Shown piece after piece: positions 1 to 64,000 of a stretch of DNA of 64,000 nt. Numbering within the stretch: position 1 is the first letter of the stretch; every line of letters begins with the position of its first letter. The notes under the pieces are model-generated. The model was given only the letters and a program-made list of their open reading frames with translations, did not search any database and was not told the origin of the DNA. The position numbers and the translations under genes are program-made. The DNA is taken from contig KE159698.1 of the NCBI GenBank assembly GCA_000403415.2, forward strand, positions 62,001 through 126,000, given 5' to 3'. This stretch comes from Firmicutes bacterium M10-2. GTDB lineage: Bacteria > Bacillota_I > Bacilli_A > Erysipelotrichales > Erysipelotrichaceae.

Positions 1-292
1 TATTCAATCCCGTATTGATTGCAATAAGCGCCTGTTCTCCATTGACTACGATTTCTCCGGAATCAATGTCCGAAATTCCCGAAAGCAGAAGCGAAAGAGT
101 CGATTTTCCCGAACCGTTTGTTCCTAAAATTCCTACGACATCTCCTTTTTTGATCTTAAATGAAACATCTTTCAATGCATAAAAACGCTTATTCGCATTT
201 TTATGTTGGTTGTTCTTATTGCGCAATTCATAGATCTTGGAAATATGATCGGCAATAACAGCATATTGTTCATTTTCTTTTTTATTTGTCAT
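1..292 (-). CDS. tagH: Teichoic acid/polysaccharide ABC exporter, ATP-binding subunit (partial)
   Basis: This is the N-terminal part of an ABC ATPase that runs off the left edge. Translated leftward from the ATG at 292, it begins MTNKKENEQYAVIADHISKI. Near residue 55 it has a clear Walker A loop, GTNGSGKST, followed by LLSGISDIDSGEI, as in TagH-type exporter ATPases. The start is supported by a CTAGGAGGA ribosome site directly upstream, which overlaps the stop of tagG. Pairing with the TagG-like permease shows that it powers export of a lipid-linked wall polymer across the membrane. The Walker B and signature regions lie outside the window, so TagH versus a generic O-antigen/capsule exporter cannot be separated here. 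Confidence 0.85.
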   Translation of the reverse strand, partial: MTNKKENEQYAVIADHISKIYELRNKNNQHKNANKRFYALKDVSFKIKKGDVVGILGTNGSGKSTLSLLLSGISDIDSGEIVVNGEQALIAINTGLN

Positions 293-300
293 ATTTCCTC

Positions 301-1131
301 CTAGAATAAATCAATAAATTTTTTCTTGAATTTATACATCAGCATACATCCTAAGACAAATGCGATAATTGTAAAAATCCAAAAATAAACAGTCAAAGCC
401 GGATGATCCCAAAAATTTTTTTGATAGAAAACCGAATCCCTATATCCGTTAACAATATAGTAGAATGGATTCAGTTTCATGATTTTATTCAAAATCGAAT
501 GAAACGGCACATTGCTGTCAAAATGGCAATTCCATATCAATGGCGTAAAATAGAAAAGCATCCTTGTCAATGAGGTAACAAGCTTTTTAACGTCCCGCCA
601 CAACATAGTCAAAACCGAAAGGATCAAACCGATCGCTTCAACAATCACAAACGCGCAAAATGCGTAATAAACAAGATTCAGCCAATACCAGTTTGGACGA
701 AACCCGAAAAGAAGCAGTGCTACGAACGCAATAATCAGCATACAAAGATGATTGAAAAATTCTTTGCATACAACCGTAGCCGGAAGAACCGAAACCGGAA
801 ATTTCATTTTCGTAATGACATTGATCTTCGAATGAATCGCCGAACAGCCTTGAGTGATGCATGGCTGGATAAACCACCATGCTGCATACCCGACAATGAG
901 CCACAGCAAGTAAGGCACTTCGACTCCATTGACTTCAACCGGTTTTCGGTTCCAAGCCACACCGAAAATCAGCCAATAAGTGAAAACCTGAATCGTCGGC
1001 GATAAAAAGTTCCATACGATTCCGAATTTTGAATCTCGCATATCTGCCAACAGCTCGTATTTTGCGATGCTGTAAATTCGAAATAAATTAGAAAAATTTT
1101 CTTTTAAAACATATTGTACACTTTTAAACAT
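301..1131 (-). CDS. tagG: Teichoic acid/polysaccharide ABC exporter, permease subunit
   Basis: This is an ABC-2 type membrane permease of 276 residues. It has about six hydrophobic segments, beginning near the NFLSPTIQVFTYWLIFGVAW stretch, and the typical ending FKKKFIDLF. It would form the channel for the ATPase encoded next, exporting a wall teichoic acid-like polymer. I place the start at 1131 (MFKSVQYVLKENF) rather than at the in-frame ATG 18 bases upstream. AAGGAG lies 6 bases before the 1131 ATG and would fall inside the longer reading. A TATAAT box just upstream suggests its own promoter, after the rpoE terminator. The transported substrate is inferred from family only. Confidence 0.87.
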   Translation of the reverse strand: MFKSVQYVLKENFSNLFRIYSIAKYELLADMRDSKFGIVWNFLSPTIQVFTYWLIFGVAWNRKPVEVNGVEVPYLLWLIVGYAAWWFIQPCITQGCSAIHSKINVITKMKFPVSVLPATVVCKEFFNHLCMLIIAFVALLLFGFRPNWYWLNLVYYAFCAFVIVEAIGLILSVLTMLWRDVKKLVTSLTRMLFYFTPLIWNCHFDSNVPFHSILNKIMKLNPFYYIVNGYRDSVFYQKNFWDHPALTVYFWIFTIIAFVLGCMLMYKFKKKFIDLF

Positions 1132-1151
1132 GGACAACTCCTTTTTCATCT

Positions 1152-1157
1152 ATTATA
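1152..1157 (-). promoter_or_regulatory. Probable -10 box for tagG-tagH
   Basis: The minus strand reads TATAAT here, about 20 bases before the tagG start and just after the rpoE terminator. The hexamer 17 bases upstream (CTGCAT) is a poor -35, so this is a plausible but not certain promoter. Confidence 0.45.
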
Positions 1158-1160
1158 AGC

Positions 1161-1186
1161 AAAAAATCTGCATAATGCAGATTTTT
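1161..1186 (-). terminator. Intrinsic terminator after rpoE
   Basis: AAAAATCTGCAT and ATGCAGATTTTT form a near-perfect inverted repeat that begins at the rpoE stop codon and ends in a run of T on the minus strand. It separates rpoE from tagGH. Because both arms end in A/T runs it could work in both directions. Confidence 0.75.
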
Positions 1187-1520
1187 ACTCATCATTCTCT
1201 TTTTTTTCGTCATCCTGATCTAAATCCATTTCGTCAAGATCTTCTTCTTCCTCGCTATCGTCATCCAATGCGATCGTCGAAGTATCCGTCACACTTTCCG
1301 AATATGTATGTCTTGAACGAAGATCCCAAGTATTTCCAGACATATTCAGAAATCGTCCATCCATGGAAAGATCGGTATATAATTGCGCAATATTGTCTTC
1401 CGCTTGTGTTGGGGTAAATCCCATTTCCTTACTTACTTCTGTCCAAAGCTGAACAAAAGGCACAGGATCTTGATGTGTTTGCAGCACTTGATAAGCTGTC
1501 TCAACCATAGATTTACTCAT
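1185..1520 (-). CDS. rpoE: RNA polymerase delta subunit
   Basis: This 111-residue protein has the two-part layout of Firmicute delta factors. A folded N-terminal domain of about 70 residues (MSKSMVETAYQVLQTHQDPV onward, ending near WDLRSRH) is followed by an intrinsically disordered, almost purely Asp/Glu tail. Delta binds core RNA polymerase, lowers non-specific nucleic-acid binding and speeds recycling. It is shorter than the 173-residue B. subtilis protein because the acidic tail is short. The neighbourhood ywiB-argS-rpoE is the same as in B. subtilis. AAAGGAG precedes the ATG by about 11 bases. A strong hairpin overlaps its stop codon. Confidence 0.9.
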   Translation of the reverse strand: MSKSMVETAYQVLQTHQDPVPFVQLWTEVSKEMGFTPTQAEDNIAQLYTDLSMDGRFLNMSGNTWDLRSRHTYSESVTDTSTIALDDDSEEEEDLDEMDLDQDDEKKENDE

Positions 1521-1542
1521 TTTGCATTATCTCCTTTTTTCT

Positions 1543-3183
1543 TTACATTGATTCAACCGCATCTACGCCAATCAAATTCAATGCATCCGCCAAAACGATT
1601 TGGGTCGCTTTTACAAGCGCTAAACGTTGAGTTGAAAGTTCCTGATCTTGCTGATCGATCACCTTGCATGCGTTATAAAAGCTATGAAATTTCGAAGCCA
1701 AATTTTGAATATAATGACACATCTTGTGCACTTGACGCGTTTTTGCGCTTTCACGTACAACCTTCGGATACTCCTGCAAGGTTTTCATCAAATCGATTTC
1801 TTTTTCATGCACAAGACGATCAAATGAATTCGGAACTTTCCATTCCGGAACTTGTTTCAAAATCGAACACATACGAGCATGTGCATATTGCGCATAGTAT
1901 ACGGGATTTTCATTTGACTTCTTTTTCGCCAGCTCTACATCGAAATCCAGATGCGAATCAAGAGCGCGCTGTACAAAGAAATATCGAGCCGCATCTACCC
2001 CCACGCTTTCACACAACTCGTTGATTGTTGTGGCATTTCCCAAGCGTTTTGACATTTTCACTTCTTCGCCATCACTCACCAAACGAACCATTTGGATAAT
2101 ATCTACGTGAAGTTTTTCCGGATCATTTCCAAGAGCTGCCATGCTCGCTTTTAATCGTGGAATATATCCATGATGATCGGCACCGAAGAAATCGACCAAA
2201 ACATCAAATCCGCGGGCATATTTATTATTGTGGTATGCGATATCCGGAACAAGATAAGTCAAAGACCCATCTTGTTTACGAAGAACACGATCTTTATCAT
2301 CGTTAAAATCCGTCGTTCTGAACCATAGAGCTCCGTCTTTTTCGTAGGTATAGCCTTCTTGTGCTAATCGTTCCAGAACTTTTTCCACTTCTTTATCATC
2401 GCGAAGCTTTTGTTCACTTGACCAGACATCAAAGTGAACACGATAATCATTTAAATCTTTCTTGATTTTATCAAGCTCGAATGCAATCCCTTCTTTTCTG
2501 AAAAAGTCGAGATCTTCCGCTGTTCCGGCTAGGAAACGATCTCCGTATTTCTCGGCAAGTTCTTTTCCTTTTTCTTCGATATCTTTTCCTAAATATCCAT
2601 CTTGTCCAATCTCTTTTTCATGACCCAATGCTTGGGAATACCGAGCATACAACGATTGGGCTAAATTTGCGATTTGATTGCCCGCATCATTCACGTAATA
2701 TTCACGAGTCACGTCATATCCGGCTTTATCCATGATCCGTGCACAGGAATCTCCCCATGCCGCCCCACGTGCGTGACCTAAATGTAAGGATCCGGTCGGA
2801 TTGGCACTGACAAATTCAAGATCGACCTTTATATGATTTTGCGGATGCTTTCCGTAATCCGCCTTCTGTTCGAGAATTTCTTTCACGACCTTTGCGAAAG
2901 AATCTTTTTTCAAGGTCAAATTAAGAAATCCCGGCCCTGCAATCTCGATCGATTCGATTCCTACTTTTTCTTTCGGAAACTTTTCGACCAATTCTTGAGC
3001 GATGATTCGCGGATTTTTTCGCAATGTACGTGTCAGCTGCATCGCTACATTGGTTGAAAAATCACCATGTTCCTTATTTTTAGGAATTTCGACTACGATC
3101 TGCCCTTCATCAAGATCCAAATCGAATGCCAGCTTCACAGCCTCTTGAATGGCCTCTTTTAATTGAGAATCTATAGATTGCAT
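1543..3183 (-). CDS. argS: Arginyl-tRNA synthetase
   Basis: This class I aminoacyl-tRNA synthetase of 546 residues charges tRNA-Arg with arginine. Visible landmarks are the N-terminal Add-1 type domain, the HIGH-equivalent HLGHARGAAWGD near residue 135, EYYVNDAGNQ shortly after, and the KMSKRLGN loop near residue 380. A DALR-type anticodon-binding domain follows, with HARMCSI and the C-terminal LIGVDAVESM. I start it at the ATG at 3183. The longer GTG reading would place the AGGAG ribosome site inside the coding sequence. That site overlaps the stop codon of ywiB, so the two genes are probably cotranscribed and translationally coupled. Confidence 0.95.
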   Translation of the reverse strand: MQSIDSQLKEAIQEAVKLAFDLDLDEGQIVVEIPKNKEHGDFSTNVAMQLTRTLRKNPRIIAQELVEKFPKEKVGIESIEIAGPGFLNLTLKKDSFAKVVKEILEQKADYGKHPQNHIKVDLEFVSANPTGSLHLGHARGAAWGDSCARIMDKAGYDVTREYYVNDAGNQIANLAQSLYARYSQALGHEKEIGQDGYLGKDIEEKGKELAEKYGDRFLAGTAEDLDFFRKEGIAFELDKIKKDLNDYRVHFDVWSSEQKLRDDKEVEKVLERLAQEGYTYEKDGALWFRTTDFNDDKDRVLRKQDGSLTYLVPDIAYHNNKYARGFDVLVDFFGADHHGYIPRLKASMAALGNDPEKLHVDIIQMVRLVSDGEEVKMSKRLGNATTINELCESVGVDAARYFFVQRALDSHLDFDVELAKKKSNENPVYYAQYAHARMCSILKQVPEWKVPNSFDRLVHEKEIDLMKTLQEYPKVVRESAKTRQVHKMCHYIQNLASKFHSFYNACKVIDQQDQELSTQRLALVKATQIVLADALNLIGVDAVESM

Positions 3184-3188
3184 ATTTT

Positions 3189-3560
3189 TCACTCCTTTTC
3201 TATGAGTTCTAATCCAAAATGAAATAATTGTTCGTCGCCCTGTAAAGACAATGTATATGCAAGTTCGATTAAATACTCACTTATCTCATACTTTTGGGTC
3301 TGGGTCGTTACATCGATCACACCAAAAGGTGTTTCGATCGTACCTGCTCCTTTTTGACAGGGGTATAAGGATAAACAAACCTTCATTTCACTTTCGCTGA
3401 TAATCTCACAGTGATCTTTATACAATTTATATATGTAAGATGCCTGCTTATCATGAAATGCGATTTTCTTTTTTTCTTTGCCTTCAAAAGAAATTGTCCC
3501 TTCGCCTTCGTAGATCTTCTGATCCGAGATTTTATCTTTTAAAACTATAAATTGTGTCAT
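3189..3560 (-). CDS. ywiB: DUF1934 family protein (YwiB-like)
   Basis: This 123-residue protein is rich in beta strands and matches the DUF1934/YwiB family. YwiB is a small beta-barrel protein of unknown biochemical role, encoded upstream of argS in many Firmicutes. Alternating charged and hydrophobic residues (KIYEGEGTISFEGKEKKKI) and the conserved KGAGTIETPFGVIDV segment support the call. It lies 5 bases upstream of argS and shares the junction with its ribosome site. No Shine-Dalgarno sequence precedes its ATG, and a good promoter ends only a few bases upstream, so the mRNA may be leaderless. The function is not known. Confidence 0.75.
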   Translation of the reverse strand: MTQFIVLKDKISDQKIYEGEGTISFEGKEKKKIAFHDKQASYIYKLYKDHCEIISESEMKVCLSLYPCQKGAGTIETPFGVIDVTTQTQKYEISEYLIELAYTLSLQGDEQLFHFGLELIEKE

Positions 3561-3569
3561 AGCGAATGT

Positions 3570-3597
3570 ATAGTATCATGATTAAGTTTTTTTTCAA
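3570..3597 (-). promoter_or_regulatory. Promoter of ywiB-argS
   Basis: On the minus strand TTGAAA (3597-3592) and TACTAT (3575-3570) are separated by 16 bases. The -10 box ends 9 bases before the ywiB ATG, which predicts a leader of only about 2-3 bases. Confidence 0.65.
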
Positions 3598-3598
3598 C

Positions 3599-3639
3599 AA
3601 AAAACAGTCTAAATCTCCTCAAATTCAGACTGTTTTTTT
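3599..3639 (-). terminator. Terminator overlapping the end of the HD-hydrolase gene
   Basis: AAAAACAGTCT and AGACTGTTTTT form a hairpin whose second arm includes the stop codon of the HD gene and runs into T residues on the minus strand. It closes the pth-mfd-rqcP-HD transcript. Confidence 0.75.
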
Positions 3640-4835
3640 ACAAAATATACTCTTAGCTTCGTTTTTGTTTCCATTTTCATTAATGCCTTAACAATTTCGC
3701 TTTTTGAGGATAATGGTACGATCTTTTCATGTGGATCCAAAATATAAATCGTATTTTCGGCAATTTCTTCTCTATAAGGAAAATACATCTTTGAATGTGA
3801 ATACTCCTCATGGTAATACAGCTCAAGAGGAAGTTTTCGCCTTAAGATCTCTTGTTTGAGTTCCTGCCGCTGCTGCAACGAAGGATCTTCGATCCATTCA
3901 AACAAGCGACGATCAAGGATACGGCCTGCAAGATCTTTTAAATATACGTCTTTACTCTCCAAAGCATCTTGAAAAAGAGCATACAAGCGATAATCATCCA
4001 GTTTTTGAAAACTTTGCAAATCATAAGGACGATCAAGAATCGACAAGCTCGGACAGTCACAATATTCTTTGATTGTTTGATAATACGCGTAAAACTTACC
4101 AATCAAAAGCTCAAACGATTTGGCATCTGGATGCAGATACACTTGCCAATACATATGATAACGCGCCATGATATAGTCCTCAATGGAATGAATACCGCTT
4201 TCTTTGACACACAAACGCCCTTTTCTTACTCGCAAGGTGCGCAATATACGTTCAAGATCAAACGTTCCGTAGCTTGTTCCCGTTTCATAAGCGTCCCGCA
4301 GCAAATAATCCATGCGATCCGCATCCAATTGAGAGGAAATCATTTGATTCAATACCATATGTTCGTGTTTATGCGAAAGAATACGTACAATGTCTTCGGC
4401 AAATCCTTCATCATAACGATCTAACACTTGATGAACTTGTGAACGTTGATCCAAAATGACTTCCATCGTGATCTTTTCGTGAGACATTTTCGTGATCGAT
4501 TCGAAAAAATGAGAAAACGGACCATGCCCTAGATCATGAAGCAAAGCCGCGCACATAATCAGGATTTTTTCCCTTTCGCTTAATTCACGCTCGATATCTT
4601 CTACTTCATGCACCATCCGGTTCACAATTTCATAAACACCCAGCGAATGGGAAAACCGAGAATGTTCCGCCGTATGATACACATGAAAATTTCCGCCCAA
4701 CTGATGAATACGACGCAGACGTTGCACTTCCCTTGTATGCAGCAAATCCCATAGAATTTGATACTGAATATGAATATATCCGTGGATCGGATCCCGCAGA
4801 ACTTTATTTTCGTTACACTTTTGTGTATAGTTCAT
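3609..4835 (-). CDS. ywfO: HD-domain phosphohydrolase (YwfO-like)
   Basis: This protein of about 408 residues belongs to the dNTPase-like/SAMHD1-like HD family. It has the motifs RDPIHGYIHI near residue 15, EHSRFSHSLGVYEI, and the metal-binding HDLGHGPFSHFFE near residue 100, followed by QLDADRMDYLLRDA. That combination is the YwfO group in Firmicutes, where a nucleotide phosphohydrolase activity has been proposed. The ATG at 4835 and the GTG at 4838 are both possible starts and neither has a strong ribosome site. The gene starts 4-7 bases after rqcP, so coupling to the upstream gene is likely. The substrate cannot be read from sequence. Confidence 0.8.
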   Translation of the reverse strand: MNYTQKCNENKVLRDPIHGYIHIQYQILWDLLHTREVQRLRRIHQLGGNFHVYHTAEHSRFSHSLGVYEIVNRMVHEVEDIERELSEREKILIMCAALLHDLGHGPFSHFFESITKMSHEKITMEVILDQRSQVHQVLDRYDEGFAEDIVRILSHKHEHMVLNQMISSQLDADRMDYLLRDAYETGTSYGTFDLERILRTLRVRKGRLCVKESGIHSIEDYIMARYHMYWQVYLHPDAKSFELLIGKFYAYYQTIKEYCDCPSLSILDRPYDLQSFQKLDDYRLYALFQDALESKDVYLKDLAGRILDRRLFEWIEDPSLQQRQELKQEILRRKLPLELYYHEEYSHSKMYFPYREEIAENTIYILDPHEKIVPLSSKSEIVKALMKMETKTKLRVYFVKKQSEFEEI

Positions 4836-4839
4836 CACT

Positions 4840-5100
4840 TTATTCTTCGGTTCTTTCTTCTTTCAAGACTTCAAACAGCAAAGACGCGTTTTGTTTCGAT
4901 ACTTGCTTTCTGATTTCCAAAATTCTTACTTCTAAGATGCGACTTCCGAATTGCAGTTTCAATACATCCCCTTCCTTGACTTCTGTCGAGGGTTTCGCGA
5001 TCTTGCCATTTACCCATACACGACCTTGAAGTGCGAGTTCTTTTGCGGCTTCTCTTCGTTTTAAGATCCGGGCCGTTTTTAAATATTTATCCAACCTCAT
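4840..5100 (-). CDS. rqcP: S4-domain RNA-binding protein RqcP (YabO/Hsp15 type)
   Basis: This 86-residue protein is a nearly bare S4 domain. MRLDKYLKTARILKRREAAK is followed by GRVWVNGKIAKPSTEVKEGD, the core RNA-binding motif, and a short strand-rich end. In Bacillota this family (YabO, now RqcP) binds stalled 50S subunits carrying peptidyl-tRNA and helps RqcH add alanine tails in ribosome quality control. Its start overlaps the end of mfd by four bases (ATGA), and the yabO gene also lies downstream of mfd in B. subtilis. Length and context favour RqcP over other S4 proteins. Confidence 0.85.
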   Translation of the reverse strand: MRLDKYLKTARILKRREAAKELALQGRVWVNGKIAKPSTEVKEGDVLKLQFGSRILEVRILEIRKQVSKQNASLLFEVLKEERTEE

Positions 5101-8100
5101 ATTTTATTTTCCTTTCTCATCATTGTTTGATTCGCTTCTTCCAGCAGTTCGATACTCTTTATAAGCAAATCAATATATTTTAATTTTTTCTCGATCGTAA
5201 TCTCGATTTTTTTATTACGCAAAGCTAACCGGATTTTGCGGGAAAGTGAATTCATAGCTGTGAACAATTTCGCTCCATCTACACATTTCGACCATTGTTC
5301 ACTCATCACAACAACAATATCCGTCTTGGTTTCTTTCATACTTTCGACATATTCTTCATTGACGAAAAGATCCAATTGACGTTGTTTGAACAATTGTTTC
5401 ACCTCTTTAGGAATCTTTCCGAAAAGATCAATGATCCTATTTTCATAGTCGTGGAGTTCATTCAATGTCTTCATTGCACGAATTTCCTGATAAAGATCCA
5501 GTTTATCCCCATCATTATCCGTAAATTTGGTCGGGATATATCCGTTGACCTGCACTTGGGCACTCTTTTCCGGCTTATTCTCTTTTTCAACCGATTTTCC
5601 TTGTTTCTTCGCGATCGCTTTGGATAATAACTCCAAATACATATCCAGACCAACCTGATCGATAAATCCCGCTTGTTGCGGACCAAGCATATCTCCGGCA
5701 CCTCGTATGGTCAGATCACGCATGGCAATCTTATATCCGGATCCTAACTGTGTGAACTCTTTAATCGATTGCAACCGCTTTTGCGCTTGTTCTGTCATTT
5801 CTTTTTGCGGATCGACCATCAAATAGCAATACCCGATTTTATCCCTGCGGCCCACACGTCCGCGAATTTGATACAGCTGCGACAAGCCAAAATGATCAGC
5901 CTGATCGATAACAATCGTATTGGCGTTCGCAATGTCCAATCCCGTTTCAATGATTGTCGTGCATACCAGGATTTTATATTTACCCATCGCAAAATCATAC
6001 ATTGTCTGCTCAATCTCTTCACGTTTCATCTGCCCGTGAGCGATTGCGATTGGCGTATCCGGAAATTTCTTTTGCAGATCTCTGGCCACATTATAAATAT
6101 TCGCCACACGATTGTGTAAATAAAAGACCTGACCATCTCTTGCAAGCTCCCTTTGAATAATTTCCTCAACAGCGCTTCCTTTTCTTTCCAAAATATAGGT
6201 CTGAATCGGATGTCTGTGTGCCGGAGAGGTATTCAGCTGGGAAATAGTCCGCACCCCAATCAATGACATTTGTAAGGTTCGTGGGATTGGCGTTGCCGAT
6301 AGAGAAAGTACATCGATGGAATCTTTCATTTCCTTGATTTTTTCTTTATGTTCGACGCCGAATCGCTGCTCTTCGTCAATGATCAAAAACCCGAGATCTT
6401 TGTATTCAAAGGATTTGTTCAGCAATTTATGGGTACCAATCACAATATCAATCGTCCCTTCTTTCAACCCTTTTTTGATTTCTTTGATCTCCTTGGCTGA
6501 TATGAATCGATTGACCAAGGCGATATTTGCCCCGGTATATTCAAAACGTTTGGTCAAAGTCTTGTAGTGCTGCATCGATAAAATGGTTGTCGGACATAAA
6601 AATGCCACTTGCTTGCCGTTTTCAATGGCTTTGAAAGCACATCGCATCGCAACTTCTGTTTTTCCGAATCCTACATCTCCGCACAGCAAATGATCCATTG
6701 GTTTTGCCTTTTCCATTTCTTCTTTAATTTCATAGGTAGCCTGAAGCTGATCAGGTGTTGCCTCATATTCAAAGGCGTGATCAAATTCTTCCTGAAGCGC
6801 ATCGTCTTTAGGAAAGGCATAGCCGATTTCTTCGTTGCGGTGCGCGTACAATTCCACCAAACGTCCGGCAATTTCTTCGATTTTCGCATTGACACGTTCC
6901 TTGGTTTTTTGCCATTGATTGCTTCCAAGCTGAGAAAGCTTGATGCCTGTTCCTTCCTTTGAAATATATTTACGCACTAATTGGAACTGAGATAAGGGCA
7001 CATAAAGCTCATCTCCCCCACGATACAAGATATAAAGGTAATCGGATCGCTTTCCGTTGTTTTCGCGGGTAACAATTCCCAAATACTGTCCAATCCCATA
7101 TTGTTCATGAACAACATAGTCATATTTTTCCAGTTCTAAAACATTTTCAAGGACTTGTCCTTCTTTAAAAGATTTTTTATATCGGTGATGTTTCAACGTT
7201 TGTTCAAACAATTCCCGGCTCGTATAAATTTCTTCTCCATCATATGAAAATCCTTCATAAAATTCATCCGAGATAAATTCCAAAGGAAATGAGCTCAACG
7301 ACTTCACTCGTTCTCGGTCTTCCTTGTTCAGTGCAAAATAAGCGCCTTGGTGATGAATTTCGAAAAATTGAGTCAAAGGGATCGCAATTCGATCCAAAGG
7401 ATGAATTCCTGAAGAAATCGGATCTTTCAAACTTTGAAATTCATGAAACATCAGAAAATTCTTATATTCTTTTATATGATATAAATCATGAAACATAATG
7501 TATCGTGGCAATGCTTTATGGTCTTGTACCATTTCCTGCATAAAGGCAATGTTATCTTCATTCAATTTTTTTGCAGCCCGTTCTACACTTTCCTGACTTG
7601 ATAGAATAACTTCTCCTTTTACATAATCTAAAAGTTGATCGCTTTTAATGTAGCTGTAATACCAATATAAATGGGATTCAGGATCAAATGTTTCCAAAGA
7701 TAAAAGATCCGCTTCGATGTGATCCTGCAAAATATCCTGTTCTTCTTCTAAAAGCTTTTCCTTTTCCTTATTCAGCTTTTCTTTAATGACCGAACGAAGT
7801 TCTTCGATTTGTTCATCTGTAAACAAAAGATCTGAGGCCGGAGAAATCGTGCACTGATCGATTGATTCAATCGTTCGCTGTGTTTGTTCGTTCACCAGAC
7901 GGATCGAATCAATTTCCGTATCAAAAAATTCGATGCGGATCGGATGATCATATCCTAAAGAAAATACGTCTACGATTCCCCCACGGGCCGCATATGTACA
8001 AGGACGATCGACATAATTCACTTTTCCGTAACCAATGCGATTCAATTTTCTCTTTAATTCAGCCATATCCATTTGTTCTCCCACTCTCAAGGAAAAAATA

Positions 8101-8495
8101 TTTTCTTTCATAAAATCATATGAAGGGAGAAAACGTAAAAATGCGGCTGTATTGCATACGATCAAACGTGGTCGAGGATCAAGGATCAAAGTATTCAATG
8201 TGTGCAGCAACTGCTGTCGATCTTCCGGTGAAGAAGCAATTGCCTGCACACGAAGCGATTCTTCCATCGTAAACAACAATGTATTTTCTTCCATAGGTTC
8301 GATACGTTCATACAGCTGATTGGCTTCGTATCGATTTTTCTTCACAATAATCCGAGTTTTATGATCTGCATGAAAAGCGGCACACAGCAAAAGTGCTTCT
8401 TCCATCGGATATAAGTTTCCGATGTTGTTTTGTGAATGTAGTATTGCTTGTGTAACGGGATCATGGACCAATTGTTTCATGATTGGATCCTTCAT
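5097..8495 (-). CDS. mfd: Transcription-repair coupling factor
   Basis: Mfd, 1132 residues, removes RNA polymerase stalled at DNA damage and recruits UvrA. The domain order is as expected. There is a UvrB-like N-terminal part, then an RNA polymerase-interacting region near YVVHEQYGIGQYLGI (about residue 460), then superfamily-2 helicase motors. The motors have LLCGDVGFGKTEVAMR (Walker A), IIDEEQRFG (DEEQ box) and SATPIPRT, then IAHGQM and QIRGRVGR. A TRCF C-terminal domain follows. The start at 8495 has AAAGGAGAGG upstream. It lies 14 bases after pth and overlaps rqcP by four bases, making a pth-mfd-rqcP-HD operon. Confidence 0.96.
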   Translation of the reverse strand: MKDPIMKQLVHDPVTQAILHSQNNIGNLYPMEEALLLCAAFHADHKTRIIVKKNRYEANQLYERIEPMEENTLLFTMEESLRVQAIASSPEDRQQLLHTLNTLILDPRPRLIVCNTAAFLRFLPSYDFMKENIFSLRVGEQMDMAELKRKLNRIGYGKVNYVDRPCTYAARGGIVDVFSLGYDHPIRIEFFDTEIDSIRLVNEQTQRTIESIDQCTISPASDLLFTDEQIEELRSVIKEKLNKEKEKLLEEEQDILQDHIEADLLSLETFDPESHLYWYYSYIKSDQLLDYVKGEVILSSQESVERAAKKLNEDNIAFMQEMVQDHKALPRYIMFHDLYHIKEYKNFLMFHEFQSLKDPISSGIHPLDRIAIPLTQFFEIHHQGAYFALNKEDRERVKSLSSFPLEFISDEFYEGFSYDGEEIYTSRELFEQTLKHHRYKKSFKEGQVLENVLELEKYDYVVHEQYGIGQYLGIVTRENNGKRSDYLYILYRGGDELYVPLSQFQLVRKYISKEGTGIKLSQLGSNQWQKTKERVNAKIEEIAGRLVELYAHRNEEIGYAFPKDDALQEEFDHAFEYEATPDQLQATYEIKEEMEKAKPMDHLLCGDVGFGKTEVAMRCAFKAIENGKQVAFLCPTTILSMQHYKTLTKRFEYTGANIALVNRFISAKEIKEIKKGLKEGTIDIVIGTHKLLNKSFEYKDLGFLIIDEEQRFGVEHKEKIKEMKDSIDVLSLSATPIPRTLQMSLIGVRTISQLNTSPAHRHPIQTYILERKGSAVEEIIQRELARDGQVFYLHNRVANIYNVARDLQKKFPDTPIAIAHGQMKREEIEQTMYDFAMGKYKILVCTTIIETGLDIANANTIVIDQADHFGLSQLYQIRGRVGRRDKIGYCYLMVDPQKEMTEQAQKRLQSIKEFTQLGSGYKIAMRDLTIRGAGDMLGPQQAGFIDQVGLDMYLELLSKAIAKKQGKSVEKENKPEKSAQVQVNGYIPTKFTDNDGDKLDLYQEIRAMKTLNELHDYENRIIDLFGKIPKEVKQLFKQRQLDLFVNEEYVESMKETKTDIVVVMSEQWSKCVDGAKLFTAMNSLSRKIRLALRNKKIEITIEKKLKYIDLLIKSIELLEEANQTMMRKENKI

Positions 8496-8509
8496 AAAAG
8501 ACCTCTCCT

Positions 8510-9070
8510 TTACTTTTTATTGAATCGATTCATCGTATCCGAAAAAGAATGATTGATCGAATAAATCGCAGCTTCGGCCGCATGAGCGACTGCATCCGTA
8601 ATATCCTCTTGTTCTTCGGAACGAAATTTCCCTAAAACCCAATTGATCATAGGAATTTTCGGATCTTTTCCTACGCCTACACGGATTCGATCAAAATCTT
8701 GTGTAAAGATGCAAGAAAGAATACTTTTGATTCCATTATGTCCTCCGGCACTTCCTTTTTGTCTTAAACGAATCTTTCCGACCGGAATATCCACATCATC
8801 ATAAATCACTAAAAGATCTTCCGGACTTGCTTTATAAAAATCAAGACATTGTCTGATTGAAATGCCGCTATCATTCATATACGTCAAAGGCTTTAAAAGA
8901 ATGACATCTTCTCCTTTGTACTTTATTTTAATAAACTTTGCCGAAAATTTTTCATGATCCCACGATTCATGAAGTTCATCGGCAATTTTATCCATTGTCA
9001 TAAATCCTGCATTATGACGTGTATTTTCGTATTTTGTTCCTGGATTCCCTAACCCTGCGATTATTTTCAT
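8510..9070 (-). CDS. pth: Peptidyl-tRNA hydrolase
   Basis: This 186-residue enzyme cleaves peptidyl-tRNA released from ribosomes, freeing tRNA for reuse. Diagnostic segments are MKIIAGLGNPGTKYENTRHN, containing the catalytic His (TRHNAGF); KPLTYMNDSG; YDDVDIPVGKIRLRQKGSAGGHNGIK; and a typical basic end. AGGAGGAACATAGA precedes the ATG. The hairpin terminator of khpB runs directly into this ribosome site, so its expression depends on read-through or on a promoter I cannot identify. It is followed closely by mfd, as in many Firmicutes. Confidence 0.95.
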   Translation of the reverse strand: MKIIAGLGNPGTKYENTRHNAGFMTMDKIADELHESWDHEKFSAKFIKIKYKGEDVILLKPLTYMNDSGISIRQCLDFYKASPEDLLVIYDDVDIPVGKIRLRQKGSAGGHNGIKSILSCIFTQDFDRIRVGVGKDPKIPMINWVLGKFRSEEQEDITDAVAHAAEAAIYSINHSFSDTMNRFNKK

Positions 9071-9082
9071 TCTATGTTCCTC

Positions 9083-9113
9083 CTAAAAAAAAGCGGGAAT
9101 ATCGTATTCCCAC
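9083..9113 (-). terminator. Terminator after khpB
   Basis: On the minus strand GTGGGAATA and TATTCCCGC form a 9-bp stem with a 3-base loop, followed by eight T residues. It starts at the khpB stop codon and its T-run abuts the pth ribosome site. Confidence 0.8.
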
Positions 9114-9743
9114 TTATTCTACTTCTTTTCCTGGTGTGTATAAAATACACAAGTGTCGATTCATCCCTTCGCCTTCAGAATGCGTGGAAATATCGGCCAT
9201 TTTGGATAATGCGTTGTGGATTGCTTTTCTTTCATCAGCAGGCATTGGATCAAGTTCCGCATCGACTTTTGTACGACGTACATCTTTGGCAATCCGTATT
9301 GCCATTCGACAAATTTTTTCATAACGATCTTTTTTATACCCGTTGACATCGATCAATAACCGAATTCGTCTTTTAAAGGCAGCACTTGCCGCCGCTTTAA
9401 CCAATCGATTAAACGATTGGAGAGATTTTCCGTTTTTTCCGATTAAAATAGCGTTATTGTTCGTATTGACGACAACACGATAAAAATCATCTCCGTCTTT
9501 TTCTACGATTGTTTCCCCATCCAGTTCGGCATTATCAAAGTAGTTTTGAATATAATCATGAATAAAATTTTGAATATCCTTATCACAGTACACTTCGATC
9601 TCCACCGTTTTTCCGATACCTAAAAATCCCGGTTTCTCTTCTATAACGGTGTAAGAAAGTTCTTCAACGGTTGTTTCTTTTTCAATCGCCGCTTTTTTCA
9701 ATGCTTCTTCCAGTGTTTTTTCTGTAAATCTTTCAAATTCCAT
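9114..9743 (-). CDS. khpB: RNA-binding protein KhpB (Jag/SpoIIIJ-associated)
   Basis: This 209-residue protein has the standard order of Jag_N, KH and R3H domains. Jag_N is at residues 1-50 (TVEELSYTVIEEKPGFLGIG). The KH domain is near 85-150, with ILIGKNGKSLQSFNRLVKAA replacing the GxxG loop. The R3H domain near 150-209 contains the R-x3-H signature in DERKAIHNAL. In streptococci KhpB partners with KhpA to bind many RNAs and influence cell elongation. It follows yidC by 11 bases, as in most Firmicute origin regions. Sporulation should not be inferred from the old name. Confidence 0.93.
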   Translation of the reverse strand: MEFERFTEKTLEEALKKAAIEKETTVEELSYTVIEEKPGFLGIGKTVEIEVYCDKDIQNFIHDYIQNYFDNAELDGETIVEKDGDDFYRVVVNTNNNAILIGKNGKSLQSFNRLVKAAASAAFKRRIRLLIDVNGYKKDRYEKICRMAIRIAKDVRRTKVDAELDPMPADERKAIHNALSKMADISTHSEGEGMNRHLCILYTPGKEVE

Positions 9744-9754
9744 GATATGTCCAC

Positions 9755-10777
9755 CTACTTTTTCTTATTTTTTTCTTTATCCGCGATAACGAAATGAAGA
9801 ATCAATGTCTGGATCGAACGGATTACAGAAGATACAAGCCAGTAAAAAGACATCGCGATCGGCCAGTTCAAGTACATAACGGCAATCAACGCTGTTGAAA
9901 AATACATTGTCGTATTCATTGTATTGGCCATCGTATTCTCTTGTTTTAAATACTTCTTCTGCTTTACGTTATTTTTCTTATCATCATGTTTCTTCATCCA
10001 TCTTGGCAACTGCAATGAAATCAATTGGAAGATAATCATCAAAACATATACGACCATCGGTCCCCATTGAACATTTCCGGAACCAAAACTTGTAAAGGCG
10101 CTAATCGGTGTTCCTGCCAATGACATACCTAAGAATGATCCGTATACGACAGCTGCCGCACGCATCGTCGCATAATATACACCCATCATGATCGGCAACT
10201 GGATAAAAGTTACCAAAATCGATCCGAAAGGATGAATATCATATTTCGTATAGATCTTCTGCATTTCCTGTGCCATCATCATACGCGAACGTTCATCGTC
10301 TTTGCCTTTATATTTCCCTTGAATACGTTCGATTTCAGGCTGAGCCTCCTGCATACGCTGCGTCGAAAGCTGTGATTTATAAGTAAATGCAAAAACGAGA
10401 ACCTGAATCAATAAAGTGGCTAGGATAATTCCGATTCCGGCATCCGTCCAAGATGCGAATACATTGATCAATTGTGCGATTGGCCATACGATCAACCCAT
10501 CAAACCAGCTATCGGAAAGTGCTTCTTTAAATGTTGTCGGTTCGATCGTAATCGTATCCGTATCTTTTAAGTTTTCATATTTTTTCTTCAGCTTTTTATC
10601 GCTGATATCCGATACGTTGATCCGACCTTTTTCAACAACCATTTGCTCGCTTGCGATAATTTGATCAACCTTTGTCTTTCCATCTGTACCTCGTGGATTT
10701 GAACATCCGGTCAATCCTAACAATACAAAAGCGCAAAGCATAAAGATCTTAAACTTGCTTTGTAAAAAATTGGTCAT
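9755..10777 (-). CDS. yidC: Membrane protein insertase YidC/Oxa1 (lipoprotein form)
   Basis: This 340-residue insertase has a type II signal peptide. A hydrophobic stretch is followed by the lipobox LTGC at residues 22-25, as in Gram-positive YidC1/SpoIIIJ. The conserved 60-kDa inner membrane protein domain covers five transmembrane segments, roughly residues 85-330, with QVLVFAFTYKSQLSTQRMQE and FIQLPIMMGVYYATMRAA. The end is strongly basic (ADKEKNKKK). It inserts membrane proteins alone or with SecYEG. The gene overlaps rnpA by four bases and precedes khpB. Confidence 0.93.
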   Translation of the reverse strand: MTNFLQSKFKIFMLCAFVLLGLTGCSNPRGTDGKTKVDQIIASEQMVVEKGRINVSDISDKKLKKKYENLKDTDTITIEPTTFKEALSDSWFDGLIVWPIAQLINVFASWTDAGIGIILATLLIQVLVFAFTYKSQLSTQRMQEAQPEIERIQGKYKGKDDERSRMMMAQEMQKIYTKYDIHPFGSILVTFIQLPIMMGVYYATMRAAAVVYGSFLGMSLAGTPISAFTSFGSGNVQWGPMVVYVLMIIFQLISLQLPRWMKKHDDKKNNVKQKKYLKQENTMANTMNTTMYFSTALIAVMYLNWPIAMSFYWLVSSVIRSIQTLILHFVIADKEKNKKK

Positions 10778-11118
10778 TTTTGTTCCTTCCCTTGTCGATC
10801 AAGTTTTGTTTTCCTTGACTCGATCTCCTTCATATTTTGCTGGTACGTTTGTTTCTGATAAACCGGGCGAACGATCAAGATGGTGTCGTACCACTCGTCA
10901 AATGTATATAATTGGTCGATCATACTACGAACTTGTCGTTTTACTTTATTGCGTGCGACCGCATTTCCGAGTTTTTTTCCGACACTGATCCCTATACGTG
11001 CTTTTTCTTCTTTTTTCGGTTGATAATAAAAAACAAACGCACTAGTCTTAAAGTATTTCCTCTTCTGGATAATTGAAGAAAATTCGTAATTCTTGCAAAC
11101 TCTGCATTCTTTTTTCAT
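10774..11118 (-). CDS. rnpA: Ribonuclease P protein component
   Basis: This 114-residue basic protein assists the RNase P RNA in 5' maturation of tRNAs. The family signature is clear: ARNKVKRQVRSMI near residues 55-67 (the RNxxxKR box), preceded by ARIGISVGKKLGNAV. It sits between rpmH and yidC, the near-universal bacterial order. The ATG at 11118 has only a weak ribosome site (TCTGGG). Upstream, a hairpin ending in T residues overlaps the rpmH stop, which would reduce rnpA expression relative to rpmH. Confidence 0.93.
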   Translation of the reverse strand: MKKECRVCKNYEFSSIIQKRKYFKTSAFVFYYQPKKEEKARIGISVGKKLGNAVARNKVKRQVRSMIDQLYTFDEWYDTILIVRPVYQKQTYQQNMKEIESRKTKLDRQGKEQK

Positions 11119-11132
11119 AAACCCAGACTAGA

Positions 11133-11160
11133 CAAAAAAATCACCTATACTGGTGATTTC
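11133..11160 (-). terminator. Partial terminator/attenuator between rpmH and rnpA
   Basis: AAATCACC and GGTGATTT form an 8-bp stem with a short loop on the minus strand, followed by a T-run and beginning at the rpmH stop codon. Read-through must occur because rnpA has no visible promoter of its own. It probably sets the ratio of the abundant ribosomal protein to the scarce RNase P subunit. Confidence 0.65.
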
Positions 11161-11294
11161 TATGCGGATAATACCTTTCTGCCTTTTGCTCTTCTGCGAG
11201 CTAGAACTTTACGACCACCTACTGTAGCCATACGAGCACGGAAACCATGAACTGTCTTGTGTTTTCTCTTACTTGGCTGATATGTTCTTTTCAT
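11160..11294 (-). CDS. rpmH: 50S ribosomal protein L34
   Basis: This 44-residue, very basic protein is read leftward from the ATG at 11294. It begins [20 protein letters not shown] and continues [20 protein letters not shown] before VLSA and a TAG stop. That is the complete, canonical L34 sequence and length. It is the first gene leftward of oriC and is driven by a near-consensus promoter. Expression continues through a hairpin into rnpA, yidC and khpB. Confidence 0.98.
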
Positions 11295-11344
11295 ATTTCA
11301 CACCCCTCAGTCTACTATTAATTTTCAAATAAGATTGCTGAGTC

Positions 11345-11373
11345 ATTATAGCAAATCGAATTTTCTCCGTCAA
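11345..11373 (-). promoter_or_regulatory. Strong promoter of rpmH operon
   Basis: On the minus strand TTGACG (11373-11368) and TATAAT (11350-11345) are separated by exactly 17 bases. This is the best sigma-A match on the left side of the origin, as expected for a ribosomal protein gene. Confidence 0.88.
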
Positions 11374-11399
11374 CCAAATAATCCTTTAAATATGAGATA

Positions 11400-11715
11400 A
11401 ATCAAGTTTTTTCAAAATGAGTTTTCCCTAATTTCGGGGGAAATCTTTTCATTCTCCTCGTTTAATTCAACAAAGTTATCCACTGTATCCCCTTTTTTTC
11501 CACAGCTTATCATAAAGAATCCACAAACTTAAAATTGTGGATGGGGAAAACTGGGTAAAAGTGTTTTTTATCTTTATATAAAGAGAAAATAAAAATATAT
11601 AACTGTGGATAACTTGAGTTTTCCCCAGTTATATGTCGTGAGTTTTCCACAATTATCCACATCCTGAAGAATTTATCCCCATCTATGATTGTGGAAAGTG
11701 GGGAAAACTTCGATT
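11400..11715. other. oriC: Replication origin, dnaA-upstream part (DnaA-box cluster)
   Basis: This non-coding stretch between rpmH and dnaA holds perfect DnaA boxes at 11604-11612 (TGTGGATAA) and 11653-11661 (TTATCCACA). Single-mismatch boxes lie at 11476-11484, 11496-11504, 11643-11651 and 11673-11681, and weaker ones near 11517, 11536 and 11690. It also carries repeated AGTTTTCCC(C) motifs in both orientations at 11420, 11543, 11617, 11641 and 11700. The region fits the first half of a bipartite Firmicute origin and is likely also where DnaA autoregulates its gene. Confidence 0.9.
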
Positions 11716-11719
11716 CGGT

Positions 11720-11748
11720 TTGCTCACTTTTCCCCTTTCATGTATAAT
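11720..11748 (+). promoter_or_regulatory. Promoter of dnaA
   Basis: TTGCTC (11720-11725) and TATAAT (11743-11748) have a 17-base spacer. A ribosome site, AAGGAGGAAG, follows before the dnaA ATG. DnaA boxes lie immediately upstream, consistent with autoregulation. Confidence 0.85.
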
Positions 11749-11771
11749 AAAAATCTAAAAGGAGGAAGATC

Positions 11772-13118
11772 ATGCCAGCCACTTTTGATCGGATGTGGAA
11801 GAAGTCCTTAGAAAAAATTTATAATTCCCATTATTTTAACGATCAGGACTTCAAATCCTGGATTTCAAAGACAACATTATTCAAGATAGAAAATAATATT
11901 GCATACATTGCTTACAAATCTTCGATCACTAAAGCCATCATGGAACAACAACTTTCCTTATTCGAAACCACTTTGCAGGAAGAATACGGTTCTCCGATAA
12001 AAATCCATTTAATCGAACAAAAAGAAATGGAACAAATGATCCCTGAAGTTGTTGTTCAGCAAAAGACCAATATTCTTTTGGAAAATAAATTTAATCCGAC
12101 GTATACTTTTGAAAATTTTATCGAAGGCAACAGTAACCAAGAAGCTTACGCTGCCTGTTTTGCTGCCTGCAATCAAATTTCATTTCCTGCATTTAATCCG
12201 TTAATGCTTTATGGAAATTCAGGACTCGGAAAGACCCATCTTCTACATGCGGTTGGAAATTATTTGGCTGCCGAACGCCCCGAAGCAAAAGTAATCTATA
12301 TGTATAGTGGAGATTTTGTTTCTTTACTAATCGAAGCCATGCGCGCCAAAAGCATCCATGGAAATACTGTCGATCAAGTAAAACAGCAGCTGCTTGATTG
12401 CGACTATTTTTTAATTGATGATATCCAAAACTTGCAGAACAGCGCCAGTCAGGAAGTATTTTTCACAGTTTATAATCAGCTAATCCAGAAAAATTCACAA
12501 ATTATCATTACTTCAGATATTCATCCGCATGATCTAAACAACTTGCAAAATCGATTGGTTTCCCGTTTCTCATCAGGACTTGCGATCAATATCTCGAAAC
12601 CGGGATTCGAAACCAGCAAAGCAATCCTAAAAAAGAAACTTGAAGGAAGAGAAGATATTATCAGCGACGATGTTCTCGATTATCTGGCTTTGACTTTTTC
12701 AAATGATGTGCGCAATTTGGAAGGCCGTCTAAATCAATTGATTTTTCAATCGACACTTTTCAATCCTGAAATTATCGATATGAAATTTGCGATGGAGCAT
12801 TTAGGAAAAGAACCGATTGTAGAAAAACGAAGCGAATTAACGATCCGTTCGATAAAAAAAGCTGTTTCGCAATTTTACGGATTATCTTATTCGGATATCG
12901 AAGGGAAATCGAGATTGAAACAAATCATGAATGCGAGGCATATTTGCGTATACTTATCGCGGGAAATGCTGCATAAGCCATACATGCAAATCGGACAGGA
13001 ACTTGGAAAAAGAGATCATACGACAATCCAGTCCTCATACAATCGTGCGTGCGAACTCATAAAAAAAGACAAGGCGTTCGCAACGGCAATTGATCAGATC
13101 AAAGAAAAGCTGACCTAG
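11772..13118 (+). CDS. dnaA: Chromosomal replication initiator DnaA
   Basis: DnaA, 448 residues, binds DnaA boxes and melts the origin in its ATP form. Domain I, which binds helicase loaders, spans residues 1-85, and a short linker follows. The AAA+ domain starts at about 110, with Walker A GNSGLGKTH at 148-156, Walker B FLIDDIQ and sensor segment SDIHPHDL. Domain IV is a helix-turn-helix with the DnaA signature GKRDHTTIQSSYNRACEL near the C-terminus. It is flanked on both sides by DnaA-box regions, an arrangement known from B. subtilis. The start follows AAGGAGGAAGATC. Confidence 0.98.
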   Translation: MPATFDRMWKKSLEKIYNSHYFNDQDFKSWISKTTLFKIENNIAYIAYKSSITKAIMEQQLSLFETTLQEEYGSPIKIHLIEQKEMEQMIPEVVVQQKTNILLENKFNPTYTFENFIEGNSNQEAYAACFAACNQISFPAFNPLMLYGNSGLGKTHLLHAVGNYLAAERPEAKVIYMYSGDFVSLLIEAMRAKSIHGNTVDQVKQQLLDCDYFLIDDIQNLQNSASQEVFFTVYNQLIQKNSQIIITSDIHPHDLNNLQNRLVSRFSSGLAINISKPGFETSKAILKKKLEGREDIISDDVLDYLALTFSNDVRNLEGRLNQLIFQSTLFNPEIIDMKFAMEHLGKEPIVEKRSELTIRSIKKAVSQFYGLSYSDIEGKSRLKQIMNARHICVYLSREMLHKPYMQIGQELGKRDHTTIQSSYNRACELIKKDKAFATAIDQIKEKLT

Positions 13119-13273
13119 TTTTCCAAAGTTTTCCCCAATCTTTCAACAACTGAAAAAAGACAATTTTTACGTGGATAAAAGAAAAAGAAAAAGTTTTCCC
13201 CAATCTCCACGCCCTTATTGTTGTTACTAAATTAATATAAAATAAAAGAAAAAAAGCCAAAAAGGAGCAAACA
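13119..13273. other. oriC: Replication origin, dnaA-dnaN part (repeats and AT-rich unwinding region)
   Basis: The spacer contains two perfect copies of the 15-base AGTTTTCCCCAATCT (13127-13141 and 13192-13206). Between them is a one-mismatch DnaA box, CGTGGATAA (13170-13178). An AT-rich tract around 13225-13255 then runs up to the dnaN ribosome site. The order of repeats followed by an AT-rich stretch suits the DNA-unwinding element of a bipartite origin. No dnaN promoter stands out, so dnaN may be read through from dnaA. Confidence 0.7.
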
Positions 13274-14401
13274 ATGAAATTTACGATTAATCGAAAATAT
13301 TTTTATGAAAAACTGGCAATTGTTTCCAGAGCAATTTCACCTGTATCTTCTATGCCTATCTTATCGGGAATTCTTTTTGAAGTTACACCTGAAAAAATCA
13401 TTTTAACAGCGAGTGATATGAAAATTTCCATTCAAACAACAATTTATCCGAATGAAGAAAATAACTTAACGATCTATGAATCCGGATCTTTAGTTCTTGA
13501 AGGAAAATATATATCGGAAATTGTACGAAAAATGGATAGTGAATCGGTCAATTTCGAACTTGTAGATACAACTTTGGTACGAATTTCCAATGAATTAGGC
13601 GTATTCCATTTAAATGGATCTCCGAGATCTGCTTATCCGGATCTTGACTATTACGAACCGAAAAATCATTTCCAATTACCAAAAAAAGAATTAAAAGATA
13701 TTGTTTCCCAAACATCTTTTGCATGTTCCAATTCGGAAAAAACGCAACGCCCGGTTCTTACGGGAATCAATTTCAAAGCAAACGAACACGAACTATATTG
13801 TTCGGCAACAGATACATATCGATTGGCCAGAAAAAAAATTCAATTAAACGAACCAAAAGAATTCAATATCACAATTTCTCAAAAATCATTGAACGATATC
13901 GTACGTTCTATTGAAGAGGATGAAGAAAATGTGGACATTTATGTCGACAACACGAAAGCGCAGTTCCGCTTCGATGAAACTTTATATCAAACGAATTTAT
14001 TGGATGGAAAATTTCCGGATATTGAACGAATCATCCCGACAGAATTCATCAGCTTCTTTCAATCAGATTCTCTCGAACTTTTGCGCGCAATCGACCGAAC
14101 GGACTTTATCCGTATGGAAAAAGTGCATATGATTCGTTTGGAATGCAATACTCATGAAGTGCGTATCAAAGCAAAATCGAATGAAATTGGTGATTCCAAC
14201 GAAGTTTTAGCGACAGCTTCATACACAGGAGAAAAATTGACGATTACGTGCAACGGAACGTATTTGAACGATGCAATCAAAGCGTTAAATACCGATCGTG
14301 TCGAAATTGATTTTACAGGTGAATTAAAACCGTTTCGTCTGACGAATCCAGAGGATGATTCGATTTTAATGATTGTCGTACCACTTCGGAGTTATGATTA
14401 A
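13274..14401 (+). CDS. dnaN: DNA polymerase III beta sliding clamp
   Basis: This 375-residue ring subunit tethers the replicative polymerase and other partners to DNA. It has three repeated clamp domains. These run MKFTINRKYFYEKLAIVSRA onward, then the FACSNSEKTQRPVLTGI segment at the start of domain 2, then RTDFIRMEKVHMIRL in domain 3. The C-terminal VVPLRSYD end stands in place of the usual PMRL-type partner-binding strand. It lies directly after dnaA with AAAGGAG upstream and ends in a strong terminator. Length and order are normal. Confidence 0.96.
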   Translation: MKFTINRKYFYEKLAIVSRAISPVSSMPILSGILFEVTPEKIILTASDMKISIQTTIYPNEENNLTIYESGSLVLEGKYISEIVRKMDSESVNFELVDTTLVRISNELGVFHLNGSPRSAYPDLDYYEPKNHFQLPKKELKDIVSQTSFACSNSEKTQRPVLTGINFKANEHELYCSATDTYRLARKKIQLNEPKEFNITISQKSLNDIVRSIEEDEENVDIYVDNTKAQFRFDETLYQTNLLDGKFPDIERIIPTEFISFFQSDSLELLRAIDRTDFIRMEKVHMIRLECNTHEVRIKAKSNEIGDSNEVLATASYTGEKLTITCNGTYLNDAIKALNTDRVEIDFTGELKPFRLTNPEDDSILMIVVPLRSYD

Positions 14402-14435
14402 GAAGTATACAGTTTCCCCTGATACTTCTTTTTTT
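14401..14435 (+). terminator. Terminator after dnaN
   Basis: AGAAGTAT and ATACTTCT form an 8-bp stem around a 13-base loop, followed by a run of T. It begins at the dnaN stop codon. Confidence 0.8.
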
Positions 14436-14436
14436 C

Positions 14437-14485
14437 TTGCATATCACTGTTATATGTGGTAAAATCGAAAATTTTATGTTATAAT
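14437..14485 (+). promoter_or_regulatory. Promoter(s) of yaaA-recF-gyrB-gyrA
   Basis: Two overlapping possibilities are visible. One is TTGCAT (14437-14442) with TAAAAT (14460-14465) and a 17-base spacer. The other is an extended -10, TGTTATAAT, ending at 14485 with a weak -35. Either would start the gyrase operon transcript ahead of AGGAG at 14494. Confidence 0.65.
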
Positions 14486-14508
14486 TTCATCATAGGAGAA
14501 AATTCGCT

Positions 14509-14712
14509 ATGAAATTCAAATTAAAGACTGACTACATTACGCTTTCCCAACTTTTGAAAGTATGTGATGTCGTCCACAGTGGTGGAGAAGCTAAAGAATA
14601 TCTGAACTCTGTTGAAGTTCTTGTAAACAAAGAACCAGACCAAAGAAGAGGCCGCAAGATCCGTTCGGGTGATGTGGTCGAAACAAATGGGACAAGGATC
14701 GAAATCGAATGA
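14509..14712 (+). CDS. yaaA: S4-domain RNA-binding protein YaaA
   Basis: This 67-residue protein is a single S4 fold. FKLKTDYITLSQLLKVCDVV is followed by SGGEAKEYLNSVEVLVNKEP and RRGRKIRSGDVV. It matches the YaaA family found between dnaN and recF in nearly all Firmicutes, implicated in 50S ribosome assembly. Its stop overlaps the recF start by four bases (ATGA), so translation is coupled. An AGGAG site precedes the ATG. Confidence 0.93.
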   Translation: MKFKLKTDYITLSQLLKVCDVVHSGGEAKEYLNSVEVLVNKEPDQRRGRKIRSGDVVETNGTRIEIE

Positions 14713-15797
14713 ATATCAAGAAATTGAAGTTCTATCATTTTCGTAATTATGACAAGGCTTCTTTTTCTTTTGAAGAAAACGCGATTCATGTTCTCCAAGG
14801 AAAGAATGCGCAAGGAAAAACAAATATTATCGAAAGTATTTATTTTCTATCCTTACTGCGCTCTTTTCGAACGAATAAGTTGGCTCATTTGATCAAACGT
14901 GAAGAGCCTTCTTTCATCATTGAAGCGGATGTGGAATCCAAAGGAAAGATCGAAGAACTGAAAGTGGTGGTTTCGGATTCGAAAAAGCAATTATTCCGCT
15001 TTAACGATCCGGTTGCGAAATATTCGTCGTTTGTCGGAATCGTTAATGCGATCTTATTTTGTCCGGATGATATGACTTTGTTTTCGGATAGTCCGGCTAT
15101 GCGAAGAAAATTTATCGATATGGAGCTGATCAAACTTTCCCGATCTTATACTTCGACACTTTCTCACTATCAAAAACTTTTAAAACAACGCAATCAAGCA
15201 TTGAAACAACCTTATGTCGATCGTTCTCTAATTGATGTATTTACCAAACAAATGATCAACGACCAGAAAGTGATTATCAAGCAGCGTTCTCGGTTCCTGA
15301 AAGAACTCATGGAGAAAGTACGTGATTTGTATCCTTTTTTTTCGGATGGTCAGGAAAGAATGGATGCCGAATACGAAACATTTGTATCGAATCCCGAAGA
15401 AATGGAAGAGAAATATGCAAAAAGTTTAGAGAGGGATATTCAATATAAAACAACAAGTCTTGGGATCCACAAAGATGATTTTACCTTTTTGCTTGATGGA
15501 ATCCCGGTTATACAATGCGCAAGTCAAGGACAAAAAAGAAGCATCCTCTTGTCGCTTAAGCTTGGCTTGGCTCAAATCGCTTATGAAAAAGGAGGTCAAT
15601 ATCCGATTCTTCTGCTCGATGATGTATTCAGCGAGCTTGATGAAGATCGAAGAAAGAAACTGATTGAAATGCTTCCGGAAAATATGCAGATTTTTATTAC
15701 AAGTGCCGAGCGGATTCCGGAAGATTGGTTCGATCGTCCTGTACGTTTTTATGAAATCGAAAATGGAACTGTAAAGGAGGAAAAGATTCATGAGTGA
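14709..15797 (+). CDS. recF: DNA repair/recombination protein RecF
   Basis: RecF, 362 residues, is an SMC-like ATPase that loads RecA at gapped DNA together with RecO and RecR. It shows [19 protein letters not shown], Walker [21 protein letters not shown] near residue 30, the ABC signature region [17 protein letters not shown] near 270, and Walker [16 protein letters not shown] near 300. It overlaps yaaA by four bases and gyrB by eight bases, a tightly packed operon. recR is also in this window, about 10 kb downstream. Confidence 0.96.
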
Positions 15798-17757
15798 ACA
15801 AAAAAACGAAGAGTTTTTAAAATTTGAAGAGATGGAAAACGAAGCAACGTTCGTTGATCATTCATATACAGCTGATGATATCCAAGTTCTTGAAGGATTG
15901 GAGGCCGTACGCTTGCGTCCTGGAATGTATATTGGATCGACAAGTGCCAGAGGACTGCATCATTTGGTGTGGGAAATCGTTGATAACGGAATTGATGAAG
16001 CGTTGGCGGGATTTGCCAATCAAATCGATGTCGTGATCGAAAAAGACAATGTGATCTCGGTGCAGGATAATGGACGCGGGATGCCGACAGGAATTCATGA
16101 AAAAACAGGAGTCAGTGCGGTCGAAACGATCATGACAGTGCTGCATGCCGGAGGGAAATTCGGTGGTGGCGCTTATAAAGTGTCCGGAGGTCTTCATGGT
16201 GTCGGAGCGAGTGTAGTCAATGCATTGAGCGAATGGATGGAAGTCACGATCTTTCAAGATGGAAAAATCTATTTTATTCGTTTTGAAAACGGCGGACATC
16301 CAACCGGTCCGTTAAAAGTGATCGGAGAAACGACCCAAACAGGCTCTTTAGTCCGTTTTAAAGCGGATCCTGCGATTTTTAAAGAAACGACAGAATATGA
16401 CTATGAGGTTCTCAATACAAGGCTGCGTCAGCTTGCGTTCTTGAATCGGGATATTCGTTTGACTCTTCGTGATGAACGTGATGAAGAAAACATTCAAAAA
16501 AGCGATTATCACTATGAAGGCGGAATCATTGAATATGTTCATTATTTGAATAAGGGAAAACAGACGATTTCCGATCAAGTGATTTATGTGGATGGACTGC
16601 AGGAAGGAATTTTCGCGGAAGTGGCGCTGCAATACAATGAAGGCTATCAGTCGAGCATTTATTCGTTCTGCAATAACATCAACACCCATGAAGGCGGATT
16701 CCATGAAGATGGATTCCGTTTAGCTCTGACAAGAGTCATCAATAAATACGGAAAAGACAACAACCTTTTGAAAAAAGACGAAACATTATCGCAAGATGAT
16801 GTAAAAGAAGGTTTGGTGGCAATCATTTCGATCAAGCATCCGGACCCTCAATATGAAGGGCAGACAAAAACAAAATTAGGAAATTCGGAAGTACGGAAAA
16901 TTGTTTCCAATATTGTCGGAGAAGGTATGCAGCGCTTTTTTCTGGAAAATCCATCGATTGCCAAGTCGATCGTAGAAAAAGCGATGGTGGCTTCAAAAGC
17001 GCGTATAGCGGCTAAGAAAGCACGTGAACTGACAAGAAGAAAATCGGCTTTGGATGGAATTTCCTCTTTACCTGGGAAATTGACCGATTGCTCAAGCAAA
17101 GACGCAAGCGAATGTGAAATTTATATTGTCGAAGGGAATTCGGCGGGTGGAAGTGCAAAACAAGGACGTGATGCCAAGACACAAGCGATACTTCCTTTGC
17201 GTGGAAAGATCTTGAATGTTCAAAAAGCAAGACAAAATCGTATTTTCGAAAATGCAGAGATCCGAAGCATGATTACTGCATTCGGATGTGGTATTCAGGA
17301 AGAAGTGGATCTTTCCAAACTTCGTTATCATAAAATCGTGATTATGACAGATGCGGATGTGGATGGGTCGCATATTTGCACATTGATGCTGACGTTCCTA
17401 TATCGATTCATGCGCCCTGTAATCGAAGGAGGATATGTGTATATCGCTCAGCCTCCTCTTTACAAGGTACAAAAAGGGAAAAAAGTTGCGTATGCTTACA
17501 AAGAACAGGAAATGGATATTCTGCGTGCTGAATTTAAAGAAGGTTATAAAGTCCAGCGATATAAGGGGCTTGGCGAGATGGATGCCGATCAACTTTGGGA
17601 AACGACTATGGATCCAAAGCATAGAATCTTGAAGAGGGTCACCATTGATGATGCGATGCAGGCGGATGCTGTTTTTGATATGTTAATGGGTGAGGATGTA
17701 GAACCAAGACGTGATTTTATCCAGACAAACGCAAGTTATGCGACATTAGATTATTAG
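15790..17757 (+). CDS. gyrB: DNA gyrase subunit B
   Basis: GyrB, 655 residues, supplies the ATPase of gyrase. The GHKL domain has [21 protein letters not shown] and [17 protein letters not shown]. The TOPRIM domain has the first acidic motif followed by PLRGKILNV and DADVDGSHI. The C-terminal [20 protein letters not shown] is typical. One oddity is that the TOPRIM motif reads [14 protein letters not shown], with Asn450 where most GyrB proteins, including E. coli (Asp426) and B. subtilis, have Asp. The gene overlaps recF by eight bases and is followed after 9 bases by gyrA. GyrB rather than ParE is supported by the recF-gyrB-gyrA order. Confidence 0.97.
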
Positions 17758-17766
17758 GAGGATCCT

Positions 17767-20343
17767 ATGGCAGAACGTGAAAACAATGAAGAAATAGAAA
17801 TTGTCGAGGAAATGCACGATCAGGTGGAAGATGTAGAGATTTCGAAAGAAATGAAAGAATCGTTTCTCGATTACTCGATGTCGGTTATCGTGCAGCGCGC
17901 GTTACCGGACGTTCGAGATGGATTGAAACCGGTTCACCGACGAATCTTATATGCGATGAACAGCTTAAATATTACTTCGTCGGTTGCTCATAAAAAAAGT
18001 GCACGTATTGTCGGAGATGTAATCGGTAAATATCATCCACATGGTGATACGGCTGTTTATGATGCAATGGTACGTATGGCACAAGATTTTTCTTATCGTT
18101 ATCCGTTAGTGGACGGACACGGAAACTTCGGTTCTCTGGATGGAGATGGTGCTGCGGCAATGCGTTATACAGAGGCCAGGATGTCTAAAATTTCCATGGA
18201 AATGGTCGCGGATATCAATAAGGAGACGGTTGATTTCACTCCGACATATGATTCCGACGGAGAAGAGCCGCTTGTTCTTCCAAGCCGTATCCCGAATTTG
18301 CTGCTGAATGGAGCAGTAGGAATCGCTGTTGGTATGGCGACGAATATTCCGCCTCACAATTTAAAAGAAACGGTGGATGCCATAAAAGCTGTGATGGAGG
18401 ATCCGAATATTACGATTCCGGAATTGATGGATTATCTTAAAGGTCCGGATTTTCCGACCGGCGGTATTATTTTAGGTAAAAAAGGAATACGGCAAGCTTA
18501 TGAAACCGGGCGTGGATCGATTATGATCCGTTCGAAATACCGTATCGAAGATCTTGGACAAGGGCGTAAGAGAATTGTGTTCTATGAAATTCCTTATGCG
18601 ATCAACAAAGCGAATTTGATCACGAAAATGGCGGCTTTGATTCGAGATAAGGCCATTCAAGGTGTGACCTATTTGAATGATGAAAGCAATCGAGAAGGAA
18701 TTCGCATCGTAATGGAACTTAAAAAGGATGCCCAGGAAGATGTGATTTTGAATCAGCTGTTCCGATTGACTCCTTTGCAAAGTTCTTTTGGGATCAATAT
18801 GCTGGCTTTGGAGAACGGACGCCCGAAGCAATTGACTTTAAAAGAAATTATTGTCGATTATATTGATCATCAAACGGATGTGATTATCAGAAAAACACGA
18901 TTTGATCTGAAAAAAGCCGAAGAACGGGCGCATATATTAGAAGGTTTGAGAATTGCCCTTGATCATCTGGATGAAGTTATTCATATGATTCGCACATCTC
19001 AAAAAGATGAGAACGGATTGAATGCTGATCTTTGCGAAGCGTTTGGTTTCAGTACGATTCAAGCCAGAGCGATCTTAGCTATGCAGTTGAAACGTCTTTC
19101 CGGTTTGGAAAGAGATAAAATCGAAAATGAATATCAAAATTTATTGCTTACGATTGCTGATTTGAAAGATATTCTTGCCAATCATGAACGTGTCCTGCAA
19201 ATTATTAAGGAAGATCTTGAAGAAATTGTCAAACGATTCGGAGATGAAAGACGTACGGAAATCGCCGATTCTTATGTAGATATGGAAGATGAAGATCTTA
19301 TTCCTAGAGAAGATATTATTATCACATTAACTGAATCGGGTTATATTAAAAGGCAGCCGGTCGATACGTATCATACCCAAAATCGAGGTGGACGCGGAAT
19401 TAAATCGATGACTTTGAACGATGAAGATTCCGTAGATACAATGGTTGCTATGACAACACATAACCATATTTTGCTGTTTACGAACAAAGGTCGAGTGTAT
19501 CGATTAAAAGGCTACAACATTCCGAATGCTTCCAGAACAGCGAAAGGCTTGCCAATCGTGAATATTATCGAATTGCAGTCCGATGAAAAAGTACAGACTT
19601 TGCTGCCGGTACCGGATGATAAAGAAGGGTTCCGTTCATTGTTGTTCGTGACTAAAAACGGTTTGGCGAAACGTACAGCAGTGCAGGAGTTTGATAATAT
19701 TAATAAAAACGGGAAGATTGCTATTACGTTAAAAGAAGGTGACGAGCTCCGTTATGTAAAAGGAACGACAGGAAAAGATGAGGTTATCATTGCCGGAAAC
19801 AATGGTAAAGCTGTTCGTTTCGATGAAAACGATATTCGTTTGATGGGACGCAGCGCTTCGGGAGTTCAAGGTTTCAATACTGATGGCGGCGAAGTGATCG
19901 GAGTCGCGCTCTCTCATGAAGGAGAAACTGTATTGGTGGCTTCTGAAAATGGATACGGCAAACGGAGCAAATTTGAAGATTTCCGATTGACATCACGAGG
20001 TAAAAAGGGTGTTCGGGCATTGCACATTACCGAAAAAACAGGAAATCTTGTTTCATTGCTTGCCGTTCACGGAGATGAAGATGCCTTGATTGTATCAAGC
20101 AACGGAATCATGATCCGTATACAGCTTTCCGGTATCGGAATTTACGGACGGAATACGCAAGGGCTGAAGCTCATTAATTTGAGTGAAGGCTCGAAAGTAA
20201 CAAAAGTGACTTTAGTCAATCATAAAGAAGAAGAGGTTGAGGAAATCGATATTGTAAATGATCAAGGAATTGCGGAACGAATCGAAATTGAAGCCAATGA
20301 AAAAGGTGAAGTCAATGTACATGAAGAAAATGTGCAATCGTAA
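17767..20343 (+). CDS. gyrA: DNA gyrase subunit A
   Basis: GyrA, 858 residues, carries the DNA cleavage site. The catalytic tyrosine is Tyr134 in [14 protein letters not shown]. The quinolone region reads [17 protein letters not shown], with Thr95 at the position of E. coli Ser83. The C-terminal beta-pinwheel carries the GyrA-box, [10 protein letters not shown] near residue 540, needed for negative supercoiling and separating it from ParC. The protein ends in an acidic tail ([13 protein letters not shown] onward). It is cotranscribed with gyrB. No clear terminator lies between its stop and the serS leader promoter. Confidence 0.97.
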
Positions 20344-20372
20344 TTCCTGACATTTCAATTCGTACCGAGTTA

Positions 20373-20381
20373 TGCTATATT
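20373..20381 (+). promoter_or_regulatory. Extended -10 promoter of the serS leader
   Basis: TGCTATATT is an extended -10 element with no good -35. It is placed to start a transcript near 20388, at the 5' end of the T-box leader. Confidence 0.5.
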
Positions 20382-20387
20382 AAAAAA

Positions 20388-20612
20388 GAAATCAAAGAGA
20401 AGGAAAAGTAACATGAATAAGCTTGTGATAGAGAAAACATGGGTGGTGGAAATGTTTCGGGCGTTCATGTGAAAAGCACCTTTGAGTGAACGTATGAAAA
20501 AAGTAGTTCGTTCCGGTCCATACCGTTATCATGTTGAGATGTTTTCCGTTTCACGTGAAAATAAAAAAGGTGGCAACACGAGATCTTCGTCCTTTTTGAA
20601 GATCTCTTTTTT
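20388..20612 (+). promoter_or_regulatory. T-box riboswitch controlling serS
   Basis: The roughly 220-nt leader of serS has the hallmarks of a tRNA-sensing T-box. An AGTA motif lies near the 5' end (about 20409), then a GGGTGGTGGAAA stem-I apical region (about 20441). Next is GTGAAAAGCACC with a probable AGC serine specifier at 20475-20477. The T-box antiterminator bulge is AGGTGGCAACACG at 20568-20580, followed by the terminator GAGATCTTC...GAAGATCTC plus T-run (20580-20612). The bulge reads TGGC, which pairs with the GCCA 3' end of tRNA-Ser. Uncharged tRNA-Ser should favour antitermination. The specifier assignment is inference. Confidence 0.88.
20547..20562. promoter_or_regulatory. parS-like site inside the serS leader (13 of 16 bases)
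   Basis: CGTTTCACGTGAAAAT keeps the palindromic core GTTTCACGTGAAA of the ParB-binding parS consensus (TGTTTCACGTGAAACA), with three mismatches at the ends. It also forms a local hairpin in the T-box RNA, so the match may reflect RNA structure instead. A perfect parS lies 4 kb downstream in dnaX. Confidence 0.4.
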
Positions 20613-20625
20613 ATAGGAGGAGAAT

Positions 20626-21915
20626 ATGCTAGATATTAAATTTGTACGAGAAAATCCGGATCTTGTAAAAGAAAATATGAAAAAGAAATTTCAAGATCAT
20701 AAGCTTCATCTGGTCGATGAAGTGGTAGAAGAAGATCTTGCTTTACGTACGACCCAACGTCAGGCGGATGAATTAAGAAATCAACGCAAGACGATTTCGA
20801 AAGAAATCGGAAAGTTGATGGGGCAAGGAAAAAAAGAAGAAGCGAATCAAACGAAAGAAAAAGTTGCGACAATTGCCAAACAATTAGAGGAACTTTCGAA
20901 AAAAGAAGATGAACTTCGTCAAAGTGTTCAGGAAAAAATGATGCAGATTCCTAATATGATCGATCCAAGTGTTCCGATTGGAAAAGATGATTCCGAAAAT
21001 GTTGAGCTCGAACGTTTCGGAGAAGCAATCATTCCTGATTTTGATATTCCGTATCATACGGAGATCATGGAATCGTTTAATGGAATTGATCTGGATAGTG
21101 CGCGTAAGGTTGCAGGAAATGGTTTTTATTATTTGATGGGAGATATAGCCCGTCTTCATTCTGCCATTCTTTCCTATGCAAGAGATTTTATGATTGATAA
21201 AGGATTTACGTATGTTATTCCTCCTTATATGATTCGTTCCAACGTAGTCACCGGAGTCATGTCTTTTGCGGAAATGGAAGGGATGATGTATAAGATCGAA
21301 GGCGAAGATCTTTATTTAATCGGTACGAGTGAACATTCCATGATCGGTAAATTTATTGATACGATTCTTGATGAAAAAGATCTTCCATATACGTATACTT
21401 CATATTCTCCGTGTTTTCGAAAAGAAAAAGGAGCGCATGGGATTGAAGAACGCGGAGTTTACCGAATTCATCAATTTGAAAAACAAGAAATGATTGTTGT
21501 ATGCAAACCGGAAGATTCTATGGATTGGTTTAAAAAAATGTATATGAATACGGTCGAATTCTTCCGTTCAATGGATATTCCTGTACGCACTTTGGAATGC
21601 TGCTCGGGAGATCTTGCGGATTTGAAATGCAAATCGGTTGATGTTGAAGCATGGTCGCCTCGTCAGCAGAAATACTTTGAAGTGGGTAGCTGCTCGAATT
21701 TAACGGATGCGCAGGCACGCCGTTTAAAAATTCGGGTAAAGGATGAAAAAGGAAATAAATACTTTGCCCATACACTTAATAATACGTGTGTCGCACCTCC
21801 TCGAATGTTGATTGCATTCCTAGAAAACAATTTACAGGCAGATGGTTCGGTCAATATTCCGAAAGTGCTTCAACCATATATGGGTATGAAAGAGAAACTG
21901 GTTCCTGTAAAATAA
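20626..21915 (+). CDS. serS: Seryl-tRNA synthetase
   Basis: This 429-residue class II synthetase charges tRNA-Ser (and tRNA-Sec where present). It has the long N-terminal coiled-coil arm of residues 28-100 (RTTQRQADELRNQRKTISKE onward) that grips the tRNA variable arm. The catalytic core has motif 2, PCFRKEKGAHGIEERGVYRI near residue 265, and motif 3 with NNTCVAPPRMLIAFLEN near 385. Length is normal. Regulation by the T-box leader immediately upstream is clear. The start follows TAGGAGGAGAAT. Confidence 0.97.
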   Translation: MLDIKFVRENPDLVKENMKKKFQDHKLHLVDEVVEEDLALRTTQRQADELRNQRKTISKEIGKLMGQGKKEEANQTKEKVATIAKQLEELSKKEDELRQSVQEKMMQIPNMIDPSVPIGKDDSENVELERFGEAIIPDFDIPYHTEIMESFNGIDLDSARKVAGNGFYYLMGDIARLHSAILSYARDFMIDKGFTYVIPPYMIRSNVVTGVMSFAEMEGMMYKIEGEDLYLIGTSEHSMIGKFIDTILDEKDLPYTYTSYSPCFRKEKGAHGIEERGVYRIHQFEKQEMIVVCKPEDSMDWFKKMYMNTVEFFRSMDIPVRTLECCSGDLADLKCKSVDVEAWSPRQQKYFEVGSCSNLTDAQARRLKIRVKDEKGNKYFAHTLNNTCVAPPRMLIAFLENNLQADGSVNIPKVLQPYMGMKEKLVPVK

Positions 21916-21921
21916 TGAAAT

Positions 21922-21950
21922 TTGACAGGGAATAAGAAGTTTGCTATTAT
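21922..21950 (+). promoter_or_regulatory. Promoter of the SRP RNA gene
   Basis: A consensus TTGACA (21922-21927) and TATTAT (21945-21950) are spaced by 17 bases. This predicts transcription from about 21957, the 5' end of the SRP RNA. Confidence 0.9.
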
Positions 21951-21956
21951 AAATGA

Positions 21957-22036
21957 GCTACTACAATACGGTCTTACGAATCAGGTCAGGTCAGGAATGA
22001 AGCAGCCTTAAGGAAGCTCCCGTATGTGTAGTAGTT
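21957..22036 (+). ncRNA. ffs: Small signal recognition particle RNA (4.5S type)
   Basis: This is a hairpin RNA of about 80 nt. Terminal helix arms CTACTAC (21958-21964) and GTAGTAG (22028-22034) enclose the invariant Ffh-binding segment CAGGTCAGGAATGAAGCAGC. The SRP RNA consensus loop and asymmetric bulge are easily recognised. It lacks the Alu domain found in the long SRP RNA of Bacillus and Clostridium, so this lineage uses the short form. It works with Ffh to target nascent membrane proteins. A short T-run follows. Location just upstream of tadA is common in Firmicutes. Confidence 0.93.
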
Positions 22037-22051
22037 TTTATTTGGAAGATT

Positions 22052-22540
22052 ATGGAAAAAGAATATTGGATGAAAAAAGCAATCGATCAAGCGAAAAAAG
22101 CGCAGACTTATGATGAAGTGCCGATTGGTTGTATAATCGTAAAAGACGAAAAGATCATCGCCCGTGGATCGAATCGGCGTGAAACCAAGCAAAGTTCACT
22201 TGCTCATGCAGAAATACTTGCCATTGAAAAAGCCTGCAAAAAACTAGGAACTTGGCGTTTGGAAGGTTGTGATCTCTATGTGACGTTGGAGCCTTGCCCG
22301 ATGTGCAGTGGTGCGATCATTCAATCGAGAATAGAACATGTCTATTTTGGAGCCTACGATCCTAAAGGTGGTTGCGCAGGATCCTGTACGAATTTATTCG
22401 AAGTAAAAGGATTCAATCATTATCCTTCCTATGAAGGGGGAATTATGCGATCGGAATGTGCGAAACTTCTTTCAGATTTTTTTAAAGAAAAACGAAAACA
22501 GAAAAAACAACTAAAAAAACAAGGAACTCCATCTGAATAA
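22052..22540 (+). CDS. tadA: tRNA-specific adenosine deaminase
   Basis: This 162-residue zinc deaminase converts A34 to inosine in tRNA-Arg(ACG), allowing wobble decoding. The metal site is visible as HAEILAIEKACKK (His and catalytic Glu, near residue 53) and EPCPMCSGAI (Cys-x-x-Cys, near 83). The C-terminal basic tail KEKRKQKKQLKKQ is consistent with RNA binding. It sits directly after the SRP RNA gene and may be expressed by read-through from that strong promoter. An intrinsic terminator overlaps the stop. Confidence 0.93.
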   Translation: MEKEYWMKKAIDQAKKAQTYDEVPIGCIIVKDEKIIARGSNRRETKQSSLAHAEILAIEKACKKLGTWRLEGCDLYVTLEPCPMCSGAIIQSRIEHVYFGAYDPKGGCAGSCTNLFEVKGFNHYPSYEGGIMRSECAKLLSDFFKEKRKQKKQLKKQGTPSE

Positions 22541-22553
22541 GGGGTTCCTTTTC
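22521..22553. terminator. Bidirectional terminator between tadA and the HAD gene
   Basis: AAGGAACTCC and GGGGTTCCTT pair over ten bases (one wobble), with the tadA stop codon in the loop and a T-run after. The convergent HAD gene ends 7 bases away, so it may serve both. Confidence 0.75.
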
Positions 22554-22559
22554 GTATGA

Positions 22560-23216
22560 TTACTCTGATTTTTGCAAATATGAAGGAATTTCAGCTAAAG
22601 ATTGAAAGATTTCAGTCGTTAAAGCAGCATATTCCGGTTCGGGAAATTTCATATCCGGTACACAGAACACATCGATTCCTGCTTTTGATGCTGCGAGAAT
22701 TCCCATTTCGCTATCTTCCAAAACAATACATTCTTCTGGGGCCAGTTCAAGTTTTTGAGCTGCTTTAATAAAAATTTCGGGATCAGGTTTTCCTTTTTCG
22801 ACTTCGTTTCCGCAAATACTTGCTTCAAAATATGAGGTAATTTTTGCTTGATCTAATATTGTATCCACACGATCTCTTGTACTGCTTGTGGCAATGCACA
22901 TTTTATATCCACATTGTTTAGCATAGGTAAGAAGTTCGATTAGACCGGGTTTTACAGGAACTCCTATTGTCGCAAATTGATGAGCCATCTGGATATGATT
23001 TTGTTTCATAATATTCGGAATCGGAAAATCGTTTCCGAATGCATCGTAAAATACTTGCCATATCCCCGCTACAGGTTTTCCTAAACAATTTAAATACATT
23101 TCTTTTGTGAGATGCTTTCCTTCTTTGGCACATAATTCCACATATCCTTCATAAGTGACCTGCTCTGAATCAATCATCAGACCATCCATATCGAATATCA
23201 AGCCTTTCTTTTTCAT
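22560..23216 (-). CDS. HAD-family phosphatase (beta-phosphoglucomutase-like)
   Basis: This 218-residue HAD hydrolase of subfamily IA has its catalytic nucleophile in IFDMDGLMIDSE (residues 7-18). A helical cap follows. Motif II is IATSST, the lysine motif is KGKPDPEIFIKA and the acidic motif is VLEDSEMGILAA. The DMDGLMIDSE form and cap type resemble beta-phosphoglucomutases and broad sugar-phosphate phosphatases. The substrate cannot be chosen from sequence. It is a single gene, divergent from dnaX, with AGGAGAACGGAA before its ATG. Confidence 0.85.
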   Translation of the reverse strand: MKKKGLIFDMDGLMIDSEQVTYEGYVELCAKEGKHLTKEMYLNCLGKPVAGIWQVFYDAFGNDFPIPNIMKQNHIQMAHQFATIGVPVKPGLIELLTYAKQCGYKMCIATSSTRDRVDTILDQAKITSYFEASICGNEVEKGKPDPEIFIKAAQKLELAPEECIVLEDSEMGILAASKAGIDVFCVPDMKFPEPEYAALTTEIFQSLAEIPSYLQKSE

Positions 23217-23272
23217 TTCCGTTCTCCTTTTTTATTTATTTTAAAGGTTTAGGGATTCCTGAGCAATGGCAT

Positions 23273-23280
23273 GCTATAAT
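23273..23280 (+). promoter_or_regulatory. Extended -10 promoter of dnaX-recR
   Basis: TGCTATAAT, an extended -10 element, lies 30 bases upstream of the dnaX start. The -35 region is weak. Confidence 0.6.
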
Positions 23281-23309
23281 ATTTTATACATGATAGAAAG
23301 GAAGATCAT

Positions 23310-25073
23310 ATGTCCTATCAAGCTCTTTATCGAAAATACAGGCCAATGAATTTTGACGAAGTAGTGGGTCAGCGTCAAATTATTCAGACTTTAAAAAACG
23401 CGGTGAAAAATAACAGAATTTCGCACGCGTATTTATTTTGTGGCCCTCGAGGCACTGGAAAGACTTCAATCGCAAAGATTTTTGCTAGGATGCTCAATTG
23501 CACAGATCCGCAAAATGCGCCATGTAATACGTGCGTAAACTGCAAGATGGCTCTTTCGAATGCTCATCCGGATATTATTGAAATCGATGCTGCAAGTAAT
23601 AACGGAGTCGATGAAGTACGAAATTTGATTGAACGAGTCAAATATGCGCCGATGGAAGGAAAATATAAAGTATATATTATAGATGAGGTCCATATGATGA
23701 CGAAAGGTGCATTTAACGCTTTATTGAAAACGATTGAAGAGCCTCCGGAACATGTGATTTTTATTTTCGCGACGACGGAACCGAATAAAGTACTTTCGAC
23801 GATCATTTCAAGGTGCCAGAGATTTGATTTTTCAAAAGTAGGGACTCATGATATAATTTTTCGATTAAAGACTGTATGTGCAGAGGAAAAGATTACAGCG
23901 TCTGATGAAGCTCTTGAACTTATTGCACAGCTAAGCGATGGGGGGATGCGTGATTCGTTATCCATATTGGATCAATGTGTAGCATATTGCGATGATCATA
24001 TTGAAGTGAATGATGTCCGCGATGTGTATGGAATCGTGACAAAAAGGGATATCGGACAATTATTGACGGATCTTAAAAATAAAGAAATAGAGAAAGTGAT
24101 AAATTTTCTTCATTCTTTAGATGAGAATGGTTTTGATCTTCAACGTTTCACAGCGGATACAATTCGTTTTTTGAAAGAGAGCTTGATTGTATCGTATTCT
24201 CCGAAAACGCAGCTCGTAGACGAAAATACGAAAGAAATCTTATATTCTACGATTTTGGAACAGCCAATTGCATCACGAATCGGTTTAATGAACATTCTTA
24301 TGGATACGTATAATAAGTTTTCCTATGCAAGTCATATTCTTGATTATATCGAAGGAGCTTTTTTGCAAAGTTTATCTTATTCATATGATTCGGAAATGAC
24401 GCAAAAAAGCGGGAGTGAAAAGACTCAAAATGTGGAATTGTTTGATTTTTCGCAGAAAAAACCATCTGAACAATCAGAAATTGATAAAAAAACATCAAAA
24501 ATTGATGAAAAACAAAGCATTTCACATCAAAATCCTATTTCTGATGTTTCACGTGAAACACCATCAAGCACAAAAAATGTTAATTTTCGTTCTGAAAGAA
24601 TCCGATTTGAAGATTCGTATCTTTTGGGATTGCTTGTCGGTGCAAATAAAGCAGAACGGATGAATGACGAATTAAAATACAGTGTGCAGGAAGAGATCAT
24701 GAATGATCTTCGATGGATGCGAGATGTGAATTCATTAAAAACGACAAAACTGATTGCAAGTGGTATAAATTATATGATCATTGAAACCGGAAGCCAGTTG
24801 GAAGCGGATGAAATCAATGAAATGGAAATGAATCACGTTTTTGATGAGTATATCGAAGCTTTATTAGGTAAAAATAAAAAGATCTTTGCGATTTCGAAAG
24901 AACAATACAAACGAGTGCTGGAAGAGTTTAAACAAAAAATGAAAACGAATGATCTTCCAAAACCGATTGATGTCGAATTTGATAAAAATATGAACAAGAA
25001 AGATCCAAAGACAGAACATGAAAAGGATCTTTTGAATAAAGTATTTCCCACAATAAAAACATTTGATGATTAA
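23310..25073 (+). CDS. dnaX: DNA polymerase III subunits gamma/tau
   Basis: DnaX, 587 residues, is the ATPase of the clamp loader and, as tau, links polymerases. The AAA+ domain has Walker A CGPRGTGKTS at about residue 46 and a four-cysteine zinc module (LNCTDPQNAPCNTCVNCKMA). It also has Walker B IIDEVHMM and the SRC sensor STIISRCQRFDF. Domain III ends near residue 355. A Lys/Glu/Ser-rich linker and a C-terminal tau-specific domain follow. The linker contains a perfect parS sequence, read as DVSRET. recR follows after 18 bases, and the ybaB/ebfC gene usually between them is absent. Confidence 0.95.
   Translation: MSYQALYRKYRPMNFDEVVGQRQIIQTLKNAVKNNRISHAYLFCGPRGTGKTSIAKIFARMLNCTDPQNAPCNTCVNCKMALSNAHPDIIEIDAASNNGVDEVRNLIERVKYAPMEGKYKVYIIDEVHMMTKGAFNALLKTIEEPPEHVIFIFATTEPNKVLSTIISRCQRFDFSKVGTHDIIFRLKTVCAEEKITASDEALELIAQLSDGGMRDSLSILDQCVAYCDDHIEVNDVRDVYGIVTKRDIGQLLTDLKNKEIEKVINFLHSLDENGFDLQRFTADTIRFLKESLIVSYSPKTQLVDENTKEILYSTILEQPIASRIGLMNILMDTYNKFSYASHILDYIEGAFLQSLSYSYDSEMTQKSGSEKTQNVELFDFSQKKPSEQSEIDKKTSKIDEKQSISHQNPISDVSRETPSSTKNVNFRSERIRFEDSYLLGLLVGANKAERMNDELKYSVQEEIMNDLRWMRDVNSLKTTKLIASGINYMIIETGSQLEADEINEMEMNHVFDEYIEALLGKNKKIFAISKEQYKRVLEEFKQKMKTNDLPKPIDVEFDKNMNKKDPKTEHEKDLLNKVFPTIKTFDD
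24545..24560. promoter_or_regulatory. parS: Perfect parS (ParB-binding) site within dnaX
   Basis: TGTTTCACGTGAAACA matches the 16-base parS palindrome of Spo0J/ParB at every position. It lies inside the poorly conserved linker of dnaX, about 13 kb from oriC, where origin-proximal parS sites are expected. The parA and parB genes are not in this window. Confidence 0.92.
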
Positions 25074-25091
25074 AAGGAGGCTGGCGAATAT

Positions 25092-25679
25092 ATGTATCCC
25101 AGACAATTGGAAAATTTAATTTTTGCGTTGCAGCGTTTGCCTGGTGTTGGAGCAAAAAGTGCCGAACGGTACGCATTTACGATCTTAGATTGGTCGAAAG
25201 AGAAAAGAAAAGAATTAATCGAAGCCTTGAAGGGAATCGATGAAATTCATGCATGTGAGATATGCGGAAATTTAAGCGAAGGAAAGATTTGCACGATTTG
25301 TGCGAATGAATCCCGAAATAAAAATACGATTTGCGTTGTGGCTTATCCGAAAGATATTGTTGCGATTGAAAATATGCAAACTTATGATGGTGTATATCAT
25401 GTGCTGAATGGGATGATCAATACCGCAAAAGGAACTTTGCCGGAAATGTTGAATATTGATTCGTTATTAAAGCGGATCAATGAGAATACTGAGGAAGTTA
25501 TCTTAGCTCTGGATCCGACGATTGAAGGTGAAACTACAGCATTGTATTTGGAAAAACTTCTTGAGAATCATGTGAAGGTATCAAAATTAGCTTATGGGAT
25601 TCCTGTTGGAGGGCATCTTGATTATGCGGATTCAAGAACTTTAGCTAAGGCATTTGAAGGAAGAATACACAATAAATAG
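25092..25679 (+). CDS. recR: Recombination protein RecR
   Basis: RecR, 195 residues, assembles as a ring clamp with RecO to help load RecA at single-strand gaps. It shows the N-terminal helix-hairpin-helix (LQRLPGVGAKSAERYAF), a four-cysteine zinc finger (CEICGNLSEGKICTIC near residues 56-71), and a TOPRIM domain. The TOPRIM domain contains ICVVAYPKDIVAIE, ALDPTIEGETTALYL and the Walker-like AYGIPVGGHLDYAD. Start AAAAGGAGG is ideal. No terminator is obvious before the AT-rich spacer that follows. Confidence 0.96.
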   Translation: MYPRQLENLIFALQRLPGVGAKSAERYAFTILDWSKEKRKELIEALKGIDEIHACEICGNLSEGKICTICANESRNKNTICVVAYPKDIVAIENMQTYDGVYHVLNGMINTAKGTLPEMLNIDSLLKRINENTEEVILALDPTIEGETTALYLEKLLENHVKVSKLAYGIPVGGHLDYADSRTLAKAFEGRIHNK

Positions 25680-25696
25680 TTAAAAATCTTACCAAT

Positions 25697-25767
25697 CATA
25701 TGAATTTTATGGGAAAAATCATACAGATTTGATCTAATTTTATGAATATCATAAATAAATCATAAAA
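25697..25767. repeat. Cluster of TCATAAA/TTTATGA half-sites upstream of the partition-like gene
   Basis: In this AT-rich spacer, copies or near-copies of TCATAAA occur at 25697 (as TCATATGA), 25706-25712 (inverted), 25720 (TCATACA), 25740-25746 (inverted TTTATGA), 25750-25756 and 25761-25767. The two at 25740 and 25750 form a perfect inverted repeat with a 3-base spacer. They could be binding sites for the HTH protein encoded next, but base composition makes chance matches likely. Confidence 0.4.
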
Positions 25768-25872
25768 ATATTTTTGATTTTTTTATAGATATGCTATGAT
25801 GAACAAAAGGAAAAATAGCACAAAATTCACATATCTTATAGAGAGCATCCGATAGCTATTCAAAATAAAATA

Positions 25873-25881
25873 TGCTATAAT
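25873..25881 (+). promoter_or_regulatory. Extended -10 promoter of the partition-like gene
   Basis: TGCTATAAT lies about 38 bases before the start. A second similar element, TGCTATGAT, lies about 80 bases further upstream, so transcription may begin at two places. Confidence 0.55.
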
Positions 25882-25919
25882 TCATACGCTATTTTTATGA
25901 AAAAGAGAGGATGATTGAA

Positions 25920-26465
25920 ATGGCTGAAGAAAAAACAATAGATGTTTATTATGATATGGATATTGCTCAAATTTGTCAGCATTTCAACAAGTCTCGGAAT
26001 ACAGTTGATAAAGCAATCGCAAAACTAGTAAAAGATAATCCGGATAAAAATTGGAAGTATAAAAATCCGGAAACAAAAAGAATTACAATCAAAGCGGAAG
26101 GTGTCGAAAAATTATCTACATATTTTCGAAAAGAAAAACATGAAATATCGGCCGTTGAAATGGAATTGCGATATGAAAACGAAAAACTGAAAGCAATTAT
26201 CGAAGAAAAAGAAAAAGCAGCAGTTCAAATCGAAAAACTGTATCAAGAACGATTAACTTTGGAGCTTGAAAAAAATCGTCAGACATTCTTGTTGGAATCA
26301 CAAACGAAAGAATCGAAAATTTCAGAATTGGAATCTGAAAATCTGAAACTTAAATCTGAATTGAATGATGCCGAAGAACTGCGAAGAAAAAATGAAGATT
26401 ATAAAAGAAAAGAAGAAGAATACAATTCAAGATCCTTCTTCTATCGTTTGACTCATAAATTTTAA
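25920..26465 (+). CDS. HTH/coiled-coil protein resembling plasmid partition protein Par (DUF536-like)
   Basis: This 181-residue protein has an N-terminal winged-helix-like part of about 60 residues (ICQHFNKSRNTVDKAIAKLV, then TKRITIKAEGVEKL). An uninterrupted charged coiled coil runs from about residue 75 to 165, and a short aromatic end reads SFFYRLTHKF. This architecture matches what I recall of the pSK1 Par/DUF536 group of one-protein partition factors, and recalls RacA, which anchors origin DNA. The start at 25920 is preferred over the ATG 9 bases upstream, which would abut the GAGAGG ribosome site. It stands alone, 1.4 kb from a parS site. The function is not established. Confidence 0.6.
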   Translation: MAEEKTIDVYYDMDIAQICQHFNKSRNTVDKAIAKLVKDNPDKNWKYKNPETKRITIKAEGVEKLSTYFRKEKHEISAVEMELRYENEKLKAIIEEKEKAAVQIEKLYQERLTLELEKNRQTFLLESQTKESKISELESENLKLKSELNDAEELRRKNEDYKRKEEEYNSRSFFYRLTHKF

Positions 26466-27010
26466 GAATTCATTGCCCGGGCAATTTTGCTTGGGCAATT
26501 TTTTATATAATGCAATCCGAAACGTTTTAAAAATTCATTAAATTTTTTGATTCCATCATGATCTTCAAAATATTCATATTCGATTTCATAATCTTCAGTG
26601 TTGGAAAAAATCGTATGATCCAGACAAATTTCGGCTTGTTGTGTTTTTAATATGTAACGTGTTGTTATGATTTTTGTAGTCGGGTGCAGATCATGAATTG
26701 GAATATGATATTGCTGAAGCCAACCAAGCACTTCACAATCGGTTATTTTATGAATATCTGTGGTATCGATATCTTTTTCCAATTCAATCAATGTGATCGG
26801 GTCTACCCGTTTTTTTAAGGTAAAAATGCAATGATTGTCATATGTACGAATACGCACAGCGCATCCTTGACTCTTTACTTTTTCATTCGAAGTATCGAAA
26901 TAAATATTTGTTTGCTGACGACAATAAGGGAATTCATATGATTTCAGAATTTCATTAAATTTCTTTTTGCTGATAAGTAATTTTAATTCACGTTCTTTAT
27001 TGTTCATCAT
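26462..27010 (-). CDS. CYTH-domain protein (YjbK-like)
   Basis: This 182-residue protein belongs to the CYTH (triphosphate tunnel) superfamily. The signature charged strand NKERELKLLI, an ExExK-type motif, is at the start. Alternating basic and acidic strands follow: CAVRIRTYDNHCIFTLKKRV, then LIELEKDI, AEICLDHTIF and DYEIEYEYF. Family members hydrolyse triphosphates such as ThTP or inorganic tripolyphosphate. The closest form in Firmicutes is YjbK, whose substrate is uncertain. AAGGTGAT precedes the ATG. The gene converges with and overlaps the upstream partition-like gene by four bases, and diverges from nadK. Confidence 0.8.
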   Translation of the reverse strand: MMNNKERELKLLISKKKFNEILKSYEFPYCRQQTNIYFDTSNEKVKSQGCAVRIRTYDNHCIFTLKKRVDPITLIELEKDIDTTDIHKITDCEVLGWLQQYHIPIHDLHPTTKIITTRYILKTQQAEICLDHTIFSNTEDYEIEYEYFEDHDGIKKFNEFLKRFGLHYIKNCPSKIARAMNS

Positions 27011-27067
27011 AGATATCACCTTCTTAAATTATGATACAATGGAAATACAAAGATAGGAAGTGTAATG

Positions 27068-27838
27068 ATGAGATTTTCAACGATTGATCGCTCAGATCCA
27101 AAGTCTGTTCAGATCGCGAAATATTTAAAAGAGCAATGTATAGAGCGCGGCTGGGTCTATGACGAAGAAGCTCCGCAGATCATTTTATGCATCGGTGGAG
27201 ATGGAACCTTATTGCGTGCGATCCATCAATATATCGACTGTCTTGAAGAAGTCGCATTCATTGGGATACATACTGGGACTCTCGGTTTTTTTACAGATTA
27301 TACCCAAAATGAAATTCCCCGTTTTTTAGAAGATATCCAAAATAATATTCCGTATATCGAGCAATCTTCCTTGTTGAAATTAAAAGCCGAAAACGGAAAT
27401 GTGTATTATGCACTCAATGAAATGAGAATCGAATCCTTTTCAAAAACATTGAAACTTGATATTTACTTGGATCATGAATTTTTCGAACGAGCGACCGGAT
27501 CAGGCGTATGTATTAGTTCGCAGGCCGGATCGACAGCTGTTAATCGTGCTTTGAATGGTGCTGTAATCGATAGTGGGTTGGATGTATTGCAGTTGTGCGA
27601 AATTATGCCTATTTCTCATAAGAGCCATCATTCGTTGCGAAATCCATATATCATGAATATTAATCGGGTGATTACGATCATTTCGGATGAATTGCCTGAA
27701 GCGCAATTATGTTATGATCACTTGGAATGTTCTTTAAAAGGGAATCATAAAGTGGAAATACGGGCGGCAGATAAAAAAGTACGATTCGTGCGATATCGTA
27801 CTTACTCTTATTTAAAACGATTGAAGAACTTATATTAA
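27068..27838 (+). CDS. nadK: NAD kinase
   Basis: This enzyme of about 256 residues phosphorylates NAD to NADP. It shows the GGDGT motif (ILCIGGDGTLLRAIHQY near residue 40) and TGTLGFFTDY. NEMRIES and GSGVCISSQAGSTAVNRALNGA form the NAD-binding site, followed by IMPISHKSHHSLRNP. Two adjacent ATG codons are possible. The second, at 27068, is better spaced from AGGAAG. In many Firmicutes nadK neighbours a CYTH gene, as here. Its last five codons and stop lie in a terminator hairpin that is duplicated downstream. Confidence 0.93.
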   Translation: MRFSTIDRSDPKSVQIAKYLKEQCIERGWVYDEEAPQIILCIGGDGTLLRAIHQYIDCLEEVAFIGIHTGTLGFFTDYTQNEIPRFLEDIQNNIPYIEQSSLLKLKAENGNVYYALNEMRIESFSKTLKLDIYLDHEFFERATGSGVCISSQAGSTAVNRALNGAVIDSGLDVLQLCEIMPISHKSHHSLRNPYIMNINRVITIISDELPEAQLCYDHLECSLKGNHKVEIRAADKKVRFVRYRTYSYLKRLKNLY

Positions 27839-27851
27839 AAATTAAGTTCTT
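27822..27851. repeat. 30-bp direct repeat, copy 1 (nadK end plus terminator stem)
   Basis: This copy covers the last codons and stop of nadK and a hairpin with arms AAGAACTTA and TAAGTTCTT. It is identical to 28041-28070. Here the T-run expected after the stem is missing, because the inserted element starts directly after the second arm. Confidence 0.9.
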
Positions 27852-27927
27852 CAGAGTGTTGACAAACTACCTATTTTGAAAAAATTAAATTTCAATAAAA
27901 TAAAAGTGGGTAAAAAGGTCTAAAAAA

Positions 27928-27972
27928 AGAGTAATATTAGGTACTTAAATACCTCAAATTGCTCTTTTTTTA
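27928..27972 (+). terminator. Terminator inside the insertion, likely serving nadK
   Basis: AGAGTAAT pairs with ATTGCTCT, and an inner AGGTA pairs with TACCT, followed by a T-run. This would stop nadK transcripts now that copy 1 of the repeat has lost its T-run. Confidence 0.65.
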
Positions 27973-27995
27973 TTCATTTGTGGGAGAAAAATAAA

Positions 27996-28040
27996 AAGCT
28001 GTGACAAAGCCGATTTGAAAAATCGACTTTGTCAACAGCC
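27996..28040 (-). terminator. Long hairpin at the right end of the insertion, likely terminating rodA
   Basis: Arms GCTGTGACAAAGCCGATTT and AAATCGACTTTGTCAACAGC form a 19-20 bp stem with a 3-base loop. On the minus strand it is followed by TTTTTATTTTT, a good intrinsic terminator for rodA. Confidence 0.65.
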
Positions 28041-28070
28041 TGAAGAACTTATATTAAAAATTAAGTTCTT
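28041..28070. repeat. 30-bp direct repeat, copy 2 (rodA end)
   Basis: This copy is identical to 27822-27851. It contains the last four codons (including the stop) of rodA on the minus strand and retains the T-run on the plus strand (28068-28076). It therefore looks like the original nadK terminator context. Confidence 0.9.
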
Positions 28071-29284
28071 TTTTTTCTTTTTCCGATTCGTATGCCTTTT
28101 TTTCTCGCTTGCGGACTCGAGTTGGAAATGAATCCAAAAGCAATAAAGTAAGAAAGGATACTACTACCTCCGTATGAAATAAGCGGGAGGGTAATTCCAG
28201 TGATCGGAAGCAGACCGACGATCATTCCTAAGTTCTGGATTTGCTGGTAAAAAAGCATTCCGATCACGCCGATTACAATCAGCCGATCGGTACGGTTTTT
28301 CATATTGTATGCGATCTTGCATAAATAAAGATCGAATATGAAACATGAAATTAGGATCAAGGTTGTTCCGAGCAGCCCGAAACTTTGACCGAAAGCCGCA
28401 AAAATAAAGTCGGTATGCGCTTCAGGAATGGCAATAATATTCGGCTGAAGCCCATAACCGGTTAGTCCTGCACTCCCTAAAGAAAGCAAAGCGGTGTAAA
28501 GCTGATTGGAACTGCCTCGGATATTGCTTTCGGGATCAAGCCAAGCATCAATACGCTGTAAACGATAACTTGAAATGAACGTATGCAGGAAATCTTTCTG
28601 AAAAAAGTATAAGTAAAAAAAAGTTCCGAGAACTAGAACAATCAATCCCACTAAAATATAAATATATTGCCTACGAATCCCCGAACACATGAGCATGACT
28701 AAGATTGTAACCGTGATGATAATACAAACTCCGGTATCCGGCTGAAGGAAAATAAGGATCAGTGGCGGAAGGAGCACTTTTCCGATTTCCCAAAGCATGA
28801 TTAAATCGTCATGCATTGTCGGATTCTTATGCTTTTTTTGAAATTTCGTAATCGTTTGCGCTGTGAGGATGATCAATACAATCTTGATAAATTCCGAAGG
28901 TTGAAAACTGGAAATAAAAGGAATTCGAAACCAAGATACCGCACCGTTCAATGTCGGAGCAAGAGGCAGATTGAATCCGAACAGTCTTTGCGTAAGCATA
29001 GAAAAAAATAAATAGATCAGACATCCCATCAAAAATTTGTAAGCCGGTTTCATATAACGGTAAAGAATACGATTATGGAAATGACCGATGATTATCATGG
29101 TCATAAAACCGACAATGTACCAAATAATCTGCATGATCAAATACCGTGTTCCGGATCCGTAACTGATCAAGTTAAATGAAGAATATATCGCCAGGCAACT
29201 GAGAGTGCACATCCAAAGAAGGATCAATATAAATCCAATATCGATGCGCCATGTATGTTTTCCGATTTTTATTGTATGTTTCAC
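28061..29284 (-). CDS. rodA: Rod-shape/division glycosyltransferase RodA (SEDS family)
   Basis: This polytopic SEDS protein of about 407 residues has ten predicted membrane segments and polymerises lipid II into glycan strands. Family landmarks are the cytoplasmic-side FQPSEFIKIVLII, the PDTG motif in FLQPDTGVCIIIT, PEAHTDFIFAAFGQ, and the C-terminal PITGITLPLISYGGSS. RodA is favoured over FtsW by the sequence around NQLYTALLSLGSAGLTGYG and by its isolated context. I prefer the GTG at 29284, which AAGGGGG precedes by 6 bases, over the upstream ATG at 29305. The gene diverges from mutS. Its last codons lie in a duplicated repeat. Confidence 0.88.
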   Translation of the reverse strand: MKHTIKIGKHTWRIDIGFILILLWMCTLSCLAIYSSFNLISYGSGTRYLIMQIIWYIVGFMTMIIIGHFHNRILYRYMKPAYKFLMGCLIYLFFSMLTQRLFGFNLPLAPTLNGAVSWFRIPFISSFQPSEFIKIVLIILTAQTITKFQKKHKNPTMHDDLIMLWEIGKVLLPPLILIFLQPDTGVCIIITVTILVMLMCSGIRRQYIYILVGLIVLVLGTFFYLYFFQKDFLHTFISSYRLQRIDAWLDPESNIRGSSNQLYTALLSLGSAGLTGYGLQPNIIAIPEAHTDFIFAAFGQSFGLLGTTLILISCFIFDLYLCKIAYNMKNRTDRLIVIGVIGMLFYQQIQNLGMIVGLLPITGITLPLISYGGSSILSYFIAFGFISNSSPQARKKGIRIGKRKKRT

Positions 29285-29305
29285 AAATGACCCCCTTGTT
29301 TTCAT

Positions 29306-29339
29306 AGTATATCACCAAACGAAAAACTTTTGATATAAT
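29306..29339. promoter_or_regulatory. Divergent extended -10 promoters of rodA and mutS
   Basis: The plus strand carries TGATATAAT ending at 29339, for mutS. The minus strand carries TGATATACT directly before the rodA region. Both are extended -10 elements lacking strong -35 boxes and lie about 20 bases apart. Confidence 0.55.
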
Positions 29340-29373
29340 GAAAGATAAGTAAATCCAAAAAAAGAAAGAAAGG

Positions 29374-31923
29374 ATGAAAAATGTGGCAAAAAAACAGCAA
29401 TATACGCCAATGATGCAACATTATATAAAATTGAAAGAAGAAAATCAGGACGCAATCTTATTTTATCGCCTGGGAGACTTCTATGAAATGTTTTTTGAAG
29501 ATGCAAAGACTGCATCAAGGGAATTAGATCTGGTGTTAACCGGTCGATCCGCCGGAGTAGAAGAAAAAGTTCCGATGTGCGGAATCCCTTATCATGCGTG
29601 CCAGTCATATATTCAGCGATTGATCAAAAAGGGATACAAAGTTGCGATTTGCGAACAATTATCTGATCCTGCGCAATCAAAAGGACTTGTGGATCGGGGA
29701 ATCATCAAAGTGATCACACCTGGCACATATATGGAAGAAACGATTGAATCGAAAAACAGCAACTATCTTGCTGCCATTCATATGAATGGATATGAAGTGT
29801 GCGTTTTGTATTGTGAATTAAGTACCGGAGAACTGAAAAGTCAGAAGCTGGAACGCTCTATGATCGCATTGCAGAAAGCATTGCTTGAAATGAACGTGAG
29901 CGAAATCGTGATCGATTCTTCCTTTGACAAAAAATGGAAAACAGCATTCGAGGAATTGGATCGCTTTTTGATCTCAAGCCAAAAAAGAACGACTCTTGAC
30001 AAGGAGGACGAAAAACTTCTTTCAGATAAAGATGAAACTTTGCGGGAAACATTAGAAACCTTGATGGGATATTTAAACCGTACACAAAAGCAGCATATCG
30101 ATCATTTTTTCAAAATCGAAAAATTGGATCAAAATTCCGTCCTTCAAATGGATTATGATACGAAAATTCATTTGGAATTGACCGAATCGAGATCATCGGC
30201 TACAAAAGCGATTTCACTCTGGGAATTTATGGATCATACCCAAAGTGCTATGGGAGCAAGACTTCTCAAACAGTGGATCAATGCACCGCTGATTGAACAA
30301 GGGGCAATTGAAAAACGTCAGGATGCGATCGAGCAGCTGATGAATGATTTTTTATTGAAAGAGCAATTGAAAGATCATCTGACATTTATTTATGATATGG
30401 AGCGGCTTGCTTCAAGAATCGCTTATGGAAATGCCAGCCCTAGAGATGTGCTGCAGCTGGTCGCCTCTTTGGAACACGCAACGCCGATCTTGGAACTTGC
30501 CTCCAAGATGGAATCATATCCCGAATTCGCTCTAATCCCGACTTGTGCATCTCTTTATGAAGAAATTAAAAATTCGATTGTAGAAGATCCACCTTTGACC
30601 TTAAAAGACGGGGGAGTTTTCCAAGCCGGATATTCCTATGAATTGGATGAAATAAGAAAAACAGCGGAAGAAGGCCAAAATTATATTTTAGCTCTTGAAC
30701 AAAAAGAACGCGAACGAACAGAGATTCGTTCTTTGAAAATTGGATACAATCGTGTTTTTGGATACTATATCGAAGTACGGAACGGAAATCTTGATCATAT
30801 TCGTCCTGAATTCGGATATGTGGCCAAACAAACCTTGGCTAATGCTACACGTTATGTGACGCAGGAACTAAAAGAAGAAGAAGAAAAAATTTTGCATGCC
30901 CAAGAAAATAAAGTAAAGCTTGAACAGCAACTTTTTAAACAGCTTCTGGAGAAAATCAAAGAACAGTTGTTCGATCTTCATACGTGCGCTCATGCTTTGG
31001 CAACCATTGATGTATTGACTGCACTGGCTGAACTTGCTTTAAAAGAAGGTTATGTTCGTCCTTACTTTCACAAGGATCATCAAGTCAAGGTCATTGAAGG
31101 AAAACATCCGATTCTTGCTTCAAGAATGAATAATTATGTATCCAATGACTGGATCATGAATGAAAAAGAGCACATTCAGCTCATTACCGGACCGAACATG
31201 GGAGGAAAATCCACATATATGCGTCAAAATGCGTTGTTAGTGATCATGGCGCAAATCGGAAGTTTCATTCCGGCACGAAAAGCAGATCTTCCGATATTTG
31301 ATCGGATCTTTACTCGAATCGGGGCAAGTGACGATCTTCTAACCGGAAAGTCCACTTTTATGATGGAAATGATCGAAGCGAATGTGGCACTGCAATATGC
31401 CACTGAAAATTCGCTGATTATTTTTGACGAGATCGGGCGTGGAACCGCGACATATGACGGAATGGCGATTGCTCAGGCAATGCTTGAATACATTGACGAA
31501 GCTCTTCATTCGAAAACTTTATTTTCGACTCATTATCATGAGCTGACCAATTTGGAACAGCAGCGGCCGGCCGTAAAAAATGTCCATGTTGATGTTCAGG
31601 AAAGAAAAAACGAAATCGAGTTTCGTTATCGAATCGTAGATGGAAAAGCCGATAAATCGTATGGGATCAATGTCGCAAAACTGGCACATTTGCCAAGTAT
31701 CGTGCTTCAAAGAGCAAGTAGCCTTTTAAAAGCGTATGAATCGCAAGAAGGAGCCCACGATTTTCAGCCTAACCTCTTTATTATGGATGAAGTAAAACCC
31801 TCTCGATCAAAAGTATTCGATCGGTTGGCAAATATCGATATCGATTCTTTATCTCCGCGTCAGGCACTCGATTGTTTATATGAATTAAAAACACTGCAAG
31901 AAGAAATGGAGGAAAATGAATGA
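29374..31923 (+). CDS. mutS: DNA mismatch repair protein MutS
   Basis: MutS, 849 residues (846 if the GTG at 29383 is used), recognises mismatches. The mismatch-binding Phe-x-Glu is in GDFYEMFFEDA near residue 38. Connector, lever and clamp domains follow. The ATPase has Walker A TGPNMGGKSTYMRQ near 610, Walker B LIIFDEIGRGT and STHYHELT. The ribosome site AAAGAAAGG directly abuts the ATG at 29374, so GTG 29383 (VAKKQQ) may be the true start. Its stop overlaps mutL by four bases. This is canonical MutS1, not MutS2, because it lacks an Smr domain. Confidence 0.96.
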   Translation: MKNVAKKQQYTPMMQHYIKLKEENQDAILFYRLGDFYEMFFEDAKTASRELDLVLTGRSAGVEEKVPMCGIPYHACQSYIQRLIKKGYKVAICEQLSDPAQSKGLVDRGIIKVITPGTYMEETIESKNSNYLAAIHMNGYEVCVLYCELSTGELKSQKLERSMIALQKALLEMNVSEIVIDSSFDKKWKTAFEELDRFLISSQKRTTLDKEDEKLLSDKDETLRETLETLMGYLNRTQKQHIDHFFKIEKLDQNSVLQMDYDTKIHLELTESRSSATKAISLWEFMDHTQSAMGARLLKQWINAPLIEQGAIEKRQDAIEQLMNDFLLKEQLKDHLTFIYDMERLASRIAYGNASPRDVLQLVASLEHATPILELASKMESYPEFALIPTCASLYEEIKNSIVEDPPLTLKDGGVFQAGYSYELDEIRKTAEEGQNYILALEQKERERTEIRSLKIGYNRVFGYYIEVRNGNLDHIRPEFGYVAKQTLANATRYVTQELKEEEEKILHAQENKVKLEQQLFKQLLEKIKEQLFDLHTCAHALATIDVLTALAELALKEGYVRPYFHKDHQVKVIEGKHPILASRMNNYVSNDWIMNEKEHIQLITGPNMGGKSTYMRQNALLVIMAQIGSFIPARKADLPIFDRIFTRIGASDDLLTGKSTFMMEMIEANVALQYATENSLIIFDEIGRGTATYDGMAIAQAMLEYIDEALHSKTLFSTHYHELTNLEQQRPAVKNVHVDVQERKNEIEFRYRIVDGKADKSYGINVAKLAHLPSIVLQRASSLLKAYESQEGAHDFQPNLFIMDEVKPSRSKVFDRLANIDIDSLSPRQALDCLYELKTLQEEMEENE

Positions 31924-33815
31924 GCAAGATCCATATCTTAGATGAGCATCTTTCGAATATGATCGCAGCTGGCGAAGTGGTCGAACGGCCGGCAAATATA
32001 GTAAAAGAATGTGTTGAAAATAGTATTGATGCCAAAGCGACATCAATTTCGATCGAAGCTTGGGAAGGTGGGATCGATAAGCTGATCATTATCGATGATG
32101 GCTATGGAATGAGCAAAGAGGACGCTTCTCTTTCTTTTATTCGTCACGCTACAAGCAAGATCAAAGACGAAGACGATCTTTTCAATATTCAGACGATGGG
32201 ATTTCGCGGAGAGGCTCTTCCTTCTATCGCATCGGTAAGTCATGTTGAAATGCAGACAAACAACGGAAAAGAAAGTACAAAAATCGTATATGATTACGGA
32301 AAAAAAGTCATTGAAGAAAAAACAAACTGCCCAGCCGGGACAAAAATCGAAGTAACCGGTTTATTTTATAAAACTCCGGCACGGTTTAAATATTTACGTA
32401 AACCGAATTATGAATTTTCAGTCATTGCTGAATGGATCAACAAACTCGCCCTGTCGTATCCAAAGATTCGTTTTTCTTTATCTCACAACGGAAGATTAAT
32501 CTTTCAAACAAGCGGAAAGGGAAATATTTTGGAAATTATTTATCAAATGTACGGGAAAGATGTTGCGGCATCTGCAGAACCATTTGATGAGCAGACTTTG
32601 GATTTTCGTATTCACGGGTATGGTATTCAGCCAAAGATCAACAGATCTTCGAAATATTTTATCTTTATCAGTGTGAATCATCGGTTAGTTCGTAGTATTC
32701 CTATTCAAAATGCGATCATTGAAACATACCATGAATTTATGCCACCAAATCGGTATCCGATCTTTTTGATCGATATCGAAGTGGATCCGCAATTGGTTGA
32801 TGTGAACGTCCATCCGAATAAACTGGAAATTCGAATGACAAAACAAAATGAGCTGATTGATCTGATCAAAGAAACAATCAAAAAATTGTTCCAAGAAAAA
32901 TTGCGAACAGTAGAAATAGATCTAAAAAGGATCCAGAATCCGCAGGAAAGCGTTTTTTTACAAGAACCCCCTGCCAGTATCAAACAAGATCGACTCATTG
33001 CCGATGATCCGATCGAGCGATTGAAAGAAGAAGTCAAAGAGCAAAAAAACGATGTGGAAAATGCTTATGAACAGGAATGGACACAATCTCCTATTTCCTA
33101 TGAATCTCATAAACAGCAGTTTATGGAAATGATTCAGGAAGAACCGGAACCATTTGAGCCAAAAGCCGAAAAAGTCATTGAACAAATCGAAGAAAAAAAA
33201 GAAATCGAACAAAAGCGCCATGAACGCGGACAAGAATTTTTTAATCACTTGCGCATTATCGGACAATTGAGATTTTCCTATATTTTATGTGAAAATGAAA
33301 ACGGACTGGTCATCATTGATCAGCATGCGGCTCAGGAGCGCTACAATTACGAACGCTTGATGAATGAATTTAAAAAACCTCATACCGTCATGCAGCCTTT
33401 GATGGTTCCTGTTCAGATTCACGTTAGTCATGCGATCATGGCCCATATCGATTCGATCAATGAACGTGTGCAGTTGTTTGGAATTCATTTTGAAGCATTT
33501 GGAAATGATCATATGATTGTCAGAGAAATCCCGACTTGGCTCAACCAATGTAATGAACAGGAATTTTTAGAAGATCTGATTTCGCTTTTTATGCAAGATC
33601 TTCATGTAGATATCGCTAAGATCCAAAAACATATGATTGCTACCATAGCATGTCATTCTTCGATCCGATTCAATAAAGAATTGTCGAAGGAGGAGATGGA
33701 ACAGGTCATTAAGGATTTACAAAAATGCGAACAACCTTATCATTGTCCTCACGGAAGGCCAACCGTAATTACATTAAGTGATAGTGATCTTAGAAAGGAG
33801 TTTGAACGTGGCTAA
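31920..33815 (+). CDS. mutL: DNA mismatch repair protein MutL
   Basis: MutL, 631 residues, couples MutS to strand removal. The GHKL ATPase has IAAGEVVERPANIVKECVEN near the start, DDGYGMS and TMGFRGEALPSIASV. After a Glu/Lys-rich linker (residues 330-440) comes the dimerisation and endonuclease domain. It has IIDQHAAQERYNYERL, the DQHA(x)2E nicking motif found in species without MutH, and PYHCPHGRPT near the end. It therefore nicks DNA itself. It is translationally coupled to mutS, and its end overlaps miaA. Confidence 0.96.
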   Translation: MSKIHILDEHLSNMIAAGEVVERPANIVKECVENSIDAKATSISIEAWEGGIDKLIIIDDGYGMSKEDASLSFIRHATSKIKDEDDLFNIQTMGFRGEALPSIASVSHVEMQTNNGKESTKIVYDYGKKVIEEKTNCPAGTKIEVTGLFYKTPARFKYLRKPNYEFSVIAEWINKLALSYPKIRFSLSHNGRLIFQTSGKGNILEIIYQMYGKDVAASAEPFDEQTLDFRIHGYGIQPKINRSSKYFIFISVNHRLVRSIPIQNAIIETYHEFMPPNRYPIFLIDIEVDPQLVDVNVHPNKLEIRMTKQNELIDLIKETIKKLFQEKLRTVEIDLKRIQNPQESVFLQEPPASIKQDRLIADDPIERLKEEVKEQKNDVENAYEQEWTQSPISYESHKQQFMEMIQEEPEPFEPKAEKVIEQIEEKKEIEQKRHERGQEFFNHLRIIGQLRFSYILCENENGLVIIDQHAAQERYNYERLMNEFKKPHTVMQPLMVPVQIHVSHAIMAHIDSINERVQLFGIHFEAFGNDHMIVREIPTWLNQCNEQEFLEDLISLFMQDLHVDIAKIQKHMIATIACHSSIRFNKELSKEEMEQVIKDLQKCEQPYHCPHGRPTVITLSDSDLRKEFERG

Positions 33816-34713
33816 ACAAAAGGTATTGGTCATCGTCGGTCCGACCGGTATAGGAAAAACAGCATTGTCGATCGAATGTGCGAAAAAGCTGGATGGTGAA
33901 ATCATTTCAGGGGATAGTATGCAAGTGTACAGAAAAATGGATATCGGGACTGCAAAGATCAAAGAAGAAGAAAAACAAGGAATTGCCCATTATTTGCTGG
34001 ATATTCAGGATCTAAGTGATCCGTACAACGTTCAAATTTTTCAAAAATCGTGTCGGGAAGCAATTGATGAAATTGAATCTCATCACCATCTGCCGATTAT
34101 TTGCGGAGGAACAGGACTCTATTTAAAAGCTGCGCTTTATGATTATGTTTTCGAAGAAGAACAATACGATGCACAATACGATGCGTATCTAAAAGAAAAA
34201 GATACCGAACAATTGTATGCTCTCCTTCAACAAATTGATCCCGACTCCTGCACGATCATCCATCCTAATAATCGCAAACGCATATTGCGTGCCTTGCATA
34301 TTGCTCATACGGGAAAAACGAAAAGCGAAAGAGAACAAGACCAGCGTCATGAACCGCTTTATGATGTCTTGTGGATCGGCCTTGATCTTGATCGTGAACA
34401 ATTATCCGAAAGAATTGATGAACGAGTAGATTATATGTTTGAAGAAGGACTGATTGATGAAGTGACATCTTTGTTTTCCGACCCCAAAACTTGGGAATAT
34501 ACAAGTTTTCAAGGAATCGGCTACAAAGAATTCAAACCGTATTTCCTAAACGAACAGAGCATAGAAGAAGTGAAGGAAAAAATAAAGATTCATACACGTC
34601 AGTACGCGAAACGGCAAATGACATGGTTCAGACATCAAATTCCCGTATGCTGGTTCAATAAAAACGATACGGCGCAAATTATGAAAAAGATTGAGGAATG
34701 GTATCATGAATGA
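33808..34713 (+). CDS. miaA: tRNA dimethylallyltransferase
   Basis: MiaA, 301 residues, attaches a dimethylallyl group to A37 of tRNAs that read U-starting codons. It shows the P-loop IVGPTGIGKTALSIE, the substrate motif SGDSMQVYRKMDIGTAK, and ICGGTGLYLKAALYDY. The RQYAKRQMTWFRHQ segment near the C-terminus contacts tRNA. I use the GTG at 33808. AAAGGAG precedes it by 7 bases, and the longer upstream reading lies inside mutL. The overlap with mutL is eight bases. The mutS-mutL-miaA order is common. Confidence 0.95.
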   Translation: MAKQKVLVIVGPTGIGKTALSIECAKKLDGEIISGDSMQVYRKMDIGTAKIKEEEKQGIAHYLLDIQDLSDPYNVQIFQKSCREAIDEIESHHHLPIICGGTGLYLKAALYDYVFEEEQYDAQYDAYLKEKDTEQLYALLQQIDPDSCTIIHPNNRKRILRALHIAHTGKTKSEREQDQRHEPLYDVLWIGLDLDREQLSERIDERVDYMFEEGLIDEVTSLFSDPKTWEYTSFQGIGYKEFKPYFLNEQSIEEVKEKIKIHTRQYAKRQMTWFRHQIPVCWFNKNDTAQIMKKIEEWYHE

Positions 34714-35401
34714 AAATGAAAGAAGTACGTTGCTTATCGGAAAAAAATCTCTTAAAAAATTAGGAAAAAAATGCGTTCTTGTGGTCGGTGCCGGCGGAGT
34801 CGGAGGGATGTGTATTGAAGCATTGGCTCGCAGCGGGATCGGACAATTGATCTTGGTTGATCAAGATACTATCGAACCTTCCAACATCAATCGTCAATTG
34901 ATTGCGACATTTCAATCCATCGGACAAGTCAAAGTAGAAGCATGGAAAGAGAGAATTAAAATTCTAGCTCCGAACACAAAAGTGGAAATTATTCATAATC
35001 ATTATGATATTCATATGAATGATATTCTTGATCAATATCCAATCGATTTTATCATTGATTGTATCGATTCGTTAAAAAGTAAAGAAGAACTGATCGAATA
35101 TTCATTGCAAAAAAATATTCCTTTTATTTGCAGCATGGGAATGGCACGCAGAAAAGATCCTTCGAAACTGAAAGTTATGGAAATCGAAAAAACAAGTTAT
35201 GATCCAATGGCCAAGCGGCTTCGATCATGGAAAAGAAAAAATCGGATACGCAAAAAGATTATGGTCGTAGCCTCAAACGAAGTACCAGTCAAAGTCGAAT
35301 CCGGTCAGCCGTTACCGAGCATGATTTTTGTTCCTGCAGCGGCCGGCTTGCTCTTAGCACAATACTGTATTGAATTTTTAAGTAGAGAAGATAACGTATG
35401 A
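34706..35401 (+). CDS. tcdA: tRNA threonylcarbamoyladenosine dehydratase
   Basis: This E1-like (ThiF/MoeB) enzyme of about 231 residues forms cyclic t6A in tRNA using ATP. Characteristic segments are VVGAGGVGGMCIEALARSGI, LVDQDTIEPSNINRQ (nucleotide binding), FIIDCIDSLKSKEELI, and CSMGMARRKDPSKL with MVVASNEVPVKV near the end. TcdA/YrvM is favoured over ThiF or MoeB because there is no C-terminal sulfur-transfer domain or Cys cluster. It starts at 34706 after GAGGAATGG and overlaps miaA by eight bases. It fits beside miaA as a second tRNA anticodon-loop modifier. Confidence 0.88.
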   Translation: MNENERSTLLIGKKSLKKLGKKCVLVVGAGGVGGMCIEALARSGIGQLILVDQDTIEPSNINRQLIATFQSIGQVKVEAWKERIKILAPNTKVEIIHNHYDIHMNDILDQYPIDFIIDCIDSLKSKEELIEYSLQKNIPFICSMGMARRKDPSKLKVMEIEKTSYDPMAKRLRSWKRKNRIRKKIMVVASNEVPVKVESGQPLPSMIFVPAAAGLLLAQYCIEFLSREDNV

Positions 35402-36294
35402 AATATGTATTTATTATTAATAATCTCGCAAAATCAAAAGAAAAAGAGATCCTAAAAAAAAAGATTGAACGATGGTCTAAAGATCATGAAACAATCGTTC
35501 ATTATACACAATATGAAAAGCATGCTACATTTCTTGCGAAACAATACACGTTCGACAAGAAAGAAAAAGTGCGGATTTTTTCTTGTGGAGGAGATGGATT
35601 GCTTCATGAAATCGCAAATGGGATCGCAAACGAACCGCATATTGAACTGGCAATCTATCCCATGGGAACAGGAAATGATTTTATCAAAAGTTTTCCTCGG
35701 TATTCAATGAGTCAATTTCAGGATCTGAGTCTTTATGATAATCCGAATCATATGAATTGCGATTTATTGCGGATAAACGGAGAGTATGCAATCAATACGA
35801 TTTCTTTCGGATTTGATGTCCATGTAGCGAAATATGTGAACGAATGTCGTGCGCGGATCCCTTGGAAAGGAATCATTCCTTATTATTTAGGTATGTTGCA
35901 CAGTCTTGCCAAACCGTTGAATGAACCGTATACATTACGGCTCGATCAGACAAAGATCCCAAAGCGGAATTATGCGTTTCTGGTTTTATGCAACGGACGG
36001 TTTTACGGAGGCGGTTATCAACCATGTCCTCAAGCGCAGATCAATGATCATCAAATCGATGTATGCATGATTCATGATGTGAAAAAGCGTCAGATCGTGC
36101 GACTGTCGAAAGCCTATGAAAAAGGAACGCATGTACGTTATACCGAGATCGTGTCGCTTCAAAAAGCGAAAATCGTGCATGTAGATACCGAAAATGAGGA
36201 AGTGTACGTTAATATGGATGGAGAATTAGGTGCTTTTCGAAATCCGACAATTGAAATAGTTGAAGATGGGATCCATCTTGTTCTTCCAAAATAA
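35398..36294 (+). CDS. Diacylglycerol/lipid kinase family protein (YegS/DagK-like)
   Basis: This 298-residue kinase has the catalytic signature SCGGDGLLHEIANGI near residue 62 and the substrate/ATP segment YPMGTGNDFIKSF. The beta-rich C-terminal half has NTISFGFDVHVAKYV, LVLCNGRFYGGGYQPCPQA and VNMDGELGA. Family members phosphorylate diacylglycerol or related lipids at the membrane face. Which lipid is used here cannot be read, and Firmicutes usually carry several paralogues. It overlaps tcdA by four bases and belongs to the mutS operon. Confidence 0.82.
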   Translation: MKYVFIINNLAKSKEKEILKKKIERWSKDHETIVHYTQYEKHATFLAKQYTFDKKEKVRIFSCGGDGLLHEIANGIANEPHIELAIYPMGTGNDFIKSFPRYSMSQFQDLSLYDNPNHMNCDLLRINGEYAINTISFGFDVHVAKYVNECRARIPWKGIIPYYLGMLHSLAKPLNEPYTLRLDQTKIPKRNYAFLVLCNGRFYGGGYQPCPQAQINDHQIDVCMIHDVKKRQIVRLSKAYEKGTHVRYTEIVSLQKAKIVHVDTENEEVYVNMDGELGAFRNPTIEIVEDGIHLVLPK

Positions 36295-36314
36295 AAAGGA
36301 GCTAAAATTAATTC

Positions 36315-37586
36315 ATGAATGAAGACATAGGAAAACAAATTGTTGTACTGTTGATATTACTGTTATTATCTGGATTTTTTTCTTCTGCGGAAACATCACT
36401 TGTGGCAGTAAGTAAGATTCGGATACGAACTTTGGCTGATGACGGAAACAAACGAGCGCAAATATTGATGAAATTATTTAGGCAGGATGCCAAGATGCTC
36501 AGTGCGATCTTAATCGGAAACAATTTAGTCAATACGTATGCTGCAAGTATCGCATCAATGATTGCCATGTCTTTCGGGGGCGGAACGGCAGTCAGTATCG
36601 CCACATTTATCATTACTTTTTTGATCTTGGTATTTGGCGAGATCACTCCGAAAACAATCGCAACGCAAAATGCGGAAAAACTCGCTTTGATCTATGGACC
36701 GATCATCTTATTTTTGATGAAAGTTCTCACACCTGTCATATGGTTTATCAATTTATTCAGTGCATGCATCTTGAAAATTTTCGGAGTGAATAAAAAAACA
36801 GGACCAAGCATGACAGAATCGGAGTTGCGTACAATCGTGGATGTTTCACATGAAGAAGGCGTAATTGAAGAAGACGAAAAAGAAATGATCAACAATGTAT
36901 TCGATTTAGGTGATGCGATCGCAAAAGATGTCATGGTACCACGTGTATATGTTGTTATGGCAGATGTTAATATGAGCTATGACGAACTGCTCCAGCTCTT
37001 TCGAAAAGAGCAGTTTACAAGAATTCCTGTTTATGAAGGCAATGTCGACAACATTATCGGATTAGTCAATATGAAAGATTTGCTTCTCTATGAAGATCTT
37101 GAACATTTCGATATTCGCAAAATCTTGAGAAAACCGTATTTTACAGTTGAAAATAAAAATGTATCCGATCTTTTGATGGAAATGAAAAAATCAACATTCA
37201 ATTTAGCCATTGTCCTTGATGAATACGGAGAAGTAGCAGGAATCGTCACCGTAGAAGATATTGTCGAAGAAATTGTTGGTGAAGTGCAGGATGAATACGA
37301 TGCGCATGAAATTGAAAATATTAAAAAGATCGATGACCATACATACGATATCAAAGGGTTTATTAATTTACATGATTTGAACGATGAATTGGATCTAGCC
37401 TTGGATAGTGAAGATTTCGATTCGATCGGCGGTTTGATTATCGATCGGTTAGGACGTCTGCCGCAGCTGAACGATCAAGTCGTTTTAGAAAACGGAATTA
37501 TTCTGCAAGTTAAAAAGCTCGATAAAAATCGGATTGAGGAAGTCCGACTGATTTTACCTGTGAAATCATCGGAAAAAGAAGAATAA
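36315..37586 (+). CDS. CNNM/CorC-type transporter-associated protein
   Basis: This 423-residue protein belongs to the HlyC/CorC (CNNM) family. An N-terminal DUF21 membrane domain has about four segments (IVVLLILLLLSGFFSSAETS at the start, then FGEITPKTIATQNAE). A pair of CBS domains spans about residues 200-320 (VMVPRVYVVMADVNMS and LDEYGEVAGIVTVEDIVEEI). A C-terminal CorC_HlyC domain near 340-420 contains GFINLHDLNDELDL. Family members affect magnesium or cobalt efflux. The old haemolysin label is misleading. It is the last gene of the mutS operon, 20 bases after the lipid kinase. Confidence 0.85.
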   Translation: MNEDIGKQIVVLLILLLLSGFFSSAETSLVAVSKIRIRTLADDGNKRAQILMKLFRQDAKMLSAILIGNNLVNTYAASIASMIAMSFGGGTAVSIATFIITFLILVFGEITPKTIATQNAEKLALIYGPIILFLMKVLTPVIWFINLFSACILKIFGVNKKTGPSMTESELRTIVDVSHEEGVIEEDEKEMINNVFDLGDAIAKDVMVPRVYVVMADVNMSYDELLQLFRKEQFTRIPVYEGNVDNIIGLVNMKDLLLYEDLEHFDIRKILRKPYFTVENKNVSDLLMEMKKSTFNLAIVLDEYGEVAGIVTVEDIVEEIVGEVQDEYDAHEIENIKKIDDHTYDIKGFINLHDLNDELDLALDSEDFDSIGGLIIDRLGRLPQLNDQVVLENGIILQVKKLDKNRIEEVRLILPVKSSEKEE

Positions 37587-37643
37587 AAAAAGAGCGAAGA
37601 AGCTCAGGACTGGGAGTTGTCCGTGTTGTTTTCTTCGCTTTTT
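37585..37643 (+). terminator. Possible terminator of the mutS operon
   Basis: AAAAAG(AG)CGAAGAA and TTCTTCGCTTTTT can pair over 13 bp with a 2-base bulge and a long loop, ending in a T-run. The second arm lies within the convergent amidase gene's 3' end. Confidence 0.45.
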
Positions 37644-38485
37644 GTTTCTTCGGATTTTAAATTATCCGGTAAATTTTCCGGGATCACATTCGGGTTTTTC
37701 GATACATCCTGACGTTGACTCGCTTCCGGATGTTCGGCAATGTACTGACAATACGCTTTGGCGATTGCCATGCATATTTTCTCTTTAAATTCGTTGTTTT
37801 CAAGTTCCTTTGCTTCTTTATCGTTAGTCAGAAAACCAAGTTCGATCAACATCGATGGCGCTTTAACCATATCGACCATCTGCAAAGGATATCCTTCTGT
37901 TGACCAGCATCCGTTATTTTTGCTCCAAGGAATGGCATCTAAATTTTTTACGATATATTTATAGATTGTATCACTGGCAATATCATCTCCGCGAACATAA
38001 GATTCATATCCATATTCAGATTTATCTTCTTTTGAATTGAAATGAATAGAAAGAAGATAGTCCGGATCTTGATCATTCACTAAATTCATACGTCCATTTA
38101 AATCGTCTAAGGCATAGTCGAGGGAATTAACATTTTCCCAAGGAATTTCGTCAGTGGTATGAGTGTATGAAACATCGATATTCGGATTTAATTTTTTAAT
38201 ATCTTCTCCGATTTGAAGTGCATATTCTAAAGTAAGATCTTTTTCTGATTTGTTGGAAGAAGAAAGTGCGCCTCCATCCATCCCGCCATGACCGGGATCG
38301 ATGATAATCGACACGTCCGTATCAACGACGTAGTTTTCGGTCGATTCATTGTTTTGTGATGTGCTCTTTTTTTGAGATTGGTACAAAGGATAAACGATTA
38401 GCCAAAGAAGGAGCACAATCAGTATTCCGATCACAACTTTGACCCAAGTTCTCAGTTTCCTTTTTTTTCTTTTCTTTTGATTCAT
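37604..38485 (-). CDS. N-acetylmuramoyl-L-alanine amidase (Amidase_3), membrane-anchored
   Basis: This 293-residue cell-wall hydrolase has a very basic N-terminus (MNQKKRKKRKLRTW) and one membrane anchor at residues 16-34. A low-complexity spacer leads to an extracellular zinc amidase domain at 57-245. Zinc ligands and catalysis are visible as IIDPGHGGMDGGA (His), the EKDLTLE glutamate, LLSIHFNS (second His) and MLIELGFLTND (catalytic Glu). The C-terminal tail is disordered. It cleaves the amide between MurNAc and L-Ala. The CwlD/AmiC-like fold is clear but the exact role is not. No ribosome site is visible, and the promoter -10 ends 6 bases before the ATG, suggesting a leaderless mRNA. Confidence 0.87.
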   Translation of the reverse strand: MNQKKRKKRKLRTWVKVVIGILIVLLLWLIVYPLYQSQKKSTSQNNESTENYVVDTDVSIIIDPGHGGMDGGALSSSNKSEKDLTLEYALQIGEDIKKLNPNIDVSYTHTTDEIPWENVNSLDYALDDLNGRMNLVNDQDPDYLLSIHFNSKEDKSEYGYESYVRGDDIASDTIYKYIVKNLDAIPWSKNNGCWSTEGYPLQMVDMVKAPSMLIELGFLTNDKEAKELENNEFKEKICMAIAKAYCQYIAEHPEASQRQDVSKNPNVIPENLPDNLKSEETKSEENNTDNSQS

Positions 38486-38491
38486 ATTGCA

Positions 38492-38500
38492 AGTATAACA
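38492..38500 (-). promoter_or_regulatory. Extended -10 promoter giving a probable leaderless amidase mRNA
   Basis: On the minus strand TGTTATACT ends at 38492, followed by six bases and then the ATG at 38485. With the usual 6-7 base distance to the start site, transcription would begin at or next to the A of ATG. Confidence 0.6.
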
Positions 38501-38534
38501 TAATCTAAGAAAACTTTAGGAATCGGTGATTCAT

Positions 38535-38566
38535 AAAAAAAAATCCGCTCTCGCAGATTTTTTTTT
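38535..38566 (-). terminator. Terminator after rubrerythrin gene
   Basis: AAAAATCTGC and GCGGATTTTT pair around a GAGA tetraloop on the minus strand, with an extended T-run just after the rbr stop. Confidence 0.8.
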
Positions 38567-38569
38567 ATT

Positions 38570-39109
38570 TTAGTAGTTTTCAGAACGAACTTCGAAGAAT
38601 GAACGTGGATGATCGCATACTGGACATACTTCAGGCGCTTTATCGGCAAAAACGATAAATCCGCAGTTACGGCATTCCCACATTGTTTTTTCGTCTTTAT
38701 TGAATACTTTTTCTTCTTTTAAATTATTCAAAAGAGCAACATAGCGTTCTTCATGCGCTTTTTCGATCATGGCTACACCACGGAATTTACGAGCTAATTC
38801 AGGGAAACCTTCTTCGTCCGCTTCATCAGCCATTCTCTTGTACATGTCAGTCCATTCACCGTTTTCTCCTTGAGCTGCAGCAAGAAGGTTTTCTTCTGTC
38901 GTTCCAAGTTCACCAAGAGCTTTGAACCACATTTTCGCGTGTTCTTTTTCGTTATCTGCAGTCTTCAAGAAAATTGAAGCGATTTGTTCATATCCAGCTT
39001 TTTTAGCAACACTTGCAAAATAAGTGTACTTATTACGCGCTTGGCTTTCACCAGCGAAAGCTTCCCATAGATTTTTTTCGGTTTTTGTACCTTTTAATGA
39101 TTTTTCCAT
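38570..39109 (-). CDS. rbr: Rubrerythrin
   Basis: This 179-residue non-haem iron protein reduces hydrogen peroxide in anaerobes. The N-terminal ferritin-like four-helix domain carries the diiron ligands ([38 protein letters not shown]). The C-terminal rubredoxin-like domain has two Cys pairs, ECRNCGFI and VCPVCDHP. The start at 39109 follows AGGAGGACAAG, and the longer in-frame reading has no ribosome site. It is downstream of perR, 59 bases away, and is likely derepressed by peroxide through the PerR box upstream of perR. Its presence indicates an anaerobic or microaerophilic life. Confidence 0.95.
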
Positions 39110-39168
39110 CTTGTCCTCCTGTGTTATACATATTTGATGAAAATATATGTTATATCCATAAAAATGGA

Positions 39169-39558
39169 TCATAACCGAGTTTGAATGTGTAATGCTTCCT
39201 TCTTACGGCATTTTGCGCACGTATGATGGATCATTAATTCGTAAGAATGAATCGTAAGATGAGTATTCTCTTTTAAATATTCATCCATCCCGGCAATATT
39301 CAGATCTTCGATTTCATGGCACCGATCGCAAATCGCGTGAACATGCGAATCAGTCCGTGAATCATATCGATCCGGTTCAGAAGAAAAAGAAATCTTTGCG
39401 ATCTTTCCTTCTTGAACGAGAATATTTAAATTTCGATAGATCGTTGCAATCGAAATCTTGATATTCTTTTCTTTGCAAATCAGAAATAGTTCTTCGGCAC
39501 TTGGATGTCCATCGTGATCTTGGATCAGTTGGCACAAAATATCTTTCTGTTTTGACAT
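39169..39558 (-). CDS. perR: Peroxide-responsive repressor PerR (Fur family)
   Basis: This 129-residue Fur-family repressor has a winged helix (residues 1-70, with [18 protein letters not shown] and [18 protein letters not shown]). The C-terminal metal-binding part has [11 protein letters not shown] and [11 protein letters not shown], the structural zinc Cys pairs. The regulatory metal ligands of PerR appear kept: His in GHPSAEE, Asp in DRYD, and His residues in SHVHAI. These favour PerR over Fur or Zur. Adjacent rubrerythrin supports a peroxide role. A perfect 7-1-7 palindrome over its own promoter suggests autorepression. Confidence 0.88.
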
Positions 39559-39580
39559 CCAAATCCCTCCTAAATCAAAA

Positions 39581-39628
39581 TAAGAATCATTCTTAATGTT
39601 AGTTTAACACATATTATTTAAAATGCAA
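39581..39628 (-). promoter_or_regulatory. perR-rbr promoter with PerR box operator
   Basis: The minus strand shows TTGCAT (39628-39623), a 16-base spacer and TAAACT (39606-39601). TAAGAATCATTCTTA (39581-39595), a perfect 7-1-7 palindrome of the PerR/Fur box type, overlaps the expected start site near 39594. Confidence 0.75.
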
Positions 39629-39639
39629 CCTAAATATGT

Positions 39640-40260
39640 TCATTCAAATAATGCTGTACCGATCCGTACCATATTTGAGCCGTGTTCGATTGCAATCTGA
39701 TAATCCTGTGACATTCCCATAGATAATGTATTGATTTCAGGATGCTCTTTTTTCAGATCGTTAAACAATTGATTCATTTGTTCGAATTCTTTTCCGACAA
39801 GATCAAGATCTTCGGTATGACTTGCGATTGTCATCAAACCGCACCATTTCACGTGCTTCATATTTTCGATTGCCGCAATCAAGGAATTCAGTTCGCAAAG
39901 AGGCAAACCTGTCTTATTCGGATCGTGGCTGATCTTTACTTCAATCAAGATCTTTTGAATCACATTTTTCTTTGCTGCCTGTTTTTCGATTTCTTTAGCG
40001 AGCTTTAAGGAATCAACACTTTCGATCATATCAACTTTTCCTATAAGATATTTGACTTTATTGGTTTGCAGATGTCCGATCAAATGCCATGTATATTTCG
40101 GATCATATTTTTCTAAAAATTCCTGAACACGGTTTTCACCGAAAACTTTCACTCCGAGTTTTGCCAGCTCATCCACTTCCTCTTTCGAGTGTTTTTTGGT
40201 CACACCAACCAAAGTGATATTAGGCATAGCAAGCAATTCGTCAATCAATATTTTGTTCAT
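39640..40260 (-). CDS. yggS: YggS family pyridoxal-phosphate homeostasis protein
   Basis: This 206-residue single-domain PLP-binding protein has the alanine-racemase-like barrel. It shows TLVGVTKKHSKEEVDEL (the PLP lysine), VFGENRVQEFLEKY, WHLIGHLQTNKVKYL, GLMTIASHT and LSMGMSQDYQIAIEHGSNMVRIGTALF, the family's phosphate-binding end. Members buffer PLP and affect amino-acid metabolism without a known catalytic reaction. In this lineage it follows a SRAP gene, with AGGAGG overlapping that gene's stop codon. The B. subtilis homologue YlmE lies near division genes, which is not the case here. Confidence 0.9.
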   Translation of the reverse strand: MNKILIDELLAMPNITLVGVTKKHSKEEVDELAKLGVKVFGENRVQEFLEKYDPKYTWHLIGHLQTNKVKYLIGKVDMIESVDSLKLAKEIEKQAAKKNVIQKILIEVKISHDPNKTGLPLCELNSLIAAIENMKHVKWCGLMTIASHTEDLDLVGKEFEQMNQLFNDLKKEHPEINTLSMGMSQDYQIAIEHGSNMVRIGTALFE

Positions 40261-40271
40261 ATCATTTCCTC

Positions 40272-40841
40272 CTAAAACAGTTTTCCTTGTTCGTGGTCCA
40301 TTTTATGTTCCAAAGCCAAAGGCAAATAATCCAGCAATTCGATCGCTTGATCGGTATCAAATAGCCAGTCGTGCACTTGATCCTCTTGTAAAATCAAAGG
40401 CATACGATGGTGAAATGCTCTCATCGAAGCATTGGCATCCCTCGTAAGGATAATAAACTGATCATGATGATAAAAACCAGCCAAAAACATTGTTGTATGA
40501 TCTTTTTCAAAAAAGGTGACTTTTTCTTTCGCCGGTGTCCATTCGTAAAATGCGGTTGCCGGCATAAGTGCACGGTGATTCAAAAAATCAAAACGAAACA
40601 TCGGTTTATCAAGGACTGTTTCGCATCTTGCATTGATCATAGGACGTTTAAAACCTTTAAATTCAATTCCGAACTGCTTGATCATGATTTCGTAGGTCCC
40701 TTCTTTTCTGATTAGACAAAATGCTTTGGAACTCGGATAAATCGTTCCGAATCGAAACGTTTCTTCATCGATATCCGGAATTGATGCATAATTTTGTAAT
40801 ATTCTTAAAACATCTTTTGAAATATAAAATTGTCCACACAT
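40272..40841 (-). CDS. SRAP-domain abasic-site protein (YedK/HMCES)
   Basis: This 189-residue SRAP protein forms a covalent thiazolidine link to abasic sites in single-stranded DNA. Catalytic Cys2 is present if translation starts at 40841 (MCGQFYISKDV), with GGAGG 8 bases upstream. The longer in-frame reading would bury it. Other active-site residues are the Asn in MINARCET, the Glu in ATAFYEWTP and the His in FHHRMPLIL. It protects abasic lesions met at replication forks. No SOS operator was recognised. It pairs with yggS in a small leftward operon diverging from tmk. Confidence 0.88.
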   Translation of the reverse strand: MCGQFYISKDVLRILQNYASIPDIDEETFRFGTIYPSSKAFCLIRKEGTYEIMIKQFGIEFKGFKRPMINARCETVLDKPMFRFDFLNHRALMPATAFYEWTPAKEKVTFFEKDHTTMFLAGFYHHDQFIILTRDANASMRAFHHRMPLILQEDQVHDWLFDTDQAIELLDYLPLALEHKMDHEQGKLF

Positions 40842-40949
40842 ACATTGAGCCTCCGTACAATGTTCATTATACTCTTGCAAAATCGGAAACACACAAAAGA
40901 TGACATGAAAACAGAAAATGTGTTACAGTAAAACGAAGGAGAAAGAAGC

Positions 40950-41576
40950 ATGAAAAAAGGATTTTTCATTACATTTGAAGGCAACGACGGAGCCGGAAAG
41001 ACAACCATTGCGCTTGCATGCAAAGAACGTCTTGAACAGGCAGGAATCGATGTGATTTATACAAGAGAACCGGGAGGAAGCAAAATTGCAGAACAGATTC
41101 GCAATATATTGCTCGATCCTCAAAATAAAGAAATGGATGCACGTACCGAAGCAATCCTTTATGCAGCTGCGCGCAGACAACATTTGATGGATATTGTCGC
41201 ACCGGCTCTTGAGCAAGGGAAAGTGGTGCTGTGTGATCGTTTTCTGGATTCATCCTTAGCGTACCAAGGCGTAGGACGTGATCTTGGTATTGAAGCAATT
41301 GAGCAACTAAATCATTTCGCGATACACAATCTCATGCCGGATCAAACGATTTTCCTTTCTGTAAATGAAGAGATCGCCAACCAAAGAATGCATCAAAGAG
41401 GAGAACTGAATCGATTGGATCAGGAAAAAGACGAATTTCATCGAAAAGTTCGTCAAGGATACGAAATATTATTAAAAAGAGATCCGAAACGAATCAAGAA
41501 AATCGATGCGTCCCGATCCATAGAAGAAGTAAGCAATGATGCGATGGAGGTCATACAAAAAATCATTTATGGATAA
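40950..41576 (+). CDS. tmk: Thymidylate kinase
   Basis: This 208-residue kinase converts dTMP to dTDP. The P-loop is TFEGNDGAGKTTIALAC, the DRX-type motif is LCDRFLDSSLAYQGVGRDLG, and the lid includes RMHQRGELNRLDQEKDEF. Length is typical. AAGGAGAAAGAAGC precedes the ATG, and a possible promoter (ATGACA, 18-base spacer, TACAGT) lies just upstream. It overlaps holB by eight bases. The yaaQ and yaaR genes that often lie between tmk and holB are absent. Confidence 0.95.
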   Translation: MKKGFFITFEGNDGAGKTTIALACKERLEQAGIDVIYTREPGGSKIAEQIRNILLDPQNKEMDARTEAILYAAARRQHLMDIVAPALEQGKVVLCDRFLDSSLAYQGVGRDLGIEAIEQLNHFAIHNLMPDQTIFLSVNEEIANQRMHQRGELNRLDQEKDEFHRKVRQGYEILLKRDPKRIKKIDASRSIEEVSNDAMEVIQKIIYG

Positions 41577-42495
41577 AGAACAATTCAAAAAAACGCAACC
41601 CATCGTATATAAAACATTATCCAATGCTCTGAAAAGAGGACATCTTGCTCATGCGTATATGTTTGCGGGGCCGAAAAGTGCCAGCGTTCAGGAAGTGGCA
41701 CTTTTGCTTATTCAAAGTGTATTTTGTCCTCATCGCGACAAAGATGGATTTGCGTGCATGGAATGTGAATCATGTAAACGCTATGCCGCCAATGAGTCAG
41801 TCGATGTGCAATGGGTCGATAAAGAGCGGATAAAAAAACAGGATATTCTGGATCTGCAAGAGCGCTTTTCGGCAACAGCCAAGGAAAAAGGCGGAAAGAG
41901 AATCTATGTTTTGGAAAATTTCGATCAGGCCACTCCGGATTCATCCAATGCTTTGCTGAAATTTTTAGAAGAGCCGGGAGAGGATCTGTTTGGAATTCTG
42001 CTTGTGGAAAATCCGAACAATACGTTGACAACTATCCAGTCAAGATGTCAGTTGCTTCAATTCCGAGCAGGCTCCTATCGTTATGTAAAAAATAAGCTTG
42101 AAAACATCACAAACGAAGAAAATGCGGATATGCTTGCAAGATCAGGATATTCATATGAAAAAGCGAAACAGTTGATTGAAGACGAAACATTTGAAATTTT
42201 GCGAGATAGCGCGAAACAATACGTAAAAAATATCCATTCTTTAAGGGCTGTTTATTTTATGCAAAGAAATGTCTTTGTCGCAAAATCAGACATTACGACA
42301 AAAGAATGGGTACGCCTATGGATATTGTGGGTGTTGTATTTGATCCGTCAAAAAGAGCAGACCGAGCTTTCGTTTGAACAAAACAATAAAATTGTTTCTA
42401 TTTTGATTGAAACCCTCGATCTTCTTGCGCGTCCGGTCGATCTTTTATTATGTTTAGATAAAATGTACGCTTCGATATTGAAAGTGTGCAGGTAA
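41569..42495 (+). CDS. holB: DNA polymerase III subunit delta'
   Basis: This clamp-loader subunit of about 308 residues has a DnaX-like AAA+ fold with degraded ATP site (HAYMFAGPKSASVQEVALLL in place of a P-loop). Four cysteines form the zinc module (CPHRDKDGFACMECESC), followed by ALLKFLEEPGEDLFGILL and the SRC sensor TIQSRCQLLQF. I place the start at MDKEQFKKTQ (41569), overlapping tmk by eight bases. The earlier in-frame ATG codons are also possible. It follows tmk as in most Firmicutes. Confidence 0.92.
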   Translation: MDKEQFKKTQPIVYKTLSNALKRGHLAHAYMFAGPKSASVQEVALLLIQSVFCPHRDKDGFACMECESCKRYAANESVDVQWVDKERIKKQDILDLQERFSATAKEKGGKRIYVLENFDQATPDSSNALLKFLEEPGEDLFGILLVENPNNTLTTIQSRCQLLQFRAGSYRYVKNKLENITNEENADMLARSGYSYEKAKQLIEDETFEILRDSAKQYVKNIHSLRAVYFMQRNVFVAKSDITTKEWVRLWILWVLYLIRQKEQTELSFEQNNKIVSILIETLDLLARPVDLLLCLDKMYASILKVCR

Positions 42496-42520
42496 GAAAG
42501 GAGAACACACGAATTTAAAC

Positions 42521-43546
42521 GTGTTTGGAAATTTTATGAAAGAAAACAGCAATACGGAAAAACAATTTCCTTATTTAGTATATATACAATTTGACGAAAG
42601 CAAAAAACCATATTCTTTCGGATCTTTTGAAAAGTATCATGTCAACGACTATGTGATCGTTGAAACGGTTCGTGGTCAGGAAATCGGGAAAGTGTGCGTT
42701 CCGACATTGGAATACGATGAGAAAAAAGTCAAAGGCGAATGTAAGCCCATTTTAAGAAAAGCAACCCAAGAAGATCTGGAACAAAAAGAAAGAAATATCG
42801 AAAAAGCAAAGAAGGCGATGATCGTCTGTCAGGACTGCATACATAACCTTGATCTTGATATGCATCTGATCAATTGCGAATACACATTGGATTGCACAAA
42901 AGTAATTTTTACATATATTTCCGATGAACGTGTCGATTTCCGTCAATTATTAAAAGATCTTGCTCACCAGCTGCATTGTCGTATCGAATTGCGGCAAGTC
43001 GGACCAAGAAACAAGGCGAAAATGGTTGGAGGGATCGGCAATTGCGGAATGGAATGCTGCTGTAGCCGGTTCTTATCCGATTTCGATACAGTATCGATCA
43101 ACATGGCAAAAAATCAATTGCTCGCTTTGAATATCTCAAAGTTGTCAGGACAGTGCGGAAAGCTGATGTGCTGCTTGCGTTATGAAAACGATGAATACAC
43201 AGAACTTAGAAAAGGTTTGCCGAAAATCAATTCTCAAGTGGTGTATGAAGGAAACAAATATCGGATATCGAGTATGAATGTCCTACAAAAACAAGCGAAA
43301 CTTGAAAATAAAGAAGAAGTCAAGTTCGTATCCTTCTTTGAACTTTGGCCTGAGCTTGAAACCAAAGGATGCGAACAATGCATGCATTCCGAAAATAAAC
43401 AAAAGCCTCAAAAAAGAAATAAGAATGAAAAAGGGCAGCCGGAAGAAAAAATAAAAAATGAAAAGACGAATCGAAGTGGTAGACATGAAAAACAACGAAA
43501 CGACAAACGGGAAAAACCAAGACGCGACAAGACAAAAAAGTTTTGA
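42521..43546 (+). CDS. ricT: PSP1-domain protein RicT (YaaT)
   Basis: This 341-residue PSP1 protein is the RicT/YaaT type. Conserved blocks are VNDYVIVETVRGQEIGKVCV, LRQVGPRNKAKMVGGIGNCG with CCCSRFLSDF, and KLSGQCGKLMCCLRYEND. In B. subtilis RicT joins RicA and RicF, binds iron-sulfur clusters through such cysteines and directs RNase Y processing. The C-terminal 60 residues are an extended Lys/Arg/Glu tail whose coding overlaps rsmI. The GTG at 42521 stands 14 bases after GGAGA inside a small inverted repeat. The ATG at 42536 is the alternative start. Confidence 0.88.
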   Translation: MFGNFMKENSNTEKQFPYLVYIQFDESKKPYSFGSFEKYHVNDYVIVETVRGQEIGKVCVPTLEYDEKKVKGECKPILRKATQEDLEQKERNIEKAKKAMIVCQDCIHNLDLDMHLINCEYTLDCTKVIFTYISDERVDFRQLLKDLAHQLHCRIELRQVGPRNKAKMVGGIGNCGMECCCSRFLSDFDTVSINMAKNQLLALNISKLSGQCGKLMCCLRYENDEYTELRKGLPKINSQVVYEGNKYRISSMNVLQKQAKLENKEEVKFVSFFELWPELETKGCEQCMHSENKQKPQKRNKNEKGQPEEKIKNEKTNRSGRHEKQRNDKREKPRRDKTKKF

Positions 43547-44384
43547 TGATATAAAAAGCACTTTGTATCTAGTACCGACTCCAATCGGAAACTTATCTGA
43601 AATGAGCGAAAGAGCTCTTCAAACCTTGAAAGATGTCGATCTGATTGCTTGCGAAGATACGCGAAATTCAGGAAAGCTTCTGAAATACTTCAATATTTCA
43701 AAACCGCTTATCTCTCATCATGAGCACAATCAGGAAACGAGTATTCCGAAAATCATTCAGGCACTGCAAGACGGAAAAAACATCGCTGTGATCTCGGATG
43801 CAGGGTATCCGCTTGTATCCGATCCAGGACAAAACCTTGTACGCACATGTACAAGTAAAAATATTCCTGTCGTACCGATATCAGGACCGAATGCAGCACT
43901 TGATGCATTAGTCGCAAGCGGGTTAGATACGCATCATTATTTGTTTTATGGATTTTTGGACGCGAAAAGCGCGAAGAGGATCAAGCAGCTCGAAACTTTA
44001 AAGCATATTCCTTATACGATTATTTTTTATGAAGCACCACACCGTATTGAAGCCATGCTTCAAGATGTATTGGAAGTGTTCGGAAATCGGCAAATGTGCT
44101 TAGGACGCGAAATTACCAAAATCCACGAAGAAATGATTCGCGGAAGCGTCGAAAGCGTAAAAAAAATTTGCGGATCATTAAAAGGAGAAATGGTCATCGT
44201 CATCGAAGGAGCAAGTTTGGAAAAAGAAGAAATTCCTTTGGAAGATGCGGCAAAGGTCGTTGATCGATATGTAGAAGAAGGATTAAGTACGAAGAAAGCC
44301 ATTCAGCAAGTTGCGAAGGATTTAGGCCTTTCAAAAAATGAGCTGTACCAATTTGTACAAAAAAGAAAAAATTCTGATAATTAA
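43458..44384 (+). CDS. rsmI: 16S rRNA (cytidine-1402 2'-O) methyltransferase
   Basis: This SAM-dependent methyltransferase of up to 308 residues is the RsmI type. It has LYLVPTPIGNLSEMSERALQ, LIACEDTRNSGKLLKYFNI, VISDAGYPLVSDPGQNLV, PVVPISGPNAALDALVASGL and FYEAPHRIEAML, all typical of the tetrapyrrole-methylase fold. It modifies C1402 in the ribosomal decoding centre. The start is uncertain between 43458 and 43485, both inside the 3' end of ricT, and ribosome sites are weak. yabA and yazA, which separate these genes in B. subtilis, are missing. Confidence 0.92.
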   Translation: MKRRIEVVDMKNNETTNGKNQDATRQKSFDDIKSTLYLVPTPIGNLSEMSERALQTLKDVDLIACEDTRNSGKLLKYFNISKPLISHHEHNQETSIPKIIQALQDGKNIAVISDAGYPLVSDPGQNLVRTCTSKNIPVVPISGPNAALDALVASGLDTHHYLFYGFLDAKSAKRIKQLETLKHIPYTIIFYEAPHRIEAMLQDVLEVFGNRQMCLGREITKIHEEMIRGSVESVKKICGSLKGEMVIVIEGASLEKEEIPLEDAAKVVDRYVEEGLSTKKAIQQVAKDLGLSKNELYQFVQKRKNSDN

Positions 44385-44413
44385 TTGTCAAAAAGGAAAA
44401 AATCATGTAAAAT
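44385..44413 (+). promoter_or_regulatory. Promoter of the purine operon
   Basis: TTGTCA (44385-44390) and TAAAAT (44408-44413) have a 17-base spacer, directly after the rsmI stop. Transcription should start near 44420, giving a leader of about 125 nt before purE. Confidence 0.75.
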
Positions 44414-44446
44414 AATGACGCAGAAAGTTGTTGGAGGGTCTTGATT

Positions 44447-44494
44447 ATGGTCTTAACAAGATTAAAGCAACAAGTGAAGATGAACAAGTCTTAA
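44447..44494 (+). CDS. Putative 15-residue leader peptide upstream of purE
   Basis: An ATG nine bases after a strong GGAGGG opens a short frame encoding MVLTRLKQQVKMNKS, ending in TAA just before the purE-leader terminator hairpin. The ribosome site lies between two nested stems, TTGTTG/CAACAA (44428-44433 with 44468-44473) and TCTTG/CAAGA (44439-44443 with 44457-44461), so translation and RNA folding would compete. The layout is that of an attenuator peptide, though no strong codon run is present beyond two adjacent Gln codons. Expression is unproven. Confidence 0.4.
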   Translation: MVLTRLKQQVKMNKS

Positions 44495-44496
44495 TG

Positions 44497-44525
44497 AGCG
44501 TGCCTAATATAGGTGCGCTTTTTTT
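44497..44525 (+). terminator. Leader terminator (attenuator) before purE
   Basis: AGCGTGCCTA and TAGGTGCGCT pair over ten bases with a 3-base loop, followed by seven T residues. It sits between the promoter and purE, so it must be bypassed for operon expression. Confidence 0.85.
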
Positions 44526-44546
44526 GCGGAAGGAAAGGTACAAAAT

Positions 44547-45035
44547 ATGGAAAAACCAAGAGTTCTTATCGTAATGGGATCACGTTCTGACATGCCCACC
44601 ATGGAAGGATGTATGGCTCAGCTCAAAGAAATGAATGTCAGTTATGAAGTTCGGGTGCTCAGTGCTCACCGCACACCGGATGCTGTTCTTGAACTATCGA
44701 GAACCGCGAAAGAAAAAGGGATCCAAGTGATTATCGCAGCAGCCGGAGGAGCCGCTCATCTTGCTGGTGTGCTCGCCAGTTCGACACCGCTTCCGGTAAT
44801 CGGGATTCCGATTCAGACAAGCGCTTTAGGAGGAATGGATTCACTTCTTTCTACGGTTCAAATGCCGGCTGGTGTACCGGTTGCTACGGTTGCGATCGGA
44901 AAAGCAGGAGCGAAAAATGCGGCCATTCTTGCTTGTCAGATGATCGGATTGGCTGATTCTCGCGTTCAGGAAGCTGTGGAATCTTTTAAAAAGGCACAAG
45001 CCGAAAAAGTGCTTGCCGATTCAATCGTGGAATAA
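44547..45035 (+). CDS. purE: N5-carboxyaminoimidazole ribonucleotide mutase
   Basis: PurE, 162 residues, rearranges N5-CAIR to CAIR in purine synthesis. It shows VLIVMGSRSDMPTMEGC, RVLSAHRTPDAVLE with the catalytic His, IAAAGGAAHLAGVLAS, and the GGMDSLLSTVQMPAGVPVAT loop. These fit class I PurE, which normally needs PurK, but purK is not in this operon and must be elsewhere if the class is right. It is the first gene after the attenuator, with GGAAGGAAAGG upstream. purL begins 10 bases after its stop. Confidence 0.94.
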   Translation: MEKPRVLIVMGSRSDMPTMEGCMAQLKEMNVSYEVRVLSAHRTPDAVLELSRTAKEKGIQVIIAAAGGAAHLAGVLASSTPLPVIGIPIQTSALGGMDSLLSTVQMPAGVPVATVAIGKAGAKNAAILACQMIGLADSRVQEAVESFKKAQAEKVLADSIVE

Positions 45036-45045
45036 GGAGAAAGAC

Positions 45046-48000
45046 ATGGATCAAAGAATTTTTGTGTGTAAAAAAGATCAGTTTCAAGTCGAAAGCAAAT
45101 CTTTGATGGCCGAATTGAAACAATCGTTGGATCTTGACGAAAATTTTAAATTAAAACAATACAATATTTATGATGTATTCGGGGCAGACTATGAGGATAT
45201 CCAGCTTTTGAAGGAACAAGTATGTTCTGAGATTGTTACGGATCAAGTGCTCGATCATATCGATTTGGATCAGAAGAAGTATCTCGCTTACGAATATTTG
45301 CCAGGACAATACGATCAGCGAGCAGATTCGGCGACCCAGTGTTTGATGCTGTTGAACAATAAGCCGGCTGTGAAGATCCATTCGGGAACTTTGCTTGTTT
45401 TTGAAAACGCAAGCGATGAAGATGTGGAAAAAATCAAACAGTACATGATCAACCCGGTTGAAGCCAGAGAAAAAGATCTTTCCGTACTTGAGGATGATCA
45501 AAACATAGACATCGAAGAAGTTCCTGTCCTCGAAAATTTTATTTCAATGGATCAAGATATGCTGGAAAATTTGCGTTCCACGTTAGGTCTTGCGATGTCT
45601 TTGGAAGATCTTGCTTTCGTGCAGCAGTATTTTAAAGAACAAGAACAACGAGATCCGACAATGACGGAGATTCGGGTGCTCGATACTTACTGGTCCGATC
45701 ATTGCCGGCATACCACATTTGAAACAATGCTTGAAAATGTAACGTTTCATGAAGAAAAACTGCAGGAAGAACTGGAGCGTTCCTTTAACAACTATTTGAT
45801 CTTAAGAGAAAAAGTCCATCAAAACAAAAAACCGTCTACTTTGATGGATATGGCTACGATTGCCGGAAAATACCTTCGCAAACAGGGAAAACTGAACGAT
45901 CTTGAAGTCAGTGACGAGATCAATGCCTGCTCGGTCGAAATCAAAGTGGATGTAAACGGAAAAGAAGAAGACTGGCTTTTGATGTTCAAGAACGAAACAC
46001 ACAATCATCCAACCGAAATCGAACCATTTGGAGGTGCGAGCACATGTATCGGAGGCGCGATCCGAGATCCGCTTTCAGGAAGAAGTTATGTGTATCAAGC
46101 AATGCGTATCACCGGAGCCGGAGATATTACCAAACCGATTTCTGAAACAATGGCCCATAAGTTGCCTCAGTCGAAAATCTCGAAACAAGCAGCGCATGGT
46201 TACTCTTCTTACGGAAATCAGATTGGATTGGCCACGACATTTGTCGAAGAAATTTACGATGATGGTTATGTTGCCAAACGTATGGAAGTCGGCGGAGTTG
46301 TAGGGGCTGCACCGAAATCTCATGTTAAACGCGAAAAACCGGAACCGGGGGATATCATTGTCCTTATCGGAGGGGCGACAGGGCGTGACGGAATCGGTGG
46401 CGCAACAGGTTCAAGTAAAGAACATAACGATACCTCGCTTGAAAAATGCAGCAGTGAAGTTCAAAAAGGAAATGCGTTGATCGAGCGCAAACTTCAGCGC
46501 TTGTTCCGCAATCCGAATGCAACGACCCTGATCAAAAAAGCCAATGATTTCGGTGCCGGCGGAGTCAGTGTGGCCGTAGGCGAATTAGCGGATGGATTGG
46601 ATATCGATCTGGATGTGGTGCCTGTCAAATATGAAGGACTCGATGGGACAGAGCTTGCGATTTCGGAAAGTCAGGAACGAATGGCTGTATGTATTCGAGC
46701 ACAAGATCTTGATAAATTTTTGGAAGAATGCCACAAGGAAAATCTGGATGGTGTCAAAGTCGCGGATGTGACAGATACAAATCGTCTTGTGATGCACTGG
46801 CAAGGAAAGACCATTGTCGATATGTCACGGGCATTTCTCGACACGAATGGAGTCAGACAGCATCAAGATGTAGAAGTTGTCCCTTCCCAACAAAAAGAAG
46901 ATCCGTTCAAAGCGGATGCGAATAATTTAAAAGATGTTCTTCAGCTTCCGAATGTGGCTTCTCAGATCGGCTTGGCTGAAATGTTTGACTCGACGATCGG
47001 AAAATCCACAGTCTTGATGCCGTTCGGAGGAAAATATCAGCTTACTCCGGAAGAAGGTTCCGTCCAAAAACTGCCGGTTCTCGGTTGGACGAATACATGT
47101 TCGGCGATGACCTATGGTTATGATCCGAAAGTTTCGCGTTACTCTCCGTATTTAGGTGCAAGCTACTCGGTTGTGGAGGCTCTTGGTCGTCTTGTGGCGA
47201 TGGGTGTCGATTATAAAGGAACAAGACTTTCCAATCAGGAATACTTTGAACGTCTTGGAAAAGATCCTCAAAAATGGGGCAACCCATTTCAAGCACTTCT
47301 GGGATTGATCGATGCACAACTTGCATTCGAAACACCGGCAATCGGAGGAAAAGACAGTATGTCCGGAACATTTAATGAAATTCATGTGCCTCCGACATTG
47401 ATCACGTTTGCTGTTCATACAGCCAAAGTGAAAGATATCGTTTCAGCACCGTTTAAAAAAGCCGGAAATTACGTTTATCTGGTCAAACATGATCCTAAAG
47501 AAGGATATGTACCGAATTACGAACAGTTGAAGCACAATTTCGATCGCATTTTGCATTTTATGCGTAAAAAACAAATCGTTGCCGCAAAAACAATCAAAGA
47601 AGGCGGTCTTGCAGCGACAATTTGCAAAATGGCCTTCGGAAATAAGCTTGGTGTGGCGATTAAAACAGATAGAAATGTATACGATACGTTGCTCGGATCA
47701 TTTGTTGTAGAAACAAATGAAACGATTAATGATCCGGCATTCACATTGCTTGGAATCTTGAATGACTCGAACGAAATCATCATTAACGATGAAAAGATTA
47801 CGATCGATCAGGCAATTGAAGCTTGGGAAGCTCGTTATCACGATTTATATCCTCGTATTGTCAATGAAAATAAAAAAGCGATTTTGGATACACCGCTTTA
47901 TGACAAACCTTCTCATTTATCGCGCAAAGTGATCGAACAGCCGAAAGTCGTCATTCCGGTATTTCCGGGACAAAACTGCGAATTCGATACAGCTCAGCAG

Positions 48001-48744
48001 TTTGAACGTGCAGGTGCGAAAGTCGAAATGCTTGTGTTCAATAATTTGACGGTTGAAAATATCGATAAAAGTATCAATGAGCTGGCTGAAGCGATCAAGT
48101 CCGCCCAGATCTTGATGATCGTAGGAGGATTCAGCAGCGGCGACGAGCCGGATGGGTCCGGAAAATTTATCGCAAGTGTCCTTCGCAATCCGAAAATCTG
48201 GGATGCAATTCAGACGATGTGTGCCAACGAAGGGTTGATCTTAGGAATTTGCAATGGATTCCAGGCTTTGATCAAATCAGGACTCCTTCCGTATGGTGAT
48301 ATCGAAAAGCTGGATCAGAAGTCACCGACTTTGTTCAGAAACGATATCAATAGGCATGTGTCACACATCGCAAGAACAAGGATCACATCCAATCATTCGC
48401 CGTGGTTGTCAAGTTTTGATCCCGGGGAAGTTCATAACATAGCCGTTTCTCATGGAGAAGGAAAATTTGTCGCAGACGAGGCTGTACTCAGAAAGCTTGC
48501 TCGTCATGGACAGATCGCTACCCAATACGTCAATGAAGAAGGAATCCCGACCATGGATGGAACCGATAACCTGAACGGATCTTCGTGGGCCATTGAAGGT
48601 ATCTTGAATGAAGATGGACATATTTTCGGAAAAATGGGACATAGCGAACGTTATGAAGAAGGTTTATTCCAAAATATCGACGGAAACAAAGAACAAAATA
48701 TATTTGAAAACGGAGTGCGGTTCTTTACGCATAAGAAAGCATGA
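45046..48744 (+). CDS. purL: Phosphoribosylformylglycinamidine synthase, single-chain form
   Basis: This 1232-residue FGAR amidotransferase fuses a PurS-like N-terminus, the two synthase halves and a PurQ-like glutaminase. The synthase has YWSDHCRHTTFE, NETHNHPTEIEPFGGAST, GGATGRDGIGGATGSSKEH and AIGGKDSMSGTF. The glutaminase begins near residue 967 (PVFPGQNCEFDT, GGFSSGDEPDGSGKF). Its nucleophile is Cys1069 in ILGICNGFQAL, with SHGEGKF near the end, so this glutaminase looks intact. Many Bacillota have separate purS, purQ and purL; the fused form occurs in some clostridial groups and Proteobacteria. AAGGAG precedes the ATG at 45046. Confidence 0.95.
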   Translation: MDQRIFVCKKDQFQVESKSLMAELKQSLDLDENFKLKQYNIYDVFGADYEDIQLLKEQVCSEIVTDQVLDHIDLDQKKYLAYEYLPGQYDQRADSATQCLMLLNNKPAVKIHSGTLLVFENASDEDVEKIKQYMINPVEAREKDLSVLEDDQNIDIEEVPVLENFISMDQDMLENLRSTLGLAMSLEDLAFVQQYFKEQEQRDPTMTEIRVLDTYWSDHCRHTTFETMLENVTFHEEKLQEELERSFNNYLILREKVHQNKKPSTLMDMATIAGKYLRKQGKLNDLEVSDEINACSVEIKVDVNGKEEDWLLMFKNETHNHPTEIEPFGGASTCIGGAIRDPLSGRSYVYQAMRITGAGDITKPISETMAHKLPQSKISKQAAHGYSSYGNQIGLATTFVEEIYDDGYVAKRMEVGGVVGAAPKSHVKREKPEPGDIIVLIGGATGRDGIGGATGSSKEHNDTSLEKCSSEVQKGNALIERKLQRLFRNPNATTLIKKANDFGAGGVSVAVGELADGLDIDLDVVPVKYEGLDGTELAISESQERMAVCIRAQDLDKFLEECHKENLDGVKVADVTDTNRLVMHWQGKTIVDMSRAFLDTNGVRQHQDVEVVPSQQKEDPFKADANNLKDVLQLPNVASQIGLAEMFDSTIGKSTVLMPFGGKYQLTPEEGSVQKLPVLGWTNTCSAMTYGYDPKVSRYSPYLGASYSVVEALGRLVAMGVDYKGTRLSNQEYFERLGKDPQKWGNPFQALLGLIDAQLAFETPAIGGKDSMSGTFNEIHVPPTLITFAVHTAKVKDIVSAPFKKAGNYVYLVKHDPKEGYVPNYEQLKHNFDRILHFMRKKQIVAAKTIKEGGLAATICKMAFGNKLGVAIKTDRNVYDTLLGSFVVETNETINDPAFTLLGILNDSNEIIINDEKITIDQAIEAWEARYHDLYPRIVNENKKAILDTPLYDKPSHLSRKVIEQPKVVIPVFPGQNCEFDTAQQFERAGAKVEMLVFNNLTVENIDKSINELAEAIKSAQILMIVGGFSSGDEPDGSGKFIASVLRNPKIWDAIQTMCANEGLILGICNGFQALIKSGLLPYGDIEKLDQKSPTLFRNDINRHVSHIARTRITSNHSPWLSSFDPGEVHNIAVSHGEGKFVADEAVLRKLARHGQIATQYVNEEGIPTMDGTDNLNGSSWAIEGILNEDGHIFGKMGHSERYEEGLFQNIDGNKEQNIFENGVRFFTHKKA

Positions 48745-50090
48745 TGGATCAAATAGAAAAACAGAGTATGGCGGGCATCGGAGCCATTTATAATGACCCG
48801 GATGCGGCCCGATCATTATATTATGTACTTCATTCCTTGCAGCATCGCGGACAAGATGCTGCGGGAATTGCTTGTACGGATGAGAGAAAGATCGTTTGCG
48901 AAAAAAACAATGGAATGTTAAGCGAGATCTTCAAACAAGATGTCTTGGAACAATTAAAAGGCAACAGTGCCTTAGGGCAAGTTCGCATGGCTTCAAATAT
49001 GGATGTGGATCTTGAAAATGTCCAGCCAATTATGGTCCGAGCCCATCAAGGTCATTTCGGGATCGTGACGTGCGGAAATATTACGAATGCTCAAAAACTT
49101 CGTAATCAAATGGAAGAAGATGGCTTAATTTTTCAAGGGAAGAGTGATGCGGAACTGATTGCGCACCTTATTCAATATTATCCGGGTCATTTATTCGAAA
49201 AGATCTTGAAAACCTGTGATCAGCTTGAAGGTTCGTATGTGTTTATCGTGATGACGAAAAACACAATGTATGCTATGCGGTCTTTGGATGGTATTCATCC
49301 ATTATGGATCGCAAAATACAATGACGGATATGTGATTGCAAGTGAAAGTGCGGGATTTACGATGCTTGATGTGCAGGAGCCAAGACAGTTGGAATGCGGA
49401 GAACTGATTCGTCTTGGGAAAGGAACGATTCAAAGCTATCGTTTAAAAGAAGAAGAAACGGATCATTTATGCGCGATGGAATACGTGTATTATTCAAGAC
49501 CGGATAGTGTACTTGACGAAAAAAATGTTCATGCGGTCCGTGAGGATTGCGGGACTTTATTGGCATATAACGAAAGCGTGGATGCGGATATCGTGGTTGG
49601 GGTGCCGGATACAGCTATGAGTGCGGCTGCAGCTTTTGCACGGATGCTCAAAAAACCGTATGAGATTGGTTTGATTAAAAATCGATATATCGGTTCGACA
49701 TATATTCGACCTTCTTCGCTGCAGCGTGAGCAGGGAATTCGTACACGTTTGAATGCGATTTCATCAATCGTTCGAGATAAGAAAGTCTACTTGGTGGATG
49801 ATTCTTTAGTAAAAGGCTTTACAGCCAAACGATTGTGTCAACTTTTAAAAGAAGCGGGCGCAAAAGAAGTGCATTTGCGAATCGCTTCGCCGAAAATCAA
49901 ATTTTCATGTATTTACGGATATGAAGATGCGACTCAGGATATGTTGGCAGCCTATAAGTATACAGATGAAGAAATGTGTCAGTTGTTCGGTGCTGATTCG
50001 ATCCGGTTTCTGGAAGAAGAAGCGTTTGAATACTGTGTCGGAAAACAAAGCTGCAAAGCTTGTATGAATAATAAGAAAGGATGGAAGTAA
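48741..50090 (+). CDS. purF: Amidophosphoribosyltransferase with altered glutaminase site
   Basis: This 449-residue protein aligns along its length with PurF. The phosphoribosyltransferase part is well kept: MEYVYYSRPDS, GVPDTAMSAAAAFA, GLIKNRYIGSTYIRPS and the PRPP loop VYLVDDSLVKGFTAKR. The cysteines expected to bind the Fe-S cluster (HLCAME, FSCIYG, CKAC) remain. The glutaminase part is altered. Where Cys1 should follow the propeptide there is Ala11 (SMAGIGAI), the YST segment after Arg82 reads MAS, and the HNGN motif reads TCGN at 110-113; Asp136 is kept. It may use free ammonia. It overlaps purL by four bases and purM by one. Confidence 0.85.
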   Translation: MMDQIEKQSMAGIGAIYNDPDAARSLYYVLHSLQHRGQDAAGIACTDERKIVCEKNNGMLSEIFKQDVLEQLKGNSALGQVRMASNMDVDLENVQPIMVRAHQGHFGIVTCGNITNAQKLRNQMEEDGLIFQGKSDAELIAHLIQYYPGHLFEKILKTCDQLEGSYVFIVMTKNTMYAMRSLDGIHPLWIAKYNDGYVIASESAGFTMLDVQEPRQLECGELIRLGKGTIQSYRLKEEETDHLCAMEYVYYSRPDSVLDEKNVHAVREDCGTLLAYNESVDADIVVGVPDTAMSAAAAFARMLKKPYEIGLIKNRYIGSTYIRPSSLQREQGIRTRLNAISSIVRDKKVYLVDDSLVKGFTAKRLCQLLKEAGAKEVHLRIASPKIKFSCIYGYEDATQDMLAAYKYTDEEMCQLFGADSIRFLEEEAFEYCVGKQSCKACMNNKKGWK

Positions 50091-51121
50091 TGGCGGAAAA
50101 ATATAAAGAAGCCGGAGTAGATTTAGAGGCCGGATATGAATCGGTGCGTCGTATTAAATCTCATGTGGCAAGAACGAAAGTAAAAGGGGCGATCGATTCG
50201 ATCGGAGCGTTTGGCGGAATGTTCGATCTCAGTGCCTACGGAATGAAAGAACCGGTACTTGTTTCAGGAACCGATGGTGTTGGAACAAAGTTGATGCTTG
50301 CGTTTGAAATGGATAAGCATGATACGATTGGAATCGATGCGGTAGCAATGTGTGTCAATGATGTACTTGTACAAGGTGCTGCTCCAATCTTTTTCCTTGA
50401 TTATATTGCGGTCGGACAAAACAAACCGGAAGTGATCGAACAGATCGTCCAAGGTGTCGCAGATGGTTGTGTTGACAGCGAGTGTGCTTTAATTGGCGGA
50501 GAAACAGCAGAAATGCCGGATATGTATGCGAAAGATCATTACGATCTTGCCGGTTTTTGCGTAGGGGCTGTCGATAAATCGAAATTGAAAGATTCGAGGA
50601 ACTTAAAAGTTGGTGATGTCCTGATCGGACTTCCGAGCAGTGGCGTACATTCTAACGGATTTTCACTGGTACGAAAGGTGCTGTTCAAGGATAATCATCT
50701 TGATCCTCATGCAAAATACGAAGAATTGGATGGACAAGTGCTCGGAGATGTGCTTTTAACACCGACAAAAATTTATGTACGTCCGATCAAGGCATTATTC
50801 GATCAAGTCGATATTCATGCGATGTCTCATATCACAGGTGGTGGTTTTTATGAAAATGTACCACGTATGCTTAAAGACGGAATGGGTGTCGAGATCGATA
50901 CGAAAGCTTTCCCGCGTCCGAAGATCTTTGATTTTATTCAAGACAAGGGCCAAATCGATTGGAAAGAAATGTATAACGTATTTAATATGGGGATCGGATT
51001 TATCATTGCGGTCGATCCGAAAGATGTTGATACGACCAGAGAACTGTTGAAGGAAGCAAATCAGGAATCGTACGTGATCGGAACAGTGACCGATCGCGGC
51101 GAGGTGGAAGTGAAATGGTAA
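50090..51121 (+). CDS. purM: Phosphoribosylformylglycinamidine cyclo-ligase
   Basis: PurM, 343 residues, closes the imidazole ring to give AIR. It shows GVDLEAGYESVRRIKSHVAR, GTDGVGTKLMLAFEMDKHDT, DAVAMCVNDVLVQGAAPIFF with LDYIAVG, ALIGGETAEMPDMY, GLPSSGVHSNGFSLVRKV and THITGGG-like SHITGGGFYENVPRML. The ATG at 50090 shares one base with the purF stop (TAATG) and follows AAAGG. The earlier ATG at 50081 lies too close to that ribosome site. Its end overlaps purN by seven bases. Confidence 0.96.
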   Translation: MAEKYKEAGVDLEAGYESVRRIKSHVARTKVKGAIDSIGAFGGMFDLSAYGMKEPVLVSGTDGVGTKLMLAFEMDKHDTIGIDAVAMCVNDVLVQGAAPIFFLDYIAVGQNKPEVIEQIVQGVADGCVDSECALIGGETAEMPDMYAKDHYDLAGFCVGAVDKSKLKDSRNLKVGDVLIGLPSSGVHSNGFSLVRKVLFKDNHLDPHAKYEELDGQVLGDVLLTPTKIYVRPIKALFDQVDIHAMSHITGGGFYENVPRMLKDGMGVEIDTKAFPRPKIFDFIQDKGQIDWKEMYNVFNMGIGFIIAVDPKDVDTTRELLKEANQESYVIGTVTDRGEVEVKW

Positions 51122-53229
51122 ATATTGCGGTTTTTGCCAGCGGTTCGGGAACGAATCTGGAAGAAATCATTCGCCATATCGAGGATGGATCGCTTCCGGT
51201 ACGTCTTTGCTGCGTGATCGTCGACAAAGAAGGGGCTTATGCGAGAGAAAGAGCAAGAAATCATGGTATTCCTGAATACTTTTTCAATCCAAAAGCTTAT
51301 TCAAATAAAGAAGAATACGAAAAAGATATATTAAAAACTTTAAAGCAGTATGATGTGCAATTGATTGTGTTGAGCGGATATATGCGTTTTATCGGAAAGG
51401 TTTTGCTGGAAGCCTATCCGAACCGAATCATGAATTTGCATCCGGCGTATTTACCGGAATTTCCGGGTGCGCACAGCATTCGTGATGCCTACGAGGCGAA
51501 TGTTTCGCAAACCGGAGTCACGGTCCATTTTGTGGATGAAGGTGTAGATAGCGGACCGATTATTCGTCAGGAGCGTCTTTTGATCGATCCTACATGGGAT
51601 CTTGCAGCGCTTGAACAACATGTCCATGCTTTGGAATATGATTTGTTCTGGCAGGTGATCAAACAAGTGAGTAAAGAAATCGAAAAGGAGAAGAATATGA
51701 AAAGAGCATTGGTCAGTGTTTCGGATAAGACGGGATTGACTGAATTTGTTTCCGGTCTTGTCAATCAGGGATTTGAGATTATTTCAACAGGCGGAACGAA
51801 AAAAGCGCTGGAAGCAGCAGGTCTGCCGGTGATTGGGATTAGCGAGATCACGAAGTTTCCGGAAATCATGGATGGTCGTGTAAAGACCCTGCATCCAAAC
51901 GTGCATGGTGCTTTGCTTTGCGTACGTGACAATCCCGATCATGTGGAACAGATAGAAAAGTTAGGAATCGATTTTATCGATCTGGTTTGCGTGAATTTGT
52001 ACCCATTTAAAGAAACGGTTCAAAAAGAAGGTGTAAGCCAAGATGAAATTATCGAAAACATTGATATCGGAGGCCCAAGCATGCTTCGTTCGGCTTCCAA
52101 GAACTATAAGTATATTCCGGTTGTATGCGATCCAAAAGATTATGATCTTGTATTAAAAGAAATTCATGAGCTTGGCGGAACGACATTGGAAACAAGGGAG
52201 CGTTTGGCAGCGAAAGTATTCCGTCATACCGCAAGATATGATGCGATGATCGCAGATTATTTGACAAAAAAGACAGGAGAACAATTCCCTGAAAGCATGA
52301 CGATTACATTTGACAAGGTGCAAGATCTTCGATATGGAGAAAATCCACATCAAAAGGCTGCCTTCTATAAAGGAATGCGCCCTTTGTATTCACTGGCAAA
52401 TGCGAAACAACTTCATGGTAAAGAGCTTTCCTATAACAACATTCAAGATGGTAATGCGGCAATTGAAATTTTAAAAGATTTCGAGGGCCAGTATGCGGCT
52501 GTCGGATTGAAACATATGAATCCTTGCGGAGTCGGAATCGGAAATTCGATCAACGAAGCGTGGGATAAAGCATATGAAGCAGATCCTGTGTCGATTTTCG
52601 GTGGGATCGTAGCACTGAATGCGCCGGTCGATATTGAATTGGCAGAAAAATTATCAAAGATTTTCCTCGAAATCGTAATTGCACCGAAATTCGAAGAAGA
52701 AGCATTGGAAATTCTGACAAGAAAGAAAAATATTCGTTTGATGGAACTGGATACAACATTAAATACAAACACAGCATTGAAATATACGAATGTCAACGAT
52801 GGACTTCTTGTTCAGGAAATGGATACGCATCAAATCAAAGAAGAAGATTTACGTTGTGTAACAAATCGAAAACCGACGGAAGAGGAAATGAAACAGCTCT
52901 TGTTTGGATGGAACGTGGTGAAGCATGTAAAATCAAATGCGATCGTCCTTGTCAAAGAGAATATGACAATTGGCGTGGGTGCCGGACAGATGAATCGTGT
53001 TGGTGCGGCTAAGATCGCGATTGAACAGGCCGGTGAAAAAGCACAAGGCTCAGTCATGGCAAGCGATGCTTTCTTTCCGATGCCGGATACAGTCCAAGAA
53101 GCAATCAAGGCAGGGGTAACAGCAATTATTCAGCCGGGTGGATCAATCAAAGATCAGCTTTCGATTGATGAATGCAATGAACACGGAATCGCGATGGTAT
53201 TCACGGGTGTTCGCCACTTCAAACATTAA
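51115..53229 (+). CDS. purN-purH: PurN-PurH fusion: GAR transformylase joined to AICAR transformylase/IMP cyclohydrolase
   Basis: One 704-residue frame encodes two enzymes. Residues 1-194 are PurN (IAVFASGSGTNLEEIIRHIE, NLHPAYLPEFPGAHSIRDAY with Asn and His, VDEGVDSGPI with Asp). Residues 195-704 are PurH. Its cyclohydrolase part has VSVSDKTGL, ISTGGT and MDGRVKTLHPNVHGALL, and its transformylase part has QDLRYGENPHQKA, AVGLKHMNPCGVG and SDAFFPMPD. Both use 10-formyl-THF, at steps 3 and 9-10. Met195 (51697) is preceded by an ideal AAGGAG, so separate PurH may also be made. A terminator follows. Confidence 0.92.
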   Translation: MVNIAVFASGSGTNLEEIIRHIEDGSLPVRLCCVIVDKEGAYARERARNHGIPEYFFNPKAYSNKEEYEKDILKTLKQYDVQLIVLSGYMRFIGKVLLEAYPNRIMNLHPAYLPEFPGAHSIRDAYEANVSQTGVTVHFVDEGVDSGPIIRQERLLIDPTWDLAALEQHVHALEYDLFWQVIKQVSKEIEKEKNMKRALVSVSDKTGLTEFVSGLVNQGFEIISTGGTKKALEAAGLPVIGISEITKFPEIMDGRVKTLHPNVHGALLCVRDNPDHVEQIEKLGIDFIDLVCVNLYPFKETVQKEGVSQDEIIENIDIGGPSMLRSASKNYKYIPVVCDPKDYDLVLKEIHELGGTTLETRERLAAKVFRHTARYDAMIADYLTKKTGEQFPESMTITFDKVQDLRYGENPHQKAAFYKGMRPLYSLANAKQLHGKELSYNNIQDGNAAIEILKDFEGQYAAVGLKHMNPCGVGIGNSINEAWDKAYEADPVSIFGGIVALNAPVDIELAEKLSKIFLEIVIAPKFEEEALEILTRKKNIRLMELDTTLNTNTALKYTNVNDGLLVQEMDTHQIKEEDLRCVTNRKPTEEEMKQLLFGWNVVKHVKSNAIVLVKENMTIGVGAGQMNRVGAAKIAIEQAGEKAQGSVMASDAFFPMPDTVQEAIKAGVTAIIQPGGSIKDQLSIDECNEHGIAMVFTGVRHFKH
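51685..51699 (+). promoter_or_regulatory. Internal Shine-Dalgarno and ATG for stand-alone PurH
   Basis: AAGGAG (51685-51690), six bases, then ATG (51697-51699) lie in frame inside the fused gene, exactly where PurH homology begins. This is better than many gene starts in the window. Confidence 0.7.
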
Positions 53230-53255
53230 GCATTAAATACTTAAAAACTACACAC

Positions 53256-53279
53256 AAAGCCCGAATTATCGGGCTTTTC
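53256..53279 (+). terminator. Terminator of the purine operon
   Basis: AAGCCCGA and TCGGGCTT form an 8-bp GC-rich stem with a short loop, followed by T residues, 27 bases after the purH stop. Confidence 0.85.
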
Positions 53280-53295
53280 TTATCGATTTATGATA

Positions 53296-53319
53296 CAGAC
53301 ATTAAAATAAAATTGTCTG
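53296..53319. promoter_or_regulatory. Inverted repeat upstream of the first RpiR gene
   Basis: CAGACA and TGTCTG are perfect arms with a 12-base AT-rich spacer, lying upstream of a TACAAT -10 box (53329-53334). This may be the operator of the RpiR-type regulator that follows. Confidence 0.45.
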
Positions 53320-53354
53320 AGAGCTGGTACAATACGTTTGAAAGGAGGGTATTT

Positions 53355-54122
53355 ATGCGTCATCAACCATATTCTATTTATGAAAAATTATTGCCATTTC
53401 TCAATCACGAAGATGTCAACGGTACATTAGCTATGTATATTTTTGATCATTTATATGAAATTCCTATGTATTCAATCCATAAAGTAGCTAAGAACGCTCA
53501 TGTTTCTCCCGCTTCGGTTTCCCGCTTTATTCAAAAAATGGGCTTTTCGGATTATGGAGAATTTAGGGATTTTCTTGAAGAAGAACTGGATAGGAATAAA
53601 AATTTCCAAATTAGTCATCCAAAAGAAGATATTCCTTTTAAAAAAACTTATGGATCAGACCAGATCAATGCAATGCTAGTACCTATTTTCGAGCAGATAA
53701 AAGAGAGTTTTTCTCAAGACTGTTTGACGAATATCGAGTTTTGTGCCAAAGCGATGCGTCAATATCCGAATGTGTATTTTCTCGGATTGCGAAGCATGAA
53801 AACAATTTACGAACATGTGAACAATGAGCTTCTTCCATTAGGAAAACAGATTTTTTTTATTTCGGATATGAACAAGATACCAACTGCGAAAGATAAGAAT
53901 CTGATTGTTTTATTTACTATGCACGGACATTTCTTTCATATGAATGAGATGAAAAAAATCGAGGATCTTAAAAAGAAGGCAGATAAAGTTTTTGTTGTTT
54001 CGCAAGTTGATGTCGAAGTGCCGTTTCCGAAAATCCAATTAAAAAAATGCGATACCTCTTACGGAGATCTCATCCTATGGATGCTTTTGGCTGAACAAAT
54101 GATTTATATGTATAAGTTTTGA
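53355..54122 (+). CDS. RpiR/MurR family transcriptional regulator
   Basis: This 255-residue regulator has an N-terminal helix-turn-helix of the RpiR type (YSIHKVAKNAHVSPASVSRF, then IQKMGFSDYGEFRDFLEEEL, residues 38-75). A C-terminal sugar-isomerase (SIS) domain spans about 125-245 (YPNVYFLGLRSMKTIYEHVN and LIVLFTMHGHFFHMNEMKKI). SIS domains in this family sense phosphosugars. It sits directly upstream of a lipoprotein carboxylesterase, the most likely target. AAAGGAGGG precedes the ATG at 53355. The ligand is unknown. Confidence 0.85.
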   Translation: MRHQPYSIYEKLLPFLNHEDVNGTLAMYIFDHLYEIPMYSIHKVAKNAHVSPASVSRFIQKMGFSDYGEFRDFLEEELDRNKNFQISHPKEDIPFKKTYGSDQINAMLVPIFEQIKESFSQDCLTNIEFCAKAMRQYPNVYFLGLRSMKTIYEHVNNELLPLGKQIFFISDMNKIPTAKDKNLIVLFTMHGHFFHMNEMKKIEDLKKKADKVFVVSQVDVEVPFPKIQLKKCDTSYGDLILWMLLAEQMIYMYKF

Positions 54123-54123
54123 A

Positions 54124-54152
54124 ATTTCATAACATATTTCAAGTTGTGAAAT
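54124..54152. repeat. Inverted repeat between the RpiR and esterase genes
   Basis: ATTTCATAAC and GTTGTGAAAT pair with one mismatch around a 9-base spacer. There is no T-run typical of a terminator, so it may be an operator ahead of the esterase promoter. Confidence 0.4.
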
Positions 54153-54191
54153 ATTTTCGGATTTTTCTTTTTTCGCGCTAAAATAAGGGTG

Positions 54192-54205
54192 TGAAAGCGC
54201 TAACA
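54192..54205. promoter_or_regulatory. Catabolite-responsive element (cre) before the esterase
   Basis: TGAAAGCGCTAACA matches the CcpA cre consensus TGWAANCGNTNWCA at every defined position. It lies downstream of a possible TAAAAT -10 box and 22 bases before the esterase start, a position that usually gives repression when glucose is present. Confidence 0.85.
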
Positions 54206-54226
54206 CAAGAAGAAAGAGGAAAGACG

Positions 54227-55906
54227 ATGAATGCAAAAATTTTGAAACTTGCTGCTTGTGCGAGTTTGGTTTTATCTTTAACTGCATGTTCCAATGCTTC
54301 TTCTTCCGATGAAGAAAAAAATAATACAGTAGACGATCTTATCAGAACTACGCAATACGGAGAAGTTCAAGGAATCGAAGAAGACGGTGTAGAAGTGTAC
54401 TATGGAATTCCTTACGGTAAAGAACCGGTAGACGATTTGCGCTGGAAAGCACCTCAAGATCCCGATCCATGGACAGATGTGAAAGACACGACCCAAAAAG
54501 AAGAAATTGCGTTGCAAGCCACTTCGACGACCAATGAAGAAGGAGAAACAATTGTTGAAGCGACAGGATCGACTGACTGCCTTAATCTGGATGTATACAC
54601 GACATCCGATTTCGAAAAGAAACCGGTTCTCGTATATATTCACGGAGGAAATAACCAAACAGGAAGTTCTTTTGAAATTCCGGGTATCGATATGGTAAAA
54701 AACGACGATCTAGTGTATGTATCCGTCAATTATCGATTAGGACTTTTGGGATTCAATAACCTTCCGGCATTGATCGATGAAGAAAATAATACCGGAAACT
54801 TTGCGATGCTTGATCTTGCAAAATCTTTGCAGTGGGTCAAAGACAATATTGAAAATTTCGGCGGAGATTCGGAAAATGTCACGGTATCAGGATTCAGCGC
54901 CGGAGGCCGTGATGTGATGGCCATGCTTATTTCGCCTGTTTTCAAAGGATTATTCGATAAATCAATCGCCTTTTCGGGAGGAATGACAATTGCTCAGGAA
55001 GATGATTCGATCAAAAAAATTGCCGAAACCATCGCTCCACTTGTTGTGGAAGATCATGAAGCCGACAATGAAGCAGATGCTGCAAAATGGCTAATGAGCG
55101 ATGATGAAAAAGTAAAAGACTACTTGTATTCGATTGATTCCGATCGTCTGGTGAAACTGTTCCCGAATGCAGGAATCCGTATGGCAAAATTTCCGCATTT
55201 GTATAATGATGGTGTCGTGATTCCGAAAGATGGATTCGAAAGCGATTATGTCAATGATGTTCCGATCATGATGATTACAGGATCTGAAGAATTCACTATG
55301 TTCGGAGGAATGGATCCAGCCATCGACTCTATGAAGGCTCCGGATGAGGCAAGAGAATTCATCAAAAAGTACGGAGGAGATTTCTACCGCATATTCAATA
55401 CTCAGCTTTCAGCCGAAAAGATGGCCGATTCTTACCAATCGAATATTTATTTGGGCCAAATCAATTACGGTGATCGCAATTCCGATCATGTGATTGAAGG
55501 ATTAGGATCTTTCCACGGAATTTTTGTTCCTGCTATTTCTCCAAGTCAGAACAATTATTCTGAAATGTATGATTTCACTGAAGCCGGATATGTGGAAATG
55601 GCAAAAGATTTTAATGAATACTTGGCAAGTTTTGTAAAAGACAGTACACCGATTTCTTCTTCGGCTAATGTCGAATGGACACCATGGACCGTAAAAGATC
55701 CGAAAACGCTTGTGTTTGATGCCAAAGGGGAACAGGCCGAAATTGAAATGGAAGATGTTTCGACAAGCAATGAAGCAATTATCGAAGCAATCGAAGATGA
55801 CCGACTTGATGATGCGGATAAAGAAGTGATCATTTCCACAATTATGAATGGACGCTGGTTCTCGCAAGATTTAGACGAACATTTCAAAACACCAAATTTA
55901 TGGTAA
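54227..55906 (+). CDS. Surface lipoprotein carboxylesterase (type B)
   Basis: This 559-residue protein has a lipoprotein signal (MNAKILKLAACASLVLSLTA followed by Cys, lipobox LTAC) and then an acidic linker. An alpha/beta hydrolase of the carboxylesterase type B family follows. It has YGIPYGKEPVDDLRWKAPQ, DCLNLDVYT, VYIHGGNNQTGSS (oxyanion region), NYRLGLLGF, and the nucleophile elbow VSGFSAGGRDVMAML, with Phe instead of the usual Glu before Ser. Candidate Glu and His are in TGSEEF and GSFHGIF. It is anchored outside the cell and probably removes acyl groups from a carbohydrate or other ester. A cre site lies upstream and a terminator downstream. Confidence 0.88.
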   Translation: MNAKILKLAACASLVLSLTACSNASSSDEEKNNTVDDLIRTTQYGEVQGIEEDGVEVYYGIPYGKEPVDDLRWKAPQDPDPWTDVKDTTQKEEIALQATSTTNEEGETIVEATGSTDCLNLDVYTTSDFEKKPVLVYIHGGNNQTGSSFEIPGIDMVKNDDLVYVSVNYRLGLLGFNNLPALIDEENNTGNFAMLDLAKSLQWVKDNIENFGGDSENVTVSGFSAGGRDVMAMLISPVFKGLFDKSIAFSGGMTIAQEDDSIKKIAETIAPLVVEDHEADNEADAAKWLMSDDEKVKDYLYSIDSDRLVKLFPNAGIRMAKFPHLYNDGVVIPKDGFESDYVNDVPIMMITGSEEFTMFGGMDPAIDSMKAPDEAREFIKKYGGDFYRIFNTQLSAEKMADSYQSNIYLGQINYGDRNSDHVIEGLGSFHGIFVPAISPSQNNYSEMYDFTEAGYVEMAKDFNEYLASFVKDSTPISSSANVEWTPWTVKDPKTLVFDAKGEQAEIEMEDVSTSNEAIIEAIEDDRLDDADKEVIISTIMNGRWFSQDLDEHFKTPNLW

Positions 55907-55907
55907 G

Positions 55908-55936
55908 AAAAAAGACGCGCGATGCGTCTTTTTTTA
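55908..55936 (+). terminator. Terminator after the carboxylesterase gene
   Basis: AAAGACGC and GCGTCTTT flank a 5-base loop and a T-run follows, four bases after the stop codon. Confidence 0.85.
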
Positions 55937-56097
55937 CGAAAACTGAGCAATCATATGAATTGGAAAGGAAAATTCACACTTGTTCTTTTCAATAGTATCG
56001 CAACTGACGGAAATGCACGTATAAAGTGAAGCGAAAATGAGCTAATCAAAAAAATTCGCCTTTATCCGACTTTTTATTTCATCCGTTTATAGGATTG

Positions 56098-57957
56098 TCA
56101 CATTTTTTCCAACAAAAGATTAGCAAATGCACGAAACGAATTTGAGCGTGCCAAAGTTGCGGTTAATTCATTTTCTGAAAGCAAACGAATAAGCGGTTCG
56201 TATACATTCATGAAAATTCGTTTATCCACCTCGTTGATTGCGAGCAAAAGAACAATCTGCACTTTCGTTCCGTTCCAATCGATTCCGTTGGGATTGATGA
56301 ATACCGGAATTTTTGTTTGGGTGGCCAAAGGCATTAAAGGGTGAGGAATAGCAAACAAAGAAAAAGCTGTTGAGCACACAGTTTCGCGTTCTCTTACGCT
56401 TTGTTCGAAATTCATATCAATGACATCCTGTTTGACAAGAGAATTACATAAAAAAGAAAGGACCTCGTCTTTGGAGCGCAGATCGTTTCGGAAAAATAAC
56501 TTTTCGTCAAAATATTCAAAAAAATGACTGCGAATAAGTTCGCTTTCTTTTTTGCGCTTGATTTCTTCGAGTTTTTGAGCCAATGCACTGATATTTGCAT
56601 TCGTCAGGATCGGTGAAATCATGATAAACGGATACCTAGTTATTTTTGTTAAAGGAATCGTAGAAATCAAAAGATCATATTGTAGATGATCAAGCTCTTG
56701 TTCGGAACTAATCGTTTTGATAATGATCAGGTCATCCGCAAATTTGGATGAAATTGTCTGCACGATCGTTGTCTGAATATTTAAATATCCCGGGCATAAT
56801 AAGATCACATTAAGTTTGTTGGACAATTCATTGGATTGATTGATCCAATTGGAAATATGGATGGCAATAAATGCAATTTCATCTTCGCTGATATGAAAAT
56901 GAAATTGATGTTCGAATTCGATCGAAGCCAGGATTGCCATTTCATAAATGGTTGGAGAAGCCGCTTTGATGCTTTCTTTCATCGGATTTTTTATATAGCT
57001 GTTCGTCTTTGCCCGAATGAGTAAATTATATACATGGCGAAAGAACATTTCTTTGTTCATATCGCTGCCTAGCTCCACATGATAGCGGGTTTCCAATAAG
57101 TCGATCAGTGCATTTGAAAACTGTTCAATCTCATCGGAAACCGAAAATTTTGAACGATCGTAGTTGATATTTCCGGCAAGAAGAGTGTGGATCTGTTCCA
57201 GATCTTCTTGACTGTATTGGATCATAAGTGTACGTTCCAGACGGGAAACAAGCATTGTAAATCGCGACTCTTTCTCTCCATCTTCTTTGGATGGATTGTT
57301 GATTTTATCACGTTTTTTTGAACGCTGAGAAATGATCACAAGGTGAAGAATTAAATTCATTCGTGCTAAATCGTTTTTCAAGACCGAAGGGTGATCAATC
57401 ATTTGATCAATTGCTTCTGTAATCGTTTGAACAATGAACGGATCGTAGTTTTTAATCAAAGTTTCCAGATTGACTGTGTGTGAAGCCGTTTCGTCCGCAA
57501 GGACATGAGAAATGAGTTTGCGAATTTGTTTTTCGGAACCATCTAAGAATAGCTGATCGTTTTTCAAACGAAAATGAATTTGAAATTGCTGATATTCCTG
57601 ATTCATTTTCGAAATATCGTTTTTCAATGTCGAATAGCTGACAAACAATTTATCGCTCAGTTCGAACAAATCTACCGTTTCGTCATTGATGATTCTTTTT
57701 TTGATCATATAACGACTTCGCTCTTTATAGTTTTGCGGAAGCGATAAATCGGTTTGAATCGGCTGGATTTTTTTTGTATGTTCGACCCACAGTTTTGAAT
57801 GATCTTTATGAATATTCAAAGATGCTGCATTCGCTTGGTGGATATAATTGCGGATCGATCGTTCCGAAACATTCAATTTCATACTTGCTGTCTTGACTGA
57901 TAAAGGCCCTTCTTTTTGCAAAAGGGCAATGAGCTGTTGGACTTGGTTCGTTGGCAT
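56098..57957 (-). CDS. PTS-controlled transcriptional activator (LicR/ManR type, PRD and EIIA domains)
   Basis: This regulator of 619 residues has a modular PTS-sensing structure. Two helix-turn-helix units come first (residues 1-130, VKTASMKLNVSERSIRNYIH and LFELSDKLFVSYSTLKNDIS). Two PRD domains follow, with His residues in NLILHLVI and FIAIHISNW. An EIIB-like module (VILLCPGYLNIQ) and an EIIA-like domain with the phospho-His motif AIPHPLMPLA complete it. Phosphorylation by HPr and EIIB would set its activity. It is divergent from the PTS operon it most likely activates. ATG at 57957 has GAGGAAA about 13 bases upstream. Confidence 0.88.
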   Translation of the reverse strand: MPTNQVQQLIALLQKEGPLSVKTASMKLNVSERSIRNYIHQANAASLNIHKDHSKLWVEHTKKIQPIQTDLSLPQNYKERSRYMIKKRIINDETVDLFELSDKLFVSYSTLKNDISKMNQEYQQFQIHFRLKNDQLFLDGSEKQIRKLISHVLADETASHTVNLETLIKNYDPFIVQTITEAIDQMIDHPSVLKNDLARMNLILHLVIISQRSKKRDKINNPSKEDGEKESRFTMLVSRLERTLMIQYSQEDLEQIHTLLAGNINYDRSKFSVSDEIEQFSNALIDLLETRYHVELGSDMNKEMFFRHVYNLLIRAKTNSYIKNPMKESIKAASPTIYEMAILASIEFEHQFHFHISEDEIAFIAIHISNWINQSNELSNKLNVILLCPGYLNIQTTIVQTISSKFADDLIIIKTISSEQELDHLQYDLLISTIPLTKITRYPFIMISPILTNANISALAQKLEEIKRKKESELIRSHFFEYFDEKLFFRNDLRSKDEVLSFLCNSLVKQDVIDMNFEQSVRERETVCSTAFSLFAIPHPLMPLATQTKIPVFINPNGIDWNGTKVQIVLLLAINEVDKRIFMNVYEPLIRLLSENELTATLARSNSFRAFANLLLEKM

Positions 57958-57982
57958 AATGATTTGTTTCCTCTTTGAATTT

Positions 57983-58099
57983 ATTATAAACAACACTCTT
58001 CAAAAACAAAAATTGACATTTTCCATTTTTCCGGAAAGTTTTTGTTTCCGAAAAAGCGGAAAAAGTCCGGTGGAAAGAAAAATCTTTTTTTCGGATAAT
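57983..58099. promoter_or_regulatory. Divergent control region with TTTCCG repeats
   Basis: The minus strand has TATAAT (57988-57983) for the regulator. The plus strand has TGGAAA (58071-58076), a 17-base spacer and GATAAT (58094-58099) for the PTS operon. Upstream of the latter lie TTTCCGGAAA (58028-58037) and TTTCCG-N6-CGGAAA (58045-58062), likely activator sites. Confidence 0.6.
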
Positions 58100-58130
58100 G
58101 AAGCCAGCAAGAAAACAAGGAGAAAAACAT

Positions 58131-58433
58131 ATGAACATTTACTTATTTTGCAGTGGAGGATTTTCCACAAGCTTATTAGCTCAAAACATGAAAAACGAAT
58201 TTAATAAACAAGGATATGATGATATCGAAGTGGAAGCGTATGATTACGGATCACTTGATGATGTCGTTGAAGATGCCGATCTTATTTTGCTCGCTCCGCA
58301 AATCGCATGGGTAAAAAATGATGTTAACGAAGAATATCCGGAAAAAAAGGTCATGGTTATGGAAATGACTGATTTCGGATCAATGAACGGAGAACGGATG
58401 GTCAATAAGATCAAAGAAAGCCTGGGAATCTAA
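58131..58433 (+). CDS. PTS lactose/cellobiose-type EIIB component
   Basis: This 100-residue phosphocarrier has its active cysteine at position 7 (MNIYLFCSGGFSTSLLAQNM), the classic CxxGxST-like loop of lactose-family EIIB proteins. It passes phosphate from EIIA to the sugar entering through EIIC. The rest (EVEAYDYGSLDDVVEDADLI and LLAPQIAWVKNDV) follows the family pattern. AAGGAGAAAAACAT precedes the ATG at 58131. It is the first gene of the PTS operon. The sugar cannot be told from this subunit. Confidence 0.9.
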   Translation: MNIYLFCSGGFSTSLLAQNMKNEFNKQGYDDIEVEAYDYGSLDDVVEDADLILLAPQIAWVKNDVNEEYPEKKVMVMEMTDFGSMNGERMVNKIKESLGI

Positions 58434-58434
58434 T

Positions 58435-59853
58435 ATGAATGTCCTGAAAGAGAAAATGATCGCTTATATTGGGAAACTTTCTTCCAATAAATTCCTTTTA
58501 ACATTGCGTGACGCATTTGTTCTCGTGTCCGCACTTCCGCTCATTGCCGGTTTTGCCACAATGATTTCAAGCGTATTCCTGGATCCAAACGGAATTATTT
58601 TCGGTGAACAGGGACTTCATTTAGGCGCTCTGTTTACCGGAAGTCAGGAAATGTTCATGCAGTCCGGATTTGCGCAAGGTTTGCAGACAGCCCAAAGTAT
58701 CTTTTCATATTTTGCGCAAGGAACAATTTCGATTAACGGATTGCTTATTTGTATCGCGTTCGCTTATATGTTGAGTAAACGCTACTATCGAAAAAACAAA
58801 GAACCGATCATTACGGTATTTTATGCATTGGCAGCATTCTTCATTTGTATTCCATGGTCTTTTACAACCATGATTGATGGGAGCGAAGTCGTTGTCAACG
58901 GATTCGCAAATTCAAGCTTTTTAGGAATTTCCGGAATTTTTTCGGCCCTGCTGATTTCTGGAATTACCGTATGGCTTTATAACACACTTTTGAACAAAGG
59001 ATTCAAGATCAAGATGCCTGCATCTGTACCACCTGCAGTCGCCAAAAGTTTCGAATCCCTTATTCCGGGAACCTTGACAATCAGTGTATTTATTCTCGCA
59101 ACTGTATTATGCGTGCAGTTTACCGGAAAAACAATTCCGGAAGAAATGCTCAGCCTGCTTCAGGAACCGGCATTGGCGATTTCGAAAACCGGAGCTTTTG
59201 CGTTCATTTCACAATTCACATGGTCTTTGTTTATGTGGCTTGGTATTCATCCAAGTTCGATCTGGGGCGCTATTTTCGGTATGACATGGGATATTGCCGC
59301 AAACGAAAATGTCGCAGGTCTTGCCCACAATCTATACTCGACCATGTTTATGAACTATTCGACAATTGCAGCAGGAACGTTTGCGTTAGCTCCGGTGCTC
59401 GCTTTACTGATTTTTTCAAAAAGCGCACATTCCAAATCGGTTTCTAAGGTCGCTTTGATGCCGGCTGTATTTAATATTTCGGAACCGATTACATTCGGTC
59501 TGCCAATTGTCTTGAACCCGATTTACTTGATCCCGTTTGTGATTGTACAGCCATTGTGCTTTTATTTAGCGGTATTTATGACTAAAATCGGATTCATTCC
59601 TATTGTATGCAACAACGTTCCATGGACTGTTCCGCCGATTATTTCGGGAATCCTGTTTACCGGAACATTGACCGGAGGAATTGTGCAATTGATCAATCTT
59701 GGTGTAGCTACGGCTATCTATATTCCGTTTGTGAAAATTGCCGATCGTTTGGAAGCGAAAAAAGAAGAACAAAGAATGGAAAAAGAAACCGAAAAGGAAG
59801 TAAAGAAAGCTGAGAAAAAAATGATTGAGAAAGCAGAGGAGGGAAACATATGA
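58435..59853 (+). CDS. PTS lactose/cellobiose-type EIIC permease
   Basis: This 472-residue membrane permease has about ten hydrophobic segments. It carries the lactose-family EIIC features FVLVSALPLIAGFATMISSV, LGIHPSSIWGAIFGMTWDI and the sugar-binding VFNISEPITFGLPIVLNPI (NxSEP). A long charged C-terminal tail of alternating Glu and Lys follows. It transports and phosphorylates a beta-glucoside-like or related disaccharide. The presence of an SGNH acetylesterase next door suggests that the imported sugar is acetylated, which is inference. One base separates it from EIIB, and it overlaps EIIA by four bases. Confidence 0.92.
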   Translation: MNVLKEKMIAYIGKLSSNKFLLTLRDAFVLVSALPLIAGFATMISSVFLDPNGIIFGEQGLHLGALFTGSQEMFMQSGFAQGLQTAQSIFSYFAQGTISINGLLICIAFAYMLSKRYYRKNKEPIITVFYALAAFFICIPWSFTTMIDGSEVVVNGFANSSFLGISGIFSALLISGITVWLYNTLLNKGFKIKMPASVPPAVAKSFESLIPGTLTISVFILATVLCVQFTGKTIPEEMLSLLQEPALAISKTGAFAFISQFTWSLFMWLGIHPSSIWGAIFGMTWDIAANENVAGLAHNLYSTMFMNYSTIAAGTFALAPVLALLIFSKSAHSKSVSKVALMPAVFNISEPITFGLPIVLNPIYLIPFVIVQPLCFYLAVFMTKIGFIPIVCNNVPWTVPPIISGILFTGTLTGGIVQLINLGVATAIYIPFVKIADRLEAKKEEQRMEKETEKEVKKAEKKMIEKAEEGNI

Positions 59854-60173
59854 GTGAAGAAATCGCTTCTTTGGCAATGCGCTTGATCTTTTCAAGCGGA
59901 AACGCAAAATCGACTGCTATTCAAGCTATTCAAAAAGCCGAAGAAAATATAACAGAAGCAAAAGAACTTTTAAAAGAAGCGCAGGCACAGCTGCATGAAG
60001 GACATGAGATTCAAACAAAACTGATGCAGGATGAAATCAACGGGAAACAAGTTGAAAAAAGCATATTGCTTATTCATGCTCAAGATCATTTCATGGCAGC
60101 AGATACTGTCATCTTGCTTGCCAAGCAAATCTTGAATCTTTATGAAAGGCTTGATCAAGATGAGGCCGCTTAA
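59850..60173 (+). CDS. PTS lactose/cellobiose-type EIIA component
   Basis: This 107-residue all-helical protein belongs to the lactose/cellobiose EIIA family. It shows EEIASLAMRLIFSSGNAKST, the KEAQAQLHEGHEIQTKLM helix, and the phosphorylatable histidine region LLIHAQDHFMAADTVIL near residues 75-90. It takes phosphate from HPr and forms a trimer. The four-base overlap with EIIC and a 14-base overlap with the acetylesterase gene show a tight operon. Confidence 0.92.
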   Translation: MSEEIASLAMRLIFSSGNAKSTAIQAIQKAEENITEAKELLKEAQAQLHEGHEIQTKLMQDEINGKQVEKSILLIHAQDHFMAADTVILLAKQILNLYERLDQDEAA

Positions 60174-61548
60174 AACTGCCGATTGGATCAGTGATAATCT
60201 TGTCCTTTCATATGAAAAAGAAAATGTTCTTTCAGGTACAGGAGAGAACGGAACCAAAGTAGTGGTTTGTTTTCAAGACAAAACCTACGAAAGTATCATC
60301 AAAGATGAAAAATGGTCTGTTTCTCTTGGGCCGCTTCTTATTGGCGGTCCATACACTTTAACTATTGCAGACGATCGAGAAACAATTGTTTTTGAACAAA
60401 TTTATGTGGGGAAGGTGTATCTTTTAGCTGGCCAAAGCAATATTGAATTCAAACTGAAAGACGAACAAAGAAAGCAAGGAGTCGATGATCTTAAATATGT
60501 TCGTATTTATACCGTTCCTCAAGTGGAATATATAAAAGACGGAACAGAATATCCTTGTTTTGAAAAAAGCGTTTGGCAAAAAGCAAATAGGGAACAACTG
60601 ATGGATTTTTCAGCAATCGGATATTATATAGGAAAAATTCTCAATGCTCAAAAGATTCCTATCGGACTTGTTGCGTGCAACAAAGGCGGAACATCCGCTT
60701 CCTGTTGGGTCGATGAAAAAACATTACAAAGTGATCCGGTATTGAATAAAGTGTTTTATGAATCGTACTGGAACGATATTCAAGATCAGAATGATGCACA
60801 AGAAGATATTCAACGTGCAAAATATCAGGAAATTTTGCTTCAATATCAGCAAACAGTTGCTTTATATCAAAAAGAGCATCCAAATGCTTCTCTTTCGGAA
60901 GTAAAAAAAGTTTGCGGGCATACACCATGGCCGGGACCAAAAGGAAAGAAAGACTATGGACGACCTTGCGGACTGTATTCGACAATGTTTTCCAAAATCC
61001 GTACAATGAAATTTGATGGCGTTATTTGGTATCAAGGGGAAGAAGATACGAAAAATGCGCAAGCGTATGCACGCCTGTTAAAAAATTTGATCCGTTTATG
61101 GAGAAAAGATCTAAAAGACAATATTCCGTTTTATATTGTTCAGCTTCCGAAATACAATGATGACAAAAACAAGAACTGGCCGATTGTTCGTCAAGCGCAA
61201 AGATTTATATGTCAAAAAGAAAAGAACTGCAAACTTGTCGTGAGCATCGATACAGGAGAAGAATTCAACATTCATCCAACCGATAAATCGGTATTGGGAC
61301 AACGAATCGGGAAAATGATTTTAGGACAGGTTATGAACGTTTCTCCTATTGAGATCCAAAACCAAACAATCACTTTCGATCAGAAAGTTGTACTGGAAAA
61401 AAATAATTTTGGATGGATTCAAAAGGATGCGCATACAATTTGGGTTGGGAACGAAACAGAAGGTTATGCGGTAACGAATTTTCCGGAAGTTTTCCTTTAT
61501 GATGAAAACCACGATCCGATTTCTCCGTTTTATTTTGAATCATTATAA
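60160..61548 (+). CDS. Cytoplasmic SGNH acetylesterase (sialate O-acetylesterase/SASA family)
   Basis: This esterase of about 462 residues has no signal peptide, so it acts in the cytoplasm. It carries the family blocks LLAGQSNIEF (catalytic Ser, near residue 93), GLVACNKGGTSASCW, GVIWYQGEEDT and NIHPTDKSVLGQRIG (catalytic His). Members remove O-acetyl groups from sialic acid or from xylo- and other oligosaccharides (CE6-like). Being the last gene of the PTS operon, it probably deacetylates the phosphorylated import product. The start at 60160 follows AAAGG. The 60142 ATG is less well placed. Confidence 0.85.
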   Translation: MRPLKTADWISDNLVLSYEKENVLSGTGENGTKVVVCFQDKTYESIIKDEKWSVSLGPLLIGGPYTLTIADDRETIVFEQIYVGKVYLLAGQSNIEFKLKDEQRKQGVDDLKYVRIYTVPQVEYIKDGTEYPCFEKSVWQKANREQLMDFSAIGYYIGKILNAQKIPIGLVACNKGGTSASCWVDEKTLQSDPVLNKVFYESYWNDIQDQNDAQEDIQRAKYQEILLQYQQTVALYQKEHPNASLSEVKKVCGHTPWPGPKGKKDYGRPCGLYSTMFSKIRTMKFDGVIWYQGEEDTKNAQAYARLLKNLIRLWRKDLKDNIPFYIVQLPKYNDDKNKNWPIVRQAQRFICQKEKNCKLVVSIDTGEEFNIHPTDKSVLGQRIGKMILGQVMNVSPIEIQNQTITFDQKVVLEKNNFGWIQKDAHTIWVGNETEGYAVTNFPEVFLYDENHDPISPFYFESL

Positions 61549-61578
61549 AAAGGCATGTCGTATAAAACATGCCTTTTT
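61547..61578. terminator. Bidirectional terminator after the PTS operon
   Basis: AAAAAGGCATGT and ACATGCCTTTTT form a perfect 12-bp inverted repeat with an 8-base loop, between convergent genes. Confidence 0.88.
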
Positions 61579-61582
61579 GTCA

Positions 61583-62578
61583 TTAAATATACTTTTGATC
61601 GGCTGGGAATAAGACGTTTCCGCTGCGGCGCCCTTTTGTGGCTACTTCTACTGCGATGATCGATTTTTCCATCATTTCATCGGCTTTTTTGTAGTCTTTG
61701 TTGTCGATAATATTTTTGAATTCGATAAATTCATAGAACATCCGATGTTCTCCTTTTTGAAGATCGAATTCAGTGACGGTTCCGTCATTCATGACCAATT
61801 TGAATTTAGGTAACACATTCGCCGGCCCTTCTACGATTAAAGCACCTTTGTCGCCTTGAATTGTCGTAGTTACGGGAGCTTTACAGTCTTTAGCGCCAAC
61901 CGCAATTGCTTTGAAGGATCCGAAATCCATGGATAAGATACCGGAAGTATCGATTTCTTTTTCAATGTTTGCAGCGTAAGTGACATTTTTTGGTTTGCCG
62001 AATAAGGAGGTGATTAAATGGATATTATAAATGTTCAGATCCATTAACGCGCCTCCGGAAAAGTCTGGGGAAAAAGCCGGCAATACTTTTCCTTCTTTGA
62101 ATGCGTTATAGCGCGATGAATATTGTGAGTAGTTGGCAATAATGATTTTCGGTTGCCCGATTTCTTCAAGCAGCTCTTTCATCTTTAAAACGTTTGGTAA
62201 ATATTGGGTTGAAATGGCTTCCAGCAAGATGAGATTTTTTTCTTTTGCCAAATCGCGCAATTCAAGCAGTTCTTCAATAGTGGATGTAAATGGTTTTTCG
62301 CAAATGACATGCAATCCCTTATTCAATGCTTTTTTGACCATTTCATAGTGTAGATTGTTAGGGGTGGCAATGTACATGACTTCGGTATTCGGATCATTGA
62401 GCAGTTCTTCGTAATCGTTATAGGTAGCGGGAATGTGGTTCTCTTTCGCTAACGCTTTGACTTTATCAATCGAACGTGGTGTGGATGCGATTGCAGTCAG
62501 TTCGATTCCCTCAATCTTATGAATAAAATGAAAGAGGTCATGAACAATCATTCCTGCACCGGCAATAGCCATCTTCAT
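61583..62578 (-). CDS. Gfo/Idh/MocA family oxidoreductase 1
   Basis: This 331-residue NAD(P)-dependent sugar or cyclitol dehydrogenase has an N-terminal Rossmann fold (MKMAIAGAGMIVHDLFHFIH, ATPNNLHYEMVKKAL), the catalytic-lysine motif HVICEKPFTSTIEEL near residue 95, and a mixed alpha/beta C-terminal domain. The segment GGALMDLNIYNIHLITSLFG is the substrate-side block. It overlaps the second family member by four bases, so the pair is made together. Substrate is unknown. The adjoining PTS and RpiR genes suggest an inositol-, hexosamine- or glucoside-type substrate. Confidence 0.88.
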   Translation of the reverse strand: MKMAIAGAGMIVHDLFHFIHKIEGIELTAIASTPRSIDKVKALAKENHIPATYNDYEELLNDPNTEVMYIATPNNLHYEMVKKALNKGLHVICEKPFTSTIEELLELRDLAKEKNLILLEAISTQYLPNVLKMKELLEEIGQPKIIIANYSQYSSRYNAFKEGKVLPAFSPDFSGGALMDLNIYNIHLITSLFGKPKNVTYAANIEKEIDTSGILSMDFGSFKAIAVGAKDCKAPVTTTIQGDKGALIVEGPANVLPKFKLVMNDGTVTEFDLQKGEHRMFYEFIEFKNIIDNKDYKKADEMMEKSIIAVEVATKGRRSGNVLFPADQKYI

Positions 62579-63600
62579 GATTTTGCCTCCTTTGCGACTT
62601 TTGTTGCTTCTTCGATAACTTGAAGGACACGAACGACTTCTTCGTCTTTTACGACTTTTTCGGCTCCGTTAAAAATGACATCGTAAAGATTATCATAAAT
62701 TTTTCCATAATCTTGGACTTCGGTCGGAATTTTTTTCGTAATATCGTTTCCGTTTTCGTCGATATAAGAAAGAGTTCCCCATTTGTCTTCTTCAAGTGGT
62801 TCAAAGCTGATTTCTACAGGTCCCGGTTTATTGGCAAGGTTGCTTTGATGTCCTAAAGCAGGCATTAGGAAGCTTCCTTTCTTGCCGTGGACGATAAATC
62901 GAGGATAATCGAGTTTTACATAAAAACTTGTTTTTACGATGGCTTTCATTGCACCGTAATAAAAATCGATATCATAGTAATCATCCGATTCTCCCGGATT
63001 ATCGATCGAGCGACAATCGTACATCACTTTATCCGGCATGCCGAATTGTCCGATAATTTGATCGATCGGGTGAACGGCTAGACCGTAAAGCATTCCGAAT
63101 CCTTTTCTGTCGGCAACCGATGGCCGGTAATAATCATAGTGTGACTCGACTTCGACAAGATCTCCAAGGACACCTGATTCAATCACTTTACGTACTGTAG
63201 CCATATCAGCATCGAAACGACGATTTTGATTTGGCATAGCTACTAAGCCTTTTTCTTTCGCAAGGTTGAACATTTCCTGCGCTTCTTTTGCTGTCATAGC
63301 GAAAGGTTTTTCACAAAGTACGTTTTTTCCATGCTCTAAAGCCATTTTCGTGTAGTAAGTGTGGAATGCGTCCGGTGTATTGACAACGATCAAATTTACT
63401 TCCGGGTCATTCATCACCTGATCGATATCCGAAGTAAATTCGATGTCAGGATACCAAGTTTCTCGTTCTTCATCTCCGATACGGTCTTCTGTGCGGCGGT
63501 AGATATATTTCACATTTACTTTGTCTTTTCTTCTTTCTACGTAAGGTAAATGATAACGGCAGACACTATTTCCAAATCCAATATAAGCAACATTTAACAT
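62575..63600 (-). CDS. Gfo/Idh/MocA family oxidoreductase 2
   Basis: This 341-residue paralogue is read first in the leftward pair. It has the nucleotide-binding start MLNVAYIGFGNSVCRYHLPY, then NTPDAFHTYYTKMALEHGKN and the VLCEKPFAMTAKEAQEM motif near residue 95. Near residue 175 is YGLAVHPIDQIIGQFG, with the His and Asp typical of the catalytic site. It resembles YhhX-like members of the family. AAAAGGAGAAAAGATC precedes the ATG. The pair is divergent from a second RpiR-type regulator, its most likely controller. Confidence 0.88.
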   Translation of the reverse strand: MLNVAYIGFGNSVCRYHLPYVERRKDKVNVKYIYRRTEDRIGDEERETWYPDIEFTSDIDQVMNDPEVNLIVVNTPDAFHTYYTKMALEHGKNVLCEKPFAMTAKEAQEMFNLAKEKGLVAMPNQNRRFDADMATVRKVIESGVLGDLVEVESHYDYYRPSVADRKGFGMLYGLAVHPIDQIIGQFGMPDKVMYDCRSIDNPGESDDYYDIDFYYGAMKAIVKTSFYVKLDYPRFIVHGKKGSFLMPALGHQSNLANKPGPVEISFEPLEEDKWGTLSYIDENGNDITKKIPTEVQDYGKIYDNLYDVIFNGAEKVVKDEEVVRVLQVIEEATKVAKEAKS

Positions 63601-63781
63601 ATGATCTTTTCTCCTTTTCCTAAATGATTTCTTTTCTGTTTTCAGTATAAGAAAAAAACCAAAAAATATCGATTCATAGAAATGGTGTTAATTATTCCTT
63701 TTTGGTGTACCAACAAGTGATTTACAAAAAGAAAAAACGGAAATTTCACCGGTTTGTTGCTTTTCTTTTTCTGGTCTGCGC

Positions 63782-63787
63782 TATAAT
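63782..63787 (+). promoter_or_regulatory. -10 box of the second RpiR gene in a divergent spacer
   Basis: TATAAT lies 45 bases before the start at 63833, with TTGCTT 19 bases upstream as a loose -35. On the other strand TATACT near 63645 could serve the oxidoreductase pair. No clear operator was recognised in this 230-base spacer. Confidence 0.5.
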
Positions 63788-63832
63788 GATGAATGGGTAT
63801 AGAAAATAAAATAAGGGGGAGCTTCAATAAAT

Positions 63833-64000
63833 ATGTTTTTAATTCAAAAGGTGGAAGAATTAATCGTGACTTATAACGATGGACGTAAAAGTATAGGGGA
63901 ATTTATTTTGACCAATTTTAGTACGATCCAAAACTATTCGATTGACGAAATCGCAAAAAAAACGAGAACATCCAAAGCTTCAATCGTACGTTTTGCCAAA
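63833..64000 (+). CDS. RpiR/MurR family regulator (partial, N-terminus)
   Basis: Fifty-six codons are visible before the right edge. The sequence MFLIQKVEELIVTYNDGRKS is followed by IGEFILTNFSTIQNYSIDEI and AKKTRTSKASIVRFAK, the RpiR-type helix-turn-helix with its characteristic recognition helix. The SIS domain lies beyond the window. AAGGGGGAG precedes the ATG by about 11 bases. It diverges from the two Gfo/Idh/MocA genes and probably regulates them. Confidence 0.82.
   Translation, partial: MFLIQKVEELIVTYNDGRKSIGEFILTNFSTIQNYSIDEIAKKTRTSKASIVRFAK

What the first reader, a model, noticed from the sequence alone, without database searches (positions are those of the whole stretch)
27822..28070. 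Small element inserted exactly at a terminator, with a 30-bp duplication that preserves both gene ends
The segment 27852-28040 lies between perfect 30-bp copies that contain nadK's last codons and stop, the nadK terminator stem, and rodA's last codons. The insertion is directly between the hairpin and its T-run. The element's ends share TGTTGACAAA in inverted orientation, and it carries hairpins with T-runs facing each convergent gene. So it duplicates the target so that neither gene is cut, and it supplies replacement terminators. My recollection is that IS1182-type elements have similar ends and can give long duplications at palindromes.
Basis: partly seen in the sequence, partly recalled or inferred. 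Interest (0 to 1): 0.63.

Follow-up and report, generated by a model that had tools for sequence, protein, structure and literature searches.

The report
Terminator-hairpin-duplicating miniature IS1182 element
A 191-base piece of parasitic DNA has copied itself at least 56 times into this bacterial genome, almost always exactly at the RNA stop-signal hairpins behind genes, and it duplicates the whole hairpin as it lands, so that the genes on either side usually stay intact.

Summary
A 191-bp element (27852-28042) lies between perfect 28-bp copies of a terminator stem-loop. The genome holds 56 letter-identical copies, 2 copies of a 189-bp variant and a few gapped ones. At 46 of 55 identical copies that keep a direct repeat, the repeat is an end-to-end hairpin, different every time (about 4% in nearby control windows). 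A same-genus relative has the empty nadK-rodA site with one hairpin. The genome also carries full 1646-bp insertion sequences with matching ends, the same kind of duplications, and an IS1182-family transposase (NF033551, 399 bits). So this is a non-autonomous element (MITE), most likely moved in trans by that IS. Its target appears to be a DNA stem-loop, duplicated whole. Relatives of the IS in Erysipelotrichaceae, Clostridia, Enterococcus, Lactococcus and Providencia do the same and form one supported branch. Two other IS1182 branches make 4-6-bp duplications or none (IS1272 replaces its hairpin). Hairpin targeting is known for the family; whole-hairpin duplication was drawn in 2017 as a hypothetical pathway. 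I found no paper documenting it, but subscription reviews and ISfinder were not searchable.

The parts
27824..27851 (.). left copy of the duplicated target: complete stem-loop AAGAACTTATATTAAAAATTAAGTTCTT; holds the nadK stop codon (27836-27838)
   Evidence: identical to 28043-28070; folds end to end, 9 bp stem
27852..28042 (+). 191-bp non-autonomous IS1182-type element (MITE), CAGAGTGTTGACAAA...TTTGTCAACAGCCTG; strand sign is the arbitrary orientation used here
   Evidence: 56 letter-identical copies in the genome
27852..27866 (+). left terminal inverted repeat
   Evidence: 62 exact matches in the genome; 14 of 15 match the 1646-bp IS end CAGACTGTTGACAAA
28028..28042 (-). right terminal inverted repeat (CAGGCTGTTGACAAA on the minus strand)
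   Evidence: 59 exact matches in the genome
27921..27972 (.). central hairpin with A-run before and T-run after, possible terminator for either direction
   Evidence: predicted -18.6 kcal/mol; a hairpin lies at the same place in relatives' elements by eye, but RNAalifold gives no consensus helix there
27996..28041 (-). right-end hairpin made from the terminal repeat and an inverted copy of it, followed on the minus strand by TTTTTATTTTT: predicted terminator facing rodA
   Evidence: -27.3 kcal/mol; terminator scan hit 28034-28002; kept by compensatory pair changes in other genera
28043..28070 (.). right copy of the duplicated stem-loop, followed by the original T-run; holds the rodA stop codon (28061-28063)
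27065..27838 (+). nadK (NAD kinase), upstream convergent neighbour, intact
28061..29305 (-). rodA (shape-determining protein), downstream convergent neighbour, intact

Best explanation
The segment is a miniature, transposase-less member of a group of IS1182-family elements whose target is a DNA stem-loop. The transposase acts in trans and most likely comes from the 1646-bp IS present in the same genome. [quoted passage not shown] Gap repair then leaves one complete hairpin on each side. Strong palindromes in this genome are mostly intrinsic terminators between genes, so insertions collect there, and because the whole hairpin is duplicated both gene ends usually survive. Shown: the copies, the hairpin duplications, the empty focal site, the full-length IS with the same duplication pattern, and the confinement of this pattern to one branch in a small IS1182 tree. 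Inferred: mobilisation by this particular IS, cruciform recognition, the 5'-foot attack, and that the element's own hairpins terminate transcription.
For: 56 identical 191-bp copies. At 46 of 55 copies with a direct repeat of 8 bp or more, the repeat is a hairpin of at least 7 pairs with at most 3 unpaired end bases, against 4.3% of same-length windows from the flanks; with a looser rule it is 49 of 55 against 8%. Hairpin sequences differ at every site. Full 1646-bp IS copies have CAGACTGTTGACAAA ends and hairpin duplications, and the transposase scores 399 bits against the IS1182 model (cut-off 270). Empty focal site with a single hairpin in same-genus genome G141. About 190-bp relatives with the same kind of duplications in other genera. 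The same pattern in named relatives. Hairpin-duplicating transposases form one branch, 95/93 support. The 5'-foot pathway with whole stem-loop duplication was drawn as a hypothetical alternative by Wan et al. 2017 (PMC5678879).
Against: The MITE shares only about 15 terminal bases with the IS, so another, unseen transposase could move it. Four insertions have short repeats: three cover about half of a hairpin and one (C16:94071) shows no hairpin. Several ISEfa7 copies in Enterococcus, with the same ends, show no repeat. No transposition was observed, and no transcription data were available.
Confidence: 0.85

Rival explanations
1. The target is the act of transcription termination (paused RNA polymerase, T-run, or RNA hairpin) rather than the DNA palindrome itself.
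For: Most sites are gene 3' ends: 25 convergent and 26 co-directional against 2 divergent by a simple ORF rule. The bases flanking the repeat are rich in A on the left and T on the right (means 4.8 and 4.4 of 8).
Against: Some targets are clean palindromes without a T-run, including one inside a long open frame (C12:391315, GATTCCTTTAAAAAAAGGAATT) and others with 0-3 T after the stem (C21:92841, C12:299317, C16:35931). The repeat ends at the stem feet, not at the T-run.
Confidence: 0.15
2. The MITE is moved by a different IS1182-type element that is absent from the assembly or hidden in an assembly gap (for example the gapped locus C1:356089-358300, whose two outer ends both match the MITE's left end).
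For: Internal sequences of MITE and IS are unrelated beyond the terminal repeats, and a 2030-N gap lies between two MITE-like left ends.
Against: The resident IS has intact, nearly identical copies, 13-14 of 15 end bases in common, and the same hairpin duplications.
Confidence: 0.25
3. The repeats and identical copies are artefacts of assembly or of tandem duplication unrelated to insertion.
For: The assembly has N gaps in several longer copies, and 56 identical copies could be one collapsed consensus.
Against: Each copy has its own unique flanks and its own hairpin. Two copies share a different 189-bp variant, so variants are not erased. The single-contig genome G007 shows the same arrangement. 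The empty focal site exists in a relative.
Confidence: 0.02
4. The element has been recruited by the host as a portable bidirectional terminator or insulator and is kept for that use.
For: The right-end hairpin keeps its pairing through compensatory changes in other genera; length stays 189-191 bp in the complete copies from four genera.
Against: 56 identical copies look like a recent burst, not selected sites. The right-end hairpin includes the presumed transposase-binding repeat, so its conservation needs no host role.
Confidence: 0.06

Closest known systems
IS1272 and TnSha1/TnSha2 of staphylococci (IS1182 family; PMC4923244, PMC5678879)
   Same: same transposase family; target is a hairpin of any sequence, often a transcription terminator; sites downstream of genes
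   Different: IS1272 deletes or replaces the hairpin and leaves no duplication; here the whole hairpin is duplicated. The IS1182 relatives found here with no duplication fall in a different branch of the tree; IS1272 itself was not knowingly placed on it
ISCfr1-type IS1182 elements (Proteobacteria)
   Same: IS1182-family transposase, similar size (about 1605 bp)
   Different: ends are ATTCTGTTGAAAAAGTAG and the flanking repeat is 4-6 bp (GGCC / CGGCCG) in the two copies examined
ISEfa7 and relatives (Enterococcus, Lactococcus, Providencia plasmids)
   Same: same end motif CAGACTG(T/A/C)(T/A)GACAAA, same tree branch; the E. raffinosus, Lactococcus and Providencia copies carry stem-loop duplications of 20-28 bp
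   Different: 44-46% identity for the enterococcal transposases and 37-41% for the others; the E. faecium and E. faecalis copies checked showed no duplication
MITEPye1 of Paracoccus yeei (IS1182-related MITE; PMC11578231)
   Same: non-autonomous element with IS1182-type ends, intergenic, strongly folding
   Different: 4-bp duplications and only 1-3 copies per chromosome, as reported there

Membership tests
IS1182 family (autonomous partner) | transposase matches the IS1182 equivalog model | tested here: met
   NF033551, 399 bits against cut-off 270; Pfam DUF772 + DDE_Tnp_1_6
IS1182 family (autonomous partner) | terminal inverted repeats flanking one transposase gene, about 1.5-2 kb | tested here: met
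   1646 bp, 15-bp perfect terminal repeats, 475-aa ORF
IS1182 family, palindrome-targeting members | insertion into a hairpin independent of its sequence | tested here: met
   intact 1646-bp copies and 46 of 55 MITE copies with distinct hairpins
IS1272-like (stem-loop replacing) | target hairpin lost, no duplication | tested here: not met
   hairpin present on both sides; single in the empty site
MITE of an IS1182-type element (the 191-bp element) | short, no transposase gene, terminal repeats shared with a resident IS, same type of target duplication, multiple copies | tested here: met
MITE of an IS1182-type element (the 191-bp element) | mobilised in trans by the resident transposase | not testable with these tools
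   needs a transposition assay
REP/BIME or RUP-type interspersed repeats | REP: 20-40-bp palindrome linked to a TnpA-REP (RAYT) transposase; RUP: IS630-type TA duplication | tested here: not met
   191 bp, CAG...CTG ends, 18-32-bp hairpin duplications; family definitions from general knowledge

The most novel reading that the evidence does not exclude
One branch of IS1182 transposases reads DNA shape: it finds a stem-loop of any sequence and joins at both 5' feet, duplicating it whole, while two sister branches make a short fixed duplication or replace the hairpin. A roughly 190-bp parasite of this branch has persisted across several Erysipelotrichaceae genera by landing in intrinsic terminators without cutting the neighbouring genes.
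Probability: 0.6. Interest if true: 0.65.

Novelty: new variant of a known kind. Interest (0 to 1): 0.52.

Why it matters
A transposase that targets structure instead of sequence is unusual and could be tested directly: the enzyme is 475 residues, the donor is 191 bases, and any palindrome should serve as target. The three branches of IS1182 transposases with three outcomes (hairpin duplicated, hairpin lost, short fixed duplication) give a natural comparison for finding which residues set the point of attack. It also shows how a mobile element can reach more than 50 copies in a 2.4-Mb genome with little damage, by using terminators as safe sites, and it warns annotators that duplicated terminators and short repeats behind genes may be transposon footprints.

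Tried and rejected
Rfam: nothing near a gathering score, so not a known RNA family. Sigma-70 promoter scan of the region: none. DNA search of 272 family genomes: apart from own, G173, G246, G200, G007 and G156, I took the matches to be short low-complexity hits and did not examine them one by one. Same-genus genome G140 gave no candidates for any query, even rodA, so it says nothing about empty sites. The 2212-, 2234-, 822- and 350-bp 'elements' contain N gaps and their lengths are not used. RNAalifold supports only the right-end hairpin, not the central one. No structure prediction was run: the family assignment was already clear. The literature searches found no description of whole-hairpin duplication by an IS1182 element other than the hypothetical pathway in PMC5678879; subscription reviews and ISfinder were not searchable.

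Full report
The observation. The window has perfect direct repeats at 27822-27851 and 28041-28070 and an element with inverted ends between them. The stretch folds much better than shuffles on both strands. It is the only full copy in the window.

Copies in the genome. A search of the own assembly (2.41 Mb, 22 contigs) with the element gave dozens of full-length, letter-identical matches. Exact end motifs occur 62 times (left) and 59 times (right). After fetching all of them, I count 56 identical 191-bp copies and two 189-bp copies that share the same three differences. The remaining ends belong to copies interrupted by N gaps or rearranged. Comparing sites fixes the boundaries: the element is CAGAG...GCCTG, 191 bp, so TG at 28041-28042 is element and the focal duplication is 28 bp.

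The duplications are hairpins. Nearly every copy is flanked by a direct repeat of its own, mostly 18-32 bp long, which is a complete stem-loop with its feet at the repeat ends. Requiring at least 7 pairs and at most 3 unpaired end bases, 46 of 55 repeats qualify, against 4.3% of same-length windows from the flanks. With a looser rule it is 49 of 55 against 8%. The sequences differ at every site. By a simple ORF rule, 25 sites lie between convergent genes, 26 between co-directional genes, 2 between divergent genes and 3 perhaps inside an ORF. The set is therefore dominated by terminators, but a clear palindrome inside a 615-codon open frame (C12:391315) and sites with few T after the stem suggest that the palindrome, not the T-run, is what is recognised. 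Three exceptions have short repeats covering about half a hairpin (C1:135125, C1:161458, C12:560075), and one shows no hairpin (C16:94071).

The empty site. In G141, of the same genus, an alignment runs unbroken from nadK into rodA, with one hairpin (AAGAACCTTTATTAGAGGTTCTT, -9.4 kcal/mol) and its T-run at the place where this genome has hairpin-element-hairpin. A second site (C12:154265) is likewise unoccupied in G141, with a different hairpin sequence at the same place. In the reconstructed empty site the two stop codons are 3 bases apart.

The likely source of transposase. The genome holds 1646-bp elements with perfect CAGACTGTTGACAAA ends, of which five carry an intact 475-aa transposase gene; those with readable flanks have hairpin duplications of 21-25 bp. 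The protein matches the IS1182 family model (399 bits, cut-off 270) and Pfam DUF772 and DDE_Tnp_1_6. The MITE shares 13-14 of the 15 end bases with it but no interior sequence. A 557-bp relative without gaps, whose surviving coding part is 93% identical to the transposase, also has a hairpin duplication. Mobilisation in trans by this IS is thus the simplest reading, but it is inferred.

Relatives. Elements of about 190 bp, 70-81% identical, occur in other genera of the family: at least 13 copies in the single-contig genome G007, diverged copies in G200, and others in G173, G246 and G156. Those that can be read on both sides mostly show hairpin duplications. The right-end hairpin, formed by the terminal repeat and an inverted copy of it, is kept by paired changes (5 of 18 pairs with changes on both sides). 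Full-length relatives with the CAG..TGTTGACAAA end motif and stem-loop duplications were found in Erysipelotrichaceae, Merdibacter massiliensis, Amedibacillus dolichus, Alkalithermobacter thermoalcaliphilus and Oscillospiraceae, and, with slightly varied ends, on plasmids of Enterococcus raffinosus, Lactococcus and Providencia rettgeri. Several E. faecium and E. faecalis ISEfa7-type copies had no repeat.

Three branches, three outcomes. In a tree of 29 IS1182 transposases, the 18 with hairpin duplication form one branch (95/93), the two ISCfr1-type with 4-6-bp repeats another (100/99), and the four without a repeat a third (100/100). The tree is small and has long branches, so this is a first indication. 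The own genome also has a member of the third branch (542 aa, 284.5 bits). At C16:249876 it sits exactly where the right-hand hairpin copy of a MITE insertion should be, followed by TTGTTTTT. That looks like one element duplicating a hairpin and another later replacing one copy.

Mechanism. Wan et al. (PMC5678879) proposed that IS1272 attacks the 3' feet of a cruciform and loses the hairpins, and drew as an alternative attack at the 5' feet, which would duplicate the whole stem-loop. The elements here fit that alternative. Half-hairpin repeats would fit one attack at a foot and the other in the loop. Furi et al. (PMC4923244) showed by RNA-seq that five of the TnSha1 target hairpins are terminators. 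Hairpin targeting is therefore known; duplication of the hairpin as the regular outcome, and its confinement to one branch, is what this case adds. I found no earlier description in the open-access library, but reviews such as Siguier et al. 2015, which mention palindromic targets, could not be read.

Terminators. On the rodA-facing (minus) strand the element carries a strong predicted terminator (28041-27996, then TTTTTATTTTT). On the nadK-facing strand the central hairpin has a T7 run but a weak G+C content, and the right copy of the target hairpin keeps the original T8. Termination was not measured.

Noticed in passing
L266 (own genome C16:249700-253500): A second type of IS1182-family element (542-aa transposase, GGGGCTGTAACG ends, no target repeat) stands in place of the right-hand hairpin copy of a 189-bp MITE insertion, as expected if it replaces hairpins like IS1272.
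   Followed up: partly
L268 (own genome C16:231788-233916): A 2.1-kb segment with MITE sequence at both ends and a 32-bp hairpin duplication outside; it may be a composite transposon carrying host DNA and an IS200/IS605-like remnant, but a 10-N gap leaves misassembly open.
   Followed up: partly
L062 (own genome C1:356089-358300): Two inverted left halves of the MITE with an outer hairpin duplication and a 2030-N gap between; possibly an unseen autonomous partner.
   Followed up: no
own genome C1:135125, C1:161458, C12:560075: MITE insertions whose duplication is about half of a hairpin, leaving a full hairpin on one side only; may reflect one attack at the foot and one in the loop.
   Followed up: partly
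L067 621-2266 (1646-bp IS) and plasmid relatives such as L202, L297: An end of the IS can itself form a terminator hairpin from the terminal repeat and an inverted subterminal copy, followed by a T-run; this may shield the transposase gene from outside transcription.
   Followed up: partly
own genome C12:501409 and C16:249876: Two copies share a 189-bp variant with the same three differences, so a second sublineage of the MITE exists.
   Followed up: no
G140 (same genus): This genome gave no candidates for any query, even rodA, and appears to be withheld or masked.
   Followed up: no
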